Positions 1 through 64,000 of a stretch of DNA of 64,000 bases are shown here, one piece after another; within the stretch, counting starts at the first letter, position 1; each line of letters begins with the position of its first letter. This DNA comes from Desulfitibacter sp. BRH_c19 (GTDB lineage: Bacteria > Bacillota > DSM-16504 > Desulfitibacterales > Desulfitibacteraceae). The DNA is taken from the NCBI GenBank assembly GCA_001515945.1, contig LOER01000026.1:1-64000 (forward strand), given 5' to 3'. The notes beneath the pieces were generated by a model. It was given only the letters and a program-made list of their open reading frames with translations. It was not told the origin of the DNA and made no database searches. Made by a program: the position numbers and the translations under genes.

Positions 1-525
1 TTGACAACAGACTTTGTAACACTAATCAAGGATGATGATTGTGTTAGAGGCCTAAAAATTATTGAAGATGGTCAGGATGTTCTTGTCAAGGCCGGAGTTT
101 CCCAAGTCGCTGCCAAGAACTTGCTTGGAAAGTTAGGTGTCTCATCTATCTGTAATATCTTAGGTGCAATTAAAATGGCAAAACATCTAAGATTAGGACC
201 TGATGACAATGTGGTTACAATTGCAACAGATGGTTTTGACCGTTATCCATCAGTAATAGAGGAATTAAAGGAAAGGTATCTTGAACACGAAGGAATGGTT
301 TTAGAAAGATGGTTTAATGATATTTTCTTAAAGGCAGACGAAGAAAACATTTACGATTTCCGCAGATCAGACAATAAAGAACAACTATTTAAGCAAAAAG
401 AAAAAGATTGGTTGCCATTTGGTTACTCAAAAGAATATATTGACTCCATGAGAAGTATGAATTTCTGGGAAGAAGAGTTTGCAAAAATTGAAAAGTACGA
501 TAAAATGATTACAGAACAAAGGTAA
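1..525 (+). CDS. PLP-dependent (fold type II) enzyme, C-terminal part
   Basis: The reading frame is open at the left edge, so 174 residues are only the C-terminal end. The visible part has the glycine-rich 'GVSSICNILGAIK' stretch followed by 'VVTIATDGFDRY', which resembles the C-terminal half of cysteine-synthase/diaminopropionate-lyase-like PLP enzymes; the catalytic lysine would lie upstream. It ends 17 bases before an XdhC gene. PLP enzymes of this type occur beside selenium-dependent molybdenum hydroxylase and purine-degradation genes in Clostridia (family knowledge). Substrate unknown. The TTG at base 1 should not be taken as the start. Confidence 0.6.
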   Translation: MTTDFVTLIKDDDCVRGLKIIEDGQDVLVKAGVSQVAAKNLLGKLGVSSICNILGAIKMAKHLRLGPDDNVVTIATDGFDRYPSVIEELKERYLEHEGMVLERWFNDIFLKADEENIYDFRRSDNKEQLFKQKEKDWLPFGYSKEYIDSMRSMNFWEEEFAKIEKYDKMITEQR

Positions 526-541
526 TTAGGGGGAAGTTTAA

Positions 542-1303
542 GTGAATGCCTTTTGTCAGCTGTCTAACGCTTTGGAAAGTAAGAAAAGAGTTGTTTTAGT
601 TACTGTTATTAGAGAATATGTCAATTCTAAAAAGTTTGTGGGCAAAAAGCTTTTATGTGATTTTTCAGGAGAAGTATATTATAATGACTTTTCAACGGAA
701 TTAGCTAATAAACTTATGAGCTTTGTTCATAAATTCTTAGAAGAGAAGAAAATGACAGGGACTTTTCAAGTGGCAGTTGCTGAAGGTGAGTTTGAAATTT
801 ATTTAGAAAAATATATTCCAGCACCGAAAGCAATTATTTTCGGTGCTGGTCATGTTTCCCAGCCAACCTGTCATTTATTAAAAATGATAGGTTTTCATGT
901 AACTGTTATAGATGATAGAAGTTCCTTTGCCAACATTGAACGCTTTCCAGGTGCCGATAAAATCATAGTGGACAGTTTTGAAAAGGCTGTAGAACAGATA
1001 GAGGTTGATGAAAATACCTGGGTAATTCTTGTTACACGGGGACATAAATATGACTACCTATGCCTAGAAAGGCTCATTGATGAAGATCTAGCTTTTCTAG
1101 GGATGATGGGAAGTAAAAGCAGAGCAGCAATTACGAAAAGGCAGCTTGCTGAGGCTGGTTTTTCAAAGGATAAAATAGCCAAGCTCCATTGTCCTGTTGG
1201 TCTAGATATTGGTGGACAAAGACCTGAGGAATTGGCAGTTTCTATTGCTTCCCAAATAATAGCTATTAAAAGTGGTAAAATTATGGGAGGTGGGACTAAA
1301 TGA
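542..1303 (+). CDS. XdhC/CoxI-family Mo-hydroxylase accessory protein (Rossmann domain)
   Basis: 253 residues starting at GTG behind a GGGGGAAG ribosome binding site. XdhC proteins bind and sulfurate the molybdenum cofactor and deliver it to xanthine-dehydrogenase-type hydroxylases. The first ~95 residues look like a divergent or shrunken XdhC N-terminal domain. From about residue 100 there is a Rossmann domain with the nucleotide-binding motif GAGHVS, then 'GMMGSKSR' and 'HCPVGLDIGGQRPEELA', typical of the XdhC C-terminal domain. Its stop overlaps the next gene by four bases (ATGA), so the two are co-translated. No hydroxylase subunits are inside the window; they may lie to the left. Confidence 0.85.
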   Translation: MNAFCQLSNALESKKRVVLVTVIREYVNSKKFVGKKLLCDFSGEVYYNDFSTELANKLMSFVHKFLEEKKMTGTFQVAVAEGEFEIYLEKYIPAPKAIIFGAGHVSQPTCHLLKMIGFHVTVIDDRSSFANIERFPGADKIIVDSFEKAVEQIEVDENTWVILVTRGHKYDYLCLERLIDEDLAFLGMMGSKSRAAITKRQLAEAGFSKDKIAKLHCPVGLDIGGQRPEELAVSIASQIIAIKSGKIMGGGTK

Positions 1304-1611
1304 CCAAAGACGTAATTAATGCAATTGTAAATGGCTATGAAGATATTCCAAAAGCACTAGTTACAATTGTAAAGAGGACTGGATCTGCACCTAGGGATGT
1401 AGGTACTAAAATGCTAGTCCTTGCCGATGGGAGAATTGTTGGAACAATAGGTGGGGGCTGCGTAGAAGCAGAGATAAGGCAAAAAGCCCTGGAAGTAATT
1501 GATACGGGAAAAGCAACCATACATACTATAGTGTTAACGGCCAATCATGCAGAGGAAGAAGGAATGGTTTGCGGCGGCAAGGTAGAAGTTTTTATAGAGA
1601 ATATTAAATAA
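1300..1611 (+). CDS. XdhC/CoxI N-terminal-domain protein (stand-alone)
   Basis: 103 residues that match only the XdhC_CoxI N-terminal domain: 'ALVTIVKRTGSAPRDVGTKM', 'GTIGGGCVEAE' and 'GMVCGGKVEVFIE'. It overlaps the preceding XdhC gene by four bases. In most bacteria the two domains form one chain, so here the accessory factor is probably split into two proteins that work together on the cofactor of a selenium-dependent or xanthine-dehydrogenase-like hydroxylase. The two cysteines in the GGGC and VCGG motifs, implicated in the family in cofactor handling, are present. A strong terminator follows at once. Confidence 0.8.
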   Translation: MTKDVINAIVNGYEDIPKALVTIVKRTGSAPRDVGTKMLVLADGRIVGTIGGGCVEAEIRQKALEVIDTGKATIHTIVLTANHAEEEGMVCGGKVEVFIENIK

Positions 1612-1652
1612 ACGTTTACAAGTCTTGTTTGAGATATTTGTAAACGTTTTTT
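1611..1652 (+). terminator. Rho-independent terminator after xdhC pair
   Basis: An 11-bp perfect stem (AACGTTTACAA at 1611-1621 with TTGTAAACGTT at 1638-1648), 16-base loop, followed by a T run. Confidence 0.85.
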
Positions 1653-1691
1653 AAATGTCATTTGGGTATCTGGTAGGTTATTTGCTTTAAA

Positions 1692-1720
1692 TTGTTGTAA
1701 AAATATCATATACTGATAAT
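1692..1720 (+). promoter_or_regulatory. Sigma-A-type promoter for the amidohydrolase gene
   Basis: TTGTTG (1692-1697), 17-base spacer, GATAAT (1715-1720). It lies between the upstream terminator and the amidohydrolase start, leaving a leader of about 60 bases. Confidence 0.5.
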
Positions 1721-1785
1721 GGAGGTAAACTGTAGACCTAACAAATCAAAACAAGACCTTACTTCAAATGTATAGAGGTGTTATA

Positions 1786-3150
1786 ATGGCTACTTTAATC
1801 AAAAATGCTGACTGGGTTTTAACCTTTGATAATGAGAATACAAGAATCAAAAATGGTTCGATTTTATTTGAAGGCAATAGAATTGTCGAAGTAGGCAAAG
1901 ACATAATGCCTCCTGATGGTACCCATGTGATAGATGCTAAAGGTAAGATAGTCATGCCTGGCATGGTAAATACCCATCATCACTTTTATCAGACACTCAC
2001 AAGAAATATTCCTGAAACACAAGATATCGCCCTTTTCCCATGGCTTTTAAAGCTCTATGAGATTTGGAAGCATCTAACTCCTGAAGCTGTGAGAATAGGG
2101 GCCATGGTTGGACTAGGAGAACTCCTAAAAACTGGCTGTACTACAAGTACGGATCATCACTATGTGTTTCCTTATAACCAACCTGGTGAATTAATAGATG
2201 AACAGATTAGGGCAGCAGACGATTTGGGGATAAGATTTCATCCGAGTCGTGGTAGTATGTCCTTGGGGAAGGATCAGGGTGGATTACCTCCAAATGAGGT
2301 TATTCAAACTGAGGAAGTCATTTTAAAAGATAGTGAACGTCTTGTTAATAGATATCATGACCCTAGTGAATATTCAATGTGTAAGATTGTTTTTGCACCA
2401 TGTTCTCCATTTTCTGTGACTGGGGAGCTTATGAAAGATAGTGCAATTCTTGCAAGAAAGCACGGGGTATTTTTACATACACACTTGGCAGAAACCAAGG
2501 ATGAGGATGACTTTTGTAAAGAAAAATTTGGTTTAAGACCAGTAGAGTATATGGAAAAGTTGGGTTGGCTAGGAGAAGATGTATGGTTTGCCCATGGAGT
2601 TCATCTAAATGATGGGGAGGTACAACTGCTGGGCGATACTAGAACAGGAGTGGCCCATTGCCCTGCATCAAATATGAAGCTTAATTCAGGTGTTTGTAGA
2701 GTTAAAGATCTCCAAAAAGCGGGAGCCCGAGTGGGATTGGCGGTAGATGGTAGTGCTAGTAATGATTCCTCAAACATGTGGGCAGAGGCCAGAATAGCAT
2801 ATTTATTGCAGAAACTCACTCTTGGAACAAATGGACTCACCGCAGAGGATGTACTTAGGATGGCAACAGTAGGTGGCGCACAGCTACTTGGCAGAAATGA
2901 TATTGGATCTATTGAAAAAGATAAAGCTGCTGATATGATTCTGATAGACTTTCAGCAACTTGCTTTTGCTGGTGGTCAGCATGATCCTGTATCTGCCATA
3001 GTTAATACAGGTAATTCAAATTTAGTTGATATGACAATTGTTAATGGTAAAATAGTAGTTGAAAATGGAAGACTTATAAATATAGATGAAGAGAAACTTG
3101 CTTACGATGCAAATAAAATATCACTAGAATTATTAGAAAAGGGGATCTAA
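1786..3150 (+). CDS. 8-oxoguanine deaminase-like amidohydrolase
   Basis: 454 residues from ATG 1786, preceded by AGAGGTG at 1774-1780; an in-frame ATG at 1768 has no good ribosome binding site. Member of the metal-dependent amidohydrolase superfamily (chlorohydrolase/SsnA type). Metal ligands are visible: 'NTHHH' near residue 63, 'HTHLAE' near 231, 'FAHGVHL', and the catalytic aspartate in 'AVDGSASND' near 320. The 'RGSMSLGKDQGGLPP' segment is typical of proteins annotated as 8-oxoguanine deaminase (8-oxoguanine to urate plus ammonia). The XdhC neighbours fit purine breakdown. A related deaminase substrate cannot be excluded. Confidence 0.75.
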   Translation: MATLIKNADWVLTFDNENTRIKNGSILFEGNRIVEVGKDIMPPDGTHVIDAKGKIVMPGMVNTHHHFYQTLTRNIPETQDIALFPWLLKLYEIWKHLTPEAVRIGAMVGLGELLKTGCTTSTDHHYVFPYNQPGELIDEQIRAADDLGIRFHPSRGSMSLGKDQGGLPPNEVIQTEEVILKDSERLVNRYHDPSEYSMCKIVFAPCSPFSVTGELMKDSAILARKHGVFLHTHLAETKDEDDFCKEKFGLRPVEYMEKLGWLGEDVWFAHGVHLNDGEVQLLGDTRTGVAHCPASNMKLNSGVCRVKDLQKAGARVGLAVDGSASNDSSNMWAEARIAYLLQKLTLGTNGLTAEDVLRMATVGGAQLLGRNDIGSIEKDKAADMILIDFQQLAFAGGQHDPVSAIVNTGNSNLVDMTIVNGKIVVENGRLINIDEEKLAYDANKISLELLEKGI

Positions 3151-3151
3151 G

Positions 3152-4192
3152 TTGAATTATAAATGGGATTTTCTTTATGAATATTGTAAAAGAATCTTTC
3201 TTAAGGTTGAGGTACCTGAAGAACAAGCCGAGATAATGTCTTTAGCATTAGTGGAATCCGATTTGCTAGGGGTCAAAACCCATGGCATATCTAGACTGAA
3301 TTTTTATGTGGATCATCTGCTTAATGGAACCATTAACCCAGCACCACAGTTTAGGACGCTTTCTGATTTTGCATCTATAAAACTTATAGATGCAGATAGG
3401 TCCATGGGTCCCGTTATTGCTGATTTTGCAATGAAAGAGGCGGTAAGCAAGGCCAAGGAAACTGGGGTTGGGGTAGTATGCGTGCGCAATAGTTCTCACA
3501 TGGGAACCTTAAGTATTACAACGAAAAAAGCTGCTAAGGAAGGTCTGATTGGATTGGCAATTACTAATACCAGTCCTATAATGGCACCTTGGGGAGGAGC
3601 AGAACCGACCCTAGGAAATAACCCTATTTCTATTGCAATACCTAATGGAAATCCTTTTCCTTATGTACTAGATATGGCACTTAGTATTACCGCTAGAGGA
3701 AATATTATACTTGCAGCAAGAGATGGTAAGGAAATACCAATAGATTGGGCAGTAGACGCAGATGGAAAACCTACAACCAATGCTGCAGATGCACTCAAGG
3801 GTGCTGTGTTACCCTTGGCACAGCACAAGGGTTATGCTTTGGCATTTATGTTTGATGTTCTTTCTGGAGTATTAAGTGGAGCAGCGTATGGTAAGAATGT
3901 TGGTTCATTTGTGCCACCGGACTTTAGTAAGCCGTTAAATATGGGACATTTTATTATGGCCATAGATATTGAAAAATTTACTTCAATTAATGAATTTATA
4001 AATAGACTTAAGGATTATGTTTCACAGATAAAATCTTCTAAAAAGGCTGTGGGGTGCGAGTCTATCCTTGTTCCTGGGGATATAGAGGAAAAACGTTACA
4101 TAGAAAACAAAGCAAAGGGGATTGTTTTAGGAGATGAAACTGTAAGAGTTCTAATAGAGTTAGGCGAGAAAGTGGGCGTTAGCTTTAATTAG
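3152..4192 (+). CDS. Malate/L-lactate/ureidoglycolate dehydrogenase family (Ldh2) oxidoreductase
   Basis: 346 residues, TTG start one base after the amidohydrolase stop, ribosome binding site within that gene's end. NAD(P)-dependent 2-hydroxy-acid dehydrogenase fold. Visible landmarks are 'ESDLLGVKTHGISRL' near residue 35, 'RNSSHMGT' near 115, 'GNNPISIAIP' and 'HKGYALAFM' near 225. The family includes ureidoglycolate dehydrogenase, which would suit purine/ureide catabolism suggested by the deaminase and XdhC genes, but also malate, lactate and sulfolactate dehydrogenases. Sequence alone does not fix the substrate. Confidence 0.75.
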   Translation: MNYKWDFLYEYCKRIFLKVEVPEEQAEIMSLALVESDLLGVKTHGISRLNFYVDHLLNGTINPAPQFRTLSDFASIKLIDADRSMGPVIADFAMKEAVSKAKETGVGVVCVRNSSHMGTLSITTKKAAKEGLIGLAITNTSPIMAPWGGAEPTLGNNPISIAIPNGNPFPYVLDMALSITARGNIILAARDGKEIPIDWAVDADGKPTTNAADALKGAVLPLAQHKGYALAFMFDVLSGVLSGAAYGKNVGSFVPPDFSKPLNMGHFIMAIDIEKFTSINEFINRLKDYVSQIKSSKKAVGCESILVPGDIEEKRYIENKAKGIVLGDETVRVLIELGEKVGVSFN

Positions 4193-4338
4193 AATGGAGT
4201 ATTTTAGAAAGAATAGCAATTTATCTAAGGCATACTATTTCAGTCTGCCTTGTTTTATTTTTTATTGAAAAGGCAGGAATTCAGAAGAAATTGTTAAATT
4301 AGTATATTGGAAATCTAATTAGAAGGGTTATTAGGAAT

Positions 4339-5538
4339 ATGCAATCAATGAAGCAACTCCATAAAGATATCCTTTTAGCATCCTCTCAATCTATAGATGG
4401 AGAGGGGCTTGAGTTTTCAAAAATAATAACTACTTCTAATCTAAAGCATCTCCGGATTATAGCATGGCTGCTGATAGTTTGTATGTCAATTTTAATCCTA
4501 ACTCAAATACTATTTATTGAAAAGTCTCGATTAATCCAGGGAATAAAGCTAGGACCTTATATAATAGGAATTAGGGCAATTTTTATTATAGGAGCAATTC
4601 TTTTTATATTTAGTACTAGAAGTATTGAAAAAGTTACTAGTTTCCATGCTTCCTATGTACCGGCTTATCTATTATTTAATCTAGTAGGTTTTAGCATGCT
4701 AAGTGGGCTTATACAGGCTGTGGGTCCTGGTATTGCCTCTTCTTACATAATGGCTATTTTGGTTGCGGCGTCATTTGTTTATCTAAACCAAAGAGAAACG
4801 TTCATCTTATATTCTACCTCATGGTTTGTAATGAGTGTAATGATTTGGAGATTTCAGCCTGACTGGGTTATAGCAGCTTCTGCTTTTTTGAATATTACAT
4901 TTACAACCATTCTTGCTGTGGTAATATCGTACACGGTTTATAAAAACCAAGTTAAAGAGTTTCAAAGCAAAAAAATAATCGAAAAACAAAAGGAAGAGCT
5001 TAAATCTTCCAATGATATGCTTAAAAGATTGTCCTACCTAGATGATTTAACAAATATAGCAAATAGGCGGTACTATAATGAGTATCTTGAAAGAACTTGG
5101 AAACAAGCCCTTCGTGACAAAAAACCATTATGCTTAATTATTATAGATATAGGTAAGTTTAAATCCTATAATGATAGTTTTGGACATCAAGCTGGGGATA
5201 ATGTCCTTGAGAAGATTGCGGTCTGTATAGGTGGATCATTAAATCGTCCTAGCGATTTAGTTGCTCGGTACGGTGGGGAAGAATTTGCAGCAGTTTTGCC
5301 AAATACGGATCTCATAGGTGCAAGAAAAGTAGCTGAAAGGATACGAAAAAATGTGGAAGAGTTGAAAATTATTCACCCTAAATCTAAGGCTGGGATTATA
5401 ACTATAAGCTTGGGAATATCCTGCAAATTGCCCGATCCTAATTCTTCAACAATGAGTTTATTTGAAGAGGCTGACAAGGCCTTGTATCTTGTAAAGAAGG
5501 CAGGAGGCAATCAGTATGCCTTATACAATGGACTTTAG
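4339..5538 (+). CDS. Membrane-anchored diguanylate cyclase (GGDEF)
   Basis: 399 residues. Residues ~35-200 hold about six hydrophobic segments, followed by a short coiled stretch (~210-235) and a C-terminal GGDEF domain. The active-site loop is GGEEF at about residues 312-316, so the enzyme should make cyclic di-GMP from two GTP. An RxxD inhibitory site (RPSD) lies exactly five residues before GGEEF, so product inhibition is likely. No known sensor domain is recognised in the membrane part. It stands alone between two intergenic gaps; no c-di-GMP riboswitch was recognised nearby. Confidence 0.9.
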   Translation: MQSMKQLHKDILLASSQSIDGEGLEFSKIITTSNLKHLRIIAWLLIVCMSILILTQILFIEKSRLIQGIKLGPYIIGIRAIFIIGAILFIFSTRSIEKVTSFHASYVPAYLLFNLVGFSMLSGLIQAVGPGIASSYIMAILVAASFVYLNQRETFILYSTSWFVMSVMIWRFQPDWVIAASAFLNITFTTILAVVISYTVYKNQVKEFQSKKIIEKQKEELKSSNDMLKRLSYLDDLTNIANRRYYNEYLERTWKQALRDKKPLCLIIIDIGKFKSYNDSFGHQAGDNVLEKIAVCIGGSLNRPSDLVARYGGEEFAAVLPNTDLIGARKVAERIRKNVEELKIIHPKSKAGIITISLGISCKLPDPNSSTMSLFEEADKALYLVKKAGGNQYALYNGL

Positions 5539-5554
5539 ATGAACTAGAAAAAAT

Positions 5555-5596
5555 AATCCCCCTACATACATATTGCAGTATGAGAGGGATTTCTTA
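5555..5596 (+). terminator. Probable terminator after the GGDEF gene
   Basis: Imperfect stem with outer arms AATCCC (5555-5560) and GGGATT (5586-5591) and an inner CATAC/GTATG match, then a T-rich tract. Confidence 0.5.
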
Positions 5597-5814
5597 TTTC
5601 AAATCTTTTTTGGTGGGATCCTTAGCATAATTTGGAACATGGCTTTATCCTTAAACCTGAATAGCCCTTGGCATCATAAAAGACCATATGATGCTAAATC
5701 TATAAAATATTGTATGCTTCTTTTAAAAATATTTACATAGGGTAGATAATACAACATGAAAAGGATTATAATACTTGGTAAAGTGGAATAAAAAAGGACA
5801 TGGGGGATAATATT

Positions 5815-7641
5815 TTGAATAATCCTATGGGGCAATACCAGCACCGAAAAAATAAACACTATGAACTAGCAAAAAAACAAAATAGTGTTGTTAACTCTAT
5901 TAGCCAGTTAAGATTGATTGTCTTTCTAGTTGGTATGGGTATAAGCATTTATCTATACTGGATACAAAAATATTATCTATCCTCTGTAGCTTTTGTGGTA
6001 GTGGTTTGTCTATTTATTTATTTGATTAAAAAACACCAGGATGCAAAACAAAAGCACAAGTTCTATTTAACCATGTCTACAATAAATGAAGATGCCATTA
6101 AGAGAATTACGGGAAAATGGACTGACTTTGATGATAAAGGGGAAGAATTTATTGATGATGAACACAACTACTCACAGGATCTAGATATCTTCGGACAGGG
6201 GTCATTATTTCAATGGACAAACTCTGCAAAAACTTTTTGGGGAAGAAATAAGTTAAAGGAAGCCTTGGTGAACCCAGATAAGAGTAAAGATCAAATACAT
6301 AAAAGGCAACAATCAATAGATGAAATGGCAAAAAAACTGGACTGGAGGCAAAAATTTTTGGCTGAAGGTCTTATGGTTTTAGGAGAAATGCATGACCCTG
6401 AGGATCTGTGCAGTTGGGCAGAGGTGGGTGATGAATTTTACAGAAAGAACCATGTTGTAATAGGTTTCAAAATACTTCCCATACTCACAGCAGCCGCTAT
6501 TGTTTTGAATATCTTATCTATCATTCCATACTATGTACCAGTACTAGCAGTTATTTTACATATGCTATTGCTCTTATATCGTGGCAAGGAAAGATCTAGA
6601 GTTTTTGAAACTGCCTATAAATATCGAAGCAATCTAAGAGTCTATACTAAGTTGTTTGATACTTTTGAAAAAGAGGTCTTTAAGAAGGACTATCTAAGAA
6701 ATCTCCAGAAAGGCCTGAAAAACAAGCAGGGTAAAACTGCTCACTCACAAATTGGACAGCTTGAGAAAATTGTTGATTCTATTGCAAATAGGAATAATCA
6801 GTTTTATATTATTATAAATATCCTTTTATTATCTGATTATAAAAACATATCTAAACTTGAAAGATGGAAGCAAAGCTCTGGAGAAAATCTGCGGAAATGG
6901 TTCAATATATTGGCAGAAGTAGAAGCACTATCAAGTCTATCAAATGTTAGATATGATCATCCTGATTGGGTTTTCCCTACTATTATAGAAGATAAACATG
7001 GTATATTGGCTAAAAATATGGGGCATCCACTATTAAGTAACAGAGTATGCAATGACTTAATTATTGCTAAACCTTATTCTCTATTAATGATTACAGGTTC
7101 AAACATGTCGGGTAAAAGCACTTTGTTGAGAACTGTAGGAATTAACCTGGCCCTTGCATATTCCGGAACCTCTGTCTGTGCAAGTGAGTTTCAGTGTTCT
7201 ATACTAGATGTGCATACCAGCATGAGAACTAGAGATAATCTGGAAAAAAACTTATCATCATTCTATGCAGAGCTTCTACGGATTTCTAAAATAGTATCAG
7301 CATCAGAAAGAGCCTCAAAGGAAGGCAGCCAGGTGTTGGTTCTCTTAGATGAGATTTTTAAGGGCACTAACTCAGCAGATAGACATACAGGTGCTAGAAT
7401 ACTCCTAAAGAAGTTAAGCAGAGAGGGTGCATTTGGTCTAGTTTCTACCCATGATCTTGAGCTTGGAGATTTAGAGCATGAACAGAAACTTGGCATAAGA
7501 AATTATAACTTTCGCGAATATTATAAGGATGGAGAGATATTCTTTGATTATAAGCTTCGTTATGGGGTTTCAACTACTAAAAATGCTATATATTTGATGA
7601 AAATGGTCGGAATAGACGTGAATAAGGAGCAAAATGAATAA
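5815..7641 (+). CDS. Membrane-anchored MutS-like ATPase (MutS core and ATPase domains)
   Basis: 608 residues from TTG 5815, chosen because GGGGGA at 5802-5807 has ideal spacing; an in-frame ATG at 5800 has its AAGGA only one or two bases away. Two hydrophobic segments near residues 30-75 suggest a membrane anchor, unlike canonical mismatch-repair MutS. The rest matches MutS lever/clamp and ATPase regions: Walker A 'TGSNMSGKST' near residue 428, 'TRDNLEKNLSSFYAEL', Walker B 'LVLLDEIFKGTNSADR' and 'STHDLELGDLE'. The mismatch-recognition domain is absent. Such MutS-related proteins are common in Firmicutes; their function is not established. Confidence 0.85.
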   Translation: MNNPMGQYQHRKNKHYELAKKQNSVVNSISQLRLIVFLVGMGISIYLYWIQKYYLSSVAFVVVVCLFIYLIKKHQDAKQKHKFYLTMSTINEDAIKRITGKWTDFDDKGEEFIDDEHNYSQDLDIFGQGSLFQWTNSAKTFWGRNKLKEALVNPDKSKDQIHKRQQSIDEMAKKLDWRQKFLAEGLMVLGEMHDPEDLCSWAEVGDEFYRKNHVVIGFKILPILTAAAIVLNILSIIPYYVPVLAVILHMLLLLYRGKERSRVFETAYKYRSNLRVYTKLFDTFEKEVFKKDYLRNLQKGLKNKQGKTAHSQIGQLEKIVDSIANRNNQFYIIINILLLSDYKNISKLERWKQSSGENLRKWFNILAEVEALSSLSNVRYDHPDWVFPTIIEDKHGILAKNMGHPLLSNRVCNDLIIAKPYSLLMITGSNMSGKSTLLRTVGINLALAYSGTSVCASEFQCSILDVHTSMRTRDNLEKNLSSFYAELLRISKIVSASERASKEGSQVLVLLDEIFKGTNSADRHTGARILLKKLSREGAFGLVSTHDLELGDLEHEQKLGIRNYNFREYYKDGEIFFDYKLRYGVSTTKNAIYLMKMVGIDVNKEQNE

Positions 7642-7656
7642 ATAACGATTGAGTTA

Positions 7657-7665
7657 TGATATAAT
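7657..7665 (+). promoter_or_regulatory. Extended -10 promoter for glnS
   Basis: TGATATAAT (7657-7665) is an extended -10 element; no good -35 is visible. No T-box leader precedes glnS. Confidence 0.5.
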
Positions 7666-7701
7666 AGAAAAGAATTATGCGTGAGGAGGAAAATATAAGT
7701 C

Positions 7702-9375
7702 ATGACAATAGATGTAAATATAAATTCTATGGCACATTCTAATTTTATTCAAAATATAATAACTGAAGATATGAAAACAAACAAATATGGTGGCCGAATC
7801 CATACCAGATTTCCGCCTGAACCAAATGGGTATTTACATATTGGACATGCTAAATCTATTTGTTTAAATTTTGGGATTGCAGTTGCCAATGGAGGAGTAT
7901 GTAATTTAAGATTTGATGACACAAACCCTAGTAAGGAAGAGATTGAGTTTGTTGATTCAATTATTGAAGATGTTAAGTGGTTAGGGTATGACTGGGAAGA
8001 TCGGATGTTTTATGCATCAGATTACTTTGATATGTTTTATGATTGTGCTGTTCAACTCATGGAAAGAGGTAAAGCCTTTATCTGTGATTTAAATGCTGAT
8101 GAAATCAGAGAATATCGTGGTACCCTTACCCAGCCAGGTAAAGAAAGCCCATATCGCAATAGAACGCCGGAAGAGAACTTAAAGATCTTTGAGCAAATGA
8201 AAGCAGGAGAATTTGCAGACGGATCCAGGGTTTTGCGTGCTAAGATTGACATGGCATCACCTAACTTGAATATGCGTGATCCTGTATTATATAGAATTTT
8301 AAGGGCAACACACCATAGGACTGGCGACAAGTGGTGTATCTATCCAATGTATGATTATGCTCATCCTATATCTGATGCTATTGAGGGAATAACCCACTCC
8401 ATATGCACCCTTGAGTTTGAAGACCACAGGCCTTTATATAATTGGGTTCTTGATGCCCTTGAAGGTTGTGAGTACTTTAGAAGCCGTCCTCAACAGATTG
8501 AATTTGCTAGGTTAAACTTAACTAACACTATTATGAGTAAACGCCATCTTAGGAAACTGGTAGAGGAGAGCTATGTAAGTGGTTGGGATGATCCGAGAAT
8601 GCCAACTATCTCTGGTTTAAGAAGACGCGGATATACACCAGAATCTATTCGTGATTTTTGTGATCGTATAGGTGTAGCTAAAAGCAATAGCATAGTTGAT
8701 GTTGCAATGCTTGAACATTGTATTAGAGAAGACTTAAATCTAAAAGCATCACGAGTAATGGCAGTTCTTAAACCCTTGAAGGTAGTTATTACAAACTACC
8801 CAGAAGGCAAGGTAGAGGAACTAGAGGCTGAAATTAACCCTGAAGACCCAGGAAAGGGTACCAGAACGGTTCCGTTTTCCAATATAATATATATAGAGCA
8901 AGATGATTTTCGTGAGGATGCCCCTAAAAAGTATTTCCGGTTAGCTCCAGATAAAGAAGTTAGATTAAAACATGCCTATATAATTAAATGTGAGAAAGTA
9001 GTCAAGAATGACAAAGGTGAAATTGTTGAGGTTCAATGCACCTATGATCCTGCAACGAAAAGTGGAGAAGACACTAGTGGCAAAAAAGTAAAGGGGACCT
9101 TGCACTGGGTATCAGCAGAACATGCCCTGCCAGCCCAGGTGAGAATATATGATCATCTGCTTTTAGATGAAGAAATGAATCATAACTCATTGGAAACAAT
9201 TACATCCTGCTTGGTAGAACCAAGCCTGAAAAATGCCAAACCAGGAGATAGATATCAGTTTCTTAGACAAGGTTACTTTTGTGGAGATAAGGATTTAATT
9301 AGTGAAAAACTTGTTTTTAACAGGATTGTATCATTACGTGATAGTTGGTCAAGAATTGAGAAAAAACAGAAGTAG
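7702..9375 (+). CDS. glnS: Glutaminyl-tRNA synthetase
   Basis: 557 residues. Class I synthetase with '[19 protein letters not shown]' near residue 35-55 (HIGH signature) and '[11 protein letters not shown]' near 278 (KMSKS-equivalent), and a C-terminal two-barrel anticodon-binding region. It charges tRNA-Gln directly; many Clostridia rely instead on, or also carry, the GatCAB transamidation route. AGGAGG lies about 13 bases before the ATG, a somewhat long spacing. Gln rather than Glu specificity is supported by overall similarity to the GlnRS/eukaryotic-like subfamily. Confidence 0.95.
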
Positions 9376-9398
9376 GATACTCGAATTATATAGTAAAA

Positions 9399-9427
9399 AG
9401 TGGGGCTAGTAAGCCTCGCTTGACTTT
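9399..9427 (+). terminator. Possible terminator after glnS
   Basis: Nine-pair stem with two G-U pairs (9399-9407 with 9412-9420), loop AGTA, followed by a weak T tract. Confidence 0.4.
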
Positions 9428-9502
9428 AAATCAGAGTATGCCAAAATATGTAAGGCAATTAAAGTTGCAATTTATATAACATATATTTTGATAATACAAA
9501 TA

Positions 9503-9531
9503 TTGTTCATATTCAACTTCAGTGGTATAAT
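9503..9531 (+). promoter_or_regulatory. Promoter for GntR-family regulator
   Basis: TTGTTC (9503-9508), 17-base spacer, TATAAT (9526-9531), with TG one base before the -10. Confidence 0.65.
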
Positions 9532-9607
9532 TATAATATTTAGAAATTAAATCTAATTAGTTTGGGGCGAGGGTTCATTAGACTGTAAGGTTAAAGGGGA
9601 TAAATGC

Positions 9608-10249
9608 ATGTTAAAAAAGATCTTATCTAATAATGAAATTTATAAAATTTTAAAAGAGAGAATCATTCAGCTAGAATACGACCCGGGTGAAATTCTTAAT
9701 GAAAACGATATTGCTAATGAATTTGAATTAAGCAGAACACCTGTGAGGAAAATATTTGAACAGCTGAAAACTAGTAAACTTCTGAATATTATTCCGAGAT
9801 ATGGAGCCCAAGTGGCACCAATAGATTTCAATTATATGAAATCTATATTTGAAGTGGTGAGAGAAATAGAGGCATATGCTACCGGGTTGGCTGCGGAAAG
9901 AATGACTGATAGTGATCTAGAAGCGTTAGATTATATAATAGATCGTTTAACAGGATATTCCATAGAGGAAGATTACAAACAGATAATTCTAGATGATGGT
10001 AATTTTCATAAGATTATATTTGATAGTTGTGATAACCCATGCCTTTCTGATATTCTTCATAACCTACATATGCATACTGAACGATTGTGGTTTTACGTCC
10101 AGAAAAATATTACAGAAAAACATCTTTTTATAGATACACTTACAAATATATTAAATGCATTAAAGGCAAGGGATTCAGAAATGGCTGTGCATTATGCAAA
10201 AGAACATACTGACATGTTCGTAGAAAAAATTAAAGAGAAATTACTATAG
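9608..10249 (+). CDS. GntR/FadR-family transcriptional regulator
   Basis: 213 residues. An N-terminal winged helix (about residues 8-70, with 'NENDIANEFELSRTPVRKI') is followed by an all-helical FCD effector-binding domain ('VREIEAYATGLAAERMTDSDL', 'DDGNFHKIIFDSCDN'). The family usually binds carboxylic or amino acids. It has its own promoter and terminator and sits directly upstream of the reductase genes, with a 19-bp palindrome in the gap, so it likely controls the grd genes in response to their substrate. The inducer is not predictable. Confidence 0.85.
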   Translation: MLKKILSNNEIYKILKERIIQLEYDPGEILNENDIANEFELSRTPVRKIFEQLKTSKLLNIIPRYGAQVAPIDFNYMKSIFEVVREIEAYATGLAAERMTDSDLEALDYIIDRLTGYSIEEDYKQIILDDGNFHKIIFDSCDNPCLSDILHNLHMHTERLWFYVQKNITEKHLFIDTLTNILNALKARDSEMAVHYAKEHTDMFVEKIKEKLL

Positions 10250-10250
10250 C

Positions 10251-10300
10251 AGTAAACCCCTGTTGGCCAAGACCTCAAGCCAATAGGGGTTTACTTTTTT
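10251..10300 (+). terminator. Strong Rho-independent terminator after gntR
   Basis: AGTAAACCCCT (10251-10261) pairs perfectly with AGGGGTTTACT (10285-10295); five further pairs extend the stem inward, and a T run ends it. Confidence 0.95.
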
Positions 10301-10393
10301 GAGTGGTAATAAAGAATTTAATATTATTTTAAAATATAGAAGGAACTTTTCAAAAAATATAGAATACATATAAAGTACTTGAAGTAAACCATA

Positions 10394-10412
10394 GAAATAC
10401 ATAATGTATTTC
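10394..10412 (+). promoter_or_regulatory. 19-bp palindrome, candidate operator before grdX
   Basis: GAAATACAT-A-ATGTATTTC is a perfect inverted repeat around one central base. It lies between the gntR terminator and the grd genes, where a GntR-type dimer could bind. Assignment to that regulator is inference. Confidence 0.5.
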
Positions 10413-10468
10413 AGGGTCATAGGAAAGATTAAATCTATCTTATTGAAATAAAGCAGGGGGATGATTTT

Positions 10469-10846
10469 ATAGATTATATAATTATAACAAATAACCCACT
10501 AGTCTCAGATAAATATAAGGATGTTTACAAAATAATTTTTGTAAATGGTTGCGTAGAAGATACGTTAAAGAAAGTCAGAAATTTTATTCATCAGGGACAT
10601 ATCCTTGTCAATCATCCATTACCTGCAAGTTTAAGAATGCTATTTTCGCCATATCGTTCAATTGCTATTGAAAATGGAAGTGGAAAAGTTAATGCATTTC
10701 ATGTCGATATAATAGAAAATAGTATTTTAAAATATAAAAGGCACATGGATGTACGTAAAGTTGATGAGATAAATGCAGAAGATTATAAGCTTATTGACTT
10801 GGAACTTTTTGAGTCAGCTATTAAATTTCAGATAGGAAATGTTTAA
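10469..10846 (+). CDS. grdX: GrdX-like protein with an abnormal start
   Basis: About 125 residues beginning 'IDYIIITNNPLVSDKY', which fits GrdX, a small protein of unknown function encoded with glycine, sarcosine and betaine reductase genes. No ATG, GTG or TTG exists at the N-terminal end of this frame. AGGGGG at 10456-10460 points to an ATA codon at 10469. The only nearby ATG (10461) is one base out of frame and ends after three codons; one extra T in its T run would restore an ordinary start. The next in-frame ATG (10637) would delete half the protein. Possible explanations are AUA initiation, frameshifting, mutation or a sequence error. Confidence 0.7.
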   Translation: MDYIIITNNPLVSDKYKDVYKIIFVNGCVEDTLKKVRNFIHQGHILVNHPLPASLRMLFSPYRSIAIENGSGKVNAFHVDIIENSILKYKRHMDVRKVDEINAEDYKLIDLELFESAIKFQIGNV

Positions 10847-10875
10847 TTTTTCAAAATCTTTAGGAGGTGATTTTT

Positions 10876-12162
10876 TTGAAGTTAGAAATTGGAAGAATTA
10901 AGATTAATAATGTCCAATTTGGTGATGAAACCATTGTGAATAATGGTACTTTAATTGTAAACAAAGGAGCCCTAATAGCTAAGTTAAAAGAGGATGAAAG
11001 AATTGAGGAAGTTGAAGTAGATATTGCAATTCCAGGGGAAAGGGTAAGAATTATTCCTGTAAAAGATGTTATAGAGCCAAGGGTAAAAGTTGAAGGAGAT
11101 GGAAACGGTTTTCCTGGAGTATCTACAAAAATGGCACAGGTTGGAGAAGGAAAAACCCATGTTTTGTATGGCGCTGCTATTGTTACGGTAGGTGATATTG
11201 TTGGTTTTCAGGAAGGTGTAATTGATATGTGGGGTGAAGGTGCAAAATGGACACCCTTTTCCAAGACGTACAATCTGGTAGTTAATATAACTCCAGTAGA
11301 AGGTATTGATCCCCATGCACATGAGACTACTCTTAGAATTGCAGGTCTTAAGGCTGCCGAATTTGTTGGAGAAGCTGGGAGAAATGTAAAACCAGACGAG
11401 GTATTAACTTATGAAATAGGAACCCTAGCAGAAGAAACCGCTAAAAATCCAAATCTACCTAAAGTGGCATATGTGGAGATGTTAATATCTCAGGGCTTAC
11501 TTCATAGTGGATATGTGTATGGGGTAAATAGTCAACAAATGCTTCCAACACTAATGCATCCAAATGAGGAACTAGATGGCGCTGTTATCAGCGGGAACTG
11601 TGTTGCGGCTTGTGATAAAATAACAACTTACCAGCATCAGAACAATTCAGTATTGCTAGATTTATATGAGCAACATGGCAAAGAGATTAATTTTGTTGGT
11701 GTTATTCTTACCCCGGAACATACTACAATGGATGGTAAAATTCTTGCTTGTGATTATACAGCAAAGATTTGTAAAATGCTTGGGGTCGATGGAGTTATTG
11801 TGTCAGAAGAAGGGTACGGAAACCCTGATTCAGACTTATTGATGATTTGTAAAAGATTAGAAAACTCAGGGATAAAGACTGTCTTAATTACTGATGAGTG
11901 TACAGGGTGGGATGGGAAGTCTCAACCTCTAGTTGATACTGCTCCTGAGGCAGTAGCAGTAATATCAGGTGGTAATGTTAGTCATGTAATTACTTTGCCT
12001 CCTGCTAAGAAAGTACTTGGTAATGTTGCAGCAATCAGTACACTTGCTGGCGGTTGGGATGGGTCTTTAAAGGAAAACGGTAAAATAATGTGTGAATTGA
12101 ATGCTGTTATAGGTTCTACTTCAGAAATTGGATTCCACTATTGTACATGTAAACTATATTAA
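10876..12162 (+). CDS. grdI: Glycine/sarcosine/betaine reductase component B, alpha/beta proprotein
   Basis: 428 residues from TTG 10876, placed by AGGAGGTGA at 10862-10870; an in-frame GTG at 10867 lies inside that site. The start 'MKLEIGRIKINNVQFGDET' and the 'SGNCVAACDKITTYQHQNN' stretch are diagnostic of GrdE/GrdG/GrdI proproteins. These cleave themselves before a cysteine, which becomes the pyruvoyl group that forms a Schiff base with the substrate amine; here it is Cys242, the number I recall for C. sticklandii GrdE. Whether the complex is for glycine, sarcosine or betaine cannot be told from sequence alone, so grdI (betaine) is tentative. The selenoprotein subunit follows 25 bases later. 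Confidence 0.9.
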   Translation: MKLEIGRIKINNVQFGDETIVNNGTLIVNKGALIAKLKEDERIEEVEVDIAIPGERVRIIPVKDVIEPRVKVEGDGNGFPGVSTKMAQVGEGKTHVLYGAAIVTVGDIVGFQEGVIDMWGEGAKWTPFSKTYNLVVNITPVEGIDPHAHETTLRIAGLKAAEFVGEAGRNVKPDEVLTYEIGTLAEETAKNPNLPKVAYVEMLISQGLLHSGYVYGVNSQQMLPTLMHPNEELDGAVISGNCVAACDKITTYQHQNNSVLLDLYEQHGKEINFVGVILTPEHTTMDGKILACDYTAKICKMLGVDGVIVSEEGYGNPDSDLLMICKRLENSGIKTVLITDECTGWDGKSQPLVDTAPEAVAVISGGNVSHVITLPPAKKVLGNVAAISTLAGGWDGSLKENGKIMCELNAVIGSTSEIGFHYCTCKLY

Positions 12163-12187
12163 TCATAGTTTGAAAGGAGGATAAGAC

Positions 12188-13621
12188 ATGTTAAAGCATG
12201 ATAAAACTACATTTAAGGTTTTATACTATGTAAATCAGTTTTTTGGTCAGATTGGGGGAGAAGATAAAGCAGGCATCGAACCAATGTTTAAAAAGGAAAG
12301 TATTGGGCCTGCCCTAGGTTTTGCCAGCTTAATAAAAAGTATCAGACCATTAGGCATTCCCCATGACGATACACCGATAGCTGCTGCTAGAGATGCCCGA
12401 ACAATCGACATAATGAAATCCGCAAATGAAGGGGGAGAAATCGTTGGTACCATTATTTGTGGAGATAACTATTTTAATGAAAACAAAGAGAAATCACTAG
12501 AATACATTTTAAATATAGTAAAAGAGGTTAAACCCGATATCTTGGTGGCTGGTCCAGCCTTTAATGCTGGCAGGTATGGTATGGCATGTGGTGAAATTGC
12601 CAAAGCAGTAGTTGATCAACTGAAGATACCTGTTGTAACTGGAATGTATATAGAAAACCCGGGAGTAGAAACATGTAAGGACAAAGCAATAGTAGTTAGC
12701 GTTGGAAATTCTGCAGCGGGAATGCGTAAGGCGTTACCAGCCATGGCAAATATTGTAAAGAAGATTGCTTTCGGAGTTGAATTAGGTCCTCCACAGGAAG
12801 AAGGTTATATTCCCCAGGGAATTAGAAAAACAGTAATTGTTGATAAAAGAGGCTCAAAAAGGGCAGTAGATATGCTGCTTAAAAGACTTAAGGGTGAAGA
12901 ATTTGAAACAGAGCTTCCAATGCCTGTCTTTGATATGGTAGATCCAGCTCCACCGATTAAAGATTTAAAGAAGGCAAATATTGCATTAGTTACTAGTGGT
13001 GGAATCGTGCCAAAGGGTAATCCTGATAGACTACAGTCTGCTAGTGCTCAGAAATGGTGCAAATATGATGTAAGTAGAAAGGATTCCCTTGATCAAAGTG
13101 CATTGCTAGGAACAGTAGATGAGTTTTGCACAGTACATGGTGGTTATGACCCTGTATATGCTAACAAGTTCCCTGATAGGATTGCTCCACTAGACATTTT
13201 AAAGAAGATGGTTAAACAAAAATATATTGGTCAGGTCTACGAATGGTTCTATACAACTACGGGAACAGGAACATCAGTATCAAACTCAGTTAAGTTTGGA
13301 CAGGAAATAGGTGCCGAATTGAAAAAGGCAGGTGTAGATGGAGTTATCCTTACATCCACCTGAGGCACATGTACTCGTTGCGGTGCAACGATGGTTAAAG
13401 AAATTGAAAGGTATGGCATTCCAATTGTTCACATGGCTACGATAACTACAATTTCACAGTCAGTTGGTGCAAACAGGATCGTACCTACTGTGGCAATTCC
13501 ATATCCAGTAGGCAACCCGGCTTTGACACATGAAGAGGAAAATGAAATGAGATATAATCTTGTTAAGAAAGCTGTAGACTCACTAGTGTCGAAGGTTACA
13601 GGACCAACATTGTTTGAATAG
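12188..13621 (+). CDS. grdH: Glycine/sarcosine/betaine reductase component B, selenoprotein gamma subunit
   Basis: 477 residues when the TGA at 13361-13363 is read as selenocysteine (Sec392). The flanking sequence 'VILTST-U-GTCTRCGATMVKE' is the UxxCxxC site of GrdB/GrdF/GrdH, and the family continues without a break to 13621, ending 'GPTLFE'. The subunit attacks the substrate Schiff base and passes a carboxymethyl-selenoether to component A (GrdA). GrdA, GrdC, GrdD and thioredoxin genes are not in the window and must be elsewhere. ATG start behind GAAAGGAGG. Substrate type uncertain, so the symbol is provisional. Automatic callers would split it into two genes at the TGA. Confidence 0.92.
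13375..13391 (+). promoter_or_regulatory. Bacterial SECIS hairpin for Sec392
   Basis: TCGTTGC-GGT-GCAACGA is a perfect 7-bp stem with a three-base loop. It begins 11 bases after the UGA and spans 17 bases, the geometry known for the minimal E. coli fdhF SECIS, and has G and U in the loop. Confidence 0.85.
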
Positions 13622-13649
13622 ACAAAAAGTAATAATGAATATAGGAAAA

Positions 13650-13770
13650 ATAAGGATGCGATACGCATGGCGATTAACTAGGTGGTGAAAGTCCACTATG
13701 GGGGTTTGTAGCAACCATTAGGAGATCGAAGTAGTTGTTTGACCAAAAAGTAAATCTGTGATTAAATGTT
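13650..13770 (+). mobile_element. Possible group II intron 5' (domain I) remnant
   Basis: The stretch shows nested small hairpins (ATGCG-ATA-CGCAT; GTGG-TGAAAGT-CCAC; GGTT-TGTAGC-AACC). The segment 'TAACTAGGTGGTGAAAGTCC' reminds me of domain I of clostridial group II introns. No maturase gene, domain V or 3' end follows, so if correct it is a 5' fragment. It lies between the reductase operon and the sigma-factor gene. Recognition is from memory; another structured RNA is possible. Confidence 0.4.
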
Positions 13771-13836
13771 CCTAAGAATGAAAATTACCTTGTTAAGCTT
13801 ATTGTGAACCTAAATAATAGCTGGCAAAACATAATA

Positions 13837-13857
13837 TAACGTAAACATATTACGTTA
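13837..13857 (+). promoter_or_regulatory. Inverted repeat upstream of the ECF sigma gene
   Basis: TAACGTAA-ACATA-TTACGTTA, perfect 8-bp arms, about 30 bases before the GTG start. Candidate operator or promoter-overlapping site. Confidence 0.45.
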
Positions 13858-13885
13858 AAAATATTAAGTGTTGGAGGATATAGAC

Positions 13886-14665
13886 GTGGAGTCATCCTAC
13901 TTTTCTGACCTAATAAATAAATATAGCAAAAAAGTATATAATTTTGCTTACCATACTATGGGTAATAGACAAGATGCTGAAGATGTTGTTCAAGAAACCT
14001 TTCTTCAGGTTTATAGAAATCTTCATAATTTTCGAGGTGACAGCAATATTTATACATGGATATATAAAATTGCTTTAAACACATGTCTTCAATTAAAAAA
14101 ACAAAAAGATAAGGCATATGTTGAAGATTTAGAAGACAAGATTACCCTGTACAAGGATAAAATATCTTTTCAGCAACAAAAAGACTGCTATAGTAATCCG
14201 GAAAATGCAGCTTTAATAAACGAATTAGTAAAAGATATTAGAAACGAATGTCATCAAATAGTAATGCAGAAGCTTCCTGAAAAGCAAAGGCTGGTTTTTA
14301 TTATGAGGGTAGTTCTTGATCTTACATACCAGGAAATATCCAATACATTAGGAATATCTGAGAATGTAATTAAGTCTAGGCTGCATAGGGCTAGGGAAAG
14401 CCTTTTAAATCATTTCCAAAATAAATGTCAATGGTATACGCAGGGAGAATCTAGCTCCTGCTGCAGGTCAAAAGTGGGCTACATTTTAGCACAAGATACC
14501 GAGGCACTTAAAAGAGTCTATGAGGAAATGAAAGAGTTTGAGCCTATTAGTGAAAAAATTGATGTTTCAGAAAAGGAATTAAATAATTTAGAGCAGATAT
14601 ATAAACAAGTACAGCTGCCCGAACCAAATATGGAGGTTATAAAAAATTACGTTTTAAACACTTAA
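13886..14665 (+). CDS. ECF-type RNA polymerase sigma factor with C-terminal extension
   Basis: 259 residues from GTG 13886, set by GGAGGA at 13873-13878. Region 2 is seen as 'AYHTMGNRQDAEDVVQETFL' and 'FRGDSNIYTWIYKIALNTC'; region 4 as 'LPEKQRLVFIMRVVLDLTYQ' then 'ISENVIKSRLHRARESL'. After region 4 there is an extra ~75-residue tail with a Cys pair ('ESSSCCRSK') plus a separate Cys; its role is unknown, possibly sensory. No anti-sigma gene is evident, although the following 124-residue membrane protein could act as one. Two matching ECF-type promoters lie in front of the next two genes. Confidence 0.9.
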   Translation: MESSYFSDLINKYSKKVYNFAYHTMGNRQDAEDVVQETFLQVYRNLHNFRGDSNIYTWIYKIALNTCLQLKKQKDKAYVEDLEDKITLYKDKISFQQQKDCYSNPENAALINELVKDIRNECHQIVMQKLPEKQRLVFIMRVVLDLTYQEISNTLGISENVIKSRLHRARESLLNHFQNKCQWYTQGESSSCCRSKVGYILAQDTEALKRVYEEMKEFEPISEKIDVSEKELNNLEQIYKQVQLPEPNMEVIKNYVLNT

Positions 14666-14687
14666 GCAAAAAATTATTTGAAAAATC

Positions 14688-14716
14688 GTAACCTACCTTT
14701 CGTTTTTTTCTCTAAA
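14688..14716 (+). promoter_or_regulatory. ECF-type promoter A (before the 124-residue membrane protein)
   Basis: GTAACCT (14688-14694), 16-base spacer, TCTAAA (14711-14716); AAATTATTT lies 8 bases upstream of the -35. The layout resembles sigma-E class promoters and is repeated with the same spacing at 15154. Confidence 0.6.
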
Positions 14717-14744
14717 TAGAAAAGAGCGAAAGGTTTTATTTTTT
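14695..14744 (+). terminator. Terminator after the sigma gene, overlapping promoter A
   Basis: ACCTTTCG (14695-14702) pairs with CGAAAGGT (14727-14734), followed by a T-rich tract. The 5' arm coincides with the promoter spacer, so transcripts started at promoter A would lack it. Confidence 0.65.
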
Positions 14745-14759
14745 AAGGAGGGATTAAAG

Positions 14760-15134
14760 ATGCAAGTGTACAATTCATTTCTGGGCTTTGTAATTATGGG
14801 AATTATTTCATTTGGAGTGGTATTAGTAGGTCTTACGAATGTATTTATTCCTTTCATGTTAAATTATAGAGCTGCAACATTTATACTATTGATTTCAGGA
14901 TTTCTCATGTGTACTTTGGGAGCAATGGGATATGTTATGTCAAAAAATCTATTTAGTCCATTTACTCTAACGGGCACTATCCTTGGAGTACTAGCTTTAA
15001 TAATTAGCATACTCACTATTTTTAATAAAAATGTTCCATTCATACATGGTCAACGAGAGGCATTTATAACGTTAGCGATTATCATACTACTAAAAATTGT
15101 TTTAACTAGAATACATCTTTTTGTTATAAAATAA
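14760..15134 (+). CDS. Small four-helix membrane protein, function unknown
   Basis: 124 residues with about four hydrophobic segments (near residues 5-30, 33-58, 65-88 and 95-122) and short charged loops. I do not recognise the family. It follows the ECF sigma gene and has its own matching ECF-type promoter, so it may be a sigma target, or a membrane partner of the sigma factor. Start ATG with AAGGAGGG at good spacing. Confidence 0.7.
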   Translation: MQVYNSFLGFVIMGIISFGVVLVGLTNVFIPFMLNYRAATFILLISGFLMCTLGAMGYVMSKNLFSPFTLTGTILGVLALIISILTIFNKNVPFIHGQREAFITLAIIILLKIVLTRIHLFVIK

Positions 15135-15153
15135 ATAAATTATTTAATTACCC

Positions 15154-15182
15154 GTAACCTTAGCTCTTTCTTTTTATCCAAA
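15154..15182 (+). promoter_or_regulatory. ECF-type promoter B (before ferredoxin-nitroreductase)
   Basis: GTAACCT (15154-15160), 16-base spacer, TCCAAA (15177-15182), again with AAATTATTT 8 bases upstream (15137-15145). Same architecture as promoter A. Confidence 0.6.
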
Positions 15183-15213
15183 TATATAGAAAAAAGAGAA
15201 AGGGTGTTTAATA

Positions 15214-16089
15214 GTGAGCACAAATTTTATAATTGACAGAAACCTATGTAATTCTTGTGGCTTATGTGTGAGGGAATGTATACGTCATGTTAACATACCT
15301 CACCAAAAACACGTGAATCCAAAAAATCCAGCATGCAGCAGATGTTACCATTGCTTAGCAGTGTGTCCCAGCAATGCAATAAAGGTTAAGGACACATATA
15401 ATGTATCTAGTTCCTGTGGAGAATTACCAAATCCCATTAACGAGAACGATCTGAAGGCGCTTTTCTCTTTGAGGCGAAGCCATAGAAAATTCACAAAGGA
15501 AACTGTTAGTGATGAAACTCTAGAAGGATTAGTTAATTCAGCAATACTTATTCCATCAGGAGGCAATAGACATTCTTACGAATTTACCGTAATTAAGAGT
15601 GACAAAATGAAAAATAAATTAAGAGAGGCACTTACTACTATCTACAAAAGGAAAAATACTATTATTAATAATCCCATACTGAGGACAATCGCAAGTTTTA
15701 TTACAGACTCTTCTACTCGAGGGTTCCTAAAAGATAAGAATTATCGTAACCGTATGAAAGACCTTATCAACAGAATTTGTAAAAGTGAGGACCCATTGTT
15801 TTATGATGCGCCAATCGTTATAATTATCCATTCAAAGGAACAGATACCTACTCCAAAGGAAGATAGTATCCTTGCAGGATATAACATCATATTGATGGCC
15901 CAGACTATGGGATTAGGTACTTGTTTTGTTACTCTGGCTCAAAAAGCTATAAATAGTAGTAGAAAGTGCAAGGAAATATTAAATCTTTCTCCGAAGGATA
16001 ACATTAATGCAGTTATTTTGCTTGGGCATCCTGCGGCGGATTATTACAGACCAGCCCCAAGATTTCATAAAGAGATAAAATGGCTATAG
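15214..16089 (+). CDS. Ferredoxin-nitroreductase fusion protein
   Basis: 291 residues, GTG start behind AAAGGGTG. The N-terminal ~65 residues carry two [4Fe-4S] ferredoxin motifs (CNSCGLCVREC near residue 11 and CSRCYHCLAVCP near 47). The rest is an FMN-dependent nitroreductase domain ('LFSLRRSHRKFTKETV', 'SAILIPSGGNRHSYEF', 'GYNIILMAQTMGLGTCFV'). The fusion lets low-potential electrons pass from ferredoxin to the flavin. The physiological substrate is unknown. It sits under ECF-type promoter B and is followed 24 bases later by a flavodoxin-like reductase, which suggests a redox-stress or detoxification role (inference). Confidence 0.85.
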   Translation: MSTNFIIDRNLCNSCGLCVRECIRHVNIPHQKHVNPKNPACSRCYHCLAVCPSNAIKVKDTYNVSSSCGELPNPINENDLKALFSLRRSHRKFTKETVSDETLEGLVNSAILIPSGGNRHSYEFTVIKSDKMKNKLREALTTIYKRKNTIINNPILRTIASFITDSSTRGFLKDKNYRNRMKDLINRICKSEDPLFYDAPIVIIIHSKEQIPTPKEDSILAGYNIILMAQTMGLGTCFVTLAQKAINSSRKCKEILNLSPKDNINAVILLGHPAADYYRPAPRFHKEIKWL

Positions 16090-16113
16090 TTTTAGAAAGG
16101 AGAGTAATTAAAG

Positions 16114-16866
16114 ATGAAAGTATTAGCAATCATAGGAAGTCCACGTAAAGGAAATACAACTAAGGTAGTACAACAAATTGAACGAGAATTAAAAAATCAG
16201 AGGGAAGATATATGTTTTGAATATCTTTTCTTAAAAGATACTAATTTAAAATTATGTAAAGGCTGTTTTGCATGTATTGCTAAAGGTGAACATTTTTGTC
16301 CCATAAAAGATGATTTATTAATAGTTACAGAAAAAATGTTTAATGCTGATGGCATTATATTTGCTTCACCTGTTTACGTTTTTAATGTGTCAACACTTAT
16401 GAAAAACCTTATTGACCGTTTAGCCTATATGAGTCATAGACCTCAGTTTTTCGGAAAATCTGCTATGGCAGTAGTTACCTCTGGTGGAGGTGGCATTCCG
16501 GAAACCTTAAAATATCTAGAGTCAGTATTACATGGCTGGGGGTTTCGTTTTGCTGGTAAACTGGGAATTATGATGCATCCAGTAGTTGATCATTCACAGA
16601 AAATCAGTAACATAAAAAAAATAGCATATAAATTTTATGACTCATTTAAGGATAATAAGCAAATATCTCCAAGACTGAGTGAACTCTTACAGTTTCGTAT
16701 AATAAAACTTAATTCTGTTAAATTTAAAGAACATTTTCCTGCGGATTATGAATTTTATAAAGATACTAAAGATTATTATATTCAAACCCGGATTAAATTT
16801 TTTAAAAATATTTATACAAAAATTTTGGAGAAAATAATTGTTCGGTCAATGGAAAAAAGCTCGTAA
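16114..16866 (+). CDS. NADPH-dependent FMN reductase / flavodoxin-fold protein
   Basis: 250 residues. The N-terminal flavodoxin-like domain shows the FMN-binding start 'IIGSPRKGNTTKVV', the 'CKGCFACIAKGEHFCPIKDD' segment, 'FASPVYVFNVSTLMKNLIDR' and 'VTSGGGGIPETLKYLE'. The four-cysteine stretch resembles iron-sulfur flavoproteins, which can carry a cluster; the exact spacing was not checked. The C-terminal ~70 residues are basic and specific to this protein. It is in the same operon as the ferredoxin-nitroreductase (ribosome binding site AAAGGAGAG in the 24-base gap). Confidence 0.8.
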   Translation: MKVLAIIGSPRKGNTTKVVQQIERELKNQREDICFEYLFLKDTNLKLCKGCFACIAKGEHFCPIKDDLLIVTEKMFNADGIIFASPVYVFNVSTLMKNLIDRLAYMSHRPQFFGKSAMAVVTSGGGGIPETLKYLESVLHGWGFRFAGKLGIMMHPVVDHSQKISNIKKIAYKFYDSFKDNKQISPRLSELLQFRIIKLNSVKFKEHFPADYEFYKDTKDYYIQTRIKFFKNIYTKILEKIIVRSMEKSS

Positions 16867-16963
16867 ATTTGTACTAGTATTTTTTGCTATAGCCAGGTAG
16901 TAAAAAAAAGAAATACGGGTAAATTAGTAATAATCTATTCAATAATGAGGAGTGATTATTACT

Positions 16964-17089
16964 ATGGTAGGATGGGGCTTTGGTATGGACTATCAAATGC
17001 TTGTATGGGGAATTGTGCTTTTTGGGGTAGTTGGACTTTCAATATACTTACTGGTTAATCTGTTAACAAGATATAGAAAAATAGGATAA
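16964..17089 (+). CDS. 41-residue single-pass membrane protein
   Basis: ATG 16964 behind GAGGAGTG (16946-16953). The peptide begins 'MVGWGFGMDYQMLVWG' and has one hydrophobic segment (about residues 12-34) and a basic tail ending 'TRYRKIG'. The good ribosome binding site, a fitting composition and a terminator 30 bases downstream support a real small gene. No family is recognised; tiny membrane peptides often associate with larger membrane complexes, but no partner is evident here. Confidence 0.6.
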   Translation: MVGWGFGMDYQMLVWGIVLFGVVGLSIYLLVNLLTRYRKIG

Positions 17090-17117
17090 AAAAATATTTC
17101 TTTATACTTTAATACAT

Positions 17118-17145
17118 CTCTAACCATTTAGGTTAGGGTGTTTTT
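17118..17145 (+). terminator. Terminator after the small membrane protein
   Basis: CTAACC-ATTTA-GGTTAG stem extended by two pairs, followed by a T run. Confidence 0.75.
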
Positions 17146-17153
17146 CTTATTAT

Positions 17154-17250
17154 TTACCAAAGCAGAGGGGCATGTGCTTATGGAAGATATGCCTAGAACA
17201 GGCAAAACCCTTTTGGCAAAGTCTTTGGCAAAAAGTCTAGGTGAGCTGAG
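17154..17250 (+). pseudogene. MoxR-type AAA ATPase remnant
   Basis: About 30 codons match the Walker A region of MoxR ATPases ('EGHVLMEDMPRTGKTLLAKS'; the family has P-G-x-G-K-T). The frame then runs into the antisense end of the DUF2284 gene. There is no start, sensor or Walker B region, so this is a degraded scrap of a lost gene. Confidence 0.7.
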
Positions 17251-17267
17251 TGTGTGTCATCGTTTTT

Positions 17268-17804
17268 TTATTCAACTAGTATTAGTGCAAAGAAGTTCCA
17301 CTTTCCATAGGTTTCTTTTTTGGTATCTATTTTAAAACCATTAGTTCTTACAGTTTGAAAGACATCTATCCCACAGGCTTCCATCATGGGTCTGATTTGT
17401 GGGTGTTCTGATGAAGTGGGCTCAGACTGAGCACCTCCACCGGATTGTCAGGTAGACCCTTCACTTAAAGGAAGTGCAATCAGGGCAAAAGCCTTATAAT
17501 AGCCCATCTGACATGCTTCGTTTTCAATGGCTAATGCAATTTTGGTAAGTGCTGTACCATTTGAACTATTAATAAGCAATGCCTGGCTGTATTCCTTTAG
17601 CATTTTTTCCATCTCTTTAGTGGTGGGGGCGTGAGGGGGATGGTATGCATCCTTTCCATAAAAACGACATCCATAACGACATTTCCATTGAACCCATTCT
17701 GCAACAGCTACTGTATCAGTTTTTATTATAGCTGCTTTTTCAGCACCCATTTCGATTGCTCTATCCACTAGATCATTAAATTTATTTCCTGTACGTGACG
17801 TCAA
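17268..17804 (-). CDS. DUF2284 protein interrupted by in-frame TGA (candidate selenoprotein or pseudogene)
   Basis: Read from TTG 17804 (placed by AGAGAGGTGA) to the TGA at 17450-17448, the frame gives 118 residues resembling the N-terminal part of DUF2284 metal-binding proteins: 'QWKCRYGC', 'HPPHAPTTKEMEKMLKEY'. After the TGA the same frame continues 60 codons to a stop at 17268 and still matches the family C-terminus, including 'RPMMEACGIDVFQTVRTNGF'. Read through, the product is 178 residues, a normal length. The TGA lies 18 residues before 'RP', where I recall the first cysteine of the family's Cys cluster. The other cluster cysteines are absent, which argues for decay or a changed role. 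A small hairpin follows the TGA. Confidence 0.6.
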
Positions 17805-17825
17805 AAATAATTCACCTCTCTGCAT

Positions 17826-18182
17826 AATTATGATGTATTAGAATCTAAAATAATTTTAAGTCTTTTCTGGAGAAATTACAATATTAATTGAAAATATCAG
17901 AAAAACTGGTGGATGAACTGCTAAAACTTTCAGAAATAAATGTGTTATAATGAAATAAATTACAAAAAAATTAAAAAATATACTTTTTATGTAATATTTG
18001 AACGATATAAACACAGTAATGTTTTAAACGACACTTATTTTTTTGTACTATCATAACTTTTGCCGATAGATAGTATTAACGCCCTAAAGGATTAGAATTT
18101 CTACGCATTGTAAAGATACGATGCTAGAACTATTCGCAAGCCAAGTTATGCTTTGGAAACTTGAAAGAGGAGTTGGGGGAAA
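17826..18182 (+). promoter_or_regulatory. Intergenic region with an extended -10 promoter
   Basis: 357 bases without a gene. An extended -10 (TGTTATAAT, 17943-17951) faces rightward toward the PucR gene but lacks a clear -35. The rest is AT-rich and I recognise no RNA motif in it. A strong ribosome binding region ('GAGGAGTTGGGGG') ends it. Confidence 0.4.
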
Positions 18183-19778
18183 GTGGATTTTACTGTGAGA
18201 GATATCTTAAATTTAGAAGTATTAAAAGGGATAGACGTTGTAGCAGGAAAACAAGGGATAGATAATAAGGTTGCCCATGTAACTGTATTAGACGCCCCTG
18301 ATGCAGCTAAGTGGATCAGGGGATATGAGTTTGTTGTTACAACATTATACTTATTTAAGGATACAAGTGAGCAATTAAAGCTAATAGAAGATATGTCCCA
18401 AAGAAATGCATCAGCACTAGGAATAAAACTAAATAGATTTGTAAATGCCCTTTCTAGTGAAGTAATTGATTTGGCAGACAAATATTGCCTACCCTTAATA
18501 AGGATTCCCTATGAAAAGGCTTGGATTGATTTGATAAACCCTATTATGGCTGAACTTTTAAATCAACAAGTTGTGATGTTAGAAAAATCAAACGCTATAA
18601 GACGATCTTTTATAAATGAGGTTTTAGAAGGTGGAAAGCTAGAGACTATAGCTAGGACCCTTTCTGGGTTGACACATAACCCTGTAACACTAGTGGAATT
18701 AATAAATAAAACAGATGTAACATGGCCGTACTATTTTAAAAACCATATTAATACGGATGATCTGCACAGCCTACAAAGAAAACATAATGGGATAGGCTTG
18801 GCAAACAAAGTAAAAAGTATTATTAATAATATTAATGGATATGTGTATCCAATAGAAGTTGCCAAAAGAGTTGAAGGTTATGTGATTGTTTGGGAAACAA
18901 AAGAATTAAAAGAGTTAGACTTGATAGCAATTGAACAAGCTACTACCGTAGCTGCCCTTCATATCCAGCAGCTTAAAGAGGTTAATCAAATAAACCAAAG
19001 ATTTAGAGATGACTTTATTAAACAACTAATTAAAGGTGAGTTTTCGTACAACTATGTCCGACATAGATCGGAAGAGATCGGATTGGAGCTTAGCCCTCAG
19101 AGTATGGTAGCCCTAGCTAGAATAAACCAAGATAAGGATTTTGATGACTGGAAAAGCTTCCATTTTATTTTTAATTATCTTAAGGACAAGATTAAACTAA
19201 AATGCGAGTTAGATATAACTATAGGAATAGAAGGAAACGATACAATAATTTTGTTCATCCCATGGAAAAGCGATGGTGCTAATAGCAAGAAAATAATAGA
19301 GACACTTGTGGAGGCTAGGTTAGAGCTAACTAGGAATCTGGAGAACCTACAGATAGCTGTGGGTATAGGTAATCCTTGTAATACATATGATAGGTTGCCA
19401 GAATCTTTCAAGGAGGCGTCTATTGCTTGTCAGGTTAGTATGGCATTAAATGAAGTCTGTGAATACTCGGAACTAGGGTCATATTCATTACTGATTGAAT
19501 TGTTAGACTCCAAAGAGATTGATAACTATTTAGAAAGACTAATCAATCCCATAATTACCTATGATTATGAAAATAAGACTGAACTATTCAAGACTTTAGA
19601 AACGTTCATCTATAGTAATTGTAATTATAGAGAAACGGCGAAGAAACTATATATACATCATAATACTATCCGTTATAGACTGAGCATTATTGAAAAACTC
19701 TTAGGGTTTGATTTAAAAGATCAAGAAATGGCTTTAAATGTGTTACTTGGAATAAAACTGTTTAAGTTGAAAAATTAA
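18183..19778 (+). CDS. PucR-family transcriptional regulator
   Basis: 531 residues, GTG start. An N-terminal PucR ligand domain ('TVRDILNLEVLKGIDVVAGK', ending near residue 125) is followed by a GGDEF-like/CdaR-type middle region and a C-terminal helix-turn-helix: 'RETAKKLYIHHNTIRYRLSI' near residue 490. PucR regulators commonly control purine, ureide, amino-acid and osmolyte catabolism genes; several ectoine clusters use their own regulator types. Position at the head of the M20-Ehu-MttB-DoeA locus suggests it activates that locus. Effector unknown. Confidence 0.85.
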   Translation: MDFTVRDILNLEVLKGIDVVAGKQGIDNKVAHVTVLDAPDAAKWIRGYEFVVTTLYLFKDTSEQLKLIEDMSQRNASALGIKLNRFVNALSSEVIDLADKYCLPLIRIPYEKAWIDLINPIMAELLNQQVVMLEKSNAIRRSFINEVLEGGKLETIARTLSGLTHNPVTLVELINKTDVTWPYYFKNHINTDDLHSLQRKHNGIGLANKVKSIINNINGYVYPIEVAKRVEGYVIVWETKELKELDLIAIEQATTVAALHIQQLKEVNQINQRFRDDFIKQLIKGEFSYNYVRHRSEEIGLELSPQSMVALARINQDKDFDDWKSFHFIFNYLKDKIKLKCELDITIGIEGNDTIILFIPWKSDGANSKKIIETLVEARLELTRNLENLQIAVGIGNPCNTYDRLPESFKEASIACQVSMALNEVCEYSELGSYSLLIELLDSKEIDNYLERLINPIITYDYENKTELFKTLETFIYSNCNYRETAKKLYIHHNTIRYRLSIIEKLLGFDLKDQEMALNVLLGIKLFKLKN

Positions 19779-19840
19779 TCATAATATCCAAAGATACAAA
19801 ATAATCTAACAATTCTTGTATTTTCGGTAAAAGGTACCCA

Positions 19841-19885
19841 GGGCTTGCTTGTTGTATTGTTTTTATAGATACAGCAGGCAGGCTC
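19841..19885 (+). promoter_or_regulatory. 17-pair leader hairpin upstream of the M20 hydrolase
   Basis: Bases 19841-19857 pair with 19869-19885 without mismatch when G-U pairs are allowed, loop of 11. The wobble pairs are possible only in a rightward transcript. Weakly T-rich sequence follows, so terminator/attenuator or structured leader are both possible. Confidence 0.55.
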
Positions 19886-19929
19886 TATTCGATTCTTCTG
19901 TCTTAGTCACTTGAAAGGAGGAAGTAATA

Positions 19930-21108
19930 TTGTTAAATATCGATCAATTAAAGGAATATGAAAAAGAACTAATAAGTCTAAGAAGGCATTTTCATATGCA
20001 TCCAGAGTTAGCTAATGAAGAATATGAAACAGCTAAATATATAGAAAAATACCTACATGAGTGTGGTCTTGAGGTTATCAAAGGTTTTGCCAAAACAGGG
20101 ATAGTGGGTATTTTAAAGGGAAAAGAAGGCCCATCAATTGGTATTCGTGCAGAAATGGATGCATTGCCAATTAATGAAACCAATGATGTTATTTATAAAT
20201 CACGTTATCCCTATAAAATGCATGCCTGTGGTCATGATGGTCATATGGCGGTGACCTTAGTAACAGCAAAAATACTTTCTAAAATGAAAGACAAACTAAA
20301 TGGAAGCATTGTTTTTATTTTTCAGCCTGCAGAGGAAAATCTACCTGAAGGCGGGGCTAAAAGATTCTGCAAAGAGGCAAGAGATATTTTAAAAGACCTA
20401 AAAGCAATATTTGGCTTCCACTTTTGGCCTAGCACCGAAAGCGGAAAAGTTGCAGTTTCAAAGGACCCAATGATGGCGGCAGGAGATATTTTTGAGGTTG
20501 TTTTTAATGGGATGGGAGCTCATGGAGCCAATCCTCATCAATCTTCAGATGTACTTTTGATGACTAGTGCTTCAGTACTATCTTTAACTAATATAGTAGC
20601 ACGAAATATTAGACCTGGAATACAGGCTACGTTGTCAGTTGGTGTAATCGAAGGTGGAAAAAGTCCAAACGTCCTACCAGCTGAATCAATTATTAAGGGA
20701 ACTACAAGATATCTTTCAGAGGATTTAAAGGATGTTTTCCCAGAAAAAATTGATCGTGTGTTGGATGGAATATCAAAAGCATATAGTGGAAGCTATAAAT
20801 TGAAGTATTCATATGGGTATCCATTATTACAAAATAATGAAGCCATGGTAGATGTAGTACAGAAATGTGCAGAAAGTGTAGTTGGCAAAAGTAATTTGAT
20901 AGAGAAAATTGGTCCAAGTTTGACTTCAGAGGATTTTGCAGTATTTTTAAAAGATATTCCCGGCTGTCATTTTTGGATTGGAACTTATAATCCTAATAAT
21001 AATCTTATTCATATGCTGCATAATCCGCAATTTGATTTAGATGAAGCAGTAATGATAATTCCAGTTAGGATATTGTTAATGATTTGCCAACAACTTGTAA
21101 ATTCTTGA
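19930..21108 (+). CDS. M20-family amidohydrolase (N-acyl amino acid deacylase type)
   Basis: 392 residues, TTG start behind GAAAGGAGG. Typical IAL/HipO-like dinuclear metallohydrolase: 'LRRHFHMHPELANEE' near residue 18, 'MHACGHDGHM' near 97, 'QPAEENLPEGG' near 136, dimerisation domain with 'GMGAHGANPHQSSD', and 'SEDFAVFL' near 335. The family removes acyl groups from N-acyl amino acids. Next to an ectoine-type importer and a DoeA-like hydrolase, a sensible role is deacetylation of N-acetyl-diaminobutyrate, the job done by DoeB (another family) in aerobes. That role is inference; the fold assignment is firm. Confidence 0.88.
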   Translation: MLNIDQLKEYEKELISLRRHFHMHPELANEEYETAKYIEKYLHECGLEVIKGFAKTGIVGILKGKEGPSIGIRAEMDALPINETNDVIYKSRYPYKMHACGHDGHMAVTLVTAKILSKMKDKLNGSIVFIFQPAEENLPEGGAKRFCKEARDILKDLKAIFGFHFWPSTESGKVAVSKDPMMAAGDIFEVVFNGMGAHGANPHQSSDVLLMTSASVLSLTNIVARNIRPGIQATLSVGVIEGGKSPNVLPAESIIKGTTRYLSEDLKDVFPEKIDRVLDGISKAYSGSYKLKYSYGYPLLQNNEAMVDVVQKCAESVVGKSNLIEKIGPSLTSEDFAVFLKDIPGCHFWIGTYNPNNNLIHMLHNPQFDLDEAVMIIPVRILLMICQQLVNS

Positions 21109-21292
21109 ATTGTATTACATTTCTAAGGTAGAATTCAAATTCAGAATAAACAATCAAAATTGTTAGAAAAGTATGACTAGATGCGCTATTTACTTAAAGC
21201 TAAATAACTGAGGAGGTGAAAATCTATTTAATCAATATCTTTGTCTTGTATCTTGGAGGAGTAATTCCAATTTGAAAGGGAGGTAAGTTTAA

Positions 21293-22210
21293 GTGAATAA
21301 AAAAATGTTAGTGTTTTTAATGGTCCTAGTTTTAACGTTGATGATTGGTATAACTGGGTGTGGCACCGATACTGCTACTGAGCCAGAGACTCCTGAAGAG
21401 ACTGAAGTTGTTCAAGAAACAGAAGAGACAACCTTTGAACGTGTTCAAAGGGAAGGTTATGTTACTGTTGGTTTTGCAAATGAAGCCCCCTTTGCCTATG
21501 CCACTCCAGCTGGCCAGCTTACGGGTCAAAATGTGGAGATAGCACGTGCTGTATTAAAGAGGTTAGGAATTGATGAAATGGATGGTGTTCTTACGGAGTT
21601 TGGTTCACTTATACCTGGACTTAAAGCAAACCGTTTTGACATGATAACTGCAGGAATGTATATTACACCAGATCGTGCCAAAGAAGTAGCTTTTGCTGAT
21701 CCTGAATATACAATTGGTGGAGCATTAGCAGTTAAAGCAGGAAACCCATATGGTCTATCTAGTTATGAGGACATTGCTGCCAACCCTGAAGTTAAAGTTG
21801 CGGTTATGGCTGGCGGTCAGGAATACGAGTATATGATTGCAGCAGGTGTAAGTGCAGATCAACTTTTAACTGTTTCGGACCAACCATCTTGTTTAGCTGC
21901 ATTACAGGCTGAAAGGGTAGACGCTATCACTATGACAGGGCCTGCACTTCAGTCCATGTTAGATACAGTAAATGATCCTAAAGTTGAAAGAGTTGAAGAT
22001 TTTGTCGTATCTGTTATTGATGGTGTAAGACAGCAGGGCTTTGGTTCTACTGCATTTCGTATGGAGGATCAAGATTTCTTAGCAGCATATAATCGTGAAC
22101 TTCAAAACATAAAGGATTCTGGTGAACTATTAGAAATTCAGAAATCCTTCGGATTTACTGAGAGTGAATTTGTTGATGGCTTGACTGCAGAAGACGTTAT
22201 CGCAAACTAA
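21293..22210 (+). CDS. ehuB: EhuB-like ABC transporter substrate-binding lipoprotein
   Basis: 305 residues, GTG start with AAAGGGAGG. A hydrophobic signal ends in a lipobox ('GITGC', Cys near residue 23), so the protein is tethered outside the membrane. An acidic linker precedes a family-3 solute-binding domain: 'VGFANEAPFAYATPAGQLTG', 'RFDMITAGMYITPDRA', 'YEDIAANPEVKVAVMAGGQE'. These features and the gene order fit the ectoine/hydroxyectoine binding protein EhuB. Related proteins bind amino acids or other betaines, so ligand identity is likely but unproved. A stable hairpin follows the stop. Confidence 0.8.
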   Translation: MNKKMLVFLMVLVLTLMIGITGCGTDTATEPETPEETEVVQETEETTFERVQREGYVTVGFANEAPFAYATPAGQLTGQNVEIARAVLKRLGIDEMDGVLTEFGSLIPGLKANRFDMITAGMYITPDRAKEVAFADPEYTIGGALAVKAGNPYGLSSYEDIAANPEVKVAVMAGGQEYEYMIAAGVSADQLLTVSDQPSCLAALQAERVDAITMTGPALQSMLDTVNDPKVERVEDFVVSVIDGVRQQGFGSTAFRMEDQDFLAAYNRELQNIKDSGELLEIQKSFGFTESEFVDGLTAEDVIAN

Positions 22211-22221
22211 TAACAAAAACA

Positions 22222-22246
22222 GGGGAGGATGCTTAGGCACCTCCCC
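22222..22246 (+). promoter_or_regulatory. Intercistronic hairpin between ehuB and ehuC
   Basis: GGGGAGG (22222-22228) pairs with CCTCCCC (22240-22246), with three more pairs inside. No T run follows, so it likely protects ehuB mRNA and lowers downstream read-through rather than terminating fully. Confidence 0.65.
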
Positions 22247-22293
22247 GATTAAAATACTATATGGCGTCATTGGACTATGCACAAAGGAGGGTG

Positions 22294-22947
22294 ATGAATA
22301 TTCTTCCCCCATTTGATCTTTTACCTACATTATTAGTTGGTTTAAAAGTTACAATACAACTTACCATATTATCATCAATTTTGGCTTTCTTCGTTTCCTT
22401 TTTTGTCGGTTTCTGCCGGCTTTCCAAATATAAAATAGTACGTATAATATCTACTATTTATGTTGAGTTTTTCCGTGGTACATCCATGCTTGTACAATTG
22501 TTCTGGGTTTATTTTGTGTTACCGGTTTTTGGTCTAGACTTTTCAGCAATGCATGCTGGAATTTTGGTGCTGGGCCTTAACTTTGGTGCATATTGTTCAG
22601 AAGTTGTTCGTAGTGCGATTCTTGCTATCCCAAAAACACAAACAGAGGCAGGGATTTCATTAAATATGACTTCTACACAAATAATGTCAAAAATAGTTTT
22701 ACCACAAGCTTTTGTAATCATGCTGCCATCCTATGGCAACTATTTAATAGAGTTATTAAAATGTACTGCTTTGGTTTCACTTATAACGTTAAATGACTTA
22801 ATGTTTCAAGGGGTATTATTAAATTCTTCTACCTTTAGAACTATAGAAATATACAGTTTGGTGTTAGTCATGTACTTTTTATTGGCATACCCTCTTACAC
22901 TAGGTGTGCGTTGGTTCGAGAGAAAATTTTCAGAGGGGAGGGCTTAA
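22294..22947 (+). CDS. ehuC: EhuC-like ABC transporter permease
   Basis: 217 residues from ATG 22294, next to AAAGGAGG at 22283-22290; an alternative in-frame ATG at 22261 lacks a ribosome binding site. Polar amino acid type permease with about five membrane segments and the cytoplasmic EAA-like loop 'EAGISLNMTSTQIMSKIVLP'. It forms a heteromeric channel with the next permease and is driven by the ATPase at 23693. Substrate by context is ectoine or a similar zwitterion. Confidence 0.82.
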   Translation: MNILPPFDLLPTLLVGLKVTIQLTILSSILAFFVSFFVGFCRLSKYKIVRIISTIYVEFFRGTSMLVQLFWVYFVLPVFGLDFSAMHAGILVLGLNFGAYCSEVVRSAILAIPKTQTEAGISLNMTSTQIMSKIVLPQAFVIMLPSYGNYLIELLKCTALVSLITLNDLMFQGVLLNSSTFRTIEIYSLVLVMYFLLAYPLTLGVRWFERKFSEGRA

Positions 22948-22950
22948 CAC

Positions 22951-23610
22951 ATGTGGAATTGGGATTTTGCGTTTTCTATTATGCCTCAACTTTTGAAAGC
23001 ACTTCGAATCACCATTTTGGCGACGCTTCTAGGTTTTACCTTAGCTTGCATATTGGGCCTTTTATTAGCTCTAGGAAGACGTTCAACTATTAAACCCCTT
23101 TCAATGCTAATAGGCGGTTTCATTGAATTTGTTAGAAGCACACCACTACTTGCGCAACTATATTTTGTTTTTTATGTATTCCCGAAGTTTGGACTTACAC
23201 TTACTCCACTTGTTGCGGGTGTATTGACCCTTGGGGTGCATTATAGCACTTATCTTTCTGAGGTATATCGTGCAGGAATTGATGCAATTCCTCGAGGGCA
23301 ATGGGAAGCAGCAACTGCCCTGAACTTTTCAAGAGCGCGAATCTGGTTAAATATTATTATCCCTCAGGCAGTTCCACCAGTAGTTCCGGTGATGGGGAAC
23401 TATTTAATTGGTATGTTTAAGGATACCCCCCTACTTTCTGCTATTACTCTAGTTGAAATATTACAATCTGCAAAAATCATAGGCTCTCTAACATTTCGAT
23501 ATACAGAGGCTATTACAATAGTTGGGGTACTATTCCTGATTTTAAGTTATGTTTCGTCGCTGGGAGTTCAAAAATTAGAGGTTCGACTGAACCGGAGAAG
23601 CTTATTATAG
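22951..23610 (+). CDS. ehuD: EhuD-like ABC transporter permease
   Basis: 219 residues, ATG three bases after the ehuC stop, so translation is coupled. Second polar amino acid type permease, with about five membrane segments, 'EFVRSTPLLAQLYFVFYVF' and the ATPase-contact loop 'WEAATALNFSRARIWLNIII'. It pairs with EhuC in the membrane. The two permeases share the fold but are clearly not recent duplicates. Confidence 0.82.
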   Translation: MWNWDFAFSIMPQLLKALRITILATLLGFTLACILGLLLALGRRSTIKPLSMLIGGFIEFVRSTPLLAQLYFVFYVFPKFGLTLTPLVAGVLTLGVHYSTYLSEVYRAGIDAIPRGQWEAATALNFSRARIWLNIIIPQAVPPVVPVMGNYLIGMFKDTPLLSAITLVEILQSAKIIGSLTFRYTEAITIVGVLFLILSYVSSLGVQKLEVRLNRRSLL

Positions 23611-23692
23611 ATTAACCTTTTAACTGCACAATTAAGTGGTTAAATTTTAGCAAATAAAGACAGGGGATCTAGCAAAAGAAAGGAGTGTAATA

Positions 23693-24490
23693 ATGACTGA
23701 GAACCCACAGAAAAAGCCTTTTATTTCTTATAATAAGATTTGTAAATCTTTTGGTGACAATCATGTACTTAGGGAGCTTGACCTTGATATTGCTGCCAAT
23801 GAAATTGTTGCGGTAATTGGACCAAGTGGATCTGGAAAAACTACCCTAGCCCGTATTCTAATGACTCTTGAAAGACCTGAAACAGGTACAATTGAAATTG
23901 ATGGTGAGTATCTATGGCATAAGGAAGTGGATGGAAGGCTTGTACTTGCAGATGATAAACATGTACGTAAAGTCCGTAGTAGAGTAGGGATGGTTTTTCA
24001 GCAATTTAATCTTTTTCCACATATGAAAATTTTGAGAAATTGTACAGAGGCTCCTATACATGTACTTGGAATGTCTAAGGAAGAGGCTACTGAAAAGGCC
24101 ATTGCTATGTTAAAGAAGGTTGGATTAGAGCAAAAGCTAGATGCCTATCCGTCACAGCTATCAGGAGGACAGCAACAAAGAGTTGCCATAGCGCGTGCAC
24201 TAGTAATGAATCCTAAAATAATGCTTTTCGATGAGGTAACTTCAGCACTTGATCCTGAGCTAGTGGGAGAGGTGCTTGCAGTTCTTAAAGAAATAGCTTC
24301 TGAAGGAAATATGACTATGCTTCTTGTTACCCATGAGATGGACTTTGCCAGGGAAGTTGCGGATCGTATTATTTTTATTGATGATGGTAAAATTGTGGAA
24401 CAAGGGCCACCAAAAGTTATGTTTGGTAATCCAAAGAATCCACGAACCATTGCATTCCTTAGTAGATTTTTAAAAGAGGGTATTCAATAA
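23693..24490 (+). CDS. ehuA: EhuA-like ABC transporter ATP-binding protein
   Basis: 265 residues. Complete ABC ATPase: Walker A 'GPSGSGKTT' near residue 43, Q-loop '[10 protein letters not shown]', signature 'LSGGQQQR' near 155, Walker B '[12 protein letters not shown]', H-loop 'VTHEM'. An insert with '[19 protein letters not shown]' after the first strands is of the kind seen in EhuA rather than in glutamine-type ATPases (recollection). It energises import through EhuCD. Confidence 0.85.
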
Positions 24491-24512
24491 TAACTTATGG
24501 AGGGATTAGCTG

Positions 24513-25976
24513 ATGAGAATTAGCAAAGTAAATTATGTGGAGCAGTGCACACCAAATTTCACTTATATTTCAGAAGACCAGATCTATGAAATCCACATGG
24601 CAAGTTTAGAAGTATTGGAAAGAGTAGGGGTTCGAGTAGACCATCAAGAAGCAAGAGAACTATTAAAAAATGCAGGTGCCTATGTTGGGGAAAACAATAT
24701 GGTTAGAATCCCAGCGCATATAGTTGATGAAGGGTTAAGAACTGCTCCATCAAGAGTTGTGCTATCAAATAGAGATGGAGAAAGAAAGCTCTACTGTGAA
24801 GCAAATCAGGTATACTTTGGACCGGGTTCTGACCTTCCATGGACACTTGATTTATATAGTGGAGATAGACGTAATAGTCTAAAGCAAGATATAGTAAATG
24901 CTTCAAGAGTAGTAGATTCTTTACCAAACTTTGATTTTATGATGAGCTATGGAATAGCCACAGATGTACACGATCAGCTTTCTTATCTGCACCAGTTTCA
25001 TGCTATGGTAGAAAACACCAAGAAGCCCATTGTATTTACAGCCAAAGATGGAGAAGATTTTATGCAGATAGTAGAAATGGCAGCTGCTATTCGAGGCGGA
25101 TATGACAAACTAAAGGAAAGCCCGTTTATAGCATGTTATCATGAACCAATCTCTCCCCTAGTACATGCTAGAGAAGGCTTAGAAAAGTTATTAGCTTGTG
25201 CTGAGTATGGAATTCCAGCAATATATACTCCAGGAGCAGGAGCAGGAGCAACCGCCCCATGTACCATGGCTGGACTTTTGACCCAGGTCAATGCTGAATT
25301 ATTAAGTGGTATAGTAATCCATCAACTAAAATCCAAAGGTGCACCATTTATTTACGGGGCTGCCTGTGGTAATCTAGATATGAAGACTACTATAATACCC
25401 CATGGAGCACCTGAATTTCAAATGTTTGGAATGGTCTTAGCCCATATGGCACGCTATTATAAGCTACCCAGTTGGAGTACAGCAGGAAATTCCGATGCAC
25501 CTGTCCTTGACCAACAAGCAACATTAGAGTGGGGATTTAATATCTTTATGGGTCAGTGTAGTGGGGCAAATATAGTACACGATGTAGGGTATTTAAATAC
25601 AGGTTTGATAGGAGCCCTAGAAGCATTAGTAATATGTAATGATATTATTGGTTTAGTAAGACATGTGGCAAGGGGAATTAAAATTGACAGAGAAACATTA
25701 GCTGTAGAAGTAATTGAAAGGGTAGGAGCTGGTGGAAACTACTTCACGGATGAACATACGTTCAAACACTATAGGGATGAGTTTTGGTCTCCAGATATAT
25801 TAAATAGGGTTCGTTATGATGTTTGGAAAGATAATGGTTCCAAGACCCTCTTCGATAAGGCAAATGAAAAAGCTAAAAAAATTACCGAAGAATATAAGCC
25901 AGAACTCCTACCAGCAGATATTAGTGAAAAACTTGCTTTAATCATAAAGCAAGCTGAGCAAAAGTATATCAAATAA
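24513..25976 (+). CDS. MttB-superfamily methyltransferase 1 (non-pyrrolysine)
   Basis: 487 residues, continuous with no in-frame TAG, so not the pyrrolysine trimethylamine enzyme. The TIM-barrel MttB family moves a methyl group from a quaternary amine to a corrinoid protein; known non-pyrrolysine members act on glycine betaine, proline betaine, carnitine or butyrobetaine. Landmarks: 'YGIPAIYTPGAGAGATAPCT', 'STAGNSDAPVLDQQATLEW', 'IVHDVGYLNTGL', 'GAGGNYFTDEHTFKHYRDEF'. It lies 22 bases after ehuA inside the ectoine-type operon, with no corrinoid protein or reactivase nearby. Its substrate there is unexplained: an N-methylated product or a co-imported betaine are options. Confidence 0.88.
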   Translation: MRISKVNYVEQCTPNFTYISEDQIYEIHMASLEVLERVGVRVDHQEARELLKNAGAYVGENNMVRIPAHIVDEGLRTAPSRVVLSNRDGERKLYCEANQVYFGPGSDLPWTLDLYSGDRRNSLKQDIVNASRVVDSLPNFDFMMSYGIATDVHDQLSYLHQFHAMVENTKKPIVFTAKDGEDFMQIVEMAAAIRGGYDKLKESPFIACYHEPISPLVHAREGLEKLLACAEYGIPAIYTPGAGAGATAPCTMAGLLTQVNAELLSGIVIHQLKSKGAPFIYGAACGNLDMKTTIIPHGAPEFQMFGMVLAHMARYYKLPSWSTAGNSDAPVLDQQATLEWGFNIFMGQCSGANIVHDVGYLNTGLIGALEALVICNDIIGLVRHVARGIKIDRETLAVEVIERVGAGGNYFTDEHTFKHYRDEFWSPDILNRVRYDVWKDNGSKTLFDKANEKAKKITEEYKPELLPADISEKLALIIKQAEQKYIK

Positions 25977-26002
25977 TTATATTTTTAGGGAGCGAATTTG
26001 AC

Positions 26003-27040
26003 ATGATAGATATGCGAAGTGACACAGTAACACAACCAACACATGAAATGCGAAAGGCAATGGCTAATGCTGAAGTTGGTGATGACGTTTATGGAGAAGA
26101 CCCTACTATAAATCGTTTGGAAAAGGTTTCAGCAGAATTAGTTGGCAAGGAAGCAGCTCTGTTTGTACCTACTGGAACGATGGGTAACCAAATTGCCGTA
26201 CTAACTCATACCAAAAGGGGAGATGAAGTAATCTTAGACGAGGAATCCCATATTGCCTATTATGAGGTGGGAGGCCCAGCTATGCTGGCAAGTGTTCAAC
26301 TGCGTACAGTACCTGGTCTATTAGTAAATGATACGTTAAATAAAATTTACAAAGCCCATCGTCAGCCTAATATCCATTATCCAAACAGTAGCTTATTGTG
26401 TTTGGAAAATACTTTCAACCGTGGAGGGGGTAGTATAATGCCCCCTGCTGGAGTAAAAGCTGCATGTGAAGTAGCAAAGGAATTAAACCTTCTAGTTCAT
26501 ATGGATGGAGCAAGAATATTTAATGCTACTGTTGGTGCAGGGTGCGATGTTAAAGAATTTACACAGTACTGTGATAGTATTCAATTTTGCCTTTCAAAGG
26601 GTTTGAGTGCACCAGTTGGTTCAATATTAGCAGGTAACAAAGAGTTTATTGCAATGGCTCGCAAGTATCGAAAAGCACTAGGTGGTGGCATGCGACAGGC
26701 TGGGGTATTAGCTGCAGCTGGGTTGATATCATTAAAAATGATTGATCGACTTGCAGAAGACCATGCTAATGCAAAAATATTGGCAGAGGGCCTTTCAAAA
26801 ATTAAGGGTATAAGGATAGATTTAGACAGGGTACATACTAATATGGTATTTATTGAGACTACGGATACAGGTATGGATTCGGCGACTTTCACTAGCAAGA
26901 TGGAGGAACATGGTGTACGGGCTATAGCAGTAGAAACACACCTTGTTCGGTTTGTGACCCATAAGGATGTTACTAGAGAGGATGTAATAAAAGCTATCGA
27001 AGTGGCAAATAAGGTAGTGAACTCGTTCAGCCAAAGTTGA
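26003..27040 (+). CDS. ltaE: Threonine aldolase-type beta-hydroxy-alpha-amino acid aldolase
   Basis: 345 residues. PLP fold type I enzyme of the low-specificity L-threonine aldolase family: 'DMRSDTVTQPTHEMRKAMA' at the N-terminus, 'HMDGARIFNA' near residue 165 and the PLP lysine in 'LSKGLSAPVGS' near 197. It cleaves the Calpha-Cbeta bond of beta-hydroxy amino acids to glycine plus an aldehyde. Between an ectoine-type importer and an aldehyde oxidoreductase, a fitting substrate would be 2,4-diamino-3-hydroxybutyrate from 5-hydroxyectoine, giving glycine and aminoacetaldehyde (inference). Threonine or allo-threonine remains the default reading. Confidence 0.88.
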   Translation: MIDMRSDTVTQPTHEMRKAMANAEVGDDVYGEDPTINRLEKVSAELVGKEAALFVPTGTMGNQIAVLTHTKRGDEVILDEESHIAYYEVGGPAMLASVQLRTVPGLLVNDTLNKIYKAHRQPNIHYPNSSLLCLENTFNRGGGSIMPPAGVKAACEVAKELNLLVHMDGARIFNATVGAGCDVKEFTQYCDSIQFCLSKGLSAPVGSILAGNKEFIAMARKYRKALGGGMRQAGVLAAAGLISLKMIDRLAEDHANAKILAEGLSKIKGIRIDLDRVHTNMVFIETTDTGMDSATFTSKMEEHGVRAIAVETHLVRFVTHKDVTREDVIKAIEVANKVVNSFSQS

Positions 27041-27126
27041 ACCTATGCAAGGTTGGCGGTGATAGTCAGCGGATAAAGTGGGGGTCTTAAACCATATAGA
27101 ATAATTTGGATAAAGGAGGGAAAACC

Positions 27127-28962
27127 ATGGCGTATGGATATTGGTCTAAGCTATTAAGAGTTGACCTAACTACTAAAGAAGTTACAACAGAAACAATTTC
27201 AGAAGAGTTTTTAAAGAGTTACATTGGTGGATCAGGACTAGGAACTAGGCTGTTATATAATGAGGTAGCTCCGAAAACAGATCCATTAGCACCTGAAAAT
27301 AAAGTCATTTTTGCTACAGGTCCATATCAAGGAACTAATGTTCCAGGTAGCGGTAAATGGTCAGTAGTTTCCAAGTCACCTTTGACAAACACATTTGCAG
27401 TAACTACCGCGGGAGCAGAATGGGGATACAGATTTAAGAGAACAGGCTTTGACGCCATATGCGTCCAAGGTAGTTCTGATGTTCCAGTATATTTATCAAT
27501 TAATAACGATGAAGTTACTATTGAAGATGCGTCCGAACTTTGGGGACTAGATGCTATAGAAACAAGTCAAAAGATTAAGCTGAAGATGCCAAGTGGTACT
27601 AGTGTTGCAACAATAGGAACAGCTGGGGAGCAAATGGTAGCTATTGCTTGCATAGTTGCTGATAGCCATAGTTTTGCGGGTAGATGTGGACTAGGTGCTG
27701 TTATGGGTTCGAAAAATCTTAAGGCTATAGCAGTAAAAGGTGACAAAAAGGTTCCAGTATATAACGAGGAAAAGCTAAAAGAACTGACAGATGAGACTCT
27801 TAAACTGTTAAAAACTAATACTAAAGAGACATTTTTTAAACATGGCACATCAATATTAGTTGGTGGTGCTGAAGCAGAAGGAGACTTACCAATTAAATAC
27901 TGGAGTGGTGATGTTTGGACTGAAGGTGCTGAAAAAATTGGTGCGCCATATTATGGTGAAAAGTTAAATGCTAAAGCATGGCCTTGTAGGAACTGCCCTG
28001 TAGCATGTCATAGAAAGATAGAACTAGAAATCAAAAATGGTGAAAAAATCGTTGGTGCAGGAGCAGAGTACGAATCATTAGGTATGCTGGGATCTTGCTG
28101 TCTGGTTAATGATTTAGAGGCAATATCTGAAGCTAATGATATTTGTAATCGCTTAGGAATTGATACAATATCTGCTGGAGCTTTTGTGGGCTTTACAATG
28201 GAATGTTTTGAGAAGGGCCTGGTAAGCAAAGAGGATGTTGGATATGAAGTGCCTTGGGGAGATCCCAATGTATTACTGCAGCTAGTGAAACAAATTGGGG
28301 AGAAAAAAGGATTTGGTGCAGTATTTGCTAATGGGATAGTGAAAGCGGCAGCAAAGATTGGAAAAGATGCAGAAGTAATAGCTGTACATGTTAAAGGGTT
28401 AGACCTTCCTGCTCATGACCCAAGGTCATATTTCAGTTTGGCGGTTAACTATGCAACAGGTACTAGAGGAGCATGTCATTTAAGGGGTTTCCCTCACATA
28501 GGAGAATCGGGACTTTTAATTCCTGAAGTTGGGATAACCAAACCTCCGGAACGCTTTTCCATGGAGGGTCAAGCATACTTAACTATTGTTTATCAAGACT
28601 ATTGTACCATGTTAGACTCTTTAGCTTGTTGTATGTTCATGCAGTGCACAGGAATGGATTTAACAAGAACAACTGAATTTTTAAATGCAATTACTGGTTG
28701 GGAATTAACTCCTCAAGAACTCATGGAGGCTGGGGAAAGGATTTTTAATCTGCAGAGGCTTATAAATGTACAAGATGGTTTTGGTAGAGAATCAGATAAG
28801 CTACCTAAAAGAATGTATGAACCTGCCCTTACAGGATTTAGGGCAAACAGAGCTCCATTTGCTTTAAATGAAGCTTTAGATGAATACTATAATCTTAGAG
28901 GCTGGGACCAAAATGGGGTTCCAACTGAAAACAAAATAAAATCATTAAAGATGGTGGAATAA
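27127..28962 (+). CDS. Aldehyde:ferredoxin oxidoreductase (tungsten type)
   Basis: 611 residues from ATG 27127, set by AAAGGAGGG; an in-frame upstream codon at 27106 overlaps that site. Full-length AOR family: 'WSKLLRVDLTTKEVTTE', 'GGSGLGTRLLYNEV', 'GTNVPGSGKWSVVSKSPLT', cluster cysteines in 'CRNCPVACH' near residue 289 and 'LACCMFMQC' near 503. It oxidises aldehydes to acids and reduces ferredoxin, using a tungsto-bispterin and one [4Fe-4S] cluster. In this operon it could oxidise the aldehyde released by the threonine aldolase-type enzyme. The MoaD-like carrier starts at the next base. Confidence 0.92.
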   Translation: MAYGYWSKLLRVDLTTKEVTTETISEEFLKSYIGGSGLGTRLLYNEVAPKTDPLAPENKVIFATGPYQGTNVPGSGKWSVVSKSPLTNTFAVTTAGAEWGYRFKRTGFDAICVQGSSDVPVYLSINNDEVTIEDASELWGLDAIETSQKIKLKMPSGTSVATIGTAGEQMVAIACIVADSHSFAGRCGLGAVMGSKNLKAIAVKGDKKVPVYNEEKLKELTDETLKLLKTNTKETFFKHGTSILVGGAEAEGDLPIKYWSGDVWTEGAEKIGAPYYGEKLNAKAWPCRNCPVACHRKIELEIKNGEKIVGAGAEYESLGMLGSCCLVNDLEAISEANDICNRLGIDTISAGAFVGFTMECFEKGLVSKEDVGYEVPWGDPNVLLQLVKQIGEKKGFGAVFANGIVKAAAKIGKDAEVIAVHVKGLDLPAHDPRSYFSLAVNYATGTRGACHLRGFPHIGESGLLIPEVGITKPPERFSMEGQAYLTIVYQDYCTMLDSLACCMFMQCTGMDLTRTTEFLNAITGWELTPQELMEAGERIFNLQRLINVQDGFGRESDKLPKRMYEPALTGFRANRAPFALNEALDEYYNLRGWDQNGVPTENKIKSLKMVE

Positions 28963-29235
28963 ATGCAAGTAGTAGTGAAGTACTTGTCGGTTCTAATTCC
29001 TATTACTAGGAAAAAGTCAGAAATTATTCAACTGGAAGGCGAAACATCTATTGAGAACTTAGTTGAAATATTATGTGACAAGTATGGAACAAGATTTATG
29101 GGCATGATTTACATGCAATCAAATAGTAGAAAATATTTTGTTCATTTCTTAGTCAAAAATCAGGCAGTTGATGATACCTATTATTTGAAGGATGGAGATG
29201 AAGTAACAATACTATTGGCTCTCGGTGGCGGTTAG
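28963..29235 (+). CDS. MoaD/ThiS-like small sulfur carrier
   Basis: 90 residues with a beta-grasp fold pattern and the diagnostic C-terminal Gly-Gly end ('LLALGGG'), which is adenylated and thiocarboxylated to supply sulfur for the pterin dithiolene. It starts at the base after the AOR stop, so translation is coupled. Such MoaD-like genes are often paired with AOR genes and probably serve the tungsten cofactor of that enzyme. Confidence 0.8.
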   Translation: MQVVVKYLSVLIPITRKKSEIIQLEGETSIENLVEILCDKYGTRFMGMIYMQSNSRKYFVHFLVKNQAVDDTYYLKDGDEVTILLALGGG

Positions 29236-29265
29236 TAAAAAATTTACTGTGGGGGGTGTATGGTT

Positions 29266-30435
29266 ATGCTATTTGAGAAATCGGAATATATTGAAAGGGT
29301 AAACAAAGTAAAAGAAAGCATGGCTGTTAGGGAAATTGAAGTTTTAATTATAACGGATCCTGCTAATATGTGCTATCTTTCCGGATATGATGCGCTCTCA
29401 TTTTATGAAGCACAAGCGGTGGTAATTGCTCCAGAATTTGAACAGCCAGTATGGATAGGGAGGCTCCAAGATTATTACTGTGCAGTAGAAACTACCTGGG
29501 TGGATACTGACAACATTATTGCATATCCTGATAAATTTCTCTGGGATACCACTAAACGGCATGTTATGGGTTTTATAGCTGATTATCTGAAAGAACATGG
29601 GCTTGATAAAAAAGTTATTGGTGTAGAAATGGATGCATACTACTTTACGGCATTTTGGTACCAATGGCTACAAAAAAGTCTACCTAATGCAATCTTTAAA
29701 GACGCAACAAAGCTTGTTAATTGGATAAGGGGAATCAAGTCTGAAAAGGAACTTGAATATATGAGTAGGGCAGCGCGTCTTGTTGAAAAGGCTATGAAGA
29801 ATGCAATAGACAAAATTGATGTAGGAATAAGGGAATGTGATGTGGCAGCTGGAATTTACAGCGACATTATAAGCGGCAATGCAGAATTCGGAGGGGATTA
29901 TCCTTCCTTGGCACCTATCATGCCTTCAGGTAAGAGAACTTCTGGGGCACATTTAACGTGGACGGATAAAAAATATCAGGATAACCAGATAGTATACATG
30001 GAGATGTCGGGCTGCTACAGACGCTATCATGCTCCCCTTACAAGAACAATTTATGTGGGCAAAGCTCCCCAAAAAGTTCATGATACCGCAGCTATAGTGG
30101 TTGAAGGGCTAAATACAGCCTTGGAGTTGGCAAAACCTGGAGTTACCTGTGAGGAAATTGAAAGAGTTTGGCAGAAAACAATAAATAAATATGGTTTAGA
30201 AAAGGAATCCCGAATGGGCTATGCTGTTGGTCTTAGCTACCCACCTGTATGGTGTGAAGATACTGCTTTCTTTAAACCGGGTGAAAAAATTGAACTTAAA
30301 CCAAATATGACATTTCATATGATGCCAGGTATGTGGCTAGATGGATATGGAATTGCAATTACAGAAACCTTTAGGATAACTGAAAAAGGCAGCGAGACAA
30401 TCACTAAGTTCCCTAGGAAACTATTTGTTAAGTAA
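29266..30435 (+). CDS. doeA: DoeA-like ectoine hydrolase (M24 creatinase/aminopeptidase P fold)
   Basis: 389 residues from ATG 29266, seven bases after GGGGGGTG (an ATG at 29260 is too close). Pita-bread fold with a creatinase-type N-terminal domain. Segments that resemble DoeA/EutD ectoine hydrolases as I recall them: 'GYDALSFYEAQ', 'EMDAYYFT', 'LVNWIRGIKSEKE', 'EFGGDYPSLAPIMPSG', 'HLTWTDKK', 'CYRRYHAPLTRT', 'KESRMGYAVGLSYPP', 'TFHMMPGMWLDGYG'. DoeA opens the ectoine ring to N-acetyl-2,4-diaminobutyrate. Together with the Ehu-type importer this is the strongest sign that the operon handles ectoines. Last gene before a terminator. Confidence 0.82.
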   Translation: MLFEKSEYIERVNKVKESMAVREIEVLIITDPANMCYLSGYDALSFYEAQAVVIAPEFEQPVWIGRLQDYYCAVETTWVDTDNIIAYPDKFLWDTTKRHVMGFIADYLKEHGLDKKVIGVEMDAYYFTAFWYQWLQKSLPNAIFKDATKLVNWIRGIKSEKELEYMSRAARLVEKAMKNAIDKIDVGIRECDVAAGIYSDIISGNAEFGGDYPSLAPIMPSGKRTSGAHLTWTDKKYQDNQIVYMEMSGCYRRYHAPLTRTIYVGKAPQKVHDTAAIVVEGLNTALELAKPGVTCEEIERVWQKTINKYGLEKESRMGYAVGLSYPPVWCEDTAFFKPGEKIELKPNMTFHMMPGMWLDGYGIAITETFRITEKGSETITKFPRKLFVK

Positions 30436-30447
30436 CACTCCTCCTCT

Positions 30448-30485
30448 AGGGGCCTAGAATTATAATATTCTAGGCCTCTTTTATT
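30448..30485 (+). terminator. Strong terminator at the end of the ectoine-type operon
   Basis: Stem of about 13 pairs built on GGCCTAGAAT and ATTCTAGGCC, short loop, then a T-rich tail. Confidence 0.95.
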
Positions 30486-30496
30486 TTAATTATTTA

Positions 30497-30527
30497 TGAA
30501 TTTTACATCATTTTATCTGGAATACTA
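30497..30527 (+). promoter_or_regulatory. Sigma-G-like promoter for the spoVA-type operon
   Basis: TGAATT (30497-30502), 18-base spacer, AATACTA (30521-30527), close to the forespore sigma-G pattern, as expected for spoVA genes. Confidence 0.5.
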
Positions 30528-30549
30528 ATCTAGGTAAGGAGGAATTCTA

Positions 30550-30756
30550 ATGACTGTCATTGCCAAGGTAAAACAAACATTAGCCAGTTTAAAAGGTGTT
30601 CAAGGAACCCTAAATATTTATGCAACTCAAACTGAGGATAAGGAAACTAGGTATGTATTCAAAGAAGCAGTTCAAGTATCAACTGATATTATAAAAGAAT
30701 TGGAAGCAAGAATACAAAATTTAGAATTTGAAGAGCCTCAATACAAAGGCTACTAA
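30550..30756 (+). CDS. DUF1657 spore-associated small protein
   Basis: 68 residues, mostly helical, matching the DUF1657 pattern ('VKQTLASLKGVQGTLNIYA', 'TEDKETRYVFKEA'). Members are found almost only in spore formers and are part of spoVA2mob operons. It opens the operon here, 15 bases before the YetF gene. Exact function unknown. Confidence 0.8.
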   Translation: MTVIAKVKQTLASLKGVQGTLNIYATQTEDKETRYVFKEAVQVSTDIIKELEARIQNLEFEEPQYKGY

Positions 30757-30770
30757 GTGGAGGTAATTAT

Positions 30771-31628
30771 ATGCAGCCATGGATAGAGATACTATTAAGA
30801 GCTGTAATTCTATTTATTGTAGTTTTTGCAGCTGTGAGGTTAATGGGCAAAAGGCAGCCATCAAGGGTGACAGCATTTCAATTTGTAAATTACATAGTAA
30901 TTGCGATTATCGCTTCTTTTATGATTTTGAATTTAATTGAGACAGCCTTCGGTGCAATTGCGCTAGCAGTATGGGTTGGTTTTCCTATTGCTCTAGAGTA
31001 TCTATCCTTAAAAAGCAAGTTAGTACATGATTTGGTAAATGGCAAAGAGACAATTTTGATAAAACAAGGCAAGGTTATGGAAGAAAGTCTTATGCAGACA
31101 AGGCTTACAGGCGAGGATCTTTTAAGGGAATTAAGATTAAAAAATGCTTTTAATGTTGCGGATGTGGAATTTGCGGTAATGGAAACAACAGGCGACATAA
31201 ATGTTATGTTAAAGTCTGATAAAAAACCTATTACATCCCATGATCTTGGAAGAAAGGTAGCACCTCAAACTGAACCACAGACAGTTGTGTTAGATGGAAA
31301 TATAATGGATGAACCACTTACTAATATGGGACTTAACAGAGATTGGCTCATAACCCAATTTGCAAGTACAGGTATATCTTTGGATAATGTATTTATTGCA
31401 CAGATTGATACTGTGGGAGACCTATATGTAGATGTTTTTGATGATGCTATGCAAATTCCTCAACCAAAAGTAAAAGAACTTGTATATACAAACCTAGAAA
31501 AAATTCAATCAGATTTTTTAACCTATTCTCTTGATACTTTGGAACCAAACGTCAAAGCAATGTATGCAGAAAATGCTAATAAGATTAAAAAGCTTAAGGA
31601 GAAACTTCAGCCTTATCTTATACGGTAG
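30771..31628 (+). CDS. YetF/DUF421 membrane protein
   Basis: 285 residues: three hydrophobic N-terminal segments (about residues 8-75) and a soluble domain with the DUF421 motifs 'RLMGKRQPSRVTAFQFVN', 'LIKQGKVMEESLMQTRLTGE', 'DLLRELRLKNAFNVADVEFA'. YetF-like proteins are standard partners in spoVA2mob operons and probably sit in the spore inner membrane. A C-terminal extension of ~120 residues, longer than in short family members, carries 'ITQFASTGISLDNVF'. Confidence 0.82.
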   Translation: MQPWIEILLRAVILFIVVFAAVRLMGKRQPSRVTAFQFVNYIVIAIIASFMILNLIETAFGAIALAVWVGFPIALEYLSLKSKLVHDLVNGKETILIKQGKVMEESLMQTRLTGEDLLRELRLKNAFNVADVEFAVMETTGDINVMLKSDKKPITSHDLGRKVAPQTEPQTVVLDGNIMDEPLTNMGLNRDWLITQFASTGISLDNVFIAQIDTVGDLYVDVFDDAMQIPQPKVKELVYTNLEKIQSDFLTYSLDTLEPNVKAMYAENANKIKKLKEKLQPYLIR

Positions 31629-31654
31629 TTATAGAATTCAGGAGTGATTATTAA

Positions 31655-32134
31655 ATGTCTAATCTAAAAAATAAGAAACTAACTCCTACTCAACAAGAGT
31701 ATAAAAATTTTGCTAAACTCAGGGAGCCAAAAAGGCCTGTATTGATGAATTGTATTAGAGCATTTATAGTAGGAGGAATAATTTGTGCCTTTGGGCAAGG
31801 GCTAATGTGGGTGTACATGACATACTTTAATTTCACAGAGGTTTCAGCTGGTAATCCTACTGTAGCGACTTTGATTATTATTTCAGCCTTATTAACAGGG
31901 TTTGGAGTGTACGATCATCTAGCTCAGTGGGCCGGTGCTGGTAGTGCTGTTCCCGTTACAGGCTTTGCAAATAGTATAGCATCAGCTGCAATTGAACATA
32001 GAAGTGAAGGATTTGTGCTTGGCGTTGGAGGAAATATGTTTAAGCTAGCAGGTTCAGTAATTGTCTTCGGGGTTTTTTCATCCTTTGTAGTAGCAATTAT
32101 TACTTTGATAATTCAATGGTTGGGTGGAATATAA
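31655..32134 (+). CDS. spoVAC: Stage V sporulation protein AC
   Basis: 159 residues with about four membrane segments and SpoVAC hallmarks ('TPTQQEYKNFAKLREPKRPV', 'CIRAFIVGGIICAFGQG'). In Bacillus, SpoVAC is a mechanosensitive inner-membrane channel component for dipicolinic acid movement in and out of spores. In the same operon as spoVAD and spoVAE. Confidence 0.93.
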   Translation: MSNLKNKKLTPTQQEYKNFAKLREPKRPVLMNCIRAFIVGGIICAFGQGLMWVYMTYFNFTEVSAGNPTVATLIIISALLTGFGVYDHLAQWAGAGSAVPVTGFANSIASAAIEHRSEGFVLGVGGNMFKLAGSVIVFGVFSSFVVAIITLIIQWLGGI

Positions 32135-32135
32135 T

Positions 32136-33137
32136 ATGCAAAAGGGTCATCAAACATGGGTTTTTGATTCACTACCTGTAATAATAGCTTCATCTGCTGT
32201 AGGAGGTCCATTTGAAGCAAAGAGCGCATTAGCAAAAGATTTTGATGCCCTCCATGGAGATTTGTGGTTGGGGCAAAAGAGTTTTGAGAAGGCAGAAAAA
32301 AAGCTATTAGAGCAGGCCTGTGAAATAGCAATTGACAAGGCAGGAATGAAAAAAGAGGATATACAGTTCTTTATTAGTGGAGATCTTATGAATCAGATTA
32401 TTTCCAGTAGTTTTGCAGCTCGAACCCTTGGCGCTCCTTACCTAGGAGTTTTTGGTGCATGTTCAAGCTCCATGGAGAGCCTAGCATTAGCTGCCCTTAT
32501 TGTTAATAGTAAGGCGGGCAAAAATGCCTTAGCAGCAGCGTCTAGTCATAATGGTTCAGTTGAGAAGCAATTTAGATATCCTACGGAGTATGGTTCCCAA
32601 AAACCTCCAACAGCACAATGGACTGTAACGGGTGCTGGCGCAGCCTTAGTAGCTAGTGAAGGAGACGGACCAAAAGTGACAGCTGCTACTGTGGGACGTG
32701 TAATTGATATGGGTCTTTCTGATCCATTTAATATGGGTGGAGCCATGGCCCCGGCAGCTGTAGATACAATTACGGCCCATATTAGAGATTTAGGCATTGA
32801 TTCATCCTATTATGATGTAATTGCTACTGGAGACTTGGGTAAAGTGGGTCACGAAATTGCTGCAGAATTATTACAAAAACATGGAATAGAAATACCGAAG
32901 AAAATATTAACAGATTGTGGACTTATGATTTACAAGGAAGATCAGCCTGTTTTTTCAGGTGGTAGTGGCTGTGCATGCTCCGCTACTGTTACTTTTGGAC
33001 ACTTCATGAACAAGCTAAAAAAGGGCGAATTAAAAAGAATTCTTATAGTTGCAACAGGAGCTTTGTTATCACCTTTATCGTACCAGCAAAAAGAGACTAT
33101 ACCTTGTATTGCTCATGCAGTAGCAATAGAAGCATAG
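32136..33137 (+). CDS. spoVAD: Stage V sporulation protein AD
   Basis: 333 residues from ATG 32136, eight bases after GGGTGG; an in-frame GTG at 32124 overlaps spoVAC. Thiolase-like fold without a full catalytic set; 'GACSSSMESLALA' near residue 107 and 'SSHNGSVEKQFRYPTEYGSQ'. SpoVAD binds dipicolinic acid in Bacillus. The close packing with spoVAC and spoVAE suggests one complex. Confidence 0.93.
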   Translation: MQKGHQTWVFDSLPVIIASSAVGGPFEAKSALAKDFDALHGDLWLGQKSFEKAEKKLLEQACEIAIDKAGMKKEDIQFFISGDLMNQIISSSFAARTLGAPYLGVFGACSSSMESLALAALIVNSKAGKNALAAASSHNGSVEKQFRYPTEYGSQKPPTAQWTVTGAGAALVASEGDGPKVTAATVGRVIDMGLSDPFNMGGAMAPAAVDTITAHIRDLGIDSSYYDVIATGDLGKVGHEIAAELLQKHGIEIPKKILTDCGLMIYKEDQPVFSGGSGCACSATVTFGHFMNKLKKGELKRILIVATGALLSPLSYQQKETIPCIAHAVAIEA

Positions 33138-33158
33138 GAAAGGAAGAGCATAAAATCT

Positions 33159-33512
33159 ATGGAAAAATTTATTATTGCATTTTTAGTTGGTGGAGGAATC
33201 TGTGTCATAGGGCAGTTAATGATGGATGTTGGTAGATTAACGCCAGCTCATACAATGAGTACTTTGGTTGTAGCAGGGGCAGTATTAGGAGGTCTCGGTC
33301 TTTACGAGCCTTTAATTAAGTTCGCTGGTGCAGGGGCCTCGGTACCAATTAGCAGCTTTGGCAATTCCCTTGTAAAAGGTGCCCTGGGGGAAGCGGAGAG
33401 AAATGGTTTTATAGGAGTTCTAACTGGTATATTTGAAGTCACTAGTGCAGGTATATCTGCTGCAATAATATTTGGTTTTTTAGCAGCCTTAATATTTAAA
33501 CCAAAGGGCTAA
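33159..33512 (+). CDS. spoVAE: Stage V sporulation protein AE
   Basis: 117 residues, membrane protein with about four segments; 'GGGICVIGQLMMDVGRLTPA' and 'FAGAGASVPISSFGNSLVKG' are SpoVAE features. It completes the AC-AD-AE channel set. It ends nine bases before the stop of the converging PucR gene, with no visible terminator between. Confidence 0.92.
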   Translation: MEKFIIAFLVGGGICVIGQLMMDVGRLTPAHTMSTLVVAGAVLGGLGLYEPLIKFAGAGASVPISSFGNSLVKGALGEAERNGFIGVLTGIFEVTSAGISAAIIFGFLAALIFKPKG

Positions 33513-33520
33513 TAATTCTA

Positions 33521-35200
33521 TTAACCTTCAAGGCCATCTGACAATAAATGATGCACAACGATTCCCATCTGTAACTTAAACCTATCCTGGCAGTCCTGAG
33601 GGTCCAAGTTAGTTATTTCTTTAATTTTGTTTAATCTATAACGAAGTGTATGGCGATGTAAGTAAAGGTTCTCAGATGTTTCTTTAATACTACCGTTGTT
33701 ATCTAAAAAAGCCTCTAGGGTCATCATTAAGTCGCTGCTATACTCCTTGTCGTGACGCATCAAAGGGTGTACAGTACTATGGTAGTAACTGTTTAACTCC
33801 CCCTTTCCTTCAACGTTTGCAAAAAGCTTGTATACTCCAAGATCCTCATAAAAAACTGTATATTCTTTCTTCCAAAGTTTTTTTCCAATAGATAATGCTT
33901 TCTCAGCCTCCTTATAAATAACCGGTAAATCCCCTAAGTTTGCATGATATTTCCCAAAGCCAACTGATACTGATATAGCCAAATTATCTTTAACTGCTTT
34001 TTGAAGCTGTTTTGCCATATTATCTAAATGTTCTTTTGTGCAATCTTTGGCTAACTGACAGAGTATGCAGAGCTTATCACTTCTATATTTAAGCATAGTT
34101 TTGTGTTGTTGAAAATACAGACAAGACTTGGCATAGGATTGTATTAACTTTTTTATCTCTATTAATTCTCTATTGGTCTTTTGGTTCTTTAGAATAGCAA
34201 AGTCATCAATTTCCATTATTACAATTGTAAAATTCTTAGTATGATCTAATCCAAAATGAGCAGCTCTTCTATTTAAATGTTTTACTGACTTCAGGTTACC
34301 GTCTAACAATTTATCTAAAAAATCCCCTGAAATCCTATCTTGAGCTTCCCAGATGGCCTTTTCTTGTAACAATTCAATTGCACATACTACAGCACCTATT
34401 TCTATATGGGGCATGAAATCTTGCTTGTGTATCTTGCTATTATCCACACCAATTATGGATATATATCCATGTAGTATTGAATTTACTTTAATAGGATACA
34501 GTAAGTGACTTGGTTTCAGCCCATTAGATTCATTAGATAGATAATAAATACTTTTTGATTCTAAAAGGTCTTTAAAATGATTGTCCTTTTTTAGGTTTTC
34601 GTACTCCAATATGATTTGCTGTGGGTTTAATAAATCCAGCGAAGTATCAAACCCATGGTGGGCAATTAAATTAAAGTGTTCATCGAGAATTCTTACAGGC
34701 ATGGAAATACTGTCTGATAAAAATGCAGCTATTTCTGACATGCCTTTTTCTTGGAGGAGCAATTGTACAAATCTTAGATTTCGCTCATGTTCAGAGATAT
34801 ATTTAAGTGAGGTACATGTATTAATATCAACGTAGATTGCTTTTACAATCTCTGCTGCGGATAGTGATTTAGGTATTTCTAATAAAGGAAGGTTTAGAGC
34901 ATCACAATGAATAATAAGCTGGGAAGGTATTTCGTCCAAAAAAATACCAATCTGAATTGCAAGGCATGATACATTTCCATGACTGAGGTTATTAACTATT
35001 TTTAATAATAGCTCTTCATTATTGATGAGATCATACCCAGTTGTTATTATGAAATCATTTTTTTTAAATGCAGGTACTCTATCTAGTATGTCTACCATAT
35101 GAACAGAGTTTATTTCTTGACCTAAATTTGACTTGCCGGCTACCACCTGTACGTCTTTCATTAAATCCAATCCAAGGACATCATACAAGGAGATTATCAA
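33521..35200 (-). CDS. PucR-family transcriptional regulator (divergent from the MttB operon)
   Basis: 559 residues from TTG 35200, seven bases after GGAGGTG. PucR ligand domain at the N-terminus ('SLYDVLGLDLMKDVQVVAGK'), middle CdaR/GGDEF-like region, and C-terminal helix-turn-helix 'ETSENLYLHRHTLRYRLNKI' near residue 515. It is transcribed away from the MttB-peptide operon, across a 200-base gap that holds a promoter with an operator-like palindrome, so it is the likely regulator of that operon. It resembles the PucR gene at 18.2 kb in architecture. Confidence 0.87.
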   Translation of the reverse strand: MIISLYDVLGLDLMKDVQVVAGKSNLGQEINSVHMVDILDRVPAFKKNDFIITTGYDLINNEELLLKIVNNLSHGNVSCLAIQIGIFLDEIPSQLIIHCDALNLPLLEIPKSLSAAEIVKAIYVDINTCTSLKYISEHERNLRFVQLLLQEKGMSEIAAFLSDSISMPVRILDEHFNLIAHHGFDTSLDLLNPQQIILEYENLKKDNHFKDLLESKSIYYLSNESNGLKPSHLLYPIKVNSILHGYISIIGVDNSKIHKQDFMPHIEIGAVVCAIELLQEKAIWEAQDRISGDFLDKLLDGNLKSVKHLNRRAAHFGLDHTKNFTIVIMEIDDFAILKNQKTNRELIEIKKLIQSYAKSCLYFQQHKTMLKYRSDKLCILCQLAKDCTKEHLDNMAKQLQKAVKDNLAISVSVGFGKYHANLGDLPVIYKEAEKALSIGKKLWKKEYTVFYEDLGVYKLFANVEGKGELNSYYHSTVHPLMRHDKEYSSDLMMTLEAFLDNNGSIKETSENLYLHRHTLRYRLNKIKEITNLDPQDCQDRFKLQMGIVVHHLLSDGLEG

Positions 35201-35309
35201 GTATGTTCACCTCCATATGCTTATTATAATTTTTATTGTCAAAAAATTCAAATAAAAATGATAAATCCTGGGTACAAATTATAGTCAGCATGTTTATACA
35301 CCATAGACA

Positions 35310-35337
35310 TTGTTAAACTTTAATAAAGTGATATATT
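35310..35337 (+). promoter_or_regulatory. Promoter with embedded palindrome for the MttB-peptide operon
   Basis: TTGTTA (35310-35315), 16-base spacer, TATATT (35332-35337). The spacer contains ACTTTA-A-TAAAGT (35317-35329), a perfect inverted repeat suited to a regulator that controls the promoter directly. Confidence 0.5.
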
Positions 35338-35399
35338 TTTATTAAAAGTCAGACAATTTTAAATTATGTGACTCTACGCTTGTAAGGGGAGATTTCAAA

Positions 35400-36875
35400 A
35401 TGTCAAAGTTTTCTATGAGGGCTCAATATTCACCACAATTTACCCTATGGACGGAAGACCAGTGCCATATGATACATCATGCTACATTTGAAATTCTTGA
35501 ACAAACTGGAGTAATGGTTTATGAAAAAGAAGCCCTGCATCTGCTAAAGGGGGCAGGATGTTTAGTGAAAGGAAATCTTGTAAGATTTCCTCCTGCGTTA
35601 GTGAGTTGGGCGATTGATAGTGCCCCTGAGAGGATTGTTCTAGCAGATACAGATGGAAAAAGGACTGTCTTTTTGGAAGATGGTGTTGTCAGCTATGGAA
35701 TGAGTAATGATTGTCCATTTTTCTATGATCCCAATAATCAATCTATAAGACCCTCTATCCTTTCAGATGTAGAAAAAGCTGCAATGGTGGCAGATGATCT
35801 CGATAATATTGACTTTGTTGGTTCCCTTGTCCTTGCCTCCGATGTAACCGTGGGATTATCAGATTTGTACCATTTTAGGGCTTTAAGACTTCACACAAAA
35901 AAACCAATTCTAGGCTCATCTCTTGATGTACACGTTCTAAATGCAATGATACAAATGGGAGTCATATCATCTGGTAGTATAGAAGAATTTAAAAGAAATC
36001 CAAATTTTGCTGTATACTGTGAACCAACTTCACCCCTTATTCATTCCCAAAATTCTTTGGAAAGGTTGCTTATTTGTGCCGAATATGGAGTTCCGGTAAC
36101 ATATGCTCCTGCACCACTTTCTGGAGGTACTGGTCCTGCCACCCTAGCTGGAACATTTGTATTAGGTAACGCAGAATGTTTATCGGGACTTGTTATACAT
36201 CAGTTAAAAAGATGTGGTTCACCCTTTATTTTTTCTTGCCTAGCTGGGCCACTAGATATGAAAACTACTATCGCCCCATATGGAGACCCTTTTGTTAATA
36301 TAATTAGTGCAGCTGTTGGGGCCATGGGACGATTTTATAAATTACCATCTTATGGAATGTCCGGATGTACCGATGCTTGTGTGACCGACCTTCAAGCTGC
36401 CATTGAAGGTACTTTTTCCATATTTGCCTCGGCACTAGGAAGAACTAATTTAGTTCATGATAATGGCTATACTGGGAACGGTATGATAGGTAATTTAGAG
36501 TACCTTGTAATGACTGATGAGATTATAGACATGACCAAGCATTTTATGAAGGGAATACAAGTTAATGAAGAGACAGTACCGTTAGATTTAATTGATGAAG
36601 TTGGTCCTGGAGGCAACTATCTATTATCAAATCATACTTTAAAACACTTTAAAAAGGAAACCTGGTATCCGAAATACATGAATAGAAGTCACTATAAAAA
36701 GTGGCTTGAGGAGGGTGGCAAGGATATGGGGTTAAAGGTCCATGAAAGGGTGTTAAACATTTTAAAAAATACAGATAGAAATGGAATTGCTGATAGGGAG
36801 ATTGAGGAACTAGACAGGGTAATTATGGATGAAGAAAAAAGAATAAAGAAAACACGAACAGAAATCAGGGGGTGA
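35400..36875 (+). CDS. MttB-superfamily methyltransferase 2
   Basis: 491 residues, no in-frame TAG. Same family as the gene at 24.5 kb, with 'YGVPVTYAPAPLSGGTGPAT', 'YGMSGCTDACVTDLQAAIEG', 'NLVHDNGYTGNGMIGNLEYL' and 'GPGGNYLLSNHTLKHFKKET'. Probably transfers methyl from a quaternary amine to a corrinoid protein encoded elsewhere. First gene of the operon; the next homologue begins four bases after its stop. Compared with gene 3 it is clearly related but not a recent copy, so the pair likely has different substrates or forms mixed complexes. Confidence 0.87.
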   Translation: MSKFSMRAQYSPQFTLWTEDQCHMIHHATFEILEQTGVMVYEKEALHLLKGAGCLVKGNLVRFPPALVSWAIDSAPERIVLADTDGKRTVFLEDGVVSYGMSNDCPFFYDPNNQSIRPSILSDVEKAAMVADDLDNIDFVGSLVLASDVTVGLSDLYHFRALRLHTKKPILGSSLDVHVLNAMIQMGVISSGSIEEFKRNPNFAVYCEPTSPLIHSQNSLERLLICAEYGVPVTYAPAPLSGGTGPATLAGTFVLGNAECLSGLVIHQLKRCGSPFIFSCLAGPLDMKTTIAPYGDPFVNIISAAVGAMGRFYKLPSYGMSGCTDACVTDLQAAIEGTFSIFASALGRTNLVHDNGYTGNGMIGNLEYLVMTDEIIDMTKHFMKGIQVNEETVPLDLIDEVGPGGNYLLSNHTLKHFKKETWYPKYMNRSHYKKWLEEGGKDMGLKVHERVLNILKNTDRNGIADREIEELDRVIMDEEKRIKKTRTEIRG

Positions 36876-36879
36876 GAGA

Positions 36880-38340
36880 ATGCAAGTTAATTATCAAGCA
36901 CAGATATCACCATGGTTAAAAGTTTGGACAGAAGACCAGTGCCATGAACTTCACTTGAGTTCTCTTGAAATATTAGAAAGAACGGGAACCGTATTTTATG
37001 ACAAATCGGCGCAAAAGATTCTCAAGGAAGGTGGAGCATATGTCAAGGAAGATAGGATATATATACCCCCTTGGATGATTGAGGCAGCAATAAAAACAGC
37101 TCCAGAAAGAATAACCCTGAAGGGGCGCGATAAAAAACTATTACGTCTGGAAAAAAATGATGTGAATTTTGGGCTGGGCACCGATTTACCATTTTTTCTA
37201 GACATGAAAACTAGAGAGTATAGAAAGACGGTTTTACAGGACATTATCAATGTAGCTACAGTCGTAGACTATTTGCCCAATCTTGATTTTGTTGCATCTT
37301 TAGGTATTGCAAGTGATGTAAATACCCATTTAGTTGATCTTTATCATTTTAAAGCTATGCACGAGTATTGTCAAAAGCCTATCCTTATGACAGCTTCTGA
37401 TGAGAATAATTTACAGGGACTAATTGACATGGCTGCAGTTTCAGCAGGAGGCTATGAGGAGTTAAAACGAAATCCATTATTCTTGCTATATACAGAACCA
37501 ATATCTCCATTGCTTCATAGTAAGGAAGCTTTGCAAAAACTTATGTTAGCTGCTAAGTATGAGATTCCAGTAACCTATGCTTCTGGGATATCATCAGGAA
37601 CCACAGGTCCGGTAACCCTTGCCGGAACACTAGCCCTAGCTAATGCTGAGTGCTTAGCTGGTTTAGTATTGCACCAGATGGTTAATCCGGGAGCTCCTTT
37701 TATGTATGGTATTGTGGCTTCACCAGCCGACATGAATACAACAATGGTGAATTATGGGGGACCTGAGATGCCTCTAAATTATTGTGTGGTAGGTGAAATG
37801 GGAAATTACTATAAACTACCAACTTATGGACAGTCTGGATGTACAGATTCCGCTGTTTTAGATCAGCAGGCCGGAATTGAGGCAATGTTTTCTATTTTTG
37901 CAGCTGCACTAAGTGGAACCAACTTTGTCCATGATAATGGATATATTGGAAATGGCTTAGTAGGCAGCTTGGAGATGCTTGTATTATGTGATGAATGTAT
38001 TAGCATGGTAAAACACTTCATGAAAGGTATGGAAGTTAATAAAGAAACTTTAGCGTTAGAAATCATTCATCAAATAGGTCCTGGAGGACACTTTTTAGCG
38101 ACTGACCATACATTTAAGCATTTCCGTTCTTCAAATTGGAATCCCAGGTATTTAAACAGGAAGGACTATCAGAACTGGGAACTTCATGGAAAGAAAACCA
38201 TGGGGGACAGAATTAAAGAGGAAGTTGACAGCATACTTGCTGGTCACAATACTGAGCCACTAGCTGAAAACACATTGAATGAGTTTAACAGAATAATTGA
38301 TGAACATGAAAAAAGTATCAAATCCGCCAGTAAGGGTTAG
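36880..38340 (+). CDS. MttB-superfamily methyltransferase 3
   Basis: 486 residues, no in-frame TAG, starting four bases after gene 2 with GGGGGTGAGAG as ribosome binding site. Landmarks: 'YEIPVTYASGISSGTTGPVT', 'YGQSGCTDSAVLDQQAGIEA', 'NFVHDNGYIGNGLVGSLEML', 'GPGGHFLATDHTFKHFRSSN'. Both genes 2 and 3 share 'SGCTD' where gene 1 has 'AGNSD', in the region that lines the barrel in this family, so they may form one substrate group (inference). Confidence 0.87.
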   Translation: MQVNYQAQISPWLKVWTEDQCHELHLSSLEILERTGTVFYDKSAQKILKEGGAYVKEDRIYIPPWMIEAAIKTAPERITLKGRDKKLLRLEKNDVNFGLGTDLPFFLDMKTREYRKTVLQDIINVATVVDYLPNLDFVASLGIASDVNTHLVDLYHFKAMHEYCQKPILMTASDENNLQGLIDMAAVSAGGYEELKRNPLFLLYTEPISPLLHSKEALQKLMLAAKYEIPVTYASGISSGTTGPVTLAGTLALANAECLAGLVLHQMVNPGAPFMYGIVASPADMNTTMVNYGGPEMPLNYCVVGEMGNYYKLPTYGQSGCTDSAVLDQQAGIEAMFSIFAAALSGTNFVHDNGYIGNGLVGSLEMLVLCDECISMVKHFMKGMEVNKETLALEIIHQIGPGGHFLATDHTFKHFRSSNWNPRYLNRKDYQNWELHGKKTMGDRIKEEVDSILAGHNTEPLAENTLNEFNRIIDEHEKSIKSASKG

Positions 38341-38406
38341 TGGAAGTGAGGGCCATACGGACGATTGCTAAGTGATAAATGATGTTGAATAGGAGGTACT
38401 TTTACA

Positions 38407-39888
38407 ATGCCCAAATTTTCTTTTGAAGGTCAACCGAGCCTTAGATTACTTTCAAATGAACAAATATCTAAACTACATGAAAAGAGCCTTGGCGTCCTTG
38501 AAAAAACGGGAGTATATTTTGACTCTGAAGAAGCCTTAAACATACTAAAAAACAATGGAGCCAATGTGGATTTTGCTAGTAAAATTGTCCGGTTTCCTTC
38601 AAAGATGGTGATGAATTCGATTAACCTAACTCCTGAGAAAATAGAGCTTTATAATATTGATGGACACCTAGCCGCAGAATTAGGAGGAAATAAGGTCCAT
38701 TTTGACCCTGGGTCTGCTGCTATCAAGTTCATGGAATCTGATGGCTTTACTGTAAGACAAACACAGGCCCAGGATTTAGTAAGTATTACAAGGGTTACAG
38801 ATGCTTTAGATAATATAGCCATACAATCTACTGCACTAACACCCTATGACATTCCTAAAGCAATTGGTGATAGCTACAGGGTTTATATTCTCCTAAAAAA
38901 CTCTTCAAAACCCATGATAGCAGGTGCATTTTCTATTAAAGGGATTGCATATATTCGTGAACTGTTAGCCGCTGCGGTAGGAGGCTATGACGAATTAAAT
39001 AGAAAACCTAGGGCTGTATTTGATATTTGTCCATCTCCTTCACTAAAGTGGACCAAGATTAGCTGCCAAAATATAATCGACTGTGCAAAACATGGTCTAC
39101 CTATTGAGACAATTTCCATGCCTATGCCAGGTGCTGCATCACCTGCAACTATTTCTGGGTCACTCATAATACATACAGCTGAATCACTTAGCGGTATTGT
39201 ATTAGCCCAGTGTGTAAATTCTGGAAACCCCATGGTGTATGGAGGTGCGCCTGCATATTTTGATATGCGATTTGGCACTACACCACTAAGTGCCATTGAG
39301 TCTACCATGATAGCTGCTGCCTATGCACAGATGGGCAAGTTCTATGGAATGCCCACCCACACATATGCTTGTTTAAGTGATTCAAAAGTTGTAGATGGTC
39401 AGGCAGGATTGGAAACAAGTATGAGTGGAATTGTGGCACAGCTTGCTGGTATTAATGTTATTTCTGGAGCTGGAATTCTAGACTTTGTGGCATGTATAAG
39501 TCTTGAGAAGTTAGTTATGGATAATGAAATATGTGGAATGGCGCTAAGATTAGGAAAAGGAATAGATTGTACAGATAATGCTATGGCGGTAGATTTAATA
39601 GAACAGTTGGGGCCAGGTGGAGACTATATGTCCTCACAACATACTTTTGAGTGGTATAAAAAAGAACCCTTTATTCCTACAAAGGTAATTGACCGTATGC
39701 AGAGGAATGCTTGGGAAGCAGGGGGTGCAAAGGATATCTTTCATAGAGCAAAAGATAGAGTACAGGATATACTAAAAAACCATATACCTAGACAATTAGA
39801 TTCAAAAAGAGCGATTGATTTAGATAAGGCTACAAAGATAATTATGGAGGATTTAAATATAAGTAATCTTCCATTAGGTCCCAAGTAG
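38407..39888 (+). CDS. MttB-superfamily methyltransferase 4 (divergent)
   Basis: 493 residues, ATG behind AGGAGGT. Family hallmarks remain ('GPGGDYMSSQHTFEWYKKEP', 'VVDGQAGLETSMSGI'), but several positions differ from genes 1-3: 'SMPMPGAASPATISGS' in the glycine-rich loop, 'HTYACLSDSKVVDGQ' for the barrel motif and 'NVISGAGILDFV' for 'NLVHDNGY'. It therefore belongs to another branch and probably takes another methyl donor. No TAG codon. Confidence 0.85.
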   Translation: MPKFSFEGQPSLRLLSNEQISKLHEKSLGVLEKTGVYFDSEEALNILKNNGANVDFASKIVRFPSKMVMNSINLTPEKIELYNIDGHLAAELGGNKVHFDPGSAAIKFMESDGFTVRQTQAQDLVSITRVTDALDNIAIQSTALTPYDIPKAIGDSYRVYILLKNSSKPMIAGAFSIKGIAYIRELLAAAVGGYDELNRKPRAVFDICPSPSLKWTKISCQNIIDCAKHGLPIETISMPMPGAASPATISGSLIIHTAESLSGIVLAQCVNSGNPMVYGGAPAYFDMRFGTTPLSAIESTMIAAAYAQMGKFYGMPTHTYACLSDSKVVDGQAGLETSMSGIVAQLAGINVISGAGILDFVACISLEKLVMDNEICGMALRLGKGIDCTDNAMAVDLIEQLGPGGDYMSSQHTFEWYKKEPFIPTKVIDRMQRNAWEAGGAKDIFHRAKDRVQDILKNHIPRQLDSKRAIDLDKATKIIMEDLNISNLPLGPK

Positions 39889-39996
39889 TATGCTGCAAAA
39901 AGATATAAGGGGTGGTAACACAAAGCATTTTTCATCCTTTGGATACTTGGACAATGGGTATAAAATGGTAAAAATTATTACGGGGAGGGAATTTTG

Positions 39997-41772
39997 ATGA
40001 GTAGAAATCAGAAAAGATTTGTGCAAGTGTTAGTTATAATTTTGTGTTTCGCTGTTGGATTTACCTTTTTTAGTGATGTTTCTAGGGCACAAGATGACAC
40101 TAAGGAGACCCTAAGAATTGGGGTTTTTAGAGAAATTGAAAGCTTAAATCCTCTTATTGCATATTCTGCACCTGCCTATGAAGTTTTACAGCTCAATTAT
40201 AATCTGCTGGTTACCTGGGATCAGGATTTACAGCCAGTACCAAATCTAGCCAAGGACTGGTCTTCCAATGAAGATGGTACACAATGGACCTTATATTTAG
40301 AGGAAGGGGTTAGTTGGCATGATGGCGAGCCATTTACATCAGAAGATGTAAAATTTACTTTTGAGTACTTAAGAGATAATGGATTGAGTTATTTCTATGA
40401 ATATGTTGCACCCGTAATTGATATTGAAACTCCTGATGAAAACACCATAGTTTTAAAATTTGAGGAAGCCTCTGCATGGATGCCTCAGCTCTGGGTTCCC
40501 ATACTTCCGAAGCATATTTGGGAGGGAATAGATCCTGAAGAGGCTGAAACTACTTATGAGAACTCAAATCCTATAGGGACTGGACCATTCCAGGTTGTAG
40601 AGCATAAAAAGGGACAATTCACAAGAATGGCTGCAAACAAAGACTACTTTAAGGGGGCACCAGAAATTGATGAGGTAGTAATCACAGTTTATGGTAATGC
40701 AAGTACTGCGGCAGAAGCTCTAAAACTTGGGGAAGTGGATGTGCTAACAGAAATACCGGCTGCTCAATTTAGATCCTTAGAAGGAGAGCCAGACATTGTG
40801 ACATTAGATTCCAAATCCCCATCCTTTGTTGAGTTGGCCATTAATAGCTGGACGGATTCAGAATCCAAAGGTAATCCATTATTGGCCGACAAAAACATAA
40901 GGGTAGCCATGGACTATGCTGTAGATAGAGAACATCTAATCGATGCAGTATTATTTGGCTATGGCGAGGTCGGTTCCACACTTGTTCCTCCAATGTATGA
41001 ATACTGGCATTATAGCTTAGATCCTCAGGAAAAGCGAGAATTCAATCTAGATAAGGCCAGAGAAGTTCTAGAAGAGGCAGGGTACACAGATGTTGATGGA
41101 GATGGAATAAGACAATCTACTGCAGGTGAACTCTTAGATTTTGATTTGCTTTTACGTTCAGAATCTCCTGAGGAAGTTAGAATGGGGAGAATCATTGCTG
41201 AATGGTTCAATGACATTGGAATTAATGTAAATATTGAAGTGGTAGATTCAGGAGTTCTAACAGATAGGATTTATGATAATGGAGATTATGATATGTTTAT
41301 CTGGGGTTACTATATGGATGTTGATCCCACGTCAATACTTCGAATCATGACTACTGATCAAATTCTTTCTTGGAATGACTCCTTCTTCTCAAATTCAGAA
41401 TATGACAGACTCTTTGCATTACAGGAAAAACAAATAGACTGGGAAGAGAGACAGCAAACAGTATATGAGATGCAAAGAATTGTATATGAAGAAGCACCCT
41501 ATATTATTATAGCCTATGGACCAGAGCTGCAGGCATATAGAACTGATAGGTTTGAAGGATGGGTTAGAACCCCAACAGAGGGTAGCATTGTTTTCACCCA
41601 TAGCATGAAAACCTACGAAAACCTAACTCCAATAGCTCAGGAACCAGTGGTAGAAGCTGATGTAGCAGGTAGTGATGATAGTAGTAGTGGAGGTTCACCA
41701 GCCTTATGGTTGATAGGTATTGTCGTGATAGGTGCAGTTGTTTTCTCATTAAGAAAAGGCAAAAAGTCTTAA
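39997..41772 (+). CDS. Peptide-type ABC transporter substrate-binding protein with C-terminal membrane anchor
   Basis: 591 residues from ATG 39997 (GGGGAGGG at 39982-39989; a TTG three bases earlier is in frame). N-terminal signal sequence without lipobox cysteine; family 5 solute-binding domain ('TLRIGVFREIESLNPLIAYS', 'SNEDGTQWTLYLEEGVSWHD', 'NPIGTGPFQVVEHKKGQF'). The last ~45 residues form a Ser/Gly linker, a hydrophobic segment and a basic end (KGKKS), so the protein is held by a C-terminal membrane helix instead of a lipid. Ligands of this family include peptides, opines, nickel and sugars; here a peptide or betaine conjugate is inferred. Confidence 0.88.
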   Translation: MSRNQKRFVQVLVIILCFAVGFTFFSDVSRAQDDTKETLRIGVFREIESLNPLIAYSAPAYEVLQLNYNLLVTWDQDLQPVPNLAKDWSSNEDGTQWTLYLEEGVSWHDGEPFTSEDVKFTFEYLRDNGLSYFYEYVAPVIDIETPDENTIVLKFEEASAWMPQLWVPILPKHIWEGIDPEEAETTYENSNPIGTGPFQVVEHKKGQFTRMAANKDYFKGAPEIDEVVITVYGNASTAAEALKLGEVDVLTEIPAAQFRSLEGEPDIVTLDSKSPSFVELAINSWTDSESKGNPLLADKNIRVAMDYAVDREHLIDAVLFGYGEVGSTLVPPMYEYWHYSLDPQEKREFNLDKAREVLEEAGYTDVDGDGIRQSTAGELLDFDLLLRSESPEEVRMGRIIAEWFNDIGINVNIEVVDSGVLTDRIYDNGDYDMFIWGYYMDVDPTSILRIMTTDQILSWNDSFFSNSEYDRLFALQEKQIDWEERQQTVYEMQRIVYEEAPYIIIAYGPELQAYRTDRFEGWVRTPTEGSIVFTHSMKTYENLTPIAQEPVVEADVAGSDDSSSGGSPALWLIGIVVIGAVVFSLRKGKKS

Positions 41773-41783
41773 ACACCATTAAC

Positions 41784-41820
41784 CTGCAAGGGCAAGGGGC
41801 AATTTGTCCCTGCCCTGCAG
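41784..41820 (+). promoter_or_regulatory. Intercistronic hairpin after the binding-protein gene
   Basis: CTGCA-GGGCA-GGG pairs with CCC-TGCCC-TGCAG across two bulged A residues; no T run follows. Same position relative to the transporter genes as the hairpin after ehuB. Confidence 0.6.
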
Positions 41821-41845
41821 ATTTAAGTGAGGTGATATAAGTATC

Positions 41846-42817
41846 TTGAATAAGAGATGGTACCTTCTAAAAAAACTGTTTCAATCTATTGTTACTATCT
41901 TTATTGTACTGGTTATTAATTTTTTCCTATTTAGAGTAATGCCAGGGGACCCTATAAAAATACTTATTAGAAATCCTAGGATTTCTCAAGATGCTTTAGA
42001 AAGAGTTAGACAGCAGTTTGGTTTGGACCAGGAACTATATGTACAATTTTTTATCTATTTAAGAGACCTATTTCATTGGGATTTAGGAGCTTCCTTTTTT
42101 TACCGGGAGCCTGTGTTAAAAGTAATCCTTGAAAGGCTTCCTGCAACAATACTCCTAGTTGGGTTAGCAACTGTCCTTGCTGTATTTTTGGGAGTTCTTA
42201 TTGGTGTTTTTACAGCTTGGAAAAGAGGAACTAGAGTTGATTTTATGGGCCTAGGTTTTTCCTTATTCCTTTACTCAATGCCTGCATTTTGGTTTTCAAT
42301 TCTAATGATTATGTTTTTTTCTGTGTATCTAAAAATATTTCCCACAGGAGGAATGGGGGTCGCTGGTGCAACATTTAGTAATCTATGGGAACAAATAGTA
42401 GCCACTAGCAAATATGCATTTCTGCCTGTGTTTACCTTTGGCATAATTATGGCAGGGGAATATGCCATAATTATGAGAAATTCATTAATAGAAGTATTTA
42501 CAGAGGATTATATGCTAACAGCTAAAGCCAAAGGGGTTTCAACAATAGACTTAGTGATGAACCATGCTATGCCCAATGCTATGCTTCCCTTGGTGACACT
42601 AATTGCTATCAACCTGGGATTTGTAGTTGCAGGGGCAATTCAAGTTGAAGCTGTATTCTCATGGCCTGGCCTTGGAACATTAATGTATAGTGCATTAACA
42701 AATAGGGATTATCCTCTTTTACAAGGCTTGTTTTTATTTATAACTGTATGTGTCATCTTGGCAAATCTTTGTGCAGATCTTCTATATACCTATCTTGACC
42801 CAAGGGTCAAATCATGA
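41846..42817 (+). CDS. Peptide-type ABC transporter permease (DppB/OppB family)
   Basis: 323 residues, TTG start behind GAGGTGAT. DppB-type permease with an N-terminal segment ('VLVINFFLFRVMPGDPIKIL'), about six membrane helices and the ATPase-contact loop 'EDYMLTAKAKGVSTIDLVMN'. It pairs with the next permease to form the channel. Confidence 0.92.
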   Translation: MNKRWYLLKKLFQSIVTIFIVLVINFFLFRVMPGDPIKILIRNPRISQDALERVRQQFGLDQELYVQFFIYLRDLFHWDLGASFFYREPVLKVILERLPATILLVGLATVLAVFLGVLIGVFTAWKRGTRVDFMGLGFSLFLYSMPAFWFSILMIMFFSVYLKIFPTGGMGVAGATFSNLWEQIVATSKYAFLPVFTFGIIMAGEYAIIMRNSLIEVFTEDYMLTAKAKGVSTIDLVMNHAMPNAMLPLVTLIAINLGFVVAGAIQVEAVFSWPGLGTLMYSALTNRDYPLLQGLFLFITVCVILANLCADLLYTYLDPRVKS

Positions 42818-42832
42818 CAGGGGGGGGCATAA

Positions 42833-43720
42833 ATGATACCAGTAGTTAAGAGTGATTCTTTTCATCTTGTGAAAAAAAATATGCTGTCTCTGTGGATGAC
42901 CTATAAACAAAACACGATGGGTATGATGGGATTAATAATCCTAATTATATTTGGGATACTTGCTTTGTTTGGGCCTTTTATGTTTGAGTATACAGGAAAA
43001 GTAGAAGAGTTAGATAAAATACTTTTAGCTCCTACTTGGCAGCATCCCCTAGGAACAGATGATATGGGCAAGGATGTACTTGCAGGGGTTGTTAACGGTG
43101 CACGTGTTTCCATGCTAGTGGGCGTAGCAGCTACTTTCATGTCCATGGTTATAGGTGCTGTAGTTGGAATTTTTTCTGGATATTATGGTAGAACGATTGA
43201 TGTTATGCTTATGCGATTTACAGATGTTTTTCTTGTTATTCCATGGCTTCCACTTATGCTTGTTTTAGCTGCCTTACTGGGACCAAGTTTATGGACCATT
43301 ATATTTGTAATAGGTATAACTAGTTGGGCTGGAACTGCTAGAATTATAAGGTCACAAACCCTTAGTGTAAAAGAAAGACCGTATGTAGAAAGAGCCAGGG
43401 CTATTGGTTCTGGTGATTTGCATATTATGAGTAATCATATCCTACCAAATGTGTTTCCATTGATATTTGCAAACACAGTCCTTGTTGCCGCTATAGCCAT
43501 CATATCTGAAACAACATTAAGCTTCTTGGGAATGGGAGATGCAACTCATATTAGCTGGGGAATGATGCTACATTATGCTTTTGAGACTGGTGCAACAACT
43601 TTAGGGGCATGGTGGTGGATAATACCTCCAGGGTTATGCGTGGTGCTTGTAGTTCTAAGCTTTACCTTTGTAGGTTATGCCCTAGATGAAGTCTTTAACC
43701 CTCGTTTAAGAAGGAGGTAA
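42833..43720 (+). CDS. Peptide-type ABC transporter permease (DppC/OppC family)
   Basis: 295 residues. DppC-type permease: N-terminal anchor near residues 33-55, 'HPLGTDDMGKDVLAGVVNGA', and contact loop 'ERPYVERARAIGSGDLHIMS'. Sixteen bases after the first permease, unusually G-rich ribosome binding site (GGGGGGGG). Confidence 0.92.
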   Translation: MIPVVKSDSFHLVKKNMLSLWMTYKQNTMGMMGLIILIIFGILALFGPFMFEYTGKVEELDKILLAPTWQHPLGTDDMGKDVLAGVVNGARVSMLVGVAATFMSMVIGAVVGIFSGYYGRTIDVMLMRFTDVFLVIPWLPLMLVLAALLGPSLWTIIFVIGITSWAGTARIIRSQTLSVKERPYVERARAIGSGDLHIMSNHILPNVFPLIFANTVLVAAIAIISETTLSFLGMGDATHISWGMMLHYAFETGATTLGAWWWIIPPGLCVVLVVLSFTFVGYALDEVFNPRLRRR

Positions 43721-43725
43721 TATCT

Positions 43726-44691
43726 GTGGAAACTATACTTGAAGTGAAGAATCTAATAACACAGTACGAACTTCAAGAAGGACACCTCATTGCATGTGAT
43801 GATATATCCATAATGCTTAATAAAGGGGAGGGCTTAGGACTTGTTGGCGAATCGGCCTGTGGTAAAAGTAGTTTTGCATTGTCCATTTTAAATTTATTAC
43901 CTAATAATGGCACAATAAATGGTGGTAGTGTTTTACTGGGTGGAAGAGATATCTCTAGATTAACCCAGGAAGAGCTAAGATTAATAAGATGGAAAGAGAT
44001 TTCAATAATATTTCAAGGAGCTATGAATGCTCTTAATCCAGTACGTACTGTCGGGGAACAAATTGTCGAGGCCATAAGAATTCATGAACAAATATCAGAA
44101 AAAGAAGCCTGGAGTCGCACTTCGGACTTATTCCAAAAGGTAGAAATAGATCCGAAAAGAATAAAGCAATATCCCCATGAATTTAGTGGTGGTATGAGAC
44201 AACGTGTAATGATTGCTATGGCCATTTCATGTAATCCTATGGTTGTTATAGGGGATGAACCAACTACAGGGCTAGATGTAATGGTAAAGTCTCAGATTCT
44301 TCGTCTTCTAGAAAAATTACGTCATGAGACTAATATGGGAATGATTTTAATTACACATGACTTGTCAGTTGTTGTGGAGATCTGTGAAAAGGTTGCAGTT
44401 ATGTATGCAGGAAAAATTGTAGAGTTTGGGAGTACGGAAGCTATTTTTGATAATCCCGCACATCCATATACTAAGGCCTTAATAAATTCCTTTCCAAATA
44501 TTTATGGAAAAAGGACACTAGCATCCTCCATTCCAGGAGCTCCTCCAAACCTCTTGAATCCACCATCTGGGTGCAGATTTCATCCTAGATGCTCATATGC
44601 AATAAATACTTGCAAGAAGGAGAAACGAATATTGTTTAAAGTTGAGACTGATCATTATAGTGCATGTCCAGTTGTCATCCATAAGGGGTAA
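43726..44691 (+). CDS. Peptide-type ABC transporter ATPase (DppD/OppD family)
   Basis: 321 residues, GTG start. Walker A 'GESACGKSS' near residue 43, signature 'FSGGMRQR', Walker B 'VVIGDEPTTGLD', and the C-terminal OppD/DppD extension with cysteines 'PSGCRFHPRCSYAINTC' that can bind a [4Fe-4S] cluster in this family. Works with the ATPase encoded next. Confidence 0.92.
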   Translation: METILEVKNLITQYELQEGHLIACDDISIMLNKGEGLGLVGESACGKSSFALSILNLLPNNGTINGGSVLLGGRDISRLTQEELRLIRWKEISIIFQGAMNALNPVRTVGEQIVEAIRIHEQISEKEAWSRTSDLFQKVEIDPKRIKQYPHEFSGGMRQRVMIAMAISCNPMVVIGDEPTTGLDVMVKSQILRLLEKLRHETNMGMILITHDLSVVVEICEKVAVMYAGKIVEFGSTEAIFDNPAHPYTKALINSFPNIYGKRTLASSIPGAPPNLLNPPSGCRFHPRCSYAINTCKKEKRILFKVETDHYSACPVVIHKG

Positions 44692-44716
44692 AACTTTTTA
44701 AGTAGGTGAAATGAGA

Positions 44717-45703
44717 ATGACAGATCTTTTAAGGGTTTCCGATCTAAAGGTACACTTTGCTGTTCGGGAGGGACTGATTAAGTCTCTTTTTACTAACGGG
44801 CCTAAATTAATAAGGGCAGTTGATGGAGTAAGCTTTTCCATAAATAGAGGAGAAATTCTTTGCTTAGCAGGCGAGTCGGGAAGCGGTAAAACAACTACAG
44901 GTAAAAGTATCTTAAGACTTGTAGAACCAACTGATGGTGAAGTTAATTTTATGGGTGAAGAGATACGTAGTTTCAAAGCTTCACGTTTAAGAAGATTCCG
45001 TCAGGATGCACAAATTATTCTACAAGATCCATTCGAATCCTTAAACCCACGTCAAACTGTTTACTCAATTGTATCTGAACCAATCAGGGTAAATAAGGTA
45101 ACAAGTAATGTTAAGGAAGAAGGAGAAATTGTTGAGAGGGCACTAATAGATGCTGGACTTGATAGTCCAAGGAATCTTTTCCATAGATATCCACATGAGT
45201 TAAGTGGAGGTCAGCGACAGAGGGTAGCCATAGCTAGCACTCTGGTTCTTAATCCAAGGTTTGTCGTAGCAGACGAGCCTGTATCTATGCTGGATCTTTC
45301 TATTAGTGCTGGAATAATACAGCTAATGATTGACCTAAGAGATAAAAAGGATCTTAGTTATTTATTTATAACCCATGACTTGTCATTAGCATGGATTGTT
45401 GCAGATAGAATTGGTGTAATGTATTTAGGAAAAATTGTAGAATTGGGATCTCCAGATAATATCATTAAGTCCCCATTACACCCATACACCAAGGCTTTAG
45501 TATCTGTAATTCCTGTTCCTAAAAGGAAAGTAATTAATGCAGAAAACCTGCTTCATGGAGAAGTTCCAGACCCAATGAATATTCCGGCTGGGTGTAGATT
45601 TCATCCTCGCTGTCCCATAGCAGATACCATATGTAAAGAGGAGGAACCAGCTCTAATTGAGGCTAATAAAGGCCAACTTGTAGCATGTCATAAGGCATCT
45701 TAA
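44717..45703 (+). CDS. Peptide-type ABC transporter ATPase (DppF/OppF family)
   Basis: 328 residues from ATG 44717 (AGGTGA seven bases before; ATG 44711 is too close). Walker A 'GESGSGKTT', signature 'LSGGQRQR', Walker B 'FVVADEPVSMLD', and the cysteine-containing C-terminal extension 'PAGCRFHPRCPIADTIC'. Second ATPase of the importer; completes a canonical five-gene A-B-C-D-F transporter embedded between methyltransferase genes. Confidence 0.92.
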   Translation: MTDLLRVSDLKVHFAVREGLIKSLFTNGPKLIRAVDGVSFSINRGEILCLAGESGSGKTTTGKSILRLVEPTDGEVNFMGEEIRSFKASRLRRFRQDAQIILQDPFESLNPRQTVYSIVSEPIRVNKVTSNVKEEGEIVERALIDAGLDSPRNLFHRYPHELSGGQRQRVAIASTLVLNPRFVVADEPVSMLDLSISAGIIQLMIDLRDKKDLSYLFITHDLSLAWIVADRIGVMYLGKIVELGSPDNIIKSPLHPYTKALVSVIPVPKRKVINAENLLHGEVPDPMNIPAGCRFHPRCPIADTICKEEEPALIEANKGQLVACHKAS

Positions 45704-45735
45704 GATTAGATTACTAGAAACAGGGGGATGGCAAG

Positions 45736-48700
45736 ATGCAAAGTCGGGAGATAGTATTGTTGTCAATAAAAAACTGGTTAGATAGCTTGTCTCTTTCCAC
45801 TTGGGTACAGCTTAATAGTAATATGGATGTTTTTTATATAAACCCTAAGGCTGGGGAAAGGGAAACCCAAACCTTAAAGCAGTTATCCAAAAGGTTATCC
45901 ATTTCACTTAGTGACTGCCGTGGATGTGAATTTGCTTTGGAGTATGATAAAGCTCTTCAAGAGTTTGAGTACCGGAAGCTTAATTTTGAAAAATCCTATA
46001 GTTCCAGGTTATTAGAATATTTTGGCTATCCTAAGGGTATTGTTTCTACATCTGCAAGCTCCCCATCAACATGTATTAAAGCTGCAGCCCTAGCTGTAAG
46101 ACTGGGCTATGTATTTTTGCCTGAGGATGAACAGGGTTTATATTTAAAAAGTTACTTAAACTTATGCTTTAAAGACAAATCTCAAGTATTACCATTAATT
46201 CATTTAGGAAGTGAAGAAGATATAACTGAATATACCAAAAAGAATCTACTAGGTGATTACCTCTGTTTAGCGAGTGATGAAGAGATATATGAGTATATGG
46301 TAAAGGTAGGATTAAGTGTGGATTATCTGGTTTTAGTAAATTCCTGTGACTTAGCTAAGAGACCCCAACAAACTAATAGTCTTGGGGATTTATGGGTAAA
46401 TGGTATAAGCTTATTATGCCCTCTTCTGGCTTCATATAGAAATACTTTTATTTATGATATTGCCTCAGAAAATCCTGTTTCCATAGACGTTGAGAAAACA
46501 GTAAATCAATTTGTTAAAGAATCAAACTTAAAACCTGAATTTCTTGCAATAATGGCTTCTCCGGGAGCTATTCCATTTATCCATTCAAGCATTAAAACCA
46601 TTGGTTCAGAAGCAGAAGAAATGGTAAGAGACATTCATCTTCAGCTCAATAATGATATTTTTATTGATACTGCAGAAGGCAGACTGTTTCAATCAACACT
46701 AGCTGGGTTATCCTTACAGATCCTTAGTTCAAAATATTATCACGAGATCAACCATAAATCAGAGAAAAAGGTGCTCATTGCCACCACACCCTATGTGGAT
46801 ACTGGTATCATCTTCGATTCAGATGATGCCATCATTGAAGCATACTTAAAACCACTTCTTGGGAAATCAGGAAATAATGTAACAGTATTAGCCCAAAAAG
46901 CTACTAGTTATGAAAAGGTAGCAGATCACTTAGTGGAGGCAGATTATTTTCTATATACTGGCCATGGTGGACAAGAAACTTTGAATACCCATGGGCGTTA
47001 TTTAACTAGTGAAGACCTGCCTGAGCTACCACCTTTGATAGCTTATGCTTCTGCCTGTTCGACCATTAATCCTAGACCCTACTGGTTATCAATTGATGAA
47101 GGCTTCTCTTGGGAAGCAATAGATATAGAGCCTGAGAAAGTAATAGGGTTGTCACTTGTTGAAAAAGGTGCAGTATGCTTTGTTGGAGGTGCCTCATCTG
47201 AAGACTTACAGTATACTACCTCTGTGTATAGTATGTTCATGGAGGCCCTGCTTTTAAAGGGTATGGGTGTTGGAGAGGCAGTTAATGAAACTCGCAATTT
47301 TGTCTCCTTATATTCATCCATGCTTAATCAAAAAGCTCCAGATTTATATAGGTTATACAAGGAGGGAACTGCAAATTTTATCCATCAACAGATACTCCTT
47401 GGAGATCCAGCTTTAGTACCCCATCCTAAGGTTACTCATACAAAAACCATATTAAAATCAGTTAATAATAAGGATACTGATCAGGTTATTGAGATTAACA
47501 TTCCTTTATCTTCTTGGAAACGTGCCAGGGCTATAGTTAATGAAAAAGACCTTATTCGAAAGTATTATAAGTCCCGTTCAATTGAGGTGATTACACCTGT
47601 TGCAGAGAACCTAGTACCCTGGGGAGATTTTTACCAGTTAGCACCTGATACAGACGGGATATCTGATGTAGCAATAATGTCTAATTACTTACATGTGAAA
47701 ATGGATTTGCCTAGGGAAAAGGCTCCGTTGAGCTTGACCTTAATTGATGTAGAAGCAGGTGCAGAATGTGCTATATGTGGAAAGACACTAGATCTGCAAA
47801 AAAAGGCCATAGAATATTTTTCTAATTTCAAAATTCCCTATCTCATGCTTTCTCCGATGAGAATAAATATGAAAAGTGGTTGGCATTTTTCTACTGAAAT
47901 TTTAAGAGAAGGCTATAGATTGCACTTTCTTATTCCCCTCCTGGTTATTGATGATCATACCAGAATGCTGTTACGGGCACAGAAGCTTATCTTTCAACTT
48001 AAGCTTACTGAAGGCCGCGAATATAAAGGAATAGTAAAATCTACACCCAGTTCTAATAAATCATTCTTAGTTCGTGCGGGGCTATTAGAAGGTAATCTGC
48101 CATACTCACTGGCTGAAGCGGTTATAAAACAAGGGGAAGAGTTTTTACTATTTTGTGCAAAAGAGGCAGCACAGTTAACCATTGAAGAACAATTTCCATT
48201 GTATGATTTACTGGAAGGTTATGTTCCTTTCAAAAAAGAGTTATGGAAAGCTGCTTCGGAGGATAGAATTGAAGTGGACTTGCAGGAAGCGAAATATGCC
48301 GTAGTGAGAGGTACAGTTGTTGATTCAAAAAATGCACTTCCTCTTTCAGGGGCTTTGATAAGAGCCTGGCGAGGCAAACTTGATCCAAATGGATATGAAC
48401 TTATAGAAGGATTTATAGGAGAATGGATTAGTGGTGAGGATGGGAGCTTCAGGTTAATTTTATCACCTGGAGAATATTTAGTATCCGTTGCAGTAATAAA
48501 AGAGGGTCTTTTATATAAATCAAAGCAGTTTGAATTAAGCATACAGGATATTGATGAAAAATTCATGGTTTTCCCCCTTGATGTGGCTGCAATAATAAAA
48601 GGAAAGGTTACTGTTAAAGGTAGAATTCCTCCATATTTAACAGTTAAAATCAAAAGATTCTTTGAGAATAAAAATGGTGAGACTTTAGCCTCCAGTCCTG

Positions 48701-48891
48701 TGAGAAAGAATGGCTCTTATGAGTGTGTGATAAGTTTTCAAGACAGATTTAGCATTTCCATTGAAAAGGAAGGCTGGTCCACCATAGATGATGACAATTC
48801 TAATGTGGGATATAAGCTTAAACCAAATCAAGAATTAATAAAAGACTTTACTATTTTTCCAATCTGGGGGGAGGCAAATGATGATGAATAA
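45736..48891 (+). CDS. Large clan CD (gingipain/caspase-like) cysteine protease homologue with C-terminal beta domain
   Basis: 1051 residues, ATG eight bases after GGGGG. The centre carries a His-Cys dyad as in C25/caspase-fold peptidases: 'YTGHGGQETL' (His410) and 'AYASACST' (Cys441), followed by 'GLSLVEKGAVCFVGGASSED' and 'HQQILLGDPALVPHP', which also occur in gingipain-type domains. Residues ~855-940 look like a carboxypeptidase-regulatory-like beta domain ('VRGTVVDSKNALPLSGALIR'). No signal peptide or membrane helix is seen, so it should be cytosolic, unlike secreted gingipains. The N-terminal ~300 residues match nothing I know. It sits between the importer and another MttB gene, pointing to processing of imported conjugates or to regulated proteolysis. 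Confidence 0.7.
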   Translation: MQSREIVLLSIKNWLDSLSLSTWVQLNSNMDVFYINPKAGERETQTLKQLSKRLSISLSDCRGCEFALEYDKALQEFEYRKLNFEKSYSSRLLEYFGYPKGIVSTSASSPSTCIKAAALAVRLGYVFLPEDEQGLYLKSYLNLCFKDKSQVLPLIHLGSEEDITEYTKKNLLGDYLCLASDEEIYEYMVKVGLSVDYLVLVNSCDLAKRPQQTNSLGDLWVNGISLLCPLLASYRNTFIYDIASENPVSIDVEKTVNQFVKESNLKPEFLAIMASPGAIPFIHSSIKTIGSEAEEMVRDIHLQLNNDIFIDTAEGRLFQSTLAGLSLQILSSKYYHEINHKSEKKVLIATTPYVDTGIIFDSDDAIIEAYLKPLLGKSGNNVTVLAQKATSYEKVADHLVEADYFLYTGHGGQETLNTHGRYLTSEDLPELPPLIAYASACSTINPRPYWLSIDEGFSWEAIDIEPEKVIGLSLVEKGAVCFVGGASSEDLQYTTSVYSMFMEALLLKGMGVGEAVNETRNFVSLYSSMLNQKAPDLYRLYKEGTANFIHQQILLGDPALVPHPKVTHTKTILKSVNNKDTDQVIEINIPLSSWKRARAIVNEKDLIRKYYKSRSIEVITPVAENLVPWGDFYQLAPDTDGISDVAIMSNYLHVKMDLPREKAPLSLTLIDVEAGAECAICGKTLDLQKKAIEYFSNFKIPYLMLSPMRINMKSGWHFSTEILREGYRLHFLIPLLVIDDHTRMLLRAQKLIFQLKLTEGREYKGIVKSTPSSNKSFLVRAGLLEGNLPYSLAEAVIKQGEEFLLFCAKEAAQLTIEEQFPLYDLLEGYVPFKKELWKAASEDRIEVDLQEAKYAVVRGTVVDSKNALPLSGALIRAWRGKLDPNGYELIEGFIGEWISGEDGSFRLILSPGEYLVSVAVIKEGLLYKSKQFELSIQDIDEKFMVFPLDVAAIIKGKVTVKGRIPPYLTVKIKRFFENKNGETLASSPVRKNGSYECVISFQDRFSISIEKEGWSTIDDDNSNVGYKLKPNQELIKDFTIFPIWGEANDDE

Positions 48892-50335
48892 TAGATTTTT
48901 ACCATTGCGCTTACTGGATGAAAAACAAATACATAAAATTCATGAAACAAGTGTTAAAATATTAGAAGACATAGGAATTAATGTTGAGTCAAAAGTTGCA
49001 AGAGAAATATTTGGGGAAAATAGCTGCAAGATAGTAGGAAGTAGAGTGTATATTCCAGAGCATATAATCCAAGACTTAGCCTTTATACCACAAGGAAAGA
49101 CTACACTATACTCTAGAACTGGAAAAACTGTTGATGTTGAAAAGGGAAACATACTTGTGCATAATGTTGGTGCAGTTGCCAATATTATTGATTTGGAAAA
49201 TGGCAGTCAAAGAGCAGCTACTTTGGATGATGCAGCTAATCTTGTCCGATTGATGGACGCCCTTGAAAATATCCATGCTATTACGCCCATCGTATACCCT
49301 CAAGAAATTGAGCAGGACGTGGCACTATTATATGCTGTAAGAGAAATAATCAAAAATACCACAAAACCTATCTGTGGACCAGGGGTTAGTTCTATAATAG
49401 AAGCCCAATATATCCATGAGATGTTTGTCGCTCTTGCAGGAGATGAACAAACACTAAGAGAAAAACCAATGTATGATATAGGCTTTTCGCCTTTAAGTCC
49501 ATTGACCTTTCCAAAAGGTGATACAGATACAGCAATTTGGGGAGTAAAAAGAGGTATTCCAATTGGGGCATTACCTTGTCCCATAGCTGGGATGACAGCC
49601 CCCATCACTTTTTTAGGATCACTTACTCAGCAAAATGCAGAGATTCTAGCAGTCTTAGTTTTAGTGCGTTTAATTGATCCGTCTGTCCCTATTACGTATA
49701 GTGCAAGACTCTCCTATGCAGATATGAGATACGGAAACACAGTAGGTGGATCTCCTGAGGCTGCTATAACGGGAGCCTGTGCAGTACAATTAGCTGACTT
49801 TTATGGACTTGATTCCAATGTTTATGGAGCAGGCTCTAGTGCCATTCTGGGTGATGCTCAAATGGGCTTCGAAAAAGCTCTAAATACAATCTTCCCAGCT
49901 ATAGTTGGCAGCAACTGGTTGTCCGGAGCTGGGTTAGTGGCGGATGGTGCTAGTATATCCTATGAACAATTAGTCCTTGATAATGAATTCTTTGGGGGTA
50001 TATTCCAATTGCTAGGTTCAATAAAGGATGATGAAGAGGATTATGGTTATGAAGTAATAAAGGATATTATGGATAATAATAATGATTTTGTTACCCATGA
50101 AAATACTATGAAATATCTTAGGAGCAAAGAAGTTTGGAGTCGAATTAACTATATAGGTAATAGTCGAGTTTATACAGCTTGGGTACAGGATGGTAAAAGG
50201 AGTATTATTGATAATGCTAAAGAAAAGGCAGATTATATAATAAAAATGCATCAGGTGGAGCCGCTTGATTTAGCAGTAGAAAAGGAACTTGATAAAATAA
50301 TCTCTGCAGCAAGAAAGGATCTTATTAAAGCGTAG
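48878..50335 (+). CDS. MttB-superfamily methyltransferase 5 (divergent)
   Basis: 485 residues, overlapping the protease gene by 14 bases; three ATG codons in a row follow GGGGGGAGG and any of the first two could start it. Family traits are 'GIPIGALPCPIAGMTAPITF' and 'DAQMGFEKALNTIFPAIVGS', but the usual 'GPGG-HTLKHF' block is altered to 'NDFVTHENTMKYLRSKE', so it is the most distant of the five homologues here. No TAG codon. Translational overlap with the protease suggests the two products are needed together. Confidence 0.82.
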   Translation: MMMNNRFLPLRLLDEKQIHKIHETSVKILEDIGINVESKVAREIFGENSCKIVGSRVYIPEHIIQDLAFIPQGKTTLYSRTGKTVDVEKGNILVHNVGAVANIIDLENGSQRAATLDDAANLVRLMDALENIHAITPIVYPQEIEQDVALLYAVREIIKNTTKPICGPGVSSIIEAQYIHEMFVALAGDEQTLREKPMYDIGFSPLSPLTFPKGDTDTAIWGVKRGIPIGALPCPIAGMTAPITFLGSLTQQNAEILAVLVLVRLIDPSVPITYSARLSYADMRYGNTVGGSPEAAITGACAVQLADFYGLDSNVYGAGSSAILGDAQMGFEKALNTIFPAIVGSNWLSGAGLVADGASISYEQLVLDNEFFGGIFQLLGSIKDDEEDYGYEVIKDIMDNNNDFVTHENTMKYLRSKEVWSRINYIGNSRVYTAWVQDGKRSIIDNAKEKADYIIKMHQVEPLDLAVEKELDKIISAARKDLIKA

Positions 50336-50362
50336 TTAATAAACGTTCGAAGGAGAAATCAA

Positions 50363-51316
50363 ATGTACGATTATAAAGAGGTTCATAAACATTCCATAGT
50401 TGTTGATGCCCATAGCGACATACCGTTAGATATCTACTATTCTCGAAATAAAGGAATTGACAATATAATTAATCAGAAGCACTTGCCCCATTTAAGAGAG
50501 GGGGGAGTAAATATTGTCTTTGTGAATCTATATGCAGAGTTACATCCCGAAGGTTCATTAAAGCAGACTCTTCTTCAACTTGGGGATATTTATAAAGAAA
50601 TAGATGAATGCCCCTACTTAACCCTAATTAAGACATCAGAGGATTTAAGCAAGGTTATTACTGGAGATAAAATTGGATTACTCTTATCCATGGAAGGATT
50701 AGAACCTATTAGCAATGACCTTAGTCTATTAAGGGTTTTTTATAAACTAGGATTACGTAGCGCTAGTCTAACATGGGACTTTAGAAACTATTTTGCATCA
50801 GGTACTGGTGAGATAGGTGGTTTAAGCAGGTTAGGAAAAGAGGCTGTTCAGGAGATGGAGCGTCTTGGTGTAATTGTGGATGTCTCCCATTTAAATGATG
50901 AAGGCTTTTGGGATGTAATTGAGGTTGCAAAAAAACCTATTATAGCCTCTCATTCTAATGCTCGTTCACTTTATAATCATCCTAGAAACCTAACAGATGA
51001 ACAAATAGACGCAATCGTTAAAACTGGAGGGGTAATTGGTTTAAATAACTATTATTCCGAAGATGATGATAAAGGATCTTTAGATACATTTATGGAGCAT
51101 CTTGTCTATATAATAGATAGGGCTGGAGAGGATCATGTTGGTCTTGGCTTAGACTTTAATGGTTACATAGGAGAAATAATGACAACTGGATTAGAGGATG
51201 CCAGGTGTTTTCCCAATATCACCAAAGAACTTTTGGTTAGAGGCTATGGAATTGATGTCATTGAAAAAGTATTGGGTAAAAATTTTTTAAGAGTTTTATC
51301 TGGAGTCCTAAGATAA
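50363..51316 (+). CDS. M19 membrane-dipeptidase family hydrolase
   Basis: 317 residues, no signal peptide. Zinc ligands of the renal dipeptidase family: 'VVDAHSDIPLD' near residue 15, the glutamate in 'LLSMEGLEP' near 112, 'VDVSHLNDEGFWD' near 173 and 'IIASHSNARSL' near 194. M19 enzymes cut dipeptides, including D-amino-acid and modified ones. I recall an M19 gene beside the dimethylglycine demethylase genes of Pseudomonas aeruginosa, so a link to betaine breakdown has precedent. Last gene of the operon; it could release the quaternary amine from an imported dipeptide-like conjugate (inference). Confidence 0.88.
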   Translation: MYDYKEVHKHSIVVDAHSDIPLDIYYSRNKGIDNIINQKHLPHLREGGVNIVFVNLYAELHPEGSLKQTLLQLGDIYKEIDECPYLTLIKTSEDLSKVITGDKIGLLLSMEGLEPISNDLSLLRVFYKLGLRSASLTWDFRNYFASGTGEIGGLSRLGKEAVQEMERLGVIVDVSHLNDEGFWDVIEVAKKPIIASHSNARSLYNHPRNLTDEQIDAIVKTGGVIGLNNYYSEDDDKGSLDTFMEHLVYIIDRAGEDHVGLGLDFNGYIGEIMTTGLEDARCFPNITKELLVRGYGIDVIEKVLGKNFLRVLSGVLR

Positions 51317-51338
51317 ACTTTAATTTTAGATTCAAGCA

Positions 51339-51359
51339 TCTTTGCTAATATTGCAAAGA
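51339..51359. terminator. Bidirectional terminator-like hairpin
   Basis: TCTTTGC-TAATATT-GCAAAGA between the converging M19 and ogt genes; T-rich on both sides but no long T run. Confidence 0.5.
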
Positions 51360-51373
51360 GTATTAACTTTTAG

Positions 51374-51841
51374 CTAAATATGTTTCTGCTCATGCTCCAA
51401 CAACCATTCTTTTCTCCACAATCCACTTCCATAGCCCACCAAGCCTCCATTGTGCCCGATGATACGATGGCAGGGAACTACGATAGCATGCTTGTTCTTG
51501 TTATTTGCGCCTCCTACTGCCCGAACTGCCTTTTCATTGTTAATTGCAATGGCAATATCCTTATACGAAGCAGTCCTGCCATAGGGTATTTCTCTAAGTT
51601 TTTCATAAACTTGCGTTTGAAAGCTTGTAGCATTGATTACTAAGGTTAAGAAAAAATCCTTGCGTTGACCCTTAAAATATTCATCTAACTGATTATAGCA
51701 GTCAACGAGGTAATCAGGTATTTCTTTTGGAGCTTCTCCTTCTTCAGTAAAATCTAGTGATATGATTCCTTGTTCCGTGCCTGTTATTTTAATTAATCCA
51801 ATTGGAGAATTATAAATTACCTCTTGTACAATAGAATTCAT
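51374..51841 (-). CDS. ogt: Methylated-DNA--[protein]-cysteine S-methyltransferase
   Basis: 155 residues, ATG behind AGGAGG. The active site 'VPCHRIIGHNGGLVGYGSG' (Cys near residue 124) takes the alkyl group from O6-methylguanine in a suicidal reaction. 'REIPYGRTASYKDIA' is the helix-turn-helix DNA-binding part. Only the Ogt/Ada C-terminal domain with a short N-terminal domain is present. Confidence 0.95.
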   Translation of the reverse strand: MNSIVQEVIYNSPIGLIKITGTEQGIISLDFTEEGEAPKEIPDYLVDCYNQLDEYFKGQRKDFFLTLVINATSFQTQVYEKLREIPYGRTASYKDIAIAINNEKAVRAVGGANNKNKHAIVVPCHRIIGHNGGLVGYGSGLWRKEWLLEHEQKHI

Positions 51842-51868
51842 ATAGTCCTCCTAGTAAGTTTAAAGCCA

Positions 51869-51960
51869 TCTTCTATAGCTGATAGCTTTACTATTTTCAT
51901 CGTTTCTAGTGATAATAATATCTTCTTTGGCAATCAACATCAAGTAGTTTCCACGTTATT
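51869..51960 (-). pseudogene. Remnant of a Phd-type antitoxin domain (copy of the uma2 gene start)
   Basis: On the minus strand, 'NYLMLIAKEDIIITRN' matches the N-terminal domain of the Phd-Uma2 gene at 54.9 kb ('KYLMLAAKEDIIITRN'). A frameshift follows, then another frame gives 'KIVKLSAIED', matching 'EIAKLSALGD'. No start or downstream domain remains. The nuclease part is absent. Confidence 0.7.
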
Positions 51961-52005
51961 CAAAAAACAAAAGCATTGCAGTTCTATTATTTACCAAAAT
52001 AAAAA

Positions 52006-52058
52006 ACCGCCCATTGCTAAAATATTAAATATGGAATGAACAAAGGGCGGTCATTTTT
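52006..52058. terminator. Terminator-like hairpin
   Basis: ACCGCCC (52006-52012) pairs with GGGCGGT (52045-52051), followed by a T run on the plus strand and preceded by an A run, so it could act in both directions. Confidence 0.6.
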
Positions 52059-52113
52059 TATACTATCAGAAAGTATAAGTTCAAACAAGGTAGATAGTAT
52101 TCACAAAGGCTAA

Positions 52114-52160
52114 GGCTTCCACCCGCGTCTAAGGACTTGGCGGAAGCCAAGTTTTGTTTT
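52114..52160. terminator. Hairpin in the gap downstream of hsp20
   Basis: GGCTTCC (52114-52120) pairs with GGAAGCC (52142-52148), T-rich tract after it on the plus strand. The surrounding stretch 52060-52217 shows further short inverted repeats but no gene or recognised RNA family. Confidence 0.45.
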
Positions 52161-52217
52161 ATTTATAGCGGACCTAAAGACCGGGGAGTTATAAAACAGC
52201 TCCAGTTATAATTGATA

Positions 52218-52664
52218 TTACCCATCAATCTGTATATCTTTTGGTTTAGCTTGCTCGGCTTTTGGAAGTTTAAGTTCAAGAACTCCATCTTTAAAGGATG
52301 CCTTTACTTTTTCTGTATCAACTGGAGTATTTAATGAAAAGCTTCTGTAGAATTTACCACTACTTCTTTCTTGTAAAAAATATGTTCCATTTTCTTCTCT
52401 GTTTTCCTTTGAAATCTCACCGGATATTGTTACTTCATTATTTACTATGTTAATTTTAATGTCTTCCTTGCTTATTCCTGGTAAATCTATGTTGGCAACA
52501 ATTGCTTCTGCAGTTTCATAGATATCCATTGACGGCTGTAAACCAAGCCTGTCATCCACTATTTTTTGGTCAAATAAGCGAAAAGTGTCTCCTAATAAGC
52601 GGTCCATTTCATTTCTCATATTCATTAATTCACTAAAAGGTCCTCTTCTAATTATATTAGACAT
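52218..52664 (-). CDS. hsp20: Small heat shock protein Hsp20
   Basis: 148 residues from ATG 52664, six bases after GGAGGG (the ATG at 52670 touches it). Alpha-crystallin domain from about residue 40 ('QPSMDIYETAEAIVANIDLP', 'INIVNNEVTISGEISKE', 'FSLNTPVDTEKVKASFKDGV', 'LELKLPKAE') and a short tail. ATP-independent chaperone that holds unfolding proteins. Downstream of the HspR-like gene in the same operon. Confidence 0.95.
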   Translation of the reverse strand: MSNIIRRGPFSELMNMRNEMDRLLGDTFRLFDQKIVDDRLGLQPSMDIYETAEAIVANIDLPGISKEDIKINIVNNEVTISGEISKENREENGTYFLQERSSGKFYRSFSLNTPVDTEKVKASFKDGVLELKLPKAEQAKPKDIQIDG

Positions 52665-52677
52665 GGTCATCCCTCCA

Positions 52678-52968
52678 TTAAAATTTTAATAGTAATTCTT
52701 TAACTTTACCATCGGTCATTTTTTGGTCCGCTATTATACCTAGAATAATTTTAATCCCTGATAAATTAACCTCTTTCTCCTTTTGAAGTAAAAAGACAAG
52801 CTTTAGTTTTTTAATATTATGATCAGAATATAACCTAGTATTTCCATCAGTTCTATAGGGAGTGATAAGACCCATTTCTTCATAATAACGCAGCACTCTA
52901 ATGCTAGTACCTACAAGACGGGCTGCCACACTTATACTAAATACGGGATCTTTACTGCTACTTTCCAT
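52678..52968 (-). CDS. hspR: MerR-family regulator, HspR-like
   Basis: 96 residues. N-terminal MerR winged helix ('VFSISVAARLVGTSIRVLRY', 'YRTDGNTRLYSDHNIKKL') and the HspR-type 'EVNLSGIKIILGI'. HspR represses heat-shock genes; pairing with hsp20 supports this. I did not find a HAIR-type operator (CTTGAGT repeat), only a different inverted repeat overlapping the -35. Confidence 0.82.
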   Translation of the reverse strand: MESSSKDPVFSISVAARLVGTSIRVLRYYEEMGLITPYRTDGNTRLYSDHNIKKLKLVFLLQKEKEVNLSGIKIILGIIADQKMTDGKVKELLLKF

Positions 52969-52998
52969 GTAATCACCACCTATAGTGTGCCTAAGAAT

Positions 52999-53054
52999 AA
53001 TATAATATATACAAATTTAATTGTCAATAATCTAACAAAAAAATGTTAGATTAT
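52999..53054 (-). promoter_or_regulatory. hspR-hsp20 promoter with adjacent inverted repeat
   Basis: On the minus strand TTGACA (53027-53022), 17-base spacer, TATATT (53004-52999). An 11-bp perfect inverted repeat (53027-53054, loop AAAAAA) abuts and overlaps the -35; it could be an operator, or a hairpin ending the upstream acetyltransferase transcript. Confidence 0.65.
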
Positions 53055-53085
53055 ATTGTATCTCTGTCTGTCTATTAATTTAGGT

Positions 53086-53628
53086 TTATGTATTCCTTAA
53101 TACTGTAATAAACCCATCGAGTATCTGATGACTTACTTTGAAGCCTTTACCTTGATAGAATTTTAATGCACTATCGTTTCCGTTTGATACAAAGATAAAC
53201 AAATCATTTATTGAGTTAAATGAATTTAACCAATTCATACACTTTTCGAATAAAACTGTACCAATGCCAGTTTTACGATACGCATCTTTTACATAAAACT
53301 GAGAAAGGCAACCTACGTCATCAGTTTTAACAGAATCAAAGTCAAAGAAATTAACAGGTTCAAGAGTAGCAAATCCTCCAGAATATGTATCCTTCGGACA
53401 AATATTACTATAGGCATATCCAACAATTTCATTATCATCTTTAGCTATTATTATATAGTTAGACTTAGCACTTTTGATAGATGGGATCATTCTGGTTTCA
53501 AAAGACATGTTATCAAACCACTCGGGATGGAAGTGTGCTTTAGATTTTTGATAAACCATTAATTCATTGCATAAATTCTTAATGCAAATAATGCTATCAT
53601 CAGAAATAACCTCATAATGGATACTCAT
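53086..53628 (-). CDS. GNAT-family N-acetyltransferase
   Basis: 180 residues, ATG behind AAGGAAG. Motif A of the GNAT fold appears as 'LSQFYVKDAYRKTGIGTVLF' (acetyl-CoA pyrophosphate loop), followed by 'KCMNWLNSF' and 'NDSALKFYQGKGFKV'. Substrate not predictable. Divergently transcribed from an HxlR regulator, which may control it. Confidence 0.85.
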   Translation of the reverse strand: MSIHYEVISDDSIICIKNLCNELMVYQKSKAHFHPEWFDNMSFETRMIPSIKSAKSNYIIIAKDDNEIVGYAYSNICPKDTYSGGFATLEPVNFFDFDSVKTDDVGCLSQFYVKDAYRKTGIGTVLFEKCMNWLNSFNSINDLFIFVSNGNDSALKFYQGKGFKVSHQILDGFITVLRNT

Positions 53629-53772
53629 AGCAATCTTCCTTTCTAGAAAAAAATTGAAAGCATATTTGATTAATCAATCAGCTTTGATATGATTATATCA
53701 GCTAGAATTATTATAACAAGTATGCAGTATTTTCTGTTTAAGAAAGAAAAAACTGAGTATTGGAGTGATATT

Positions 53773-54120
53773 ATGAATGATAAAGGATTGTATAAAGGCC
53801 CCCTTGACAACTGTCCATTAACATTTGCATTAAACATTATCGGTGGAAAGTGGAGATTACCTATAATTTGGGCATTAAGTAAAAATGGAACCATGAGATA
53901 CAATGAATTAAAAAGGAGTATTGATGGAATTACCAACATGATGCTGACTCAAACACTCAAAGAATTGGAATTGTATTATATTATAAAACGAAAGCAATTT
54001 ATGGAAGTACCACCGCGAGTTGAGTATTCGTTGACTAATAATGGGGAAAATCTTATTACAGCTCTTAAAGCACTAGCTAATTGGGGAAATAAAATGAAAA
54101 ATAGTGAGAATTGCAAATAA
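53773..54120 (+). CDS. HxlR-family transcriptional regulator
   Basis: 115 residues from ATG 53773, seven bases after GGAG; an upstream in-frame ATG at 53689 lacks a ribosome binding site. Winged helix with the family's N-terminal cysteine ('GPLDNCPLTFALNIIGGKWR') and 'MRYNELKRSIDGITNMMLTQ', 'VEYSLTNNGE'. The Cys after the N-terminus is the redox or electrophile sensing residue in HypR/YodB-like members. Confidence 0.88.
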   Translation: MNDKGLYKGPLDNCPLTFALNIIGGKWRLPIIWALSKNGTMRYNELKRSIDGITNMMLTQTLKELELYYIIKRKQFMEVPPRVEYSLTNNGENLITALKALANWGNKMKNSENCK

Positions 54121-54237
54121 TATAGAATTAAAACTTGCATATATTGGGAGAGAGTCTGCAAAAGACCAATTGGGGAATTGTAAATAGCTTTGAATATTAG
54201 TGCATCTTGTTAACCTTCTATATATAATAATTGCTAT

Positions 54238-54981
54238 CTATTTAATTAACCTGAATATCTTGTCAAGGTCTGCTGTCAGACCATGAAAAAATATTGACTT
54301 CGCACTTTCAGATTGTTTGAATGTAACATTATCGCTAATGTCGCCACCTTCAAATGAGTAAACAGTCACTTCTCTGGCAATTGGATTTACAATCCAGTAT
54401 TCTGCAACCCCACAAGACATGTAAAGATCAAGCTTCTTAACTAAATCCTTACTTCGAGTACTTTTAGAGAGAATCTCTACTACCAATGTAGGAACTCCCT
54501 TGTAGTAATCATCTCTGCCAAGCTTTTCTTCAAGGTCACATATTACCATAATGTCTGGCTGGACCACATTGATATCGTTCTTCTGTCTTCTCAGGGTAAT
54601 ATCATAAGGGGCCACAAAGGGAGAACACTTCTTGCCCTGAAACCAGTTGTAAAAAATCCCAAAAAGCTCTGTCAAAGCTACCTGATGAGCAGTTTTAGGT
54701 GAAGTTAGATAATATATTTCACCATCAATATACTCGTACCTTTCCTCGGTATCCTTGGTCAATTCAAGAAATTCCTCATAAGAGGCTTTTTTTCCTCCAT
54801 AACCACTTCCAGTTAATGTCTCCATAACTATGTCTTCAGTATTGCCTATAGATGATACATCTCCTAAAGCTGATAGCTTTGCTATTTCCATCCCATTTCT
54901 GGTAATAATAATATCTTCCTTGGCTGCCAGCATCAAATATTTACCAAAGTTATTCTGAAGCTCTGTTGAGTTGACCTTCAC
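54238..54981 (-). CDS. Phd-type antitoxin domain fused to Uma2-family nuclease domain
   Basis: 247 residues from GTG 54981, set by GGAGGTG with six-base spacing ('MKVNSTELQNNFGKYL' is a typical Phd start). Residues 1-45 form a prevent-host-death DNA-binding domain; residues ~60-247 are a Uma2 (DUF820) PD-(D/E)xK nuclease-like domain with 'VQPDIMVICD', 'PTLVVEILSKSTRSKD' and 'AEYWIVNP'. The fusion could be self-regulating: the Phd part likely binds the palindrome upstream. Function of Uma2 proteins is unclear; many copies occur in cyanobacteria and some Firmicutes. Confidence 0.82.
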   Translation of the reverse strand: MKVNSTELQNNFGKYLMLAAKEDIIITRNGMEIAKLSALGDVSSIGNTEDIVMETLTGSGYGGKKASYEEFLELTKDTEERYEYIDGEIYYLTSPKTAHQVALTELFGIFYNWFQGKKCSPFVAPYDITLRRQKNDINVVQPDIMVICDLEEKLGRDDYYKGVPTLVVEILSKSTRSKDLVKKLDLYMSCGVAEYWIVNPIAREVTVYSFEGGDISDNVTFKQSESAKSIFFHGLTADLDKIFRLIK

Positions 54982-54998
54982 CCATAACACCTCCGTAT

Positions 54999-55020
54999 AG
55001 CTATATTAGCTAATATAGCT
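54999..55020. promoter_or_regulatory. Perfect 22-bp palindrome upstream of the Phd-Uma2 gene
   Basis: AGCTATATTAG followed directly by its reverse complement, 18 bases before the GTG start. Likely operator for the Phd-like domain. Confidence 0.65.
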
Positions 55021-55147
55021 AACATAACTATATCTTGGATAATGATCTGTGTCAAGATGGATGGTTAGTTGAAGAAACCGCCGTTAGACTTGATACGGAG
55101 AATGGTAGCACAAATAGGTTTCTCGATTAACGTTTTCTTACTATTGA

Positions 55148-55156
55148 TGGTATAAT
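55148..55156 (+). promoter_or_regulatory. Extended -10 promoter for the Cys-rich small protein
   Basis: TGG-TATAAT (55148-55156) about 80 bases before the start codon; -35 not clear. Confidence 0.4.
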
Positions 55157-55235
55157 ACTAGGTATAGAGGGGTCTTGTATGAATACCTCTCGAAAAAATA
55201 TTAGTGAGTAATGTTTCCAAAAGGGGTGGATAGTG

Positions 55236-55520
55236 ATGGAATGGATAAAAGCAAAGAATTTATATGATTCAGAAGAAAAGGCACTAAAGGTTGCAAATAT
55301 TATTTCTACTACAGAAGCCAGATTGGCAAGTCAAGCTCGTGGAGCTCAGTATGAAGTCGAAACCAAGGTAGAAAATGTGGGAGGGAAATGGCAAATAATA
55401 TGGCGTAAAGTGTTTACAGGCCATAAATCGGGCTGTAGCGGAGGGTGCAATTCTTGCCACGAAACTCCAGCTAAGCAAGCTAAAGCCAAAATAATACCAT
55501 TTAAAAAACCTTCAGATTAA
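55236..55520 (+). CDS. 94-residue cysteine-motif protein, unknown
   Basis: ATG 55236, six bases after AAGGGGTGG (an in-frame GTG at 55233 is less well placed). Residues 1-65 look like a small alpha/beta domain ('KALKVANIISTTEARLASQA', 'VGGKWQIIWRKV'). The C-terminal part carries 'GCSGGCNSCHE' (CxxxCxxC), which could bind a metal or cluster, then a basic Lys-rich tail. I do not recognise the family. It precedes an old-yellow-enzyme homologue by 60 bases; a functional link is possible but unproved. Confidence 0.7.
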   Translation: MEWIKAKNLYDSEEKALKVANIISTTEARLASQARGAQYEVETKVENVGGKWQIIWRKVFTGHKSGCSGGCNSCHETPAKQAKAKIIPFKKPSD

Positions 55521-55581
55521 TTCTGATAACTTTAGATAAGAGAAATTAATCCTTAATATACTAATTTGGGAGGGTTTAATT

Positions 55582-56574
55582 ATGTATCATTTACTTAAAC
55601 CATTACAAGTCGGAAAGTTGACACTATCTAACCGTCTAGTTATGCCACCAATGGCAACTTCAAAGTCAGAGGCAGATGGTAAGGTTACTCAGGAGATTGT
55701 CCAGTACTATAAAGAAAAATCTGAAGGTGGATATATTTCACTAGTTACTATCGAACATAGTTTCATTTCTCAAGAGGGAAAGGCAAGTAAAAATCAACTT
55801 TCCGTTGCAGATGATTGTGTTATTAAAGGGTTAAAGAATTTATCAGATGTGATTCAGCAAAATGGGTCTAAGGTTATAATGCAGATTAATCATGCAGGTA
55901 GTGCAACAGATGAAGAAGTTACAGGAAAAACCCCAGTAGGACCTTCATCCATAGCAAATCCACGCAAGGGAAGTACACCCCATGAGCTTACAAAGGGGGA
56001 AATTGCTGACATTATAAAAGCATTTCAAGATGCGGCAGTACGTGTAAAGAAAGCAGGTTTTGATGGTGTGGAAATACATTCAGCCCATGGCTACTTTCTT
56101 AATCAGTTTTTTTCTCCTCTGACAAATAAAAGAGCGGATGAATATGGCGGAGATGTTCATAATCGAATACGTATTCATCTAGAAGTTATTGAGGAAATTC
56201 GTAGAACTGTAGGCACGGATTTTCCCATATTCTTAAGGCTGGGGGCTTCTGATTTTATTGATGGAGGGGTAACTATTGAAGATAGTCAAATTGCTGCTCG
56301 AGAATTTGAAAAGGCAGGGGTAGACGTTCTAGATATTTCTGGTGGTTTCTCTGGATATATTGTAAATGGGCTTACAGGTCAGGGATACTTTTCTCCACTA
56401 ACTGAGACCATCAAAAAGGTAGTTTCCATCCCAGTTATTTTAACAGGGGGAATAACTGAAGTACAGGAAGCTGAAAAACTATTATCCCAAGAAAAGGCAG
56501 ACCTTATAGGTGTAGGTAGAGCAATATTGAAAGACTCAAAATGGGCAAAGCATGCAATTGAAAGCCTAAGTTAA
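55582..56574 (+). CDS. NADH:flavin oxidoreductase, old yellow enzyme family
   Basis: 330 residues, stand-alone FMN barrel: 'LSNRLVMPPMATSKSEADGK', 'QINHAGSATDEE', 'KAGFDGVEIHSAHGYFLNQF', 'KRADEYGGDVHNR' and the FMN phosphate region 'IPVILTGGITEVQEAEKL' with 'LIGVGRAIL'. The His-Ala-His substrate-binding motif is present ('HSAHGY'). It lacks the C-terminal Fe-S and NADH domains of 2,4-dienoyl-CoA reductase-type enzymes. It would reduce activated C=C bonds; substrate unknown. Confidence 0.92.
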   Translation: MYHLLKPLQVGKLTLSNRLVMPPMATSKSEADGKVTQEIVQYYKEKSEGGYISLVTIEHSFISQEGKASKNQLSVADDCVIKGLKNLSDVIQQNGSKVIMQINHAGSATDEEVTGKTPVGPSSIANPRKGSTPHELTKGEIADIIKAFQDAAVRVKKAGFDGVEIHSAHGYFLNQFFSPLTNKRADEYGGDVHNRIRIHLEVIEEIRRTVGTDFPIFLRLGASDFIDGGVTIEDSQIAAREFEKAGVDVLDISGGFSGYIVNGLTGQGYFSPLTETIKKVVSIPVILTGGITEVQEAEKLLSQEKADLIGVGRAILKDSKWAKHAIESLS

Positions 56575-56644
56575 AGAGGCTGTAATCTTAATAGGATGAT
56601 AGCCAAATAGTGAAAATACAGAAGGATCAAGACCGGGGAAATAC

Positions 56645-56684
56645 ACCACTTGTTTGCAATTGTGAAACAGGTGGTTTTTTAGGT
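56645..56684 (+). terminator. Terminator after the OYE-family gene
   Basis: ACCACTTGTTT (56645-56655) pairs with AAACAGGTGGT (56665-56675), one T-G pair, then a T run. Confidence 0.9.
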
Positions 56685-56820
56685 AAACATATCTTTAGAT
56701 AGGGGACAACCCTATCTTTGTTATCGTATTATGATGCTTGTACTACAGTTAATCCAGTATGTGGGAACGATTTAGGTGAACATAAATAACGGGCTCTTAG
56801 AACGAAGGAAAAGTAAGATT

Positions 56821-58113
56821 ATGAAAAATGTTGAGAATAAATCTTTTGGGAAGTTTTTGATTATTTGGGCAGGGGAGTTAGTATCGAGTATTGGTAGTGG
56901 GCTGACCGCCTTTGCTCTGGGAGTTTATGTCTACCAAATGACGGGGACTGCTACAAGTGTTGCACTTGTTATTCTTCTTGCATTTCTCCCTTCTGTTTTA
57001 CTCAGTCCTATTGCCGGTGTGCTGGCAGATCGTTTTGACAGAAGGTTAATGATGATCATCGGTGATGGCTGTTCTTCTTTTGGACTTGTCTTTATCTTGT
57101 TGATTATGTTGACCGGAGAAATTGCATTATGGCAAATATACCTTGGGGTTATGGTCAGTTCTGTCTTTGTTGCCCTTTTAGAACCATCTTACAAAGCTAC
57201 CATAACAGACTTATTAACAGAGGAACAATTTTCTAAGGCAAGTGGTCTGGTACAACTAGCTGCATCATCAAAATATCTTCTTTCGCCTATTATTGCAGGA
57301 TTTTTACTTAGTGTAACTGGCCTAGAAACCATCTTAATTATTGATATATCTACTATCGCTGTTACTGTTTTTGCAGTTATGTTTGTTAAAAAAGGTATGC
57401 AGGTAACTAAAAAAGAACAGGAAAGGCAGAAGTTTTTAAAAGACTTAGCTGAAGGTTGGAATGCTGTTACTGAGAAAAAAGGTGTATTGTTTCTTATCAT
57501 AATTATTTCCATAGTCACATTTTTTATTGGCTTTGTACAAACCTTATCTATACCTATGATGCTGTCCATAACAGATGTTAAAACCCTTGGCATAGTAGAA
57601 TCCGTTAGCGCCATGGGTATGCTGGTTAGCAGCCTGATTATCGGTATTTTTAGCATAACAAAAAAGTACACAAATGAGTTGGTCATAGGATTAGGATTTG
57701 CTGGATGGTTCATATCTTTGATGGGTTTGACAACGAATATTTTCTTTATTGCGGGGGCATTCTTCCTGTTCTTCGCTGCTCTACCATTTGTAAATACAAG
57801 TGCTGAGGTGTTAATCCGTAAAACTATTGCCAATGAAAAGCAAGGCAGAGCTTGGGGTATTATCGGAATCATATCTCAATTGGGATATATTGCTGCCTAT
57901 TGTATTTCAGGTGTCCTTGCCGACTATGTGTTCAATCCGCTTCTAGTCGAGGGAGGTCCTCTTGCATCGACATTAGGAGTAGTGATTGGTACAGGACCAA
58001 GCAGAGGAATTGGTTTACTATTCATTATATCAGGATTTATGGTAATAGTATTGGCCGTCCTCATTTTCAAAATCAAGGCTATAAGAGCTTTGGAAAATAA
58101 TCAATTGATTTGA
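56821..58113 (+). CDS. MFS efflux transporter (MFS_3 / DHA3 type)
   Basis: 430 residues from ATG 56821, following AAGGAAAAG. Twelve membrane segments; the loop 2-3 motif 'GVLADRFDRRLMMIIGD' and 'SKYLLSPIIAGFLLSVTGLE' are typical of macrolide/enterobactin exporter types. It is followed 26 bases later by an ABC export system, so the three genes probably form one resistance or export operon. Confidence 0.88.
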   Translation: MKNVENKSFGKFLIIWAGELVSSIGSGLTAFALGVYVYQMTGTATSVALVILLAFLPSVLLSPIAGVLADRFDRRLMMIIGDGCSSFGLVFILLIMLTGEIALWQIYLGVMVSSVFVALLEPSYKATITDLLTEEQFSKASGLVQLAASSKYLLSPIIAGFLLSVTGLETILIIDISTIAVTVFAVMFVKKGMQVTKKEQERQKFLKDLAEGWNAVTEKKGVLFLIIIISIVTFFIGFVQTLSIPMMLSITDVKTLGIVESVSAMGMLVSSLIIGIFSITKKYTNELVIGLGFAGWFISLMGLTTNIFFIAGAFFLFFAALPFVNTSAEVLIRKTIANEKQGRAWGIIGIISQLGYIAAYCISGVLADYVFNPLLVEGGPLASTLGVVIGTGPSRGIGLLFIISGFMVIVLAVLIFKIKAIRALENNQLI

Positions 58114-58139
58114 GTAACTGAAAGGAGCTTTGAAATCAG

Positions 58140-60479
58140 GTGCTTTTAAAAATCTTAAAGAAAGATTTTCATAGAAATAAAATCATAACAATTGCATTAT
58201 TTATTTTTATTATGCTAGCTGCTTTGCTTGTTGCCAGTGCTTCTAACATGATCATGGCACTATCCAGTTCTTTGGAATACTTGTTTACTGAATCAAAGGC
58301 ACCACATTTTGTCCAGATGCATTCCGGGGAAATAGATCAAGGCGAGATTGATGTTTTCGCATCCGGCAACAGGCTTGTAAAAGAACAGCAAACAGTAGAA
58401 ATGATTGGGATTGATGGAACCAACATTTTTTTAGGCACTAGCCAGACAGCAGAAGAAAACAGCGTTATGGATATCAGTTTTGTTAAGCAGAACGGTTCCT
58501 TTGATTTATTGCTGAACTTAGATAGTCAGGTAATCGTTGTTTCAGAAGGGGAAATTGCGGTTCCCATCTACTATATGCAGCAAAAAAATATGAAAATCGG
58601 CGACAAAGTAAGAATTTCCAAGGGGTCATTTAATATGGAATTCATAGTGACTGATTTTGTACGTGATGTTCTGATGAATCCATCGATCATTAGTTCAAAA
58701 CGCTTTGTGGTCCATGAATCTAATTTTGAAATGCTTAAAATGAATCTGGGCGAAGTGGAATATTTGATAGAATTTCTCCTCACCGATTTAAGCAGGCTTA
58801 GTGAGTTTAGCAATGATTATCAAACATCAAACCTACCCCAAAAGGGGCCAACCATTGACGATAAGTTATTCAAAACCCTCAACGCCTTAACGGACGGAAT
58901 CGTGGCAGCCGTTATTATATTTGTAAGCCTTCTGTTAACCGTCATAGCAATTCTTTGCCTTAGATTTACAATTATTGCTACCATGGAAGAAGATTACAGA
59001 GAAATTGGCATTATGAAGGCCATTGGTATTGCTGGGACGGATATTAAGCGAATATATTTGATCAAATATATTGTCATGGCTTTTTTAGCTTCTGTAAGTG
59101 GATATTTGGCATCATTGTTTATCAACCATTTGTTTACAGCCAATATGAGCTTGTACATGGGGGCTGCTAAAAAGAGTATCTTAGATCATCTAGTGCCATT
59201 TATTGGAACAGCTTTAATTTTTTTGATTGTGCTATCTTTTTGCCAGTTGATCCTTAGAAGATTTCGGCGGATTACAGCTGTGGAAGCTTTAAGGTCAGGC
59301 AGTATTGGAGAGAGCCTAATTAGCAAGAATTTGCTGCCCTTAAGTAAAAGCAGCTTCTTGAATGTCAACATATTCCTTGGACTAAAGGATGTGCTTGGGC
59401 GTTTCAAGGTATTTGGATTGCTATGCTTTGTTTTTGTTATCTGTTCATTTATCATCATCGTTCCGGTGAATTTTCTAAACACCATACAGTCCCCGAACTT
59501 TATGACCTATATGGGGATAGGACAAAGTGATATTCGTATTGACATACAGCAGTCAGATGATGTCGTTCAAAGGTTTGACCAAATGATTGCCTATATTGAA
59601 AATGATAAAGATGTGGAGAGGTTCTCTCCATTTATAACCTGTAAATTCAAGGTGCAAGATAGTGATGGGACTTATAAAAACATCAATGTGGAAACAGGAG
59701 ATTTCTCAATTTTCCCGTTGGAATATTTAAGCGGTGCAGCACCAGTCAGAGACAACGAAATTGCACTCTCCTATCTGAATGCTCAGGAGTTAGATAAAGC
59801 TGTCGGGGATGAGCTCCAGTTAATCGCCCACGGGCAAGAATTGCAAATGACGGTGAGTGGTATTTATCAGGATGTAACAAATGGTGGCAAGACAGCAAAA
59901 ACTCTATTACCTTATGATGCCGAAACCGTTCTTTGGAATATAGTTAGTGTAGATGTGAAGCCAGGTATTGATGCTAGTGAGAAAATCAATGAATATGCAG
60001 AAGCTTTTTATCCGGCAAAGGTTACTCATCTGGATGAATATTTATCTCAAACATTTCGAGCTACCATCGAGCAGCTAAAACTTATTACAGCTTTGGCTAT
60101 TCTGATTGCCATATCTGTATCCATACTAATTACATCCTTATTCCTTAAAATGCTTATTGCCAAGGATTCTTCAGAGATAGCCATAATGAAAAGCCTAGGT
60201 TTCTCTTTAATGGATATTCGGGTGCAATATATCACACGGGCACTACTGGTGTTAGGCATTGGAATCATAGTTGGAACCATTGCTTCCAATACCCTTGGTC
60301 AAGGCCTGGTTAGCATAATGGGATCTTTTATGGGTGCTTCTAAAATCAACTTTGTTATTGATCCAGTTGTTGCATATGTCCTTTGCCCTCTTGTACAAAT
60401 TGTTGTTGTGGCTATCACAACCTTGGTAAGCACTATGTCTATGAAAAAATCTAATATCTCTGAAATGATTGCAGAGTGA
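58140..60479 (+). CDS. FtsX/MacB-type ABC transporter permease
   Basis: 779 residues, GTG start with AAAGGAG 12 bases upstream. Topology: N-terminal helix (residues ~15-40), long extracytoplasmic part, three helices (~255-375), a further helix near 425, a second extracytoplasmic part and three C-terminal helices. This is two FtsX modules in one chain, as in Gram-positive bacteriocin or antimicrobial-peptide resistance permeases. The paired ATPase gene overlaps or follows directly. Confidence 0.88.
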   Translation: MLLKILKKDFHRNKIITIALFIFIMLAALLVASASNMIMALSSSLEYLFTESKAPHFVQMHSGEIDQGEIDVFASGNRLVKEQQTVEMIGIDGTNIFLGTSQTAEENSVMDISFVKQNGSFDLLLNLDSQVIVVSEGEIAVPIYYMQQKNMKIGDKVRISKGSFNMEFIVTDFVRDVLMNPSIISSKRFVVHESNFEMLKMNLGEVEYLIEFLLTDLSRLSEFSNDYQTSNLPQKGPTIDDKLFKTLNALTDGIVAAVIIFVSLLLTVIAILCLRFTIIATMEEDYREIGIMKAIGIAGTDIKRIYLIKYIVMAFLASVSGYLASLFINHLFTANMSLYMGAAKKSILDHLVPFIGTALIFLIVLSFCQLILRRFRRITAVEALRSGSIGESLISKNLLPLSKSSFLNVNIFLGLKDVLGRFKVFGLLCFVFVICSFIIIVPVNFLNTIQSPNFMTYMGIGQSDIRIDIQQSDDVVQRFDQMIAYIENDKDVERFSPFITCKFKVQDSDGTYKNINVETGDFSIFPLEYLSGAAPVRDNEIALSYLNAQELDKAVGDELQLIAHGQELQMTVSGIYQDVTNGGKTAKTLLPYDAETVLWNIVSVDVKPGIDASEKINEYAEAFYPAKVTHLDEYLSQTFRATIEQLKLITALAILIAISVSILITSLFLKMLIAKDSSEIAIMKSLGFSLMDIRVQYITRALLVLGIGIIVGTIASNTLGQGLVSIMGSFMGASKINFVIDPVVAYVLCPLVQIVVVAITTLVSTMSMKKSNISEMIAE

Positions 60480-60493
60480 GAGGTGGATATGGT

Positions 60494-61261
60494 ATGAAAT
60501 ACATATTGGATGCAAAAGCTTTAAATAAAATTTACTCGGTTGATAAAGACAACAGTCAGCAAGTGCTTAAAGATGTAAATCTTCAAATCAATGAGGGCGA
60601 ATTTGTAGCCGTAATGGGGCCATCTGGCTCCGGCAAGTCAACACTACTTTATAACATTAGTGGTATGGATAAAATGACTACGGGAAGTGTTGTCTTTAAC
60701 GGGCGGGAGATATCTACCCTGCCCGAAGAAGAACTATCTAAGTTGCGTTTAAACAAAATGGGATTCATTTTTCAGCAAAGTTACCTTTTAAAAAATCTAA
60801 GCATTTTAGACAACATCATTCTATCGGCATATAAGGCAAAAAACAGTAGTCGCAAAACAATCAACAAACGAGCTGTTGAATTAATGAAAAAAACAGGTAT
60901 TACCGAACTTGCCAATAATGATATTACACAAGCTTCTGGGGGACAATTACAAAGAGTATCCATTTGCAGGGCACTTATCAATAATCCAGATATCGTTTTT
61001 GGTGATGAGCCGACAGGTGCACTAAACTCCAAAGCTACCGATGAAGTTATGGATATATTGGCTGATATTAATCATGCTGGGACAACAATTTTATTAGTCA
61101 CACACGATGCTAAAGTAGCGGCAAAAACAGAACGTGTTATCTTTATGCTAGATGGCAGTATTGTTTCCGAAGAATATCTTGGCAAATATAAAAAAGAAAA
61201 CCATGATAAAAAAATGCGTGAAGAAAAACTTTCTTCGTGGTTGATGAAAATGGGGTTGTAA
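60494..61261 (+). CDS. MacB/SalX-type ABC transporter ATP-binding protein
   Basis: 255 residues from ATG 60494 (AGAGGTGG just after the permease stop). Walker A 'GPSGSGKSTL' near residue 42, Q-loop 'FIFQQSYLL', signature 'ASGGQLQR' (Ala for Leu in the usual LSGGQ), Walker B 'IVFGDEPTGALN', H-loop 'VTHDAK'. Drives the FtsX-type permease upstream. No two-component sensor typical of peptide-resistance modules is present; the MalT-like regulator downstream is separated by a terminator. Confidence 0.92.
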   Translation: MKYILDAKALNKIYSVDKDNSQQVLKDVNLQINEGEFVAVMGPSGSGKSTLLYNISGMDKMTTGSVVFNGREISTLPEEELSKLRLNKMGFIFQQSYLLKNLSILDNIILSAYKAKNSSRKTINKRAVELMKKTGITELANNDITQASGGQLQRVSICRALINNPDIVFGDEPTGALNSKATDEVMDILADINHAGTTILLVTHDAKVAAKTERVIFMLDGSIVSEEYLGKYKKENHDKKMREEKLSSWLMKMGL

Positions 61262-61702
61262 AGTGTAGAGTTATCTGCTATGATACTAATAAGCACCATT
61301 CCTATAGAAATTCTGGTTTAAATGCTCTTGAAAGACCGCTTTGGTTTTTTGCAGGAAGTATGATCAGTCTAAGGATAGTGTTTTTTCTTTACCAAGATAG
61401 GTTTTAAATCGGTTACTAGTAAGTAAGTTCGTAATGTGTTAACTATTTAATTGTTTGTTCGGCGATTGATTAATAGGAAGTTCTAGTTAGGAAGTGTATT
61501 AAGTATCTTTATGGTTACAATTCTAGATCAGTACAGATTAAGTTTGTTGAGTTGTTTTGTTAAACTATAGGGATGGTTGCTGAAAGGGGTTTGCACAAAG
61601 CAAACCCCTTTTTTATGGTGTAAAGGTTTTTAGGTAGATTTAGCTTCGGAAGGATTTGCGGTTTTAGGTATGCGATTAGTCTAGTAATAGGAAGGTTATT
61701 AT
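61262..61702 (+). other. Intergenic region between ABC exporter and MalT-like gene
   Basis: 441 bases without a convincing gene. Apart from the terminator at 61583-61616 and the ribosome binding site at 61689-61695, I see only AT-rich unique sequence. Confidence 0.5.
61583..61616 (+). terminator. Strong Rho-independent terminator
   Basis: AAAGGGGTTTGC (61583-61594), loop ACAAA, GCAAACCCCTTT (61600-61611), then T run. It lies about 320 bases after the ABC exporter, so an unnoticed short transcript may end here. Confidence 0.95.
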
Positions 61703-64000
61703 ATGGTTAATTCCCTAATTAAAACAAAACTCTTTGTCCCACCAGTAAGGCCAAATCTAGTCAATCGCCAACGATTGCTTAAAATATTAGAAGAAGGATA
61801 CTTTCAGGGGTGCCGTCTATCTCTTATTTGTGCTCCAGCAGGTTATGGCAAATCCATGTTGGCGGCCCAGTGGTTGAATCAATTTAAGGATGGAGTCAAT
61901 TCAAAAGTTGAGGTCAGTTGGTTATCACTTGATAAAAATGACAATGATCTTGTACGTTTTCTTTCCTATTTAACAGCTGCTCTTGGGATTGACAATTCAG
62001 ATTTTAATACATACAGAGCAATTGGAATGCCACAACTCCCACCAACAGATATATTAATACCTAATTTGATAAATGATATTTCTAAGACATCTAATCAGAA
62101 GATTGTGCTTGTTCTGGATGATTATCAAAGAATTAGGCTTGTGCAAATTCACCAAACTATTGAGTTATTGCTTGATCACGGGCCACCAAACCTGCATCTT
62201 GTTATGATTACCCGGGAGGATCCACCTCTGGCTCTATCTAGAATGAGAGTACAGGGGGAATTAACAGAGATTCGTGCAAAAAATCTTCGTTTTAACCAAG
62301 AGGAATCAGCCCTATTTTTTAACGAAGTCATGAATCTAAAACTTGAGCCAGATTGGGTTGAAACGCTAAAAACTCGCACCGAAGGATGGATTGCAGGCTT
62401 ACAGCTTGCAGCATTATCCATTAGAGGCCGTGAAGATATTGCTGAGTTTTTAGAAAAGTTTCGAGGTAGTAACCGTTATGTTATGGATTATTTAATGGAT
62501 GAGGTCCTGACACTACAATCTCAGGATATACGGAAATTTCTTTATCAGACATCCATGCTGGAAAAATTTAATGCTGACCTTTGTACGGCTATTACTGGCA
62601 GAGAAGACAGTCGGGAAGTATTATCGTATCTTGAACAATCTAACCTTTTCCTTATACCTTTGGATAACGAATTGAAATGGTATCGCTATCATCATATGTT
62701 TGCTGATTTCCTTCGTACTGAACTAAATAGTAAAGAGCAAATAGATGCCCTCACAAAAGCCTCTGCCTGGTTTGAGACAAAGGGGTTATCTGCATATGCT
62801 GTAGAATATGCACTAGCAACAGGGGATTATGAGCTGGCTGCAGATAAGATTAAGTTAGCCTTGTCTATTCCTCAAACATGGGCTAGTGGTAATGTCTCCA
62901 TGTTGGAAAGATGGTTAAACATACTACCGGGGGCATGTGTGCGTTCACGTCCGGAATTACAAGTTCGGGCCTCTCGGGTTTTATATCTATCTGGAAAGAT
63001 CAATCAAGCATCTAATCTTCTAGATCAGGCAGAGCAGACTCTGCAATCTGAGTCAGTAGATGCTAAAGAGGTACAAGTACAACAGCAACAAGTTAATGTT
63101 TATCGGGCGGCAATTGCTGCTATGAACGGTAATATACATCAGGCGGAAGCTCTTATGAAAAAGACTATTACAAATGTACCAAAGGAAGACTTACTTACCC
63201 AGTCCAGGGCTTATGATACCCTAGGGTTAATATATGAGCAGTCAGGAAATCTAGATGAAGCAATTAAGGCCTATTTGACAGCTAGTGATATTGCTTTATC
63301 TGCTGGAGTTCTTTATCTGGCAATAAACGCCCTCTGTGAAGTAGCCATGGTTCAAATTACTAAAGGACAGTTGGCAGAGGCCATGGGAACCTGTCAAGAA
63401 GCACTCAAAATAGCTGGGCAGGAGCAAAACAATATTCCACCAGTTGGATTGGCATGGGTAGTTTTGGGTGAAATCAAGAGAAGGCAAAATGAATTGTCTC
63501 TTTCAGAGGACTATTTATTGAAGGGAATAAATATCTCACAAAATGGAGGTATTATTGATGACATAAGGCACGAATTAGTATTCTTATTCAATTTAAGGCT
63601 ATCTCAAAGGAATTGGAGCGGTGCCCTTGACACACTAGAACAGGCAGAACTAATTCTTAATTCTTACAACATTCCGCGTTTATCTTTATTTTCTTCAGCA
63701 ATGAGGGTGCGTTTATATCTTAAAAACGGAGACAGAGAAAAAGCATCCTACTGGGCAAGGGAATACAAATATGGCATCACTTCAGATGGCACTTCAGATT
63801 CTGTAGAATACCTAATGGAATGCGAAAAAATAACCTTGGCTAGGGTTGGACTGGCTGAGATGTGTTTTAATGAAGCTGCACAAATACTAAAGAGAATAAT
63901 AGCTTCAGCTAGAAATGCAGGTCGTATAGGAACACTAATTGAAGCCTTAATATTATATGCTATTACTGCTAGATCTCAGCATATGCATAATGACGCTTCA
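61703..64000 (+). CDS. MalT/LuxR-family ATP-dependent transcriptional regulator, N-terminal part
   Basis: 766 codons are open to the right edge; the C-terminal LuxR helix-turn-helix would lie beyond it. ATG 61703 with AGGAAGG seven bases before. Start 'MVNSLIKTKLFVPPVRPNLV' is typical of the family. STAND-type NTPase: Walker A 'CAPAGYGKSML' near residue 44, Walker B 'IVLVLDDYQRI' near 136, 'ITREDPPLALSRMRVQGEL' and 'GWIAGLQLAALSI'. From about residue 340 on there are helical TPR-like repeats. Such regulators sense small inducers and are ATP-switched; the target is unknown. Confidence 0.9.
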   Translation, partial: MVNSLIKTKLFVPPVRPNLVNRQRLLKILEEGYFQGCRLSLICAPAGYGKSMLAAQWLNQFKDGVNSKVEVSWLSLDKNDNDLVRFLSYLTAALGIDNSDFNTYRAIGMPQLPPTDILIPNLINDISKTSNQKIVLVLDDYQRIRLVQIHQTIELLLDHGPPNLHLVMITREDPPLALSRMRVQGELTEIRAKNLRFNQEESALFFNEVMNLKLEPDWVETLKTRTEGWIAGLQLAALSIRGREDIAEFLEKFRGSNRYVMDYLMDEVLTLQSQDIRKFLYQTSMLEKFNADLCTAITGREDSREVLSYLEQSNLFLIPLDNELKWYRYHHMFADFLRTELNSKEQIDALTKASAWFETKGLSAYAVEYALATGDYELAADKIKLALSIPQTWASGNVSMLERWLNILPGACVRSRPELQVRASRVLYLSGKINQASNLLDQAEQTLQSESVDAKEVQVQQQQVNVYRAAIAAMNGNIHQAEALMKKTITNVPKEDLLTQSRAYDTLGLIYEQSGNLDEAIKAYLTASDIALSAGVLYLAINALCEVAMVQITKGQLAEAMGTCQEALKIAGQEQNNIPPVGLAWVVLGEIKRRQNELSLSEDYLLKGINISQNGGIIDDIRHELVFLFNLRLSQRNWSGALDTLEQAELILNSYNIPRLSLFSSAMRVRLYLKNGDREKASYWAREYKYGITSDGTSDSVEYLMECEKITLARVGLAEMCFNEAAQILKRIIASARNAGRIGTLIEALILYAITARSQHMHNDAS

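Follow-up and report, generated by a model that had tools for sequence, protein, structure and literature searches.

A DUF2284 gene with an in-frame TGA in Desulfitibacter sp. BRH_c19 very probably encodes a functional, stand-alone selenoprotein, as comparative sequence analysis indicates. The gene lies in the first 64,000 nucleotides of contig LOER01000026.1 (hereafter the window), and we regard it as a working selenoprotein gene because distant relatives share the TGA, the RNA hairpin behind it and the protein encoded downstream.

The gene and its product

Three features on the minus strand define the reading frame:

17268..17804, minus strand: stand-alone DUF2284 selenoprotein coding sequence, 178 amino acids with predicted Sec119, TTG start and TAA stop, kept in relatives
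17450-17448, minus strand: in-frame TGA, the predicted selenocysteine (Sec) codon, in a conserved TGAC context
17805..17825, minus strand: ribosome-binding region (AGAGGTGA), assigned from sequence

The start codon is the TTG at 17804, which has this Shine-Dalgarno sequence immediately upstream, and the TAA stop codon is at 17270-17268; initiation at an upstream ATG (17825-17823) is less likely. When the TGA is read as Sec, the 178-residue product matches Pfam DUF2284 (PF10050), a family of predicted metal-binding proteins, with 114.8 bits, passing the curated cut-off of 25 bits. The match spans positions 2-161 of the 161-position profile, bearing out the proposal of an earlier note on this DNA that read-through restores a full-length protein. 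Apart from the TGA, the frame contains no stop codon and no frameshift. The gene stands alone, divergent from a gene for a PucR-type regulator, and genes for a nitroreductase and a flavin reductase are among its neighbors in the window, on the opposite strand. A search for synteny with the PucR neighbor within the genus found only paralogues, with identities of about 31% or less, and a comparison with plasmids gave no match. Just beyond the DUF2284 stop codon, a short plus-strand ORF (17138-17335) contains a MoxR-like P-loop stretch, for which no Pfam or NCBIfam match was found.

Conservation of the TGA and of the codons that follow it

A scan of contigs identified five relatives, in Desulfosporosinus lacus, D. 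acididurans, Desulfosporosinus sp. BG and two Bacillota metagenome-assembled genomes, and all five have TGA at the identical codon. Three further homologues, all within one other family of the phylum, came from searching whole genomes with the MbdU model. Counting the window, the codon is TGA in eight of eight intact sequences. The ninth, from Desulfosporosinus sp. BG (L015), is damaged by a frameshift ahead of the TGA and has a foreign C-terminus; it keeps both the TGA and the hairpin nonetheless. The eight homologues from other assemblies are 53-59% identical to the window protein, and at least four other genomes contain the free-standing, single-Sec form. In relatives of the same genus or order the search returned no orthologue, only Cys-type or fused DUF2284.

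The earlier note had proposed asking whether homologues carry Sec or Cys at this site, and whether synonymous and nonsynonymous changes differ downstream of it. The codon is TGA in all the relatives identified above and encodes Cys in Cys-type DUF2284. Comparison of the codons 3′ of the TGA between the window and each relative gave a dN of 0.17-0.32 and a dS of 1.1-1.9, revealing purifying selection; because dS is near saturation at this distance, these values show long-term constraint rather than that of the last few generations. Constraint after the TGA is at least equal to that before it.

The Sec site and its clade

In every Cys-type DUF2284 of the alignment (A4), the Sec column corresponds to the third Cys of a CxxCxxC motif, and not, as the earlier note had it, to the first cysteine of the cluster. 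The remaining cysteines of the CxxCxxC...C cluster are gone in every Sec member, the third position alone being kept, as Sec; the four-cysteine cluster is typical of DUF2284 but plays no part in the Pfam cut-off. The absence of the other cysteines had been counted as a sign of decay; it is instead a property of the whole Sec clade, which answers that doubt. Cys42, Cys46 and Cys144 are retained in the clade, and His55 replaces the Cys of the CPP motif. Relative to Cys-type DUF2284 (PF10050), the window protein belongs to the family over its full length and shares Cys42, Cys46 and, for the most part, the EACGIDV motif, but has Sec for the third cluster Cys, lacks the others and carries His for the Cys of CPP.

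The Sec forms constitute a single clade with support of 100/100, within which the window sequence groups with three stand-alone relatives at only 83/73. A profile search against solved structures gave no credible match for the window protein. An AlphaFold model built from five sequences was of low quality (pLDDT 65, with low values near Sec), and its comparison with the PDB gave no match at E below 0.001.

A covarying hairpin behind the TGA

17410..17441, minus strand: bSECIS-like hairpin, identified by covariation, covariance model R1 and folding

The hairpin GCTCA-GTC-TGAGC noticed earlier was located as claimed, at about 17432-17420, where it forms the apical stem of a longer structure whose lower stem has a bulged U in the fold. 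As expected of a bSECIS element, it stands at the proper distance after the UGA and its loop opens with G. The stem begins 12-15 nt 3′ of the TGA in every sequence, and examples from the relatives include GTGACTCA-GGC-TGAGTCAC, GTGGCTCA-GGT-TGAGCCAC and GAGACTCA-GGA-TGAGTCTC, all within bases that double as protein-coding sequence.

Since folding of single sequences gave weak z-scores (an unexceptional -1.2 for the window hairpin), we relied on covariation. Across nine sequences, 94.4% of cells are paired, and covariation scores 0.229, compared with 0.091 for shuffled alignments, none of 500 of which scored as high; controls with slid partners reached at most 0.101. The signal is small because two-sided changes occur at only two pairs. 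A covariance model (R1) built from seven relatives, with the window excluded, recovered the window element (17450-17413) as its best match in the 64 kb, with an E value of 4.6e-5, the next best having 0.16. The search for a bSECIS element that the earlier note had suggested thus returned a hairpin that covaries in relatives and can be found from them. The relatives share a stem of eight pairs, in which the window hairpin has two mismatches. At Rfam gathering thresholds the DUF2284 hairpin was not recognized, and only the element of a grdB-type gene in the window was found:

13364..13401, plus strand: SECIS_4 element of a GrdB-family selenoprotein gene, Rfam 62.8 bits

The gene that contains this element (12188-13621) matches TIGR01918 with 601 bits. 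In the genome, a tRNA-Sec gene (76 bits) lies beside selB (386 bits), which on inspection is adjoined by a SelA-like gene. The organism's use of Sec, earlier taken as evident, is thus upheld both within the window and in the genome.

Relation to catalogued selenoprotein families

Two curated models contain the Sec-type DUF2284 domain. Against MbdU (NF045648) the window protein scores 270.9 bits over positions 290-468 only, below the cut-off of 600, and against ArsM_DUF2284_UU (NF041536) it scores 256.5 bits over positions 276-459 only, below the cut-off of 575; Cys-type DUF2284 proteins score 92-132 bits on these models, compared with 271 and 256 for the window protein. MbdU carries this Sec-DUF2284 domain as its C-terminal half, with Sec in the identical position, but its N-terminal half, DUF5714 with a CU motif, is missing from the window protein. 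Likewise, it matches the DUF2284 half of the arsenite methyltransferase/DUF2284 domain selenoprotein (NF041536) far better than Cys-type proteins do, but has no fused ArsM domain. D. acididurans carries an entire MbdU (780 bits) with both UGAs, the second of which is at the site of the window gene, and the DUF5714 half of MbdU was not found in the window genome.

MbdU is described as a metal-binding double selenoprotein and credited to Haft and Tolstoy 2025, and both MbdU and the ArsM-DUF2284 fusions are included in a 2026 inventory of 119 selenoprotein families (PMC13188914). In the accessible text of that inventory, stand-alone DUF2284 is absent, and DUF2284 is named only as an ArsM fusion (PMC13188914). 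The free-standing, single-Sec form therefore appears to be uncatalogued as far as this text goes, and the original description of MbdU may mention stand-alone forms. Of the earlier suggestion of a new selenoprotein, then, the selenoprotein part is strongly supported, but the Sec-bearing domain was already known inside fusions, and only its free-standing form is apparently new.

DUF5714, the N-terminal half of MbdU, likewise appears to exist on its own, with one in-frame TGA, at four loci (L032-L035, in genomes G131, G060, G014 and G098), so that both halves of MbdU may exist as separate selenoproteins. In Desulfosporosinus sp. BG (L015:2800-5494), DUF5714 and DUF2284 are encoded by two genes, and a MetE/UROD-like gene lies between the two.

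Association with methyltransferases and arsenic-type regulators

In three genomes, a gene for an MduS-type methyltransferase (292-298 bits) lies directly downstream of the stand-alone gene on the same strand; because these genomes belong to one family, the pairing counts as one lineage and not as three independent cases. MduS (NF045649) is a separate protein and a candidate partner, its domain type being the one that adjoins stand-alone Sec-DUF2284 here; unlike the full model, however, the copies found are short, covering about positions 5-216 of 338, and fall below the cut-off of 380. The window genome encodes an MduS-type methyltransferase on contig C36 (284 bits), unlinked to the window gene. 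DUF2284 is also found fused to methyltransferases, namely to ArsM in NF041536 and, by inspection, to another methyltransferase-like domain in a Cys-type paralogue of the same genome. On contig C8 (L001:355-3272), the gene for this Cys-type fusion is followed by a B12-binding radical-SAM-like gene, a layout shared by the two other genomes of the genus.

ArsR-type regulator genes lie ahead of MbdU in D. lacus and SKS3, and the Desulfosporosinus sp. BG locus contains them as well. At another locus (L057:6558-7410), a truncated ArsM fragment ending at TAG and then an ArsR-like frame lie just upstream of the Sec-DUF2284 gene, in what looks like a decayed arsenic locus. Several ArsR/SmtB-type genes near MbdU (L013:3797-4093, L012:3797-4093 and L015 from 2300) themselves share the position of an in-frame TGA, in the contexts NYY-U-ITNPVIWKII and NFY-U-IADEVIWKII; the protein after the TGA is conserved, and the hairpin GTGATCT-GGA-AGATCAT follows about 12 nt 3′ of the TGA. 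These genes are candidates for a selenocysteine metalloregulator; the accessible text of the 2026 selenoprotein review contains no mention of ArsR or SmtB (PMC13188914).

Taken together, the methyltransferase pairing, the DUF2284-methyltransferase fusions and the ArsR-type neighbors suggest a role in methylation of a metal or metalloid. Very probably, SelB brings Sec-tRNA to the UGA, aided by the hairpin just downstream, and translation continues past it to yield the 178-residue protein, in which Sec119 occupies the place of the third Cys in the CxxCxxC...C of ordinary DUF2284. In the proposed role, a selenol/thiol site would bind a soft metal or metalloid, pass it on or reduce it. The protein would partner a SAM-dependent methyltransferase, here perhaps the MduS-type enzyme on contig C36. 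We give this role of binding or redox partner, in which both substrate and partner are deduced, somewhat less than an even chance.

Alternative explanations

The earlier note had also entertained a fresh pseudogene, with the TGA as a nonsense mutation and the part behind it decaying. The damaged relative in Desulfosporosinus sp. BG would be in keeping with this, as would the MoxR-like scrap adjoining the gene, which had been read as local decay; that scrap, however, is on the opposite strand and beyond the gene, which it does not overlap, and it matches no family. All relatives have the same TGA with a covarying hairpin, the window gene has no further lesion, and dN is well below dS after the TGA; since the TGA is conserved, a fresh mutation is refuted, and we consider a pseudogene very improbable. 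UGA makes a weak stop signal when the next base is C, which would suit reading of the codon by other means, as near-cognate read-through or a reassigned codon. Such decoding is more improbable still, given a genome with tRNA-Sec, SelB and a classic GrdB/SECIS_4 gene, the conserved hairpin, the position of the UGA in a cysteine column, and the homologous domain within families classed as double selenoproteins.

Two further readings accept the Sec codon. The gene could be what is left of a former MbdU that lost its DUF5714 half and kept its Sec-DUF2284 half by chance or with a reduced role. The match is confined to the C-terminal part of MbdU, the genome has no DUF5714 half, close branches contain MbdU fusions, and the tree is compatible with either order, fusion first or stand-alone first. 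Nevertheless, Sec-DUF2284 genes that stand alone, each with a start codon and ribosome-binding site of its own, are found in more than one genus, and three of these genes form a conserved pair with a methyltransferase gene. In addition, the downstream half is constrained, and we consider a remnant unlikely. It is a real possibility, in contrast, that the selenoprotein is a redox enzyme unrelated to methyltransferases. According to the 2026 review, oxidoreductases make up most Sec proteins (PMC13188914), and the nitroreductase and flavin reductase genes of the window, on the other strand, fit such a function. Set against this, DUF2284 is repeatedly fused to or paired with SAM methyltransferases, and no redox fold was recognized either by the profile search of solved structures or with the low-confidence AlphaFold model.

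Implications

As far as the accessible text of the inventory goes, the Sec-DUF2284 domain was previously catalogued only within larger double selenoproteins. In the free-standing form, the Sec site that MbdU and ArsM-DUF2284 contain is isolated in 178 residues, which suggests that the large double selenoproteins are modular. Genes of this type are likely to be labelled truncated or decayed wherever annotation stops at the TGA, and the curated models that include Sec-DUF2284 require a fusion partner that the window gene lacks. The methyltransferase pairing that relatives show suggests a function of the domain that can be tested. It is possible, and we hold it only tentatively, that stand-alone Sec-DUF2284 is a separate selenoprotein family, its cysteine cluster rebuilt as Cys-Cys-His-Sec-Cys, and that it works on a metalloid in trans with an MduS-type methyltransferase. 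If this is true, then MbdU and ArsM-DUF2284 would be fusions of originally separate selenoproteins.
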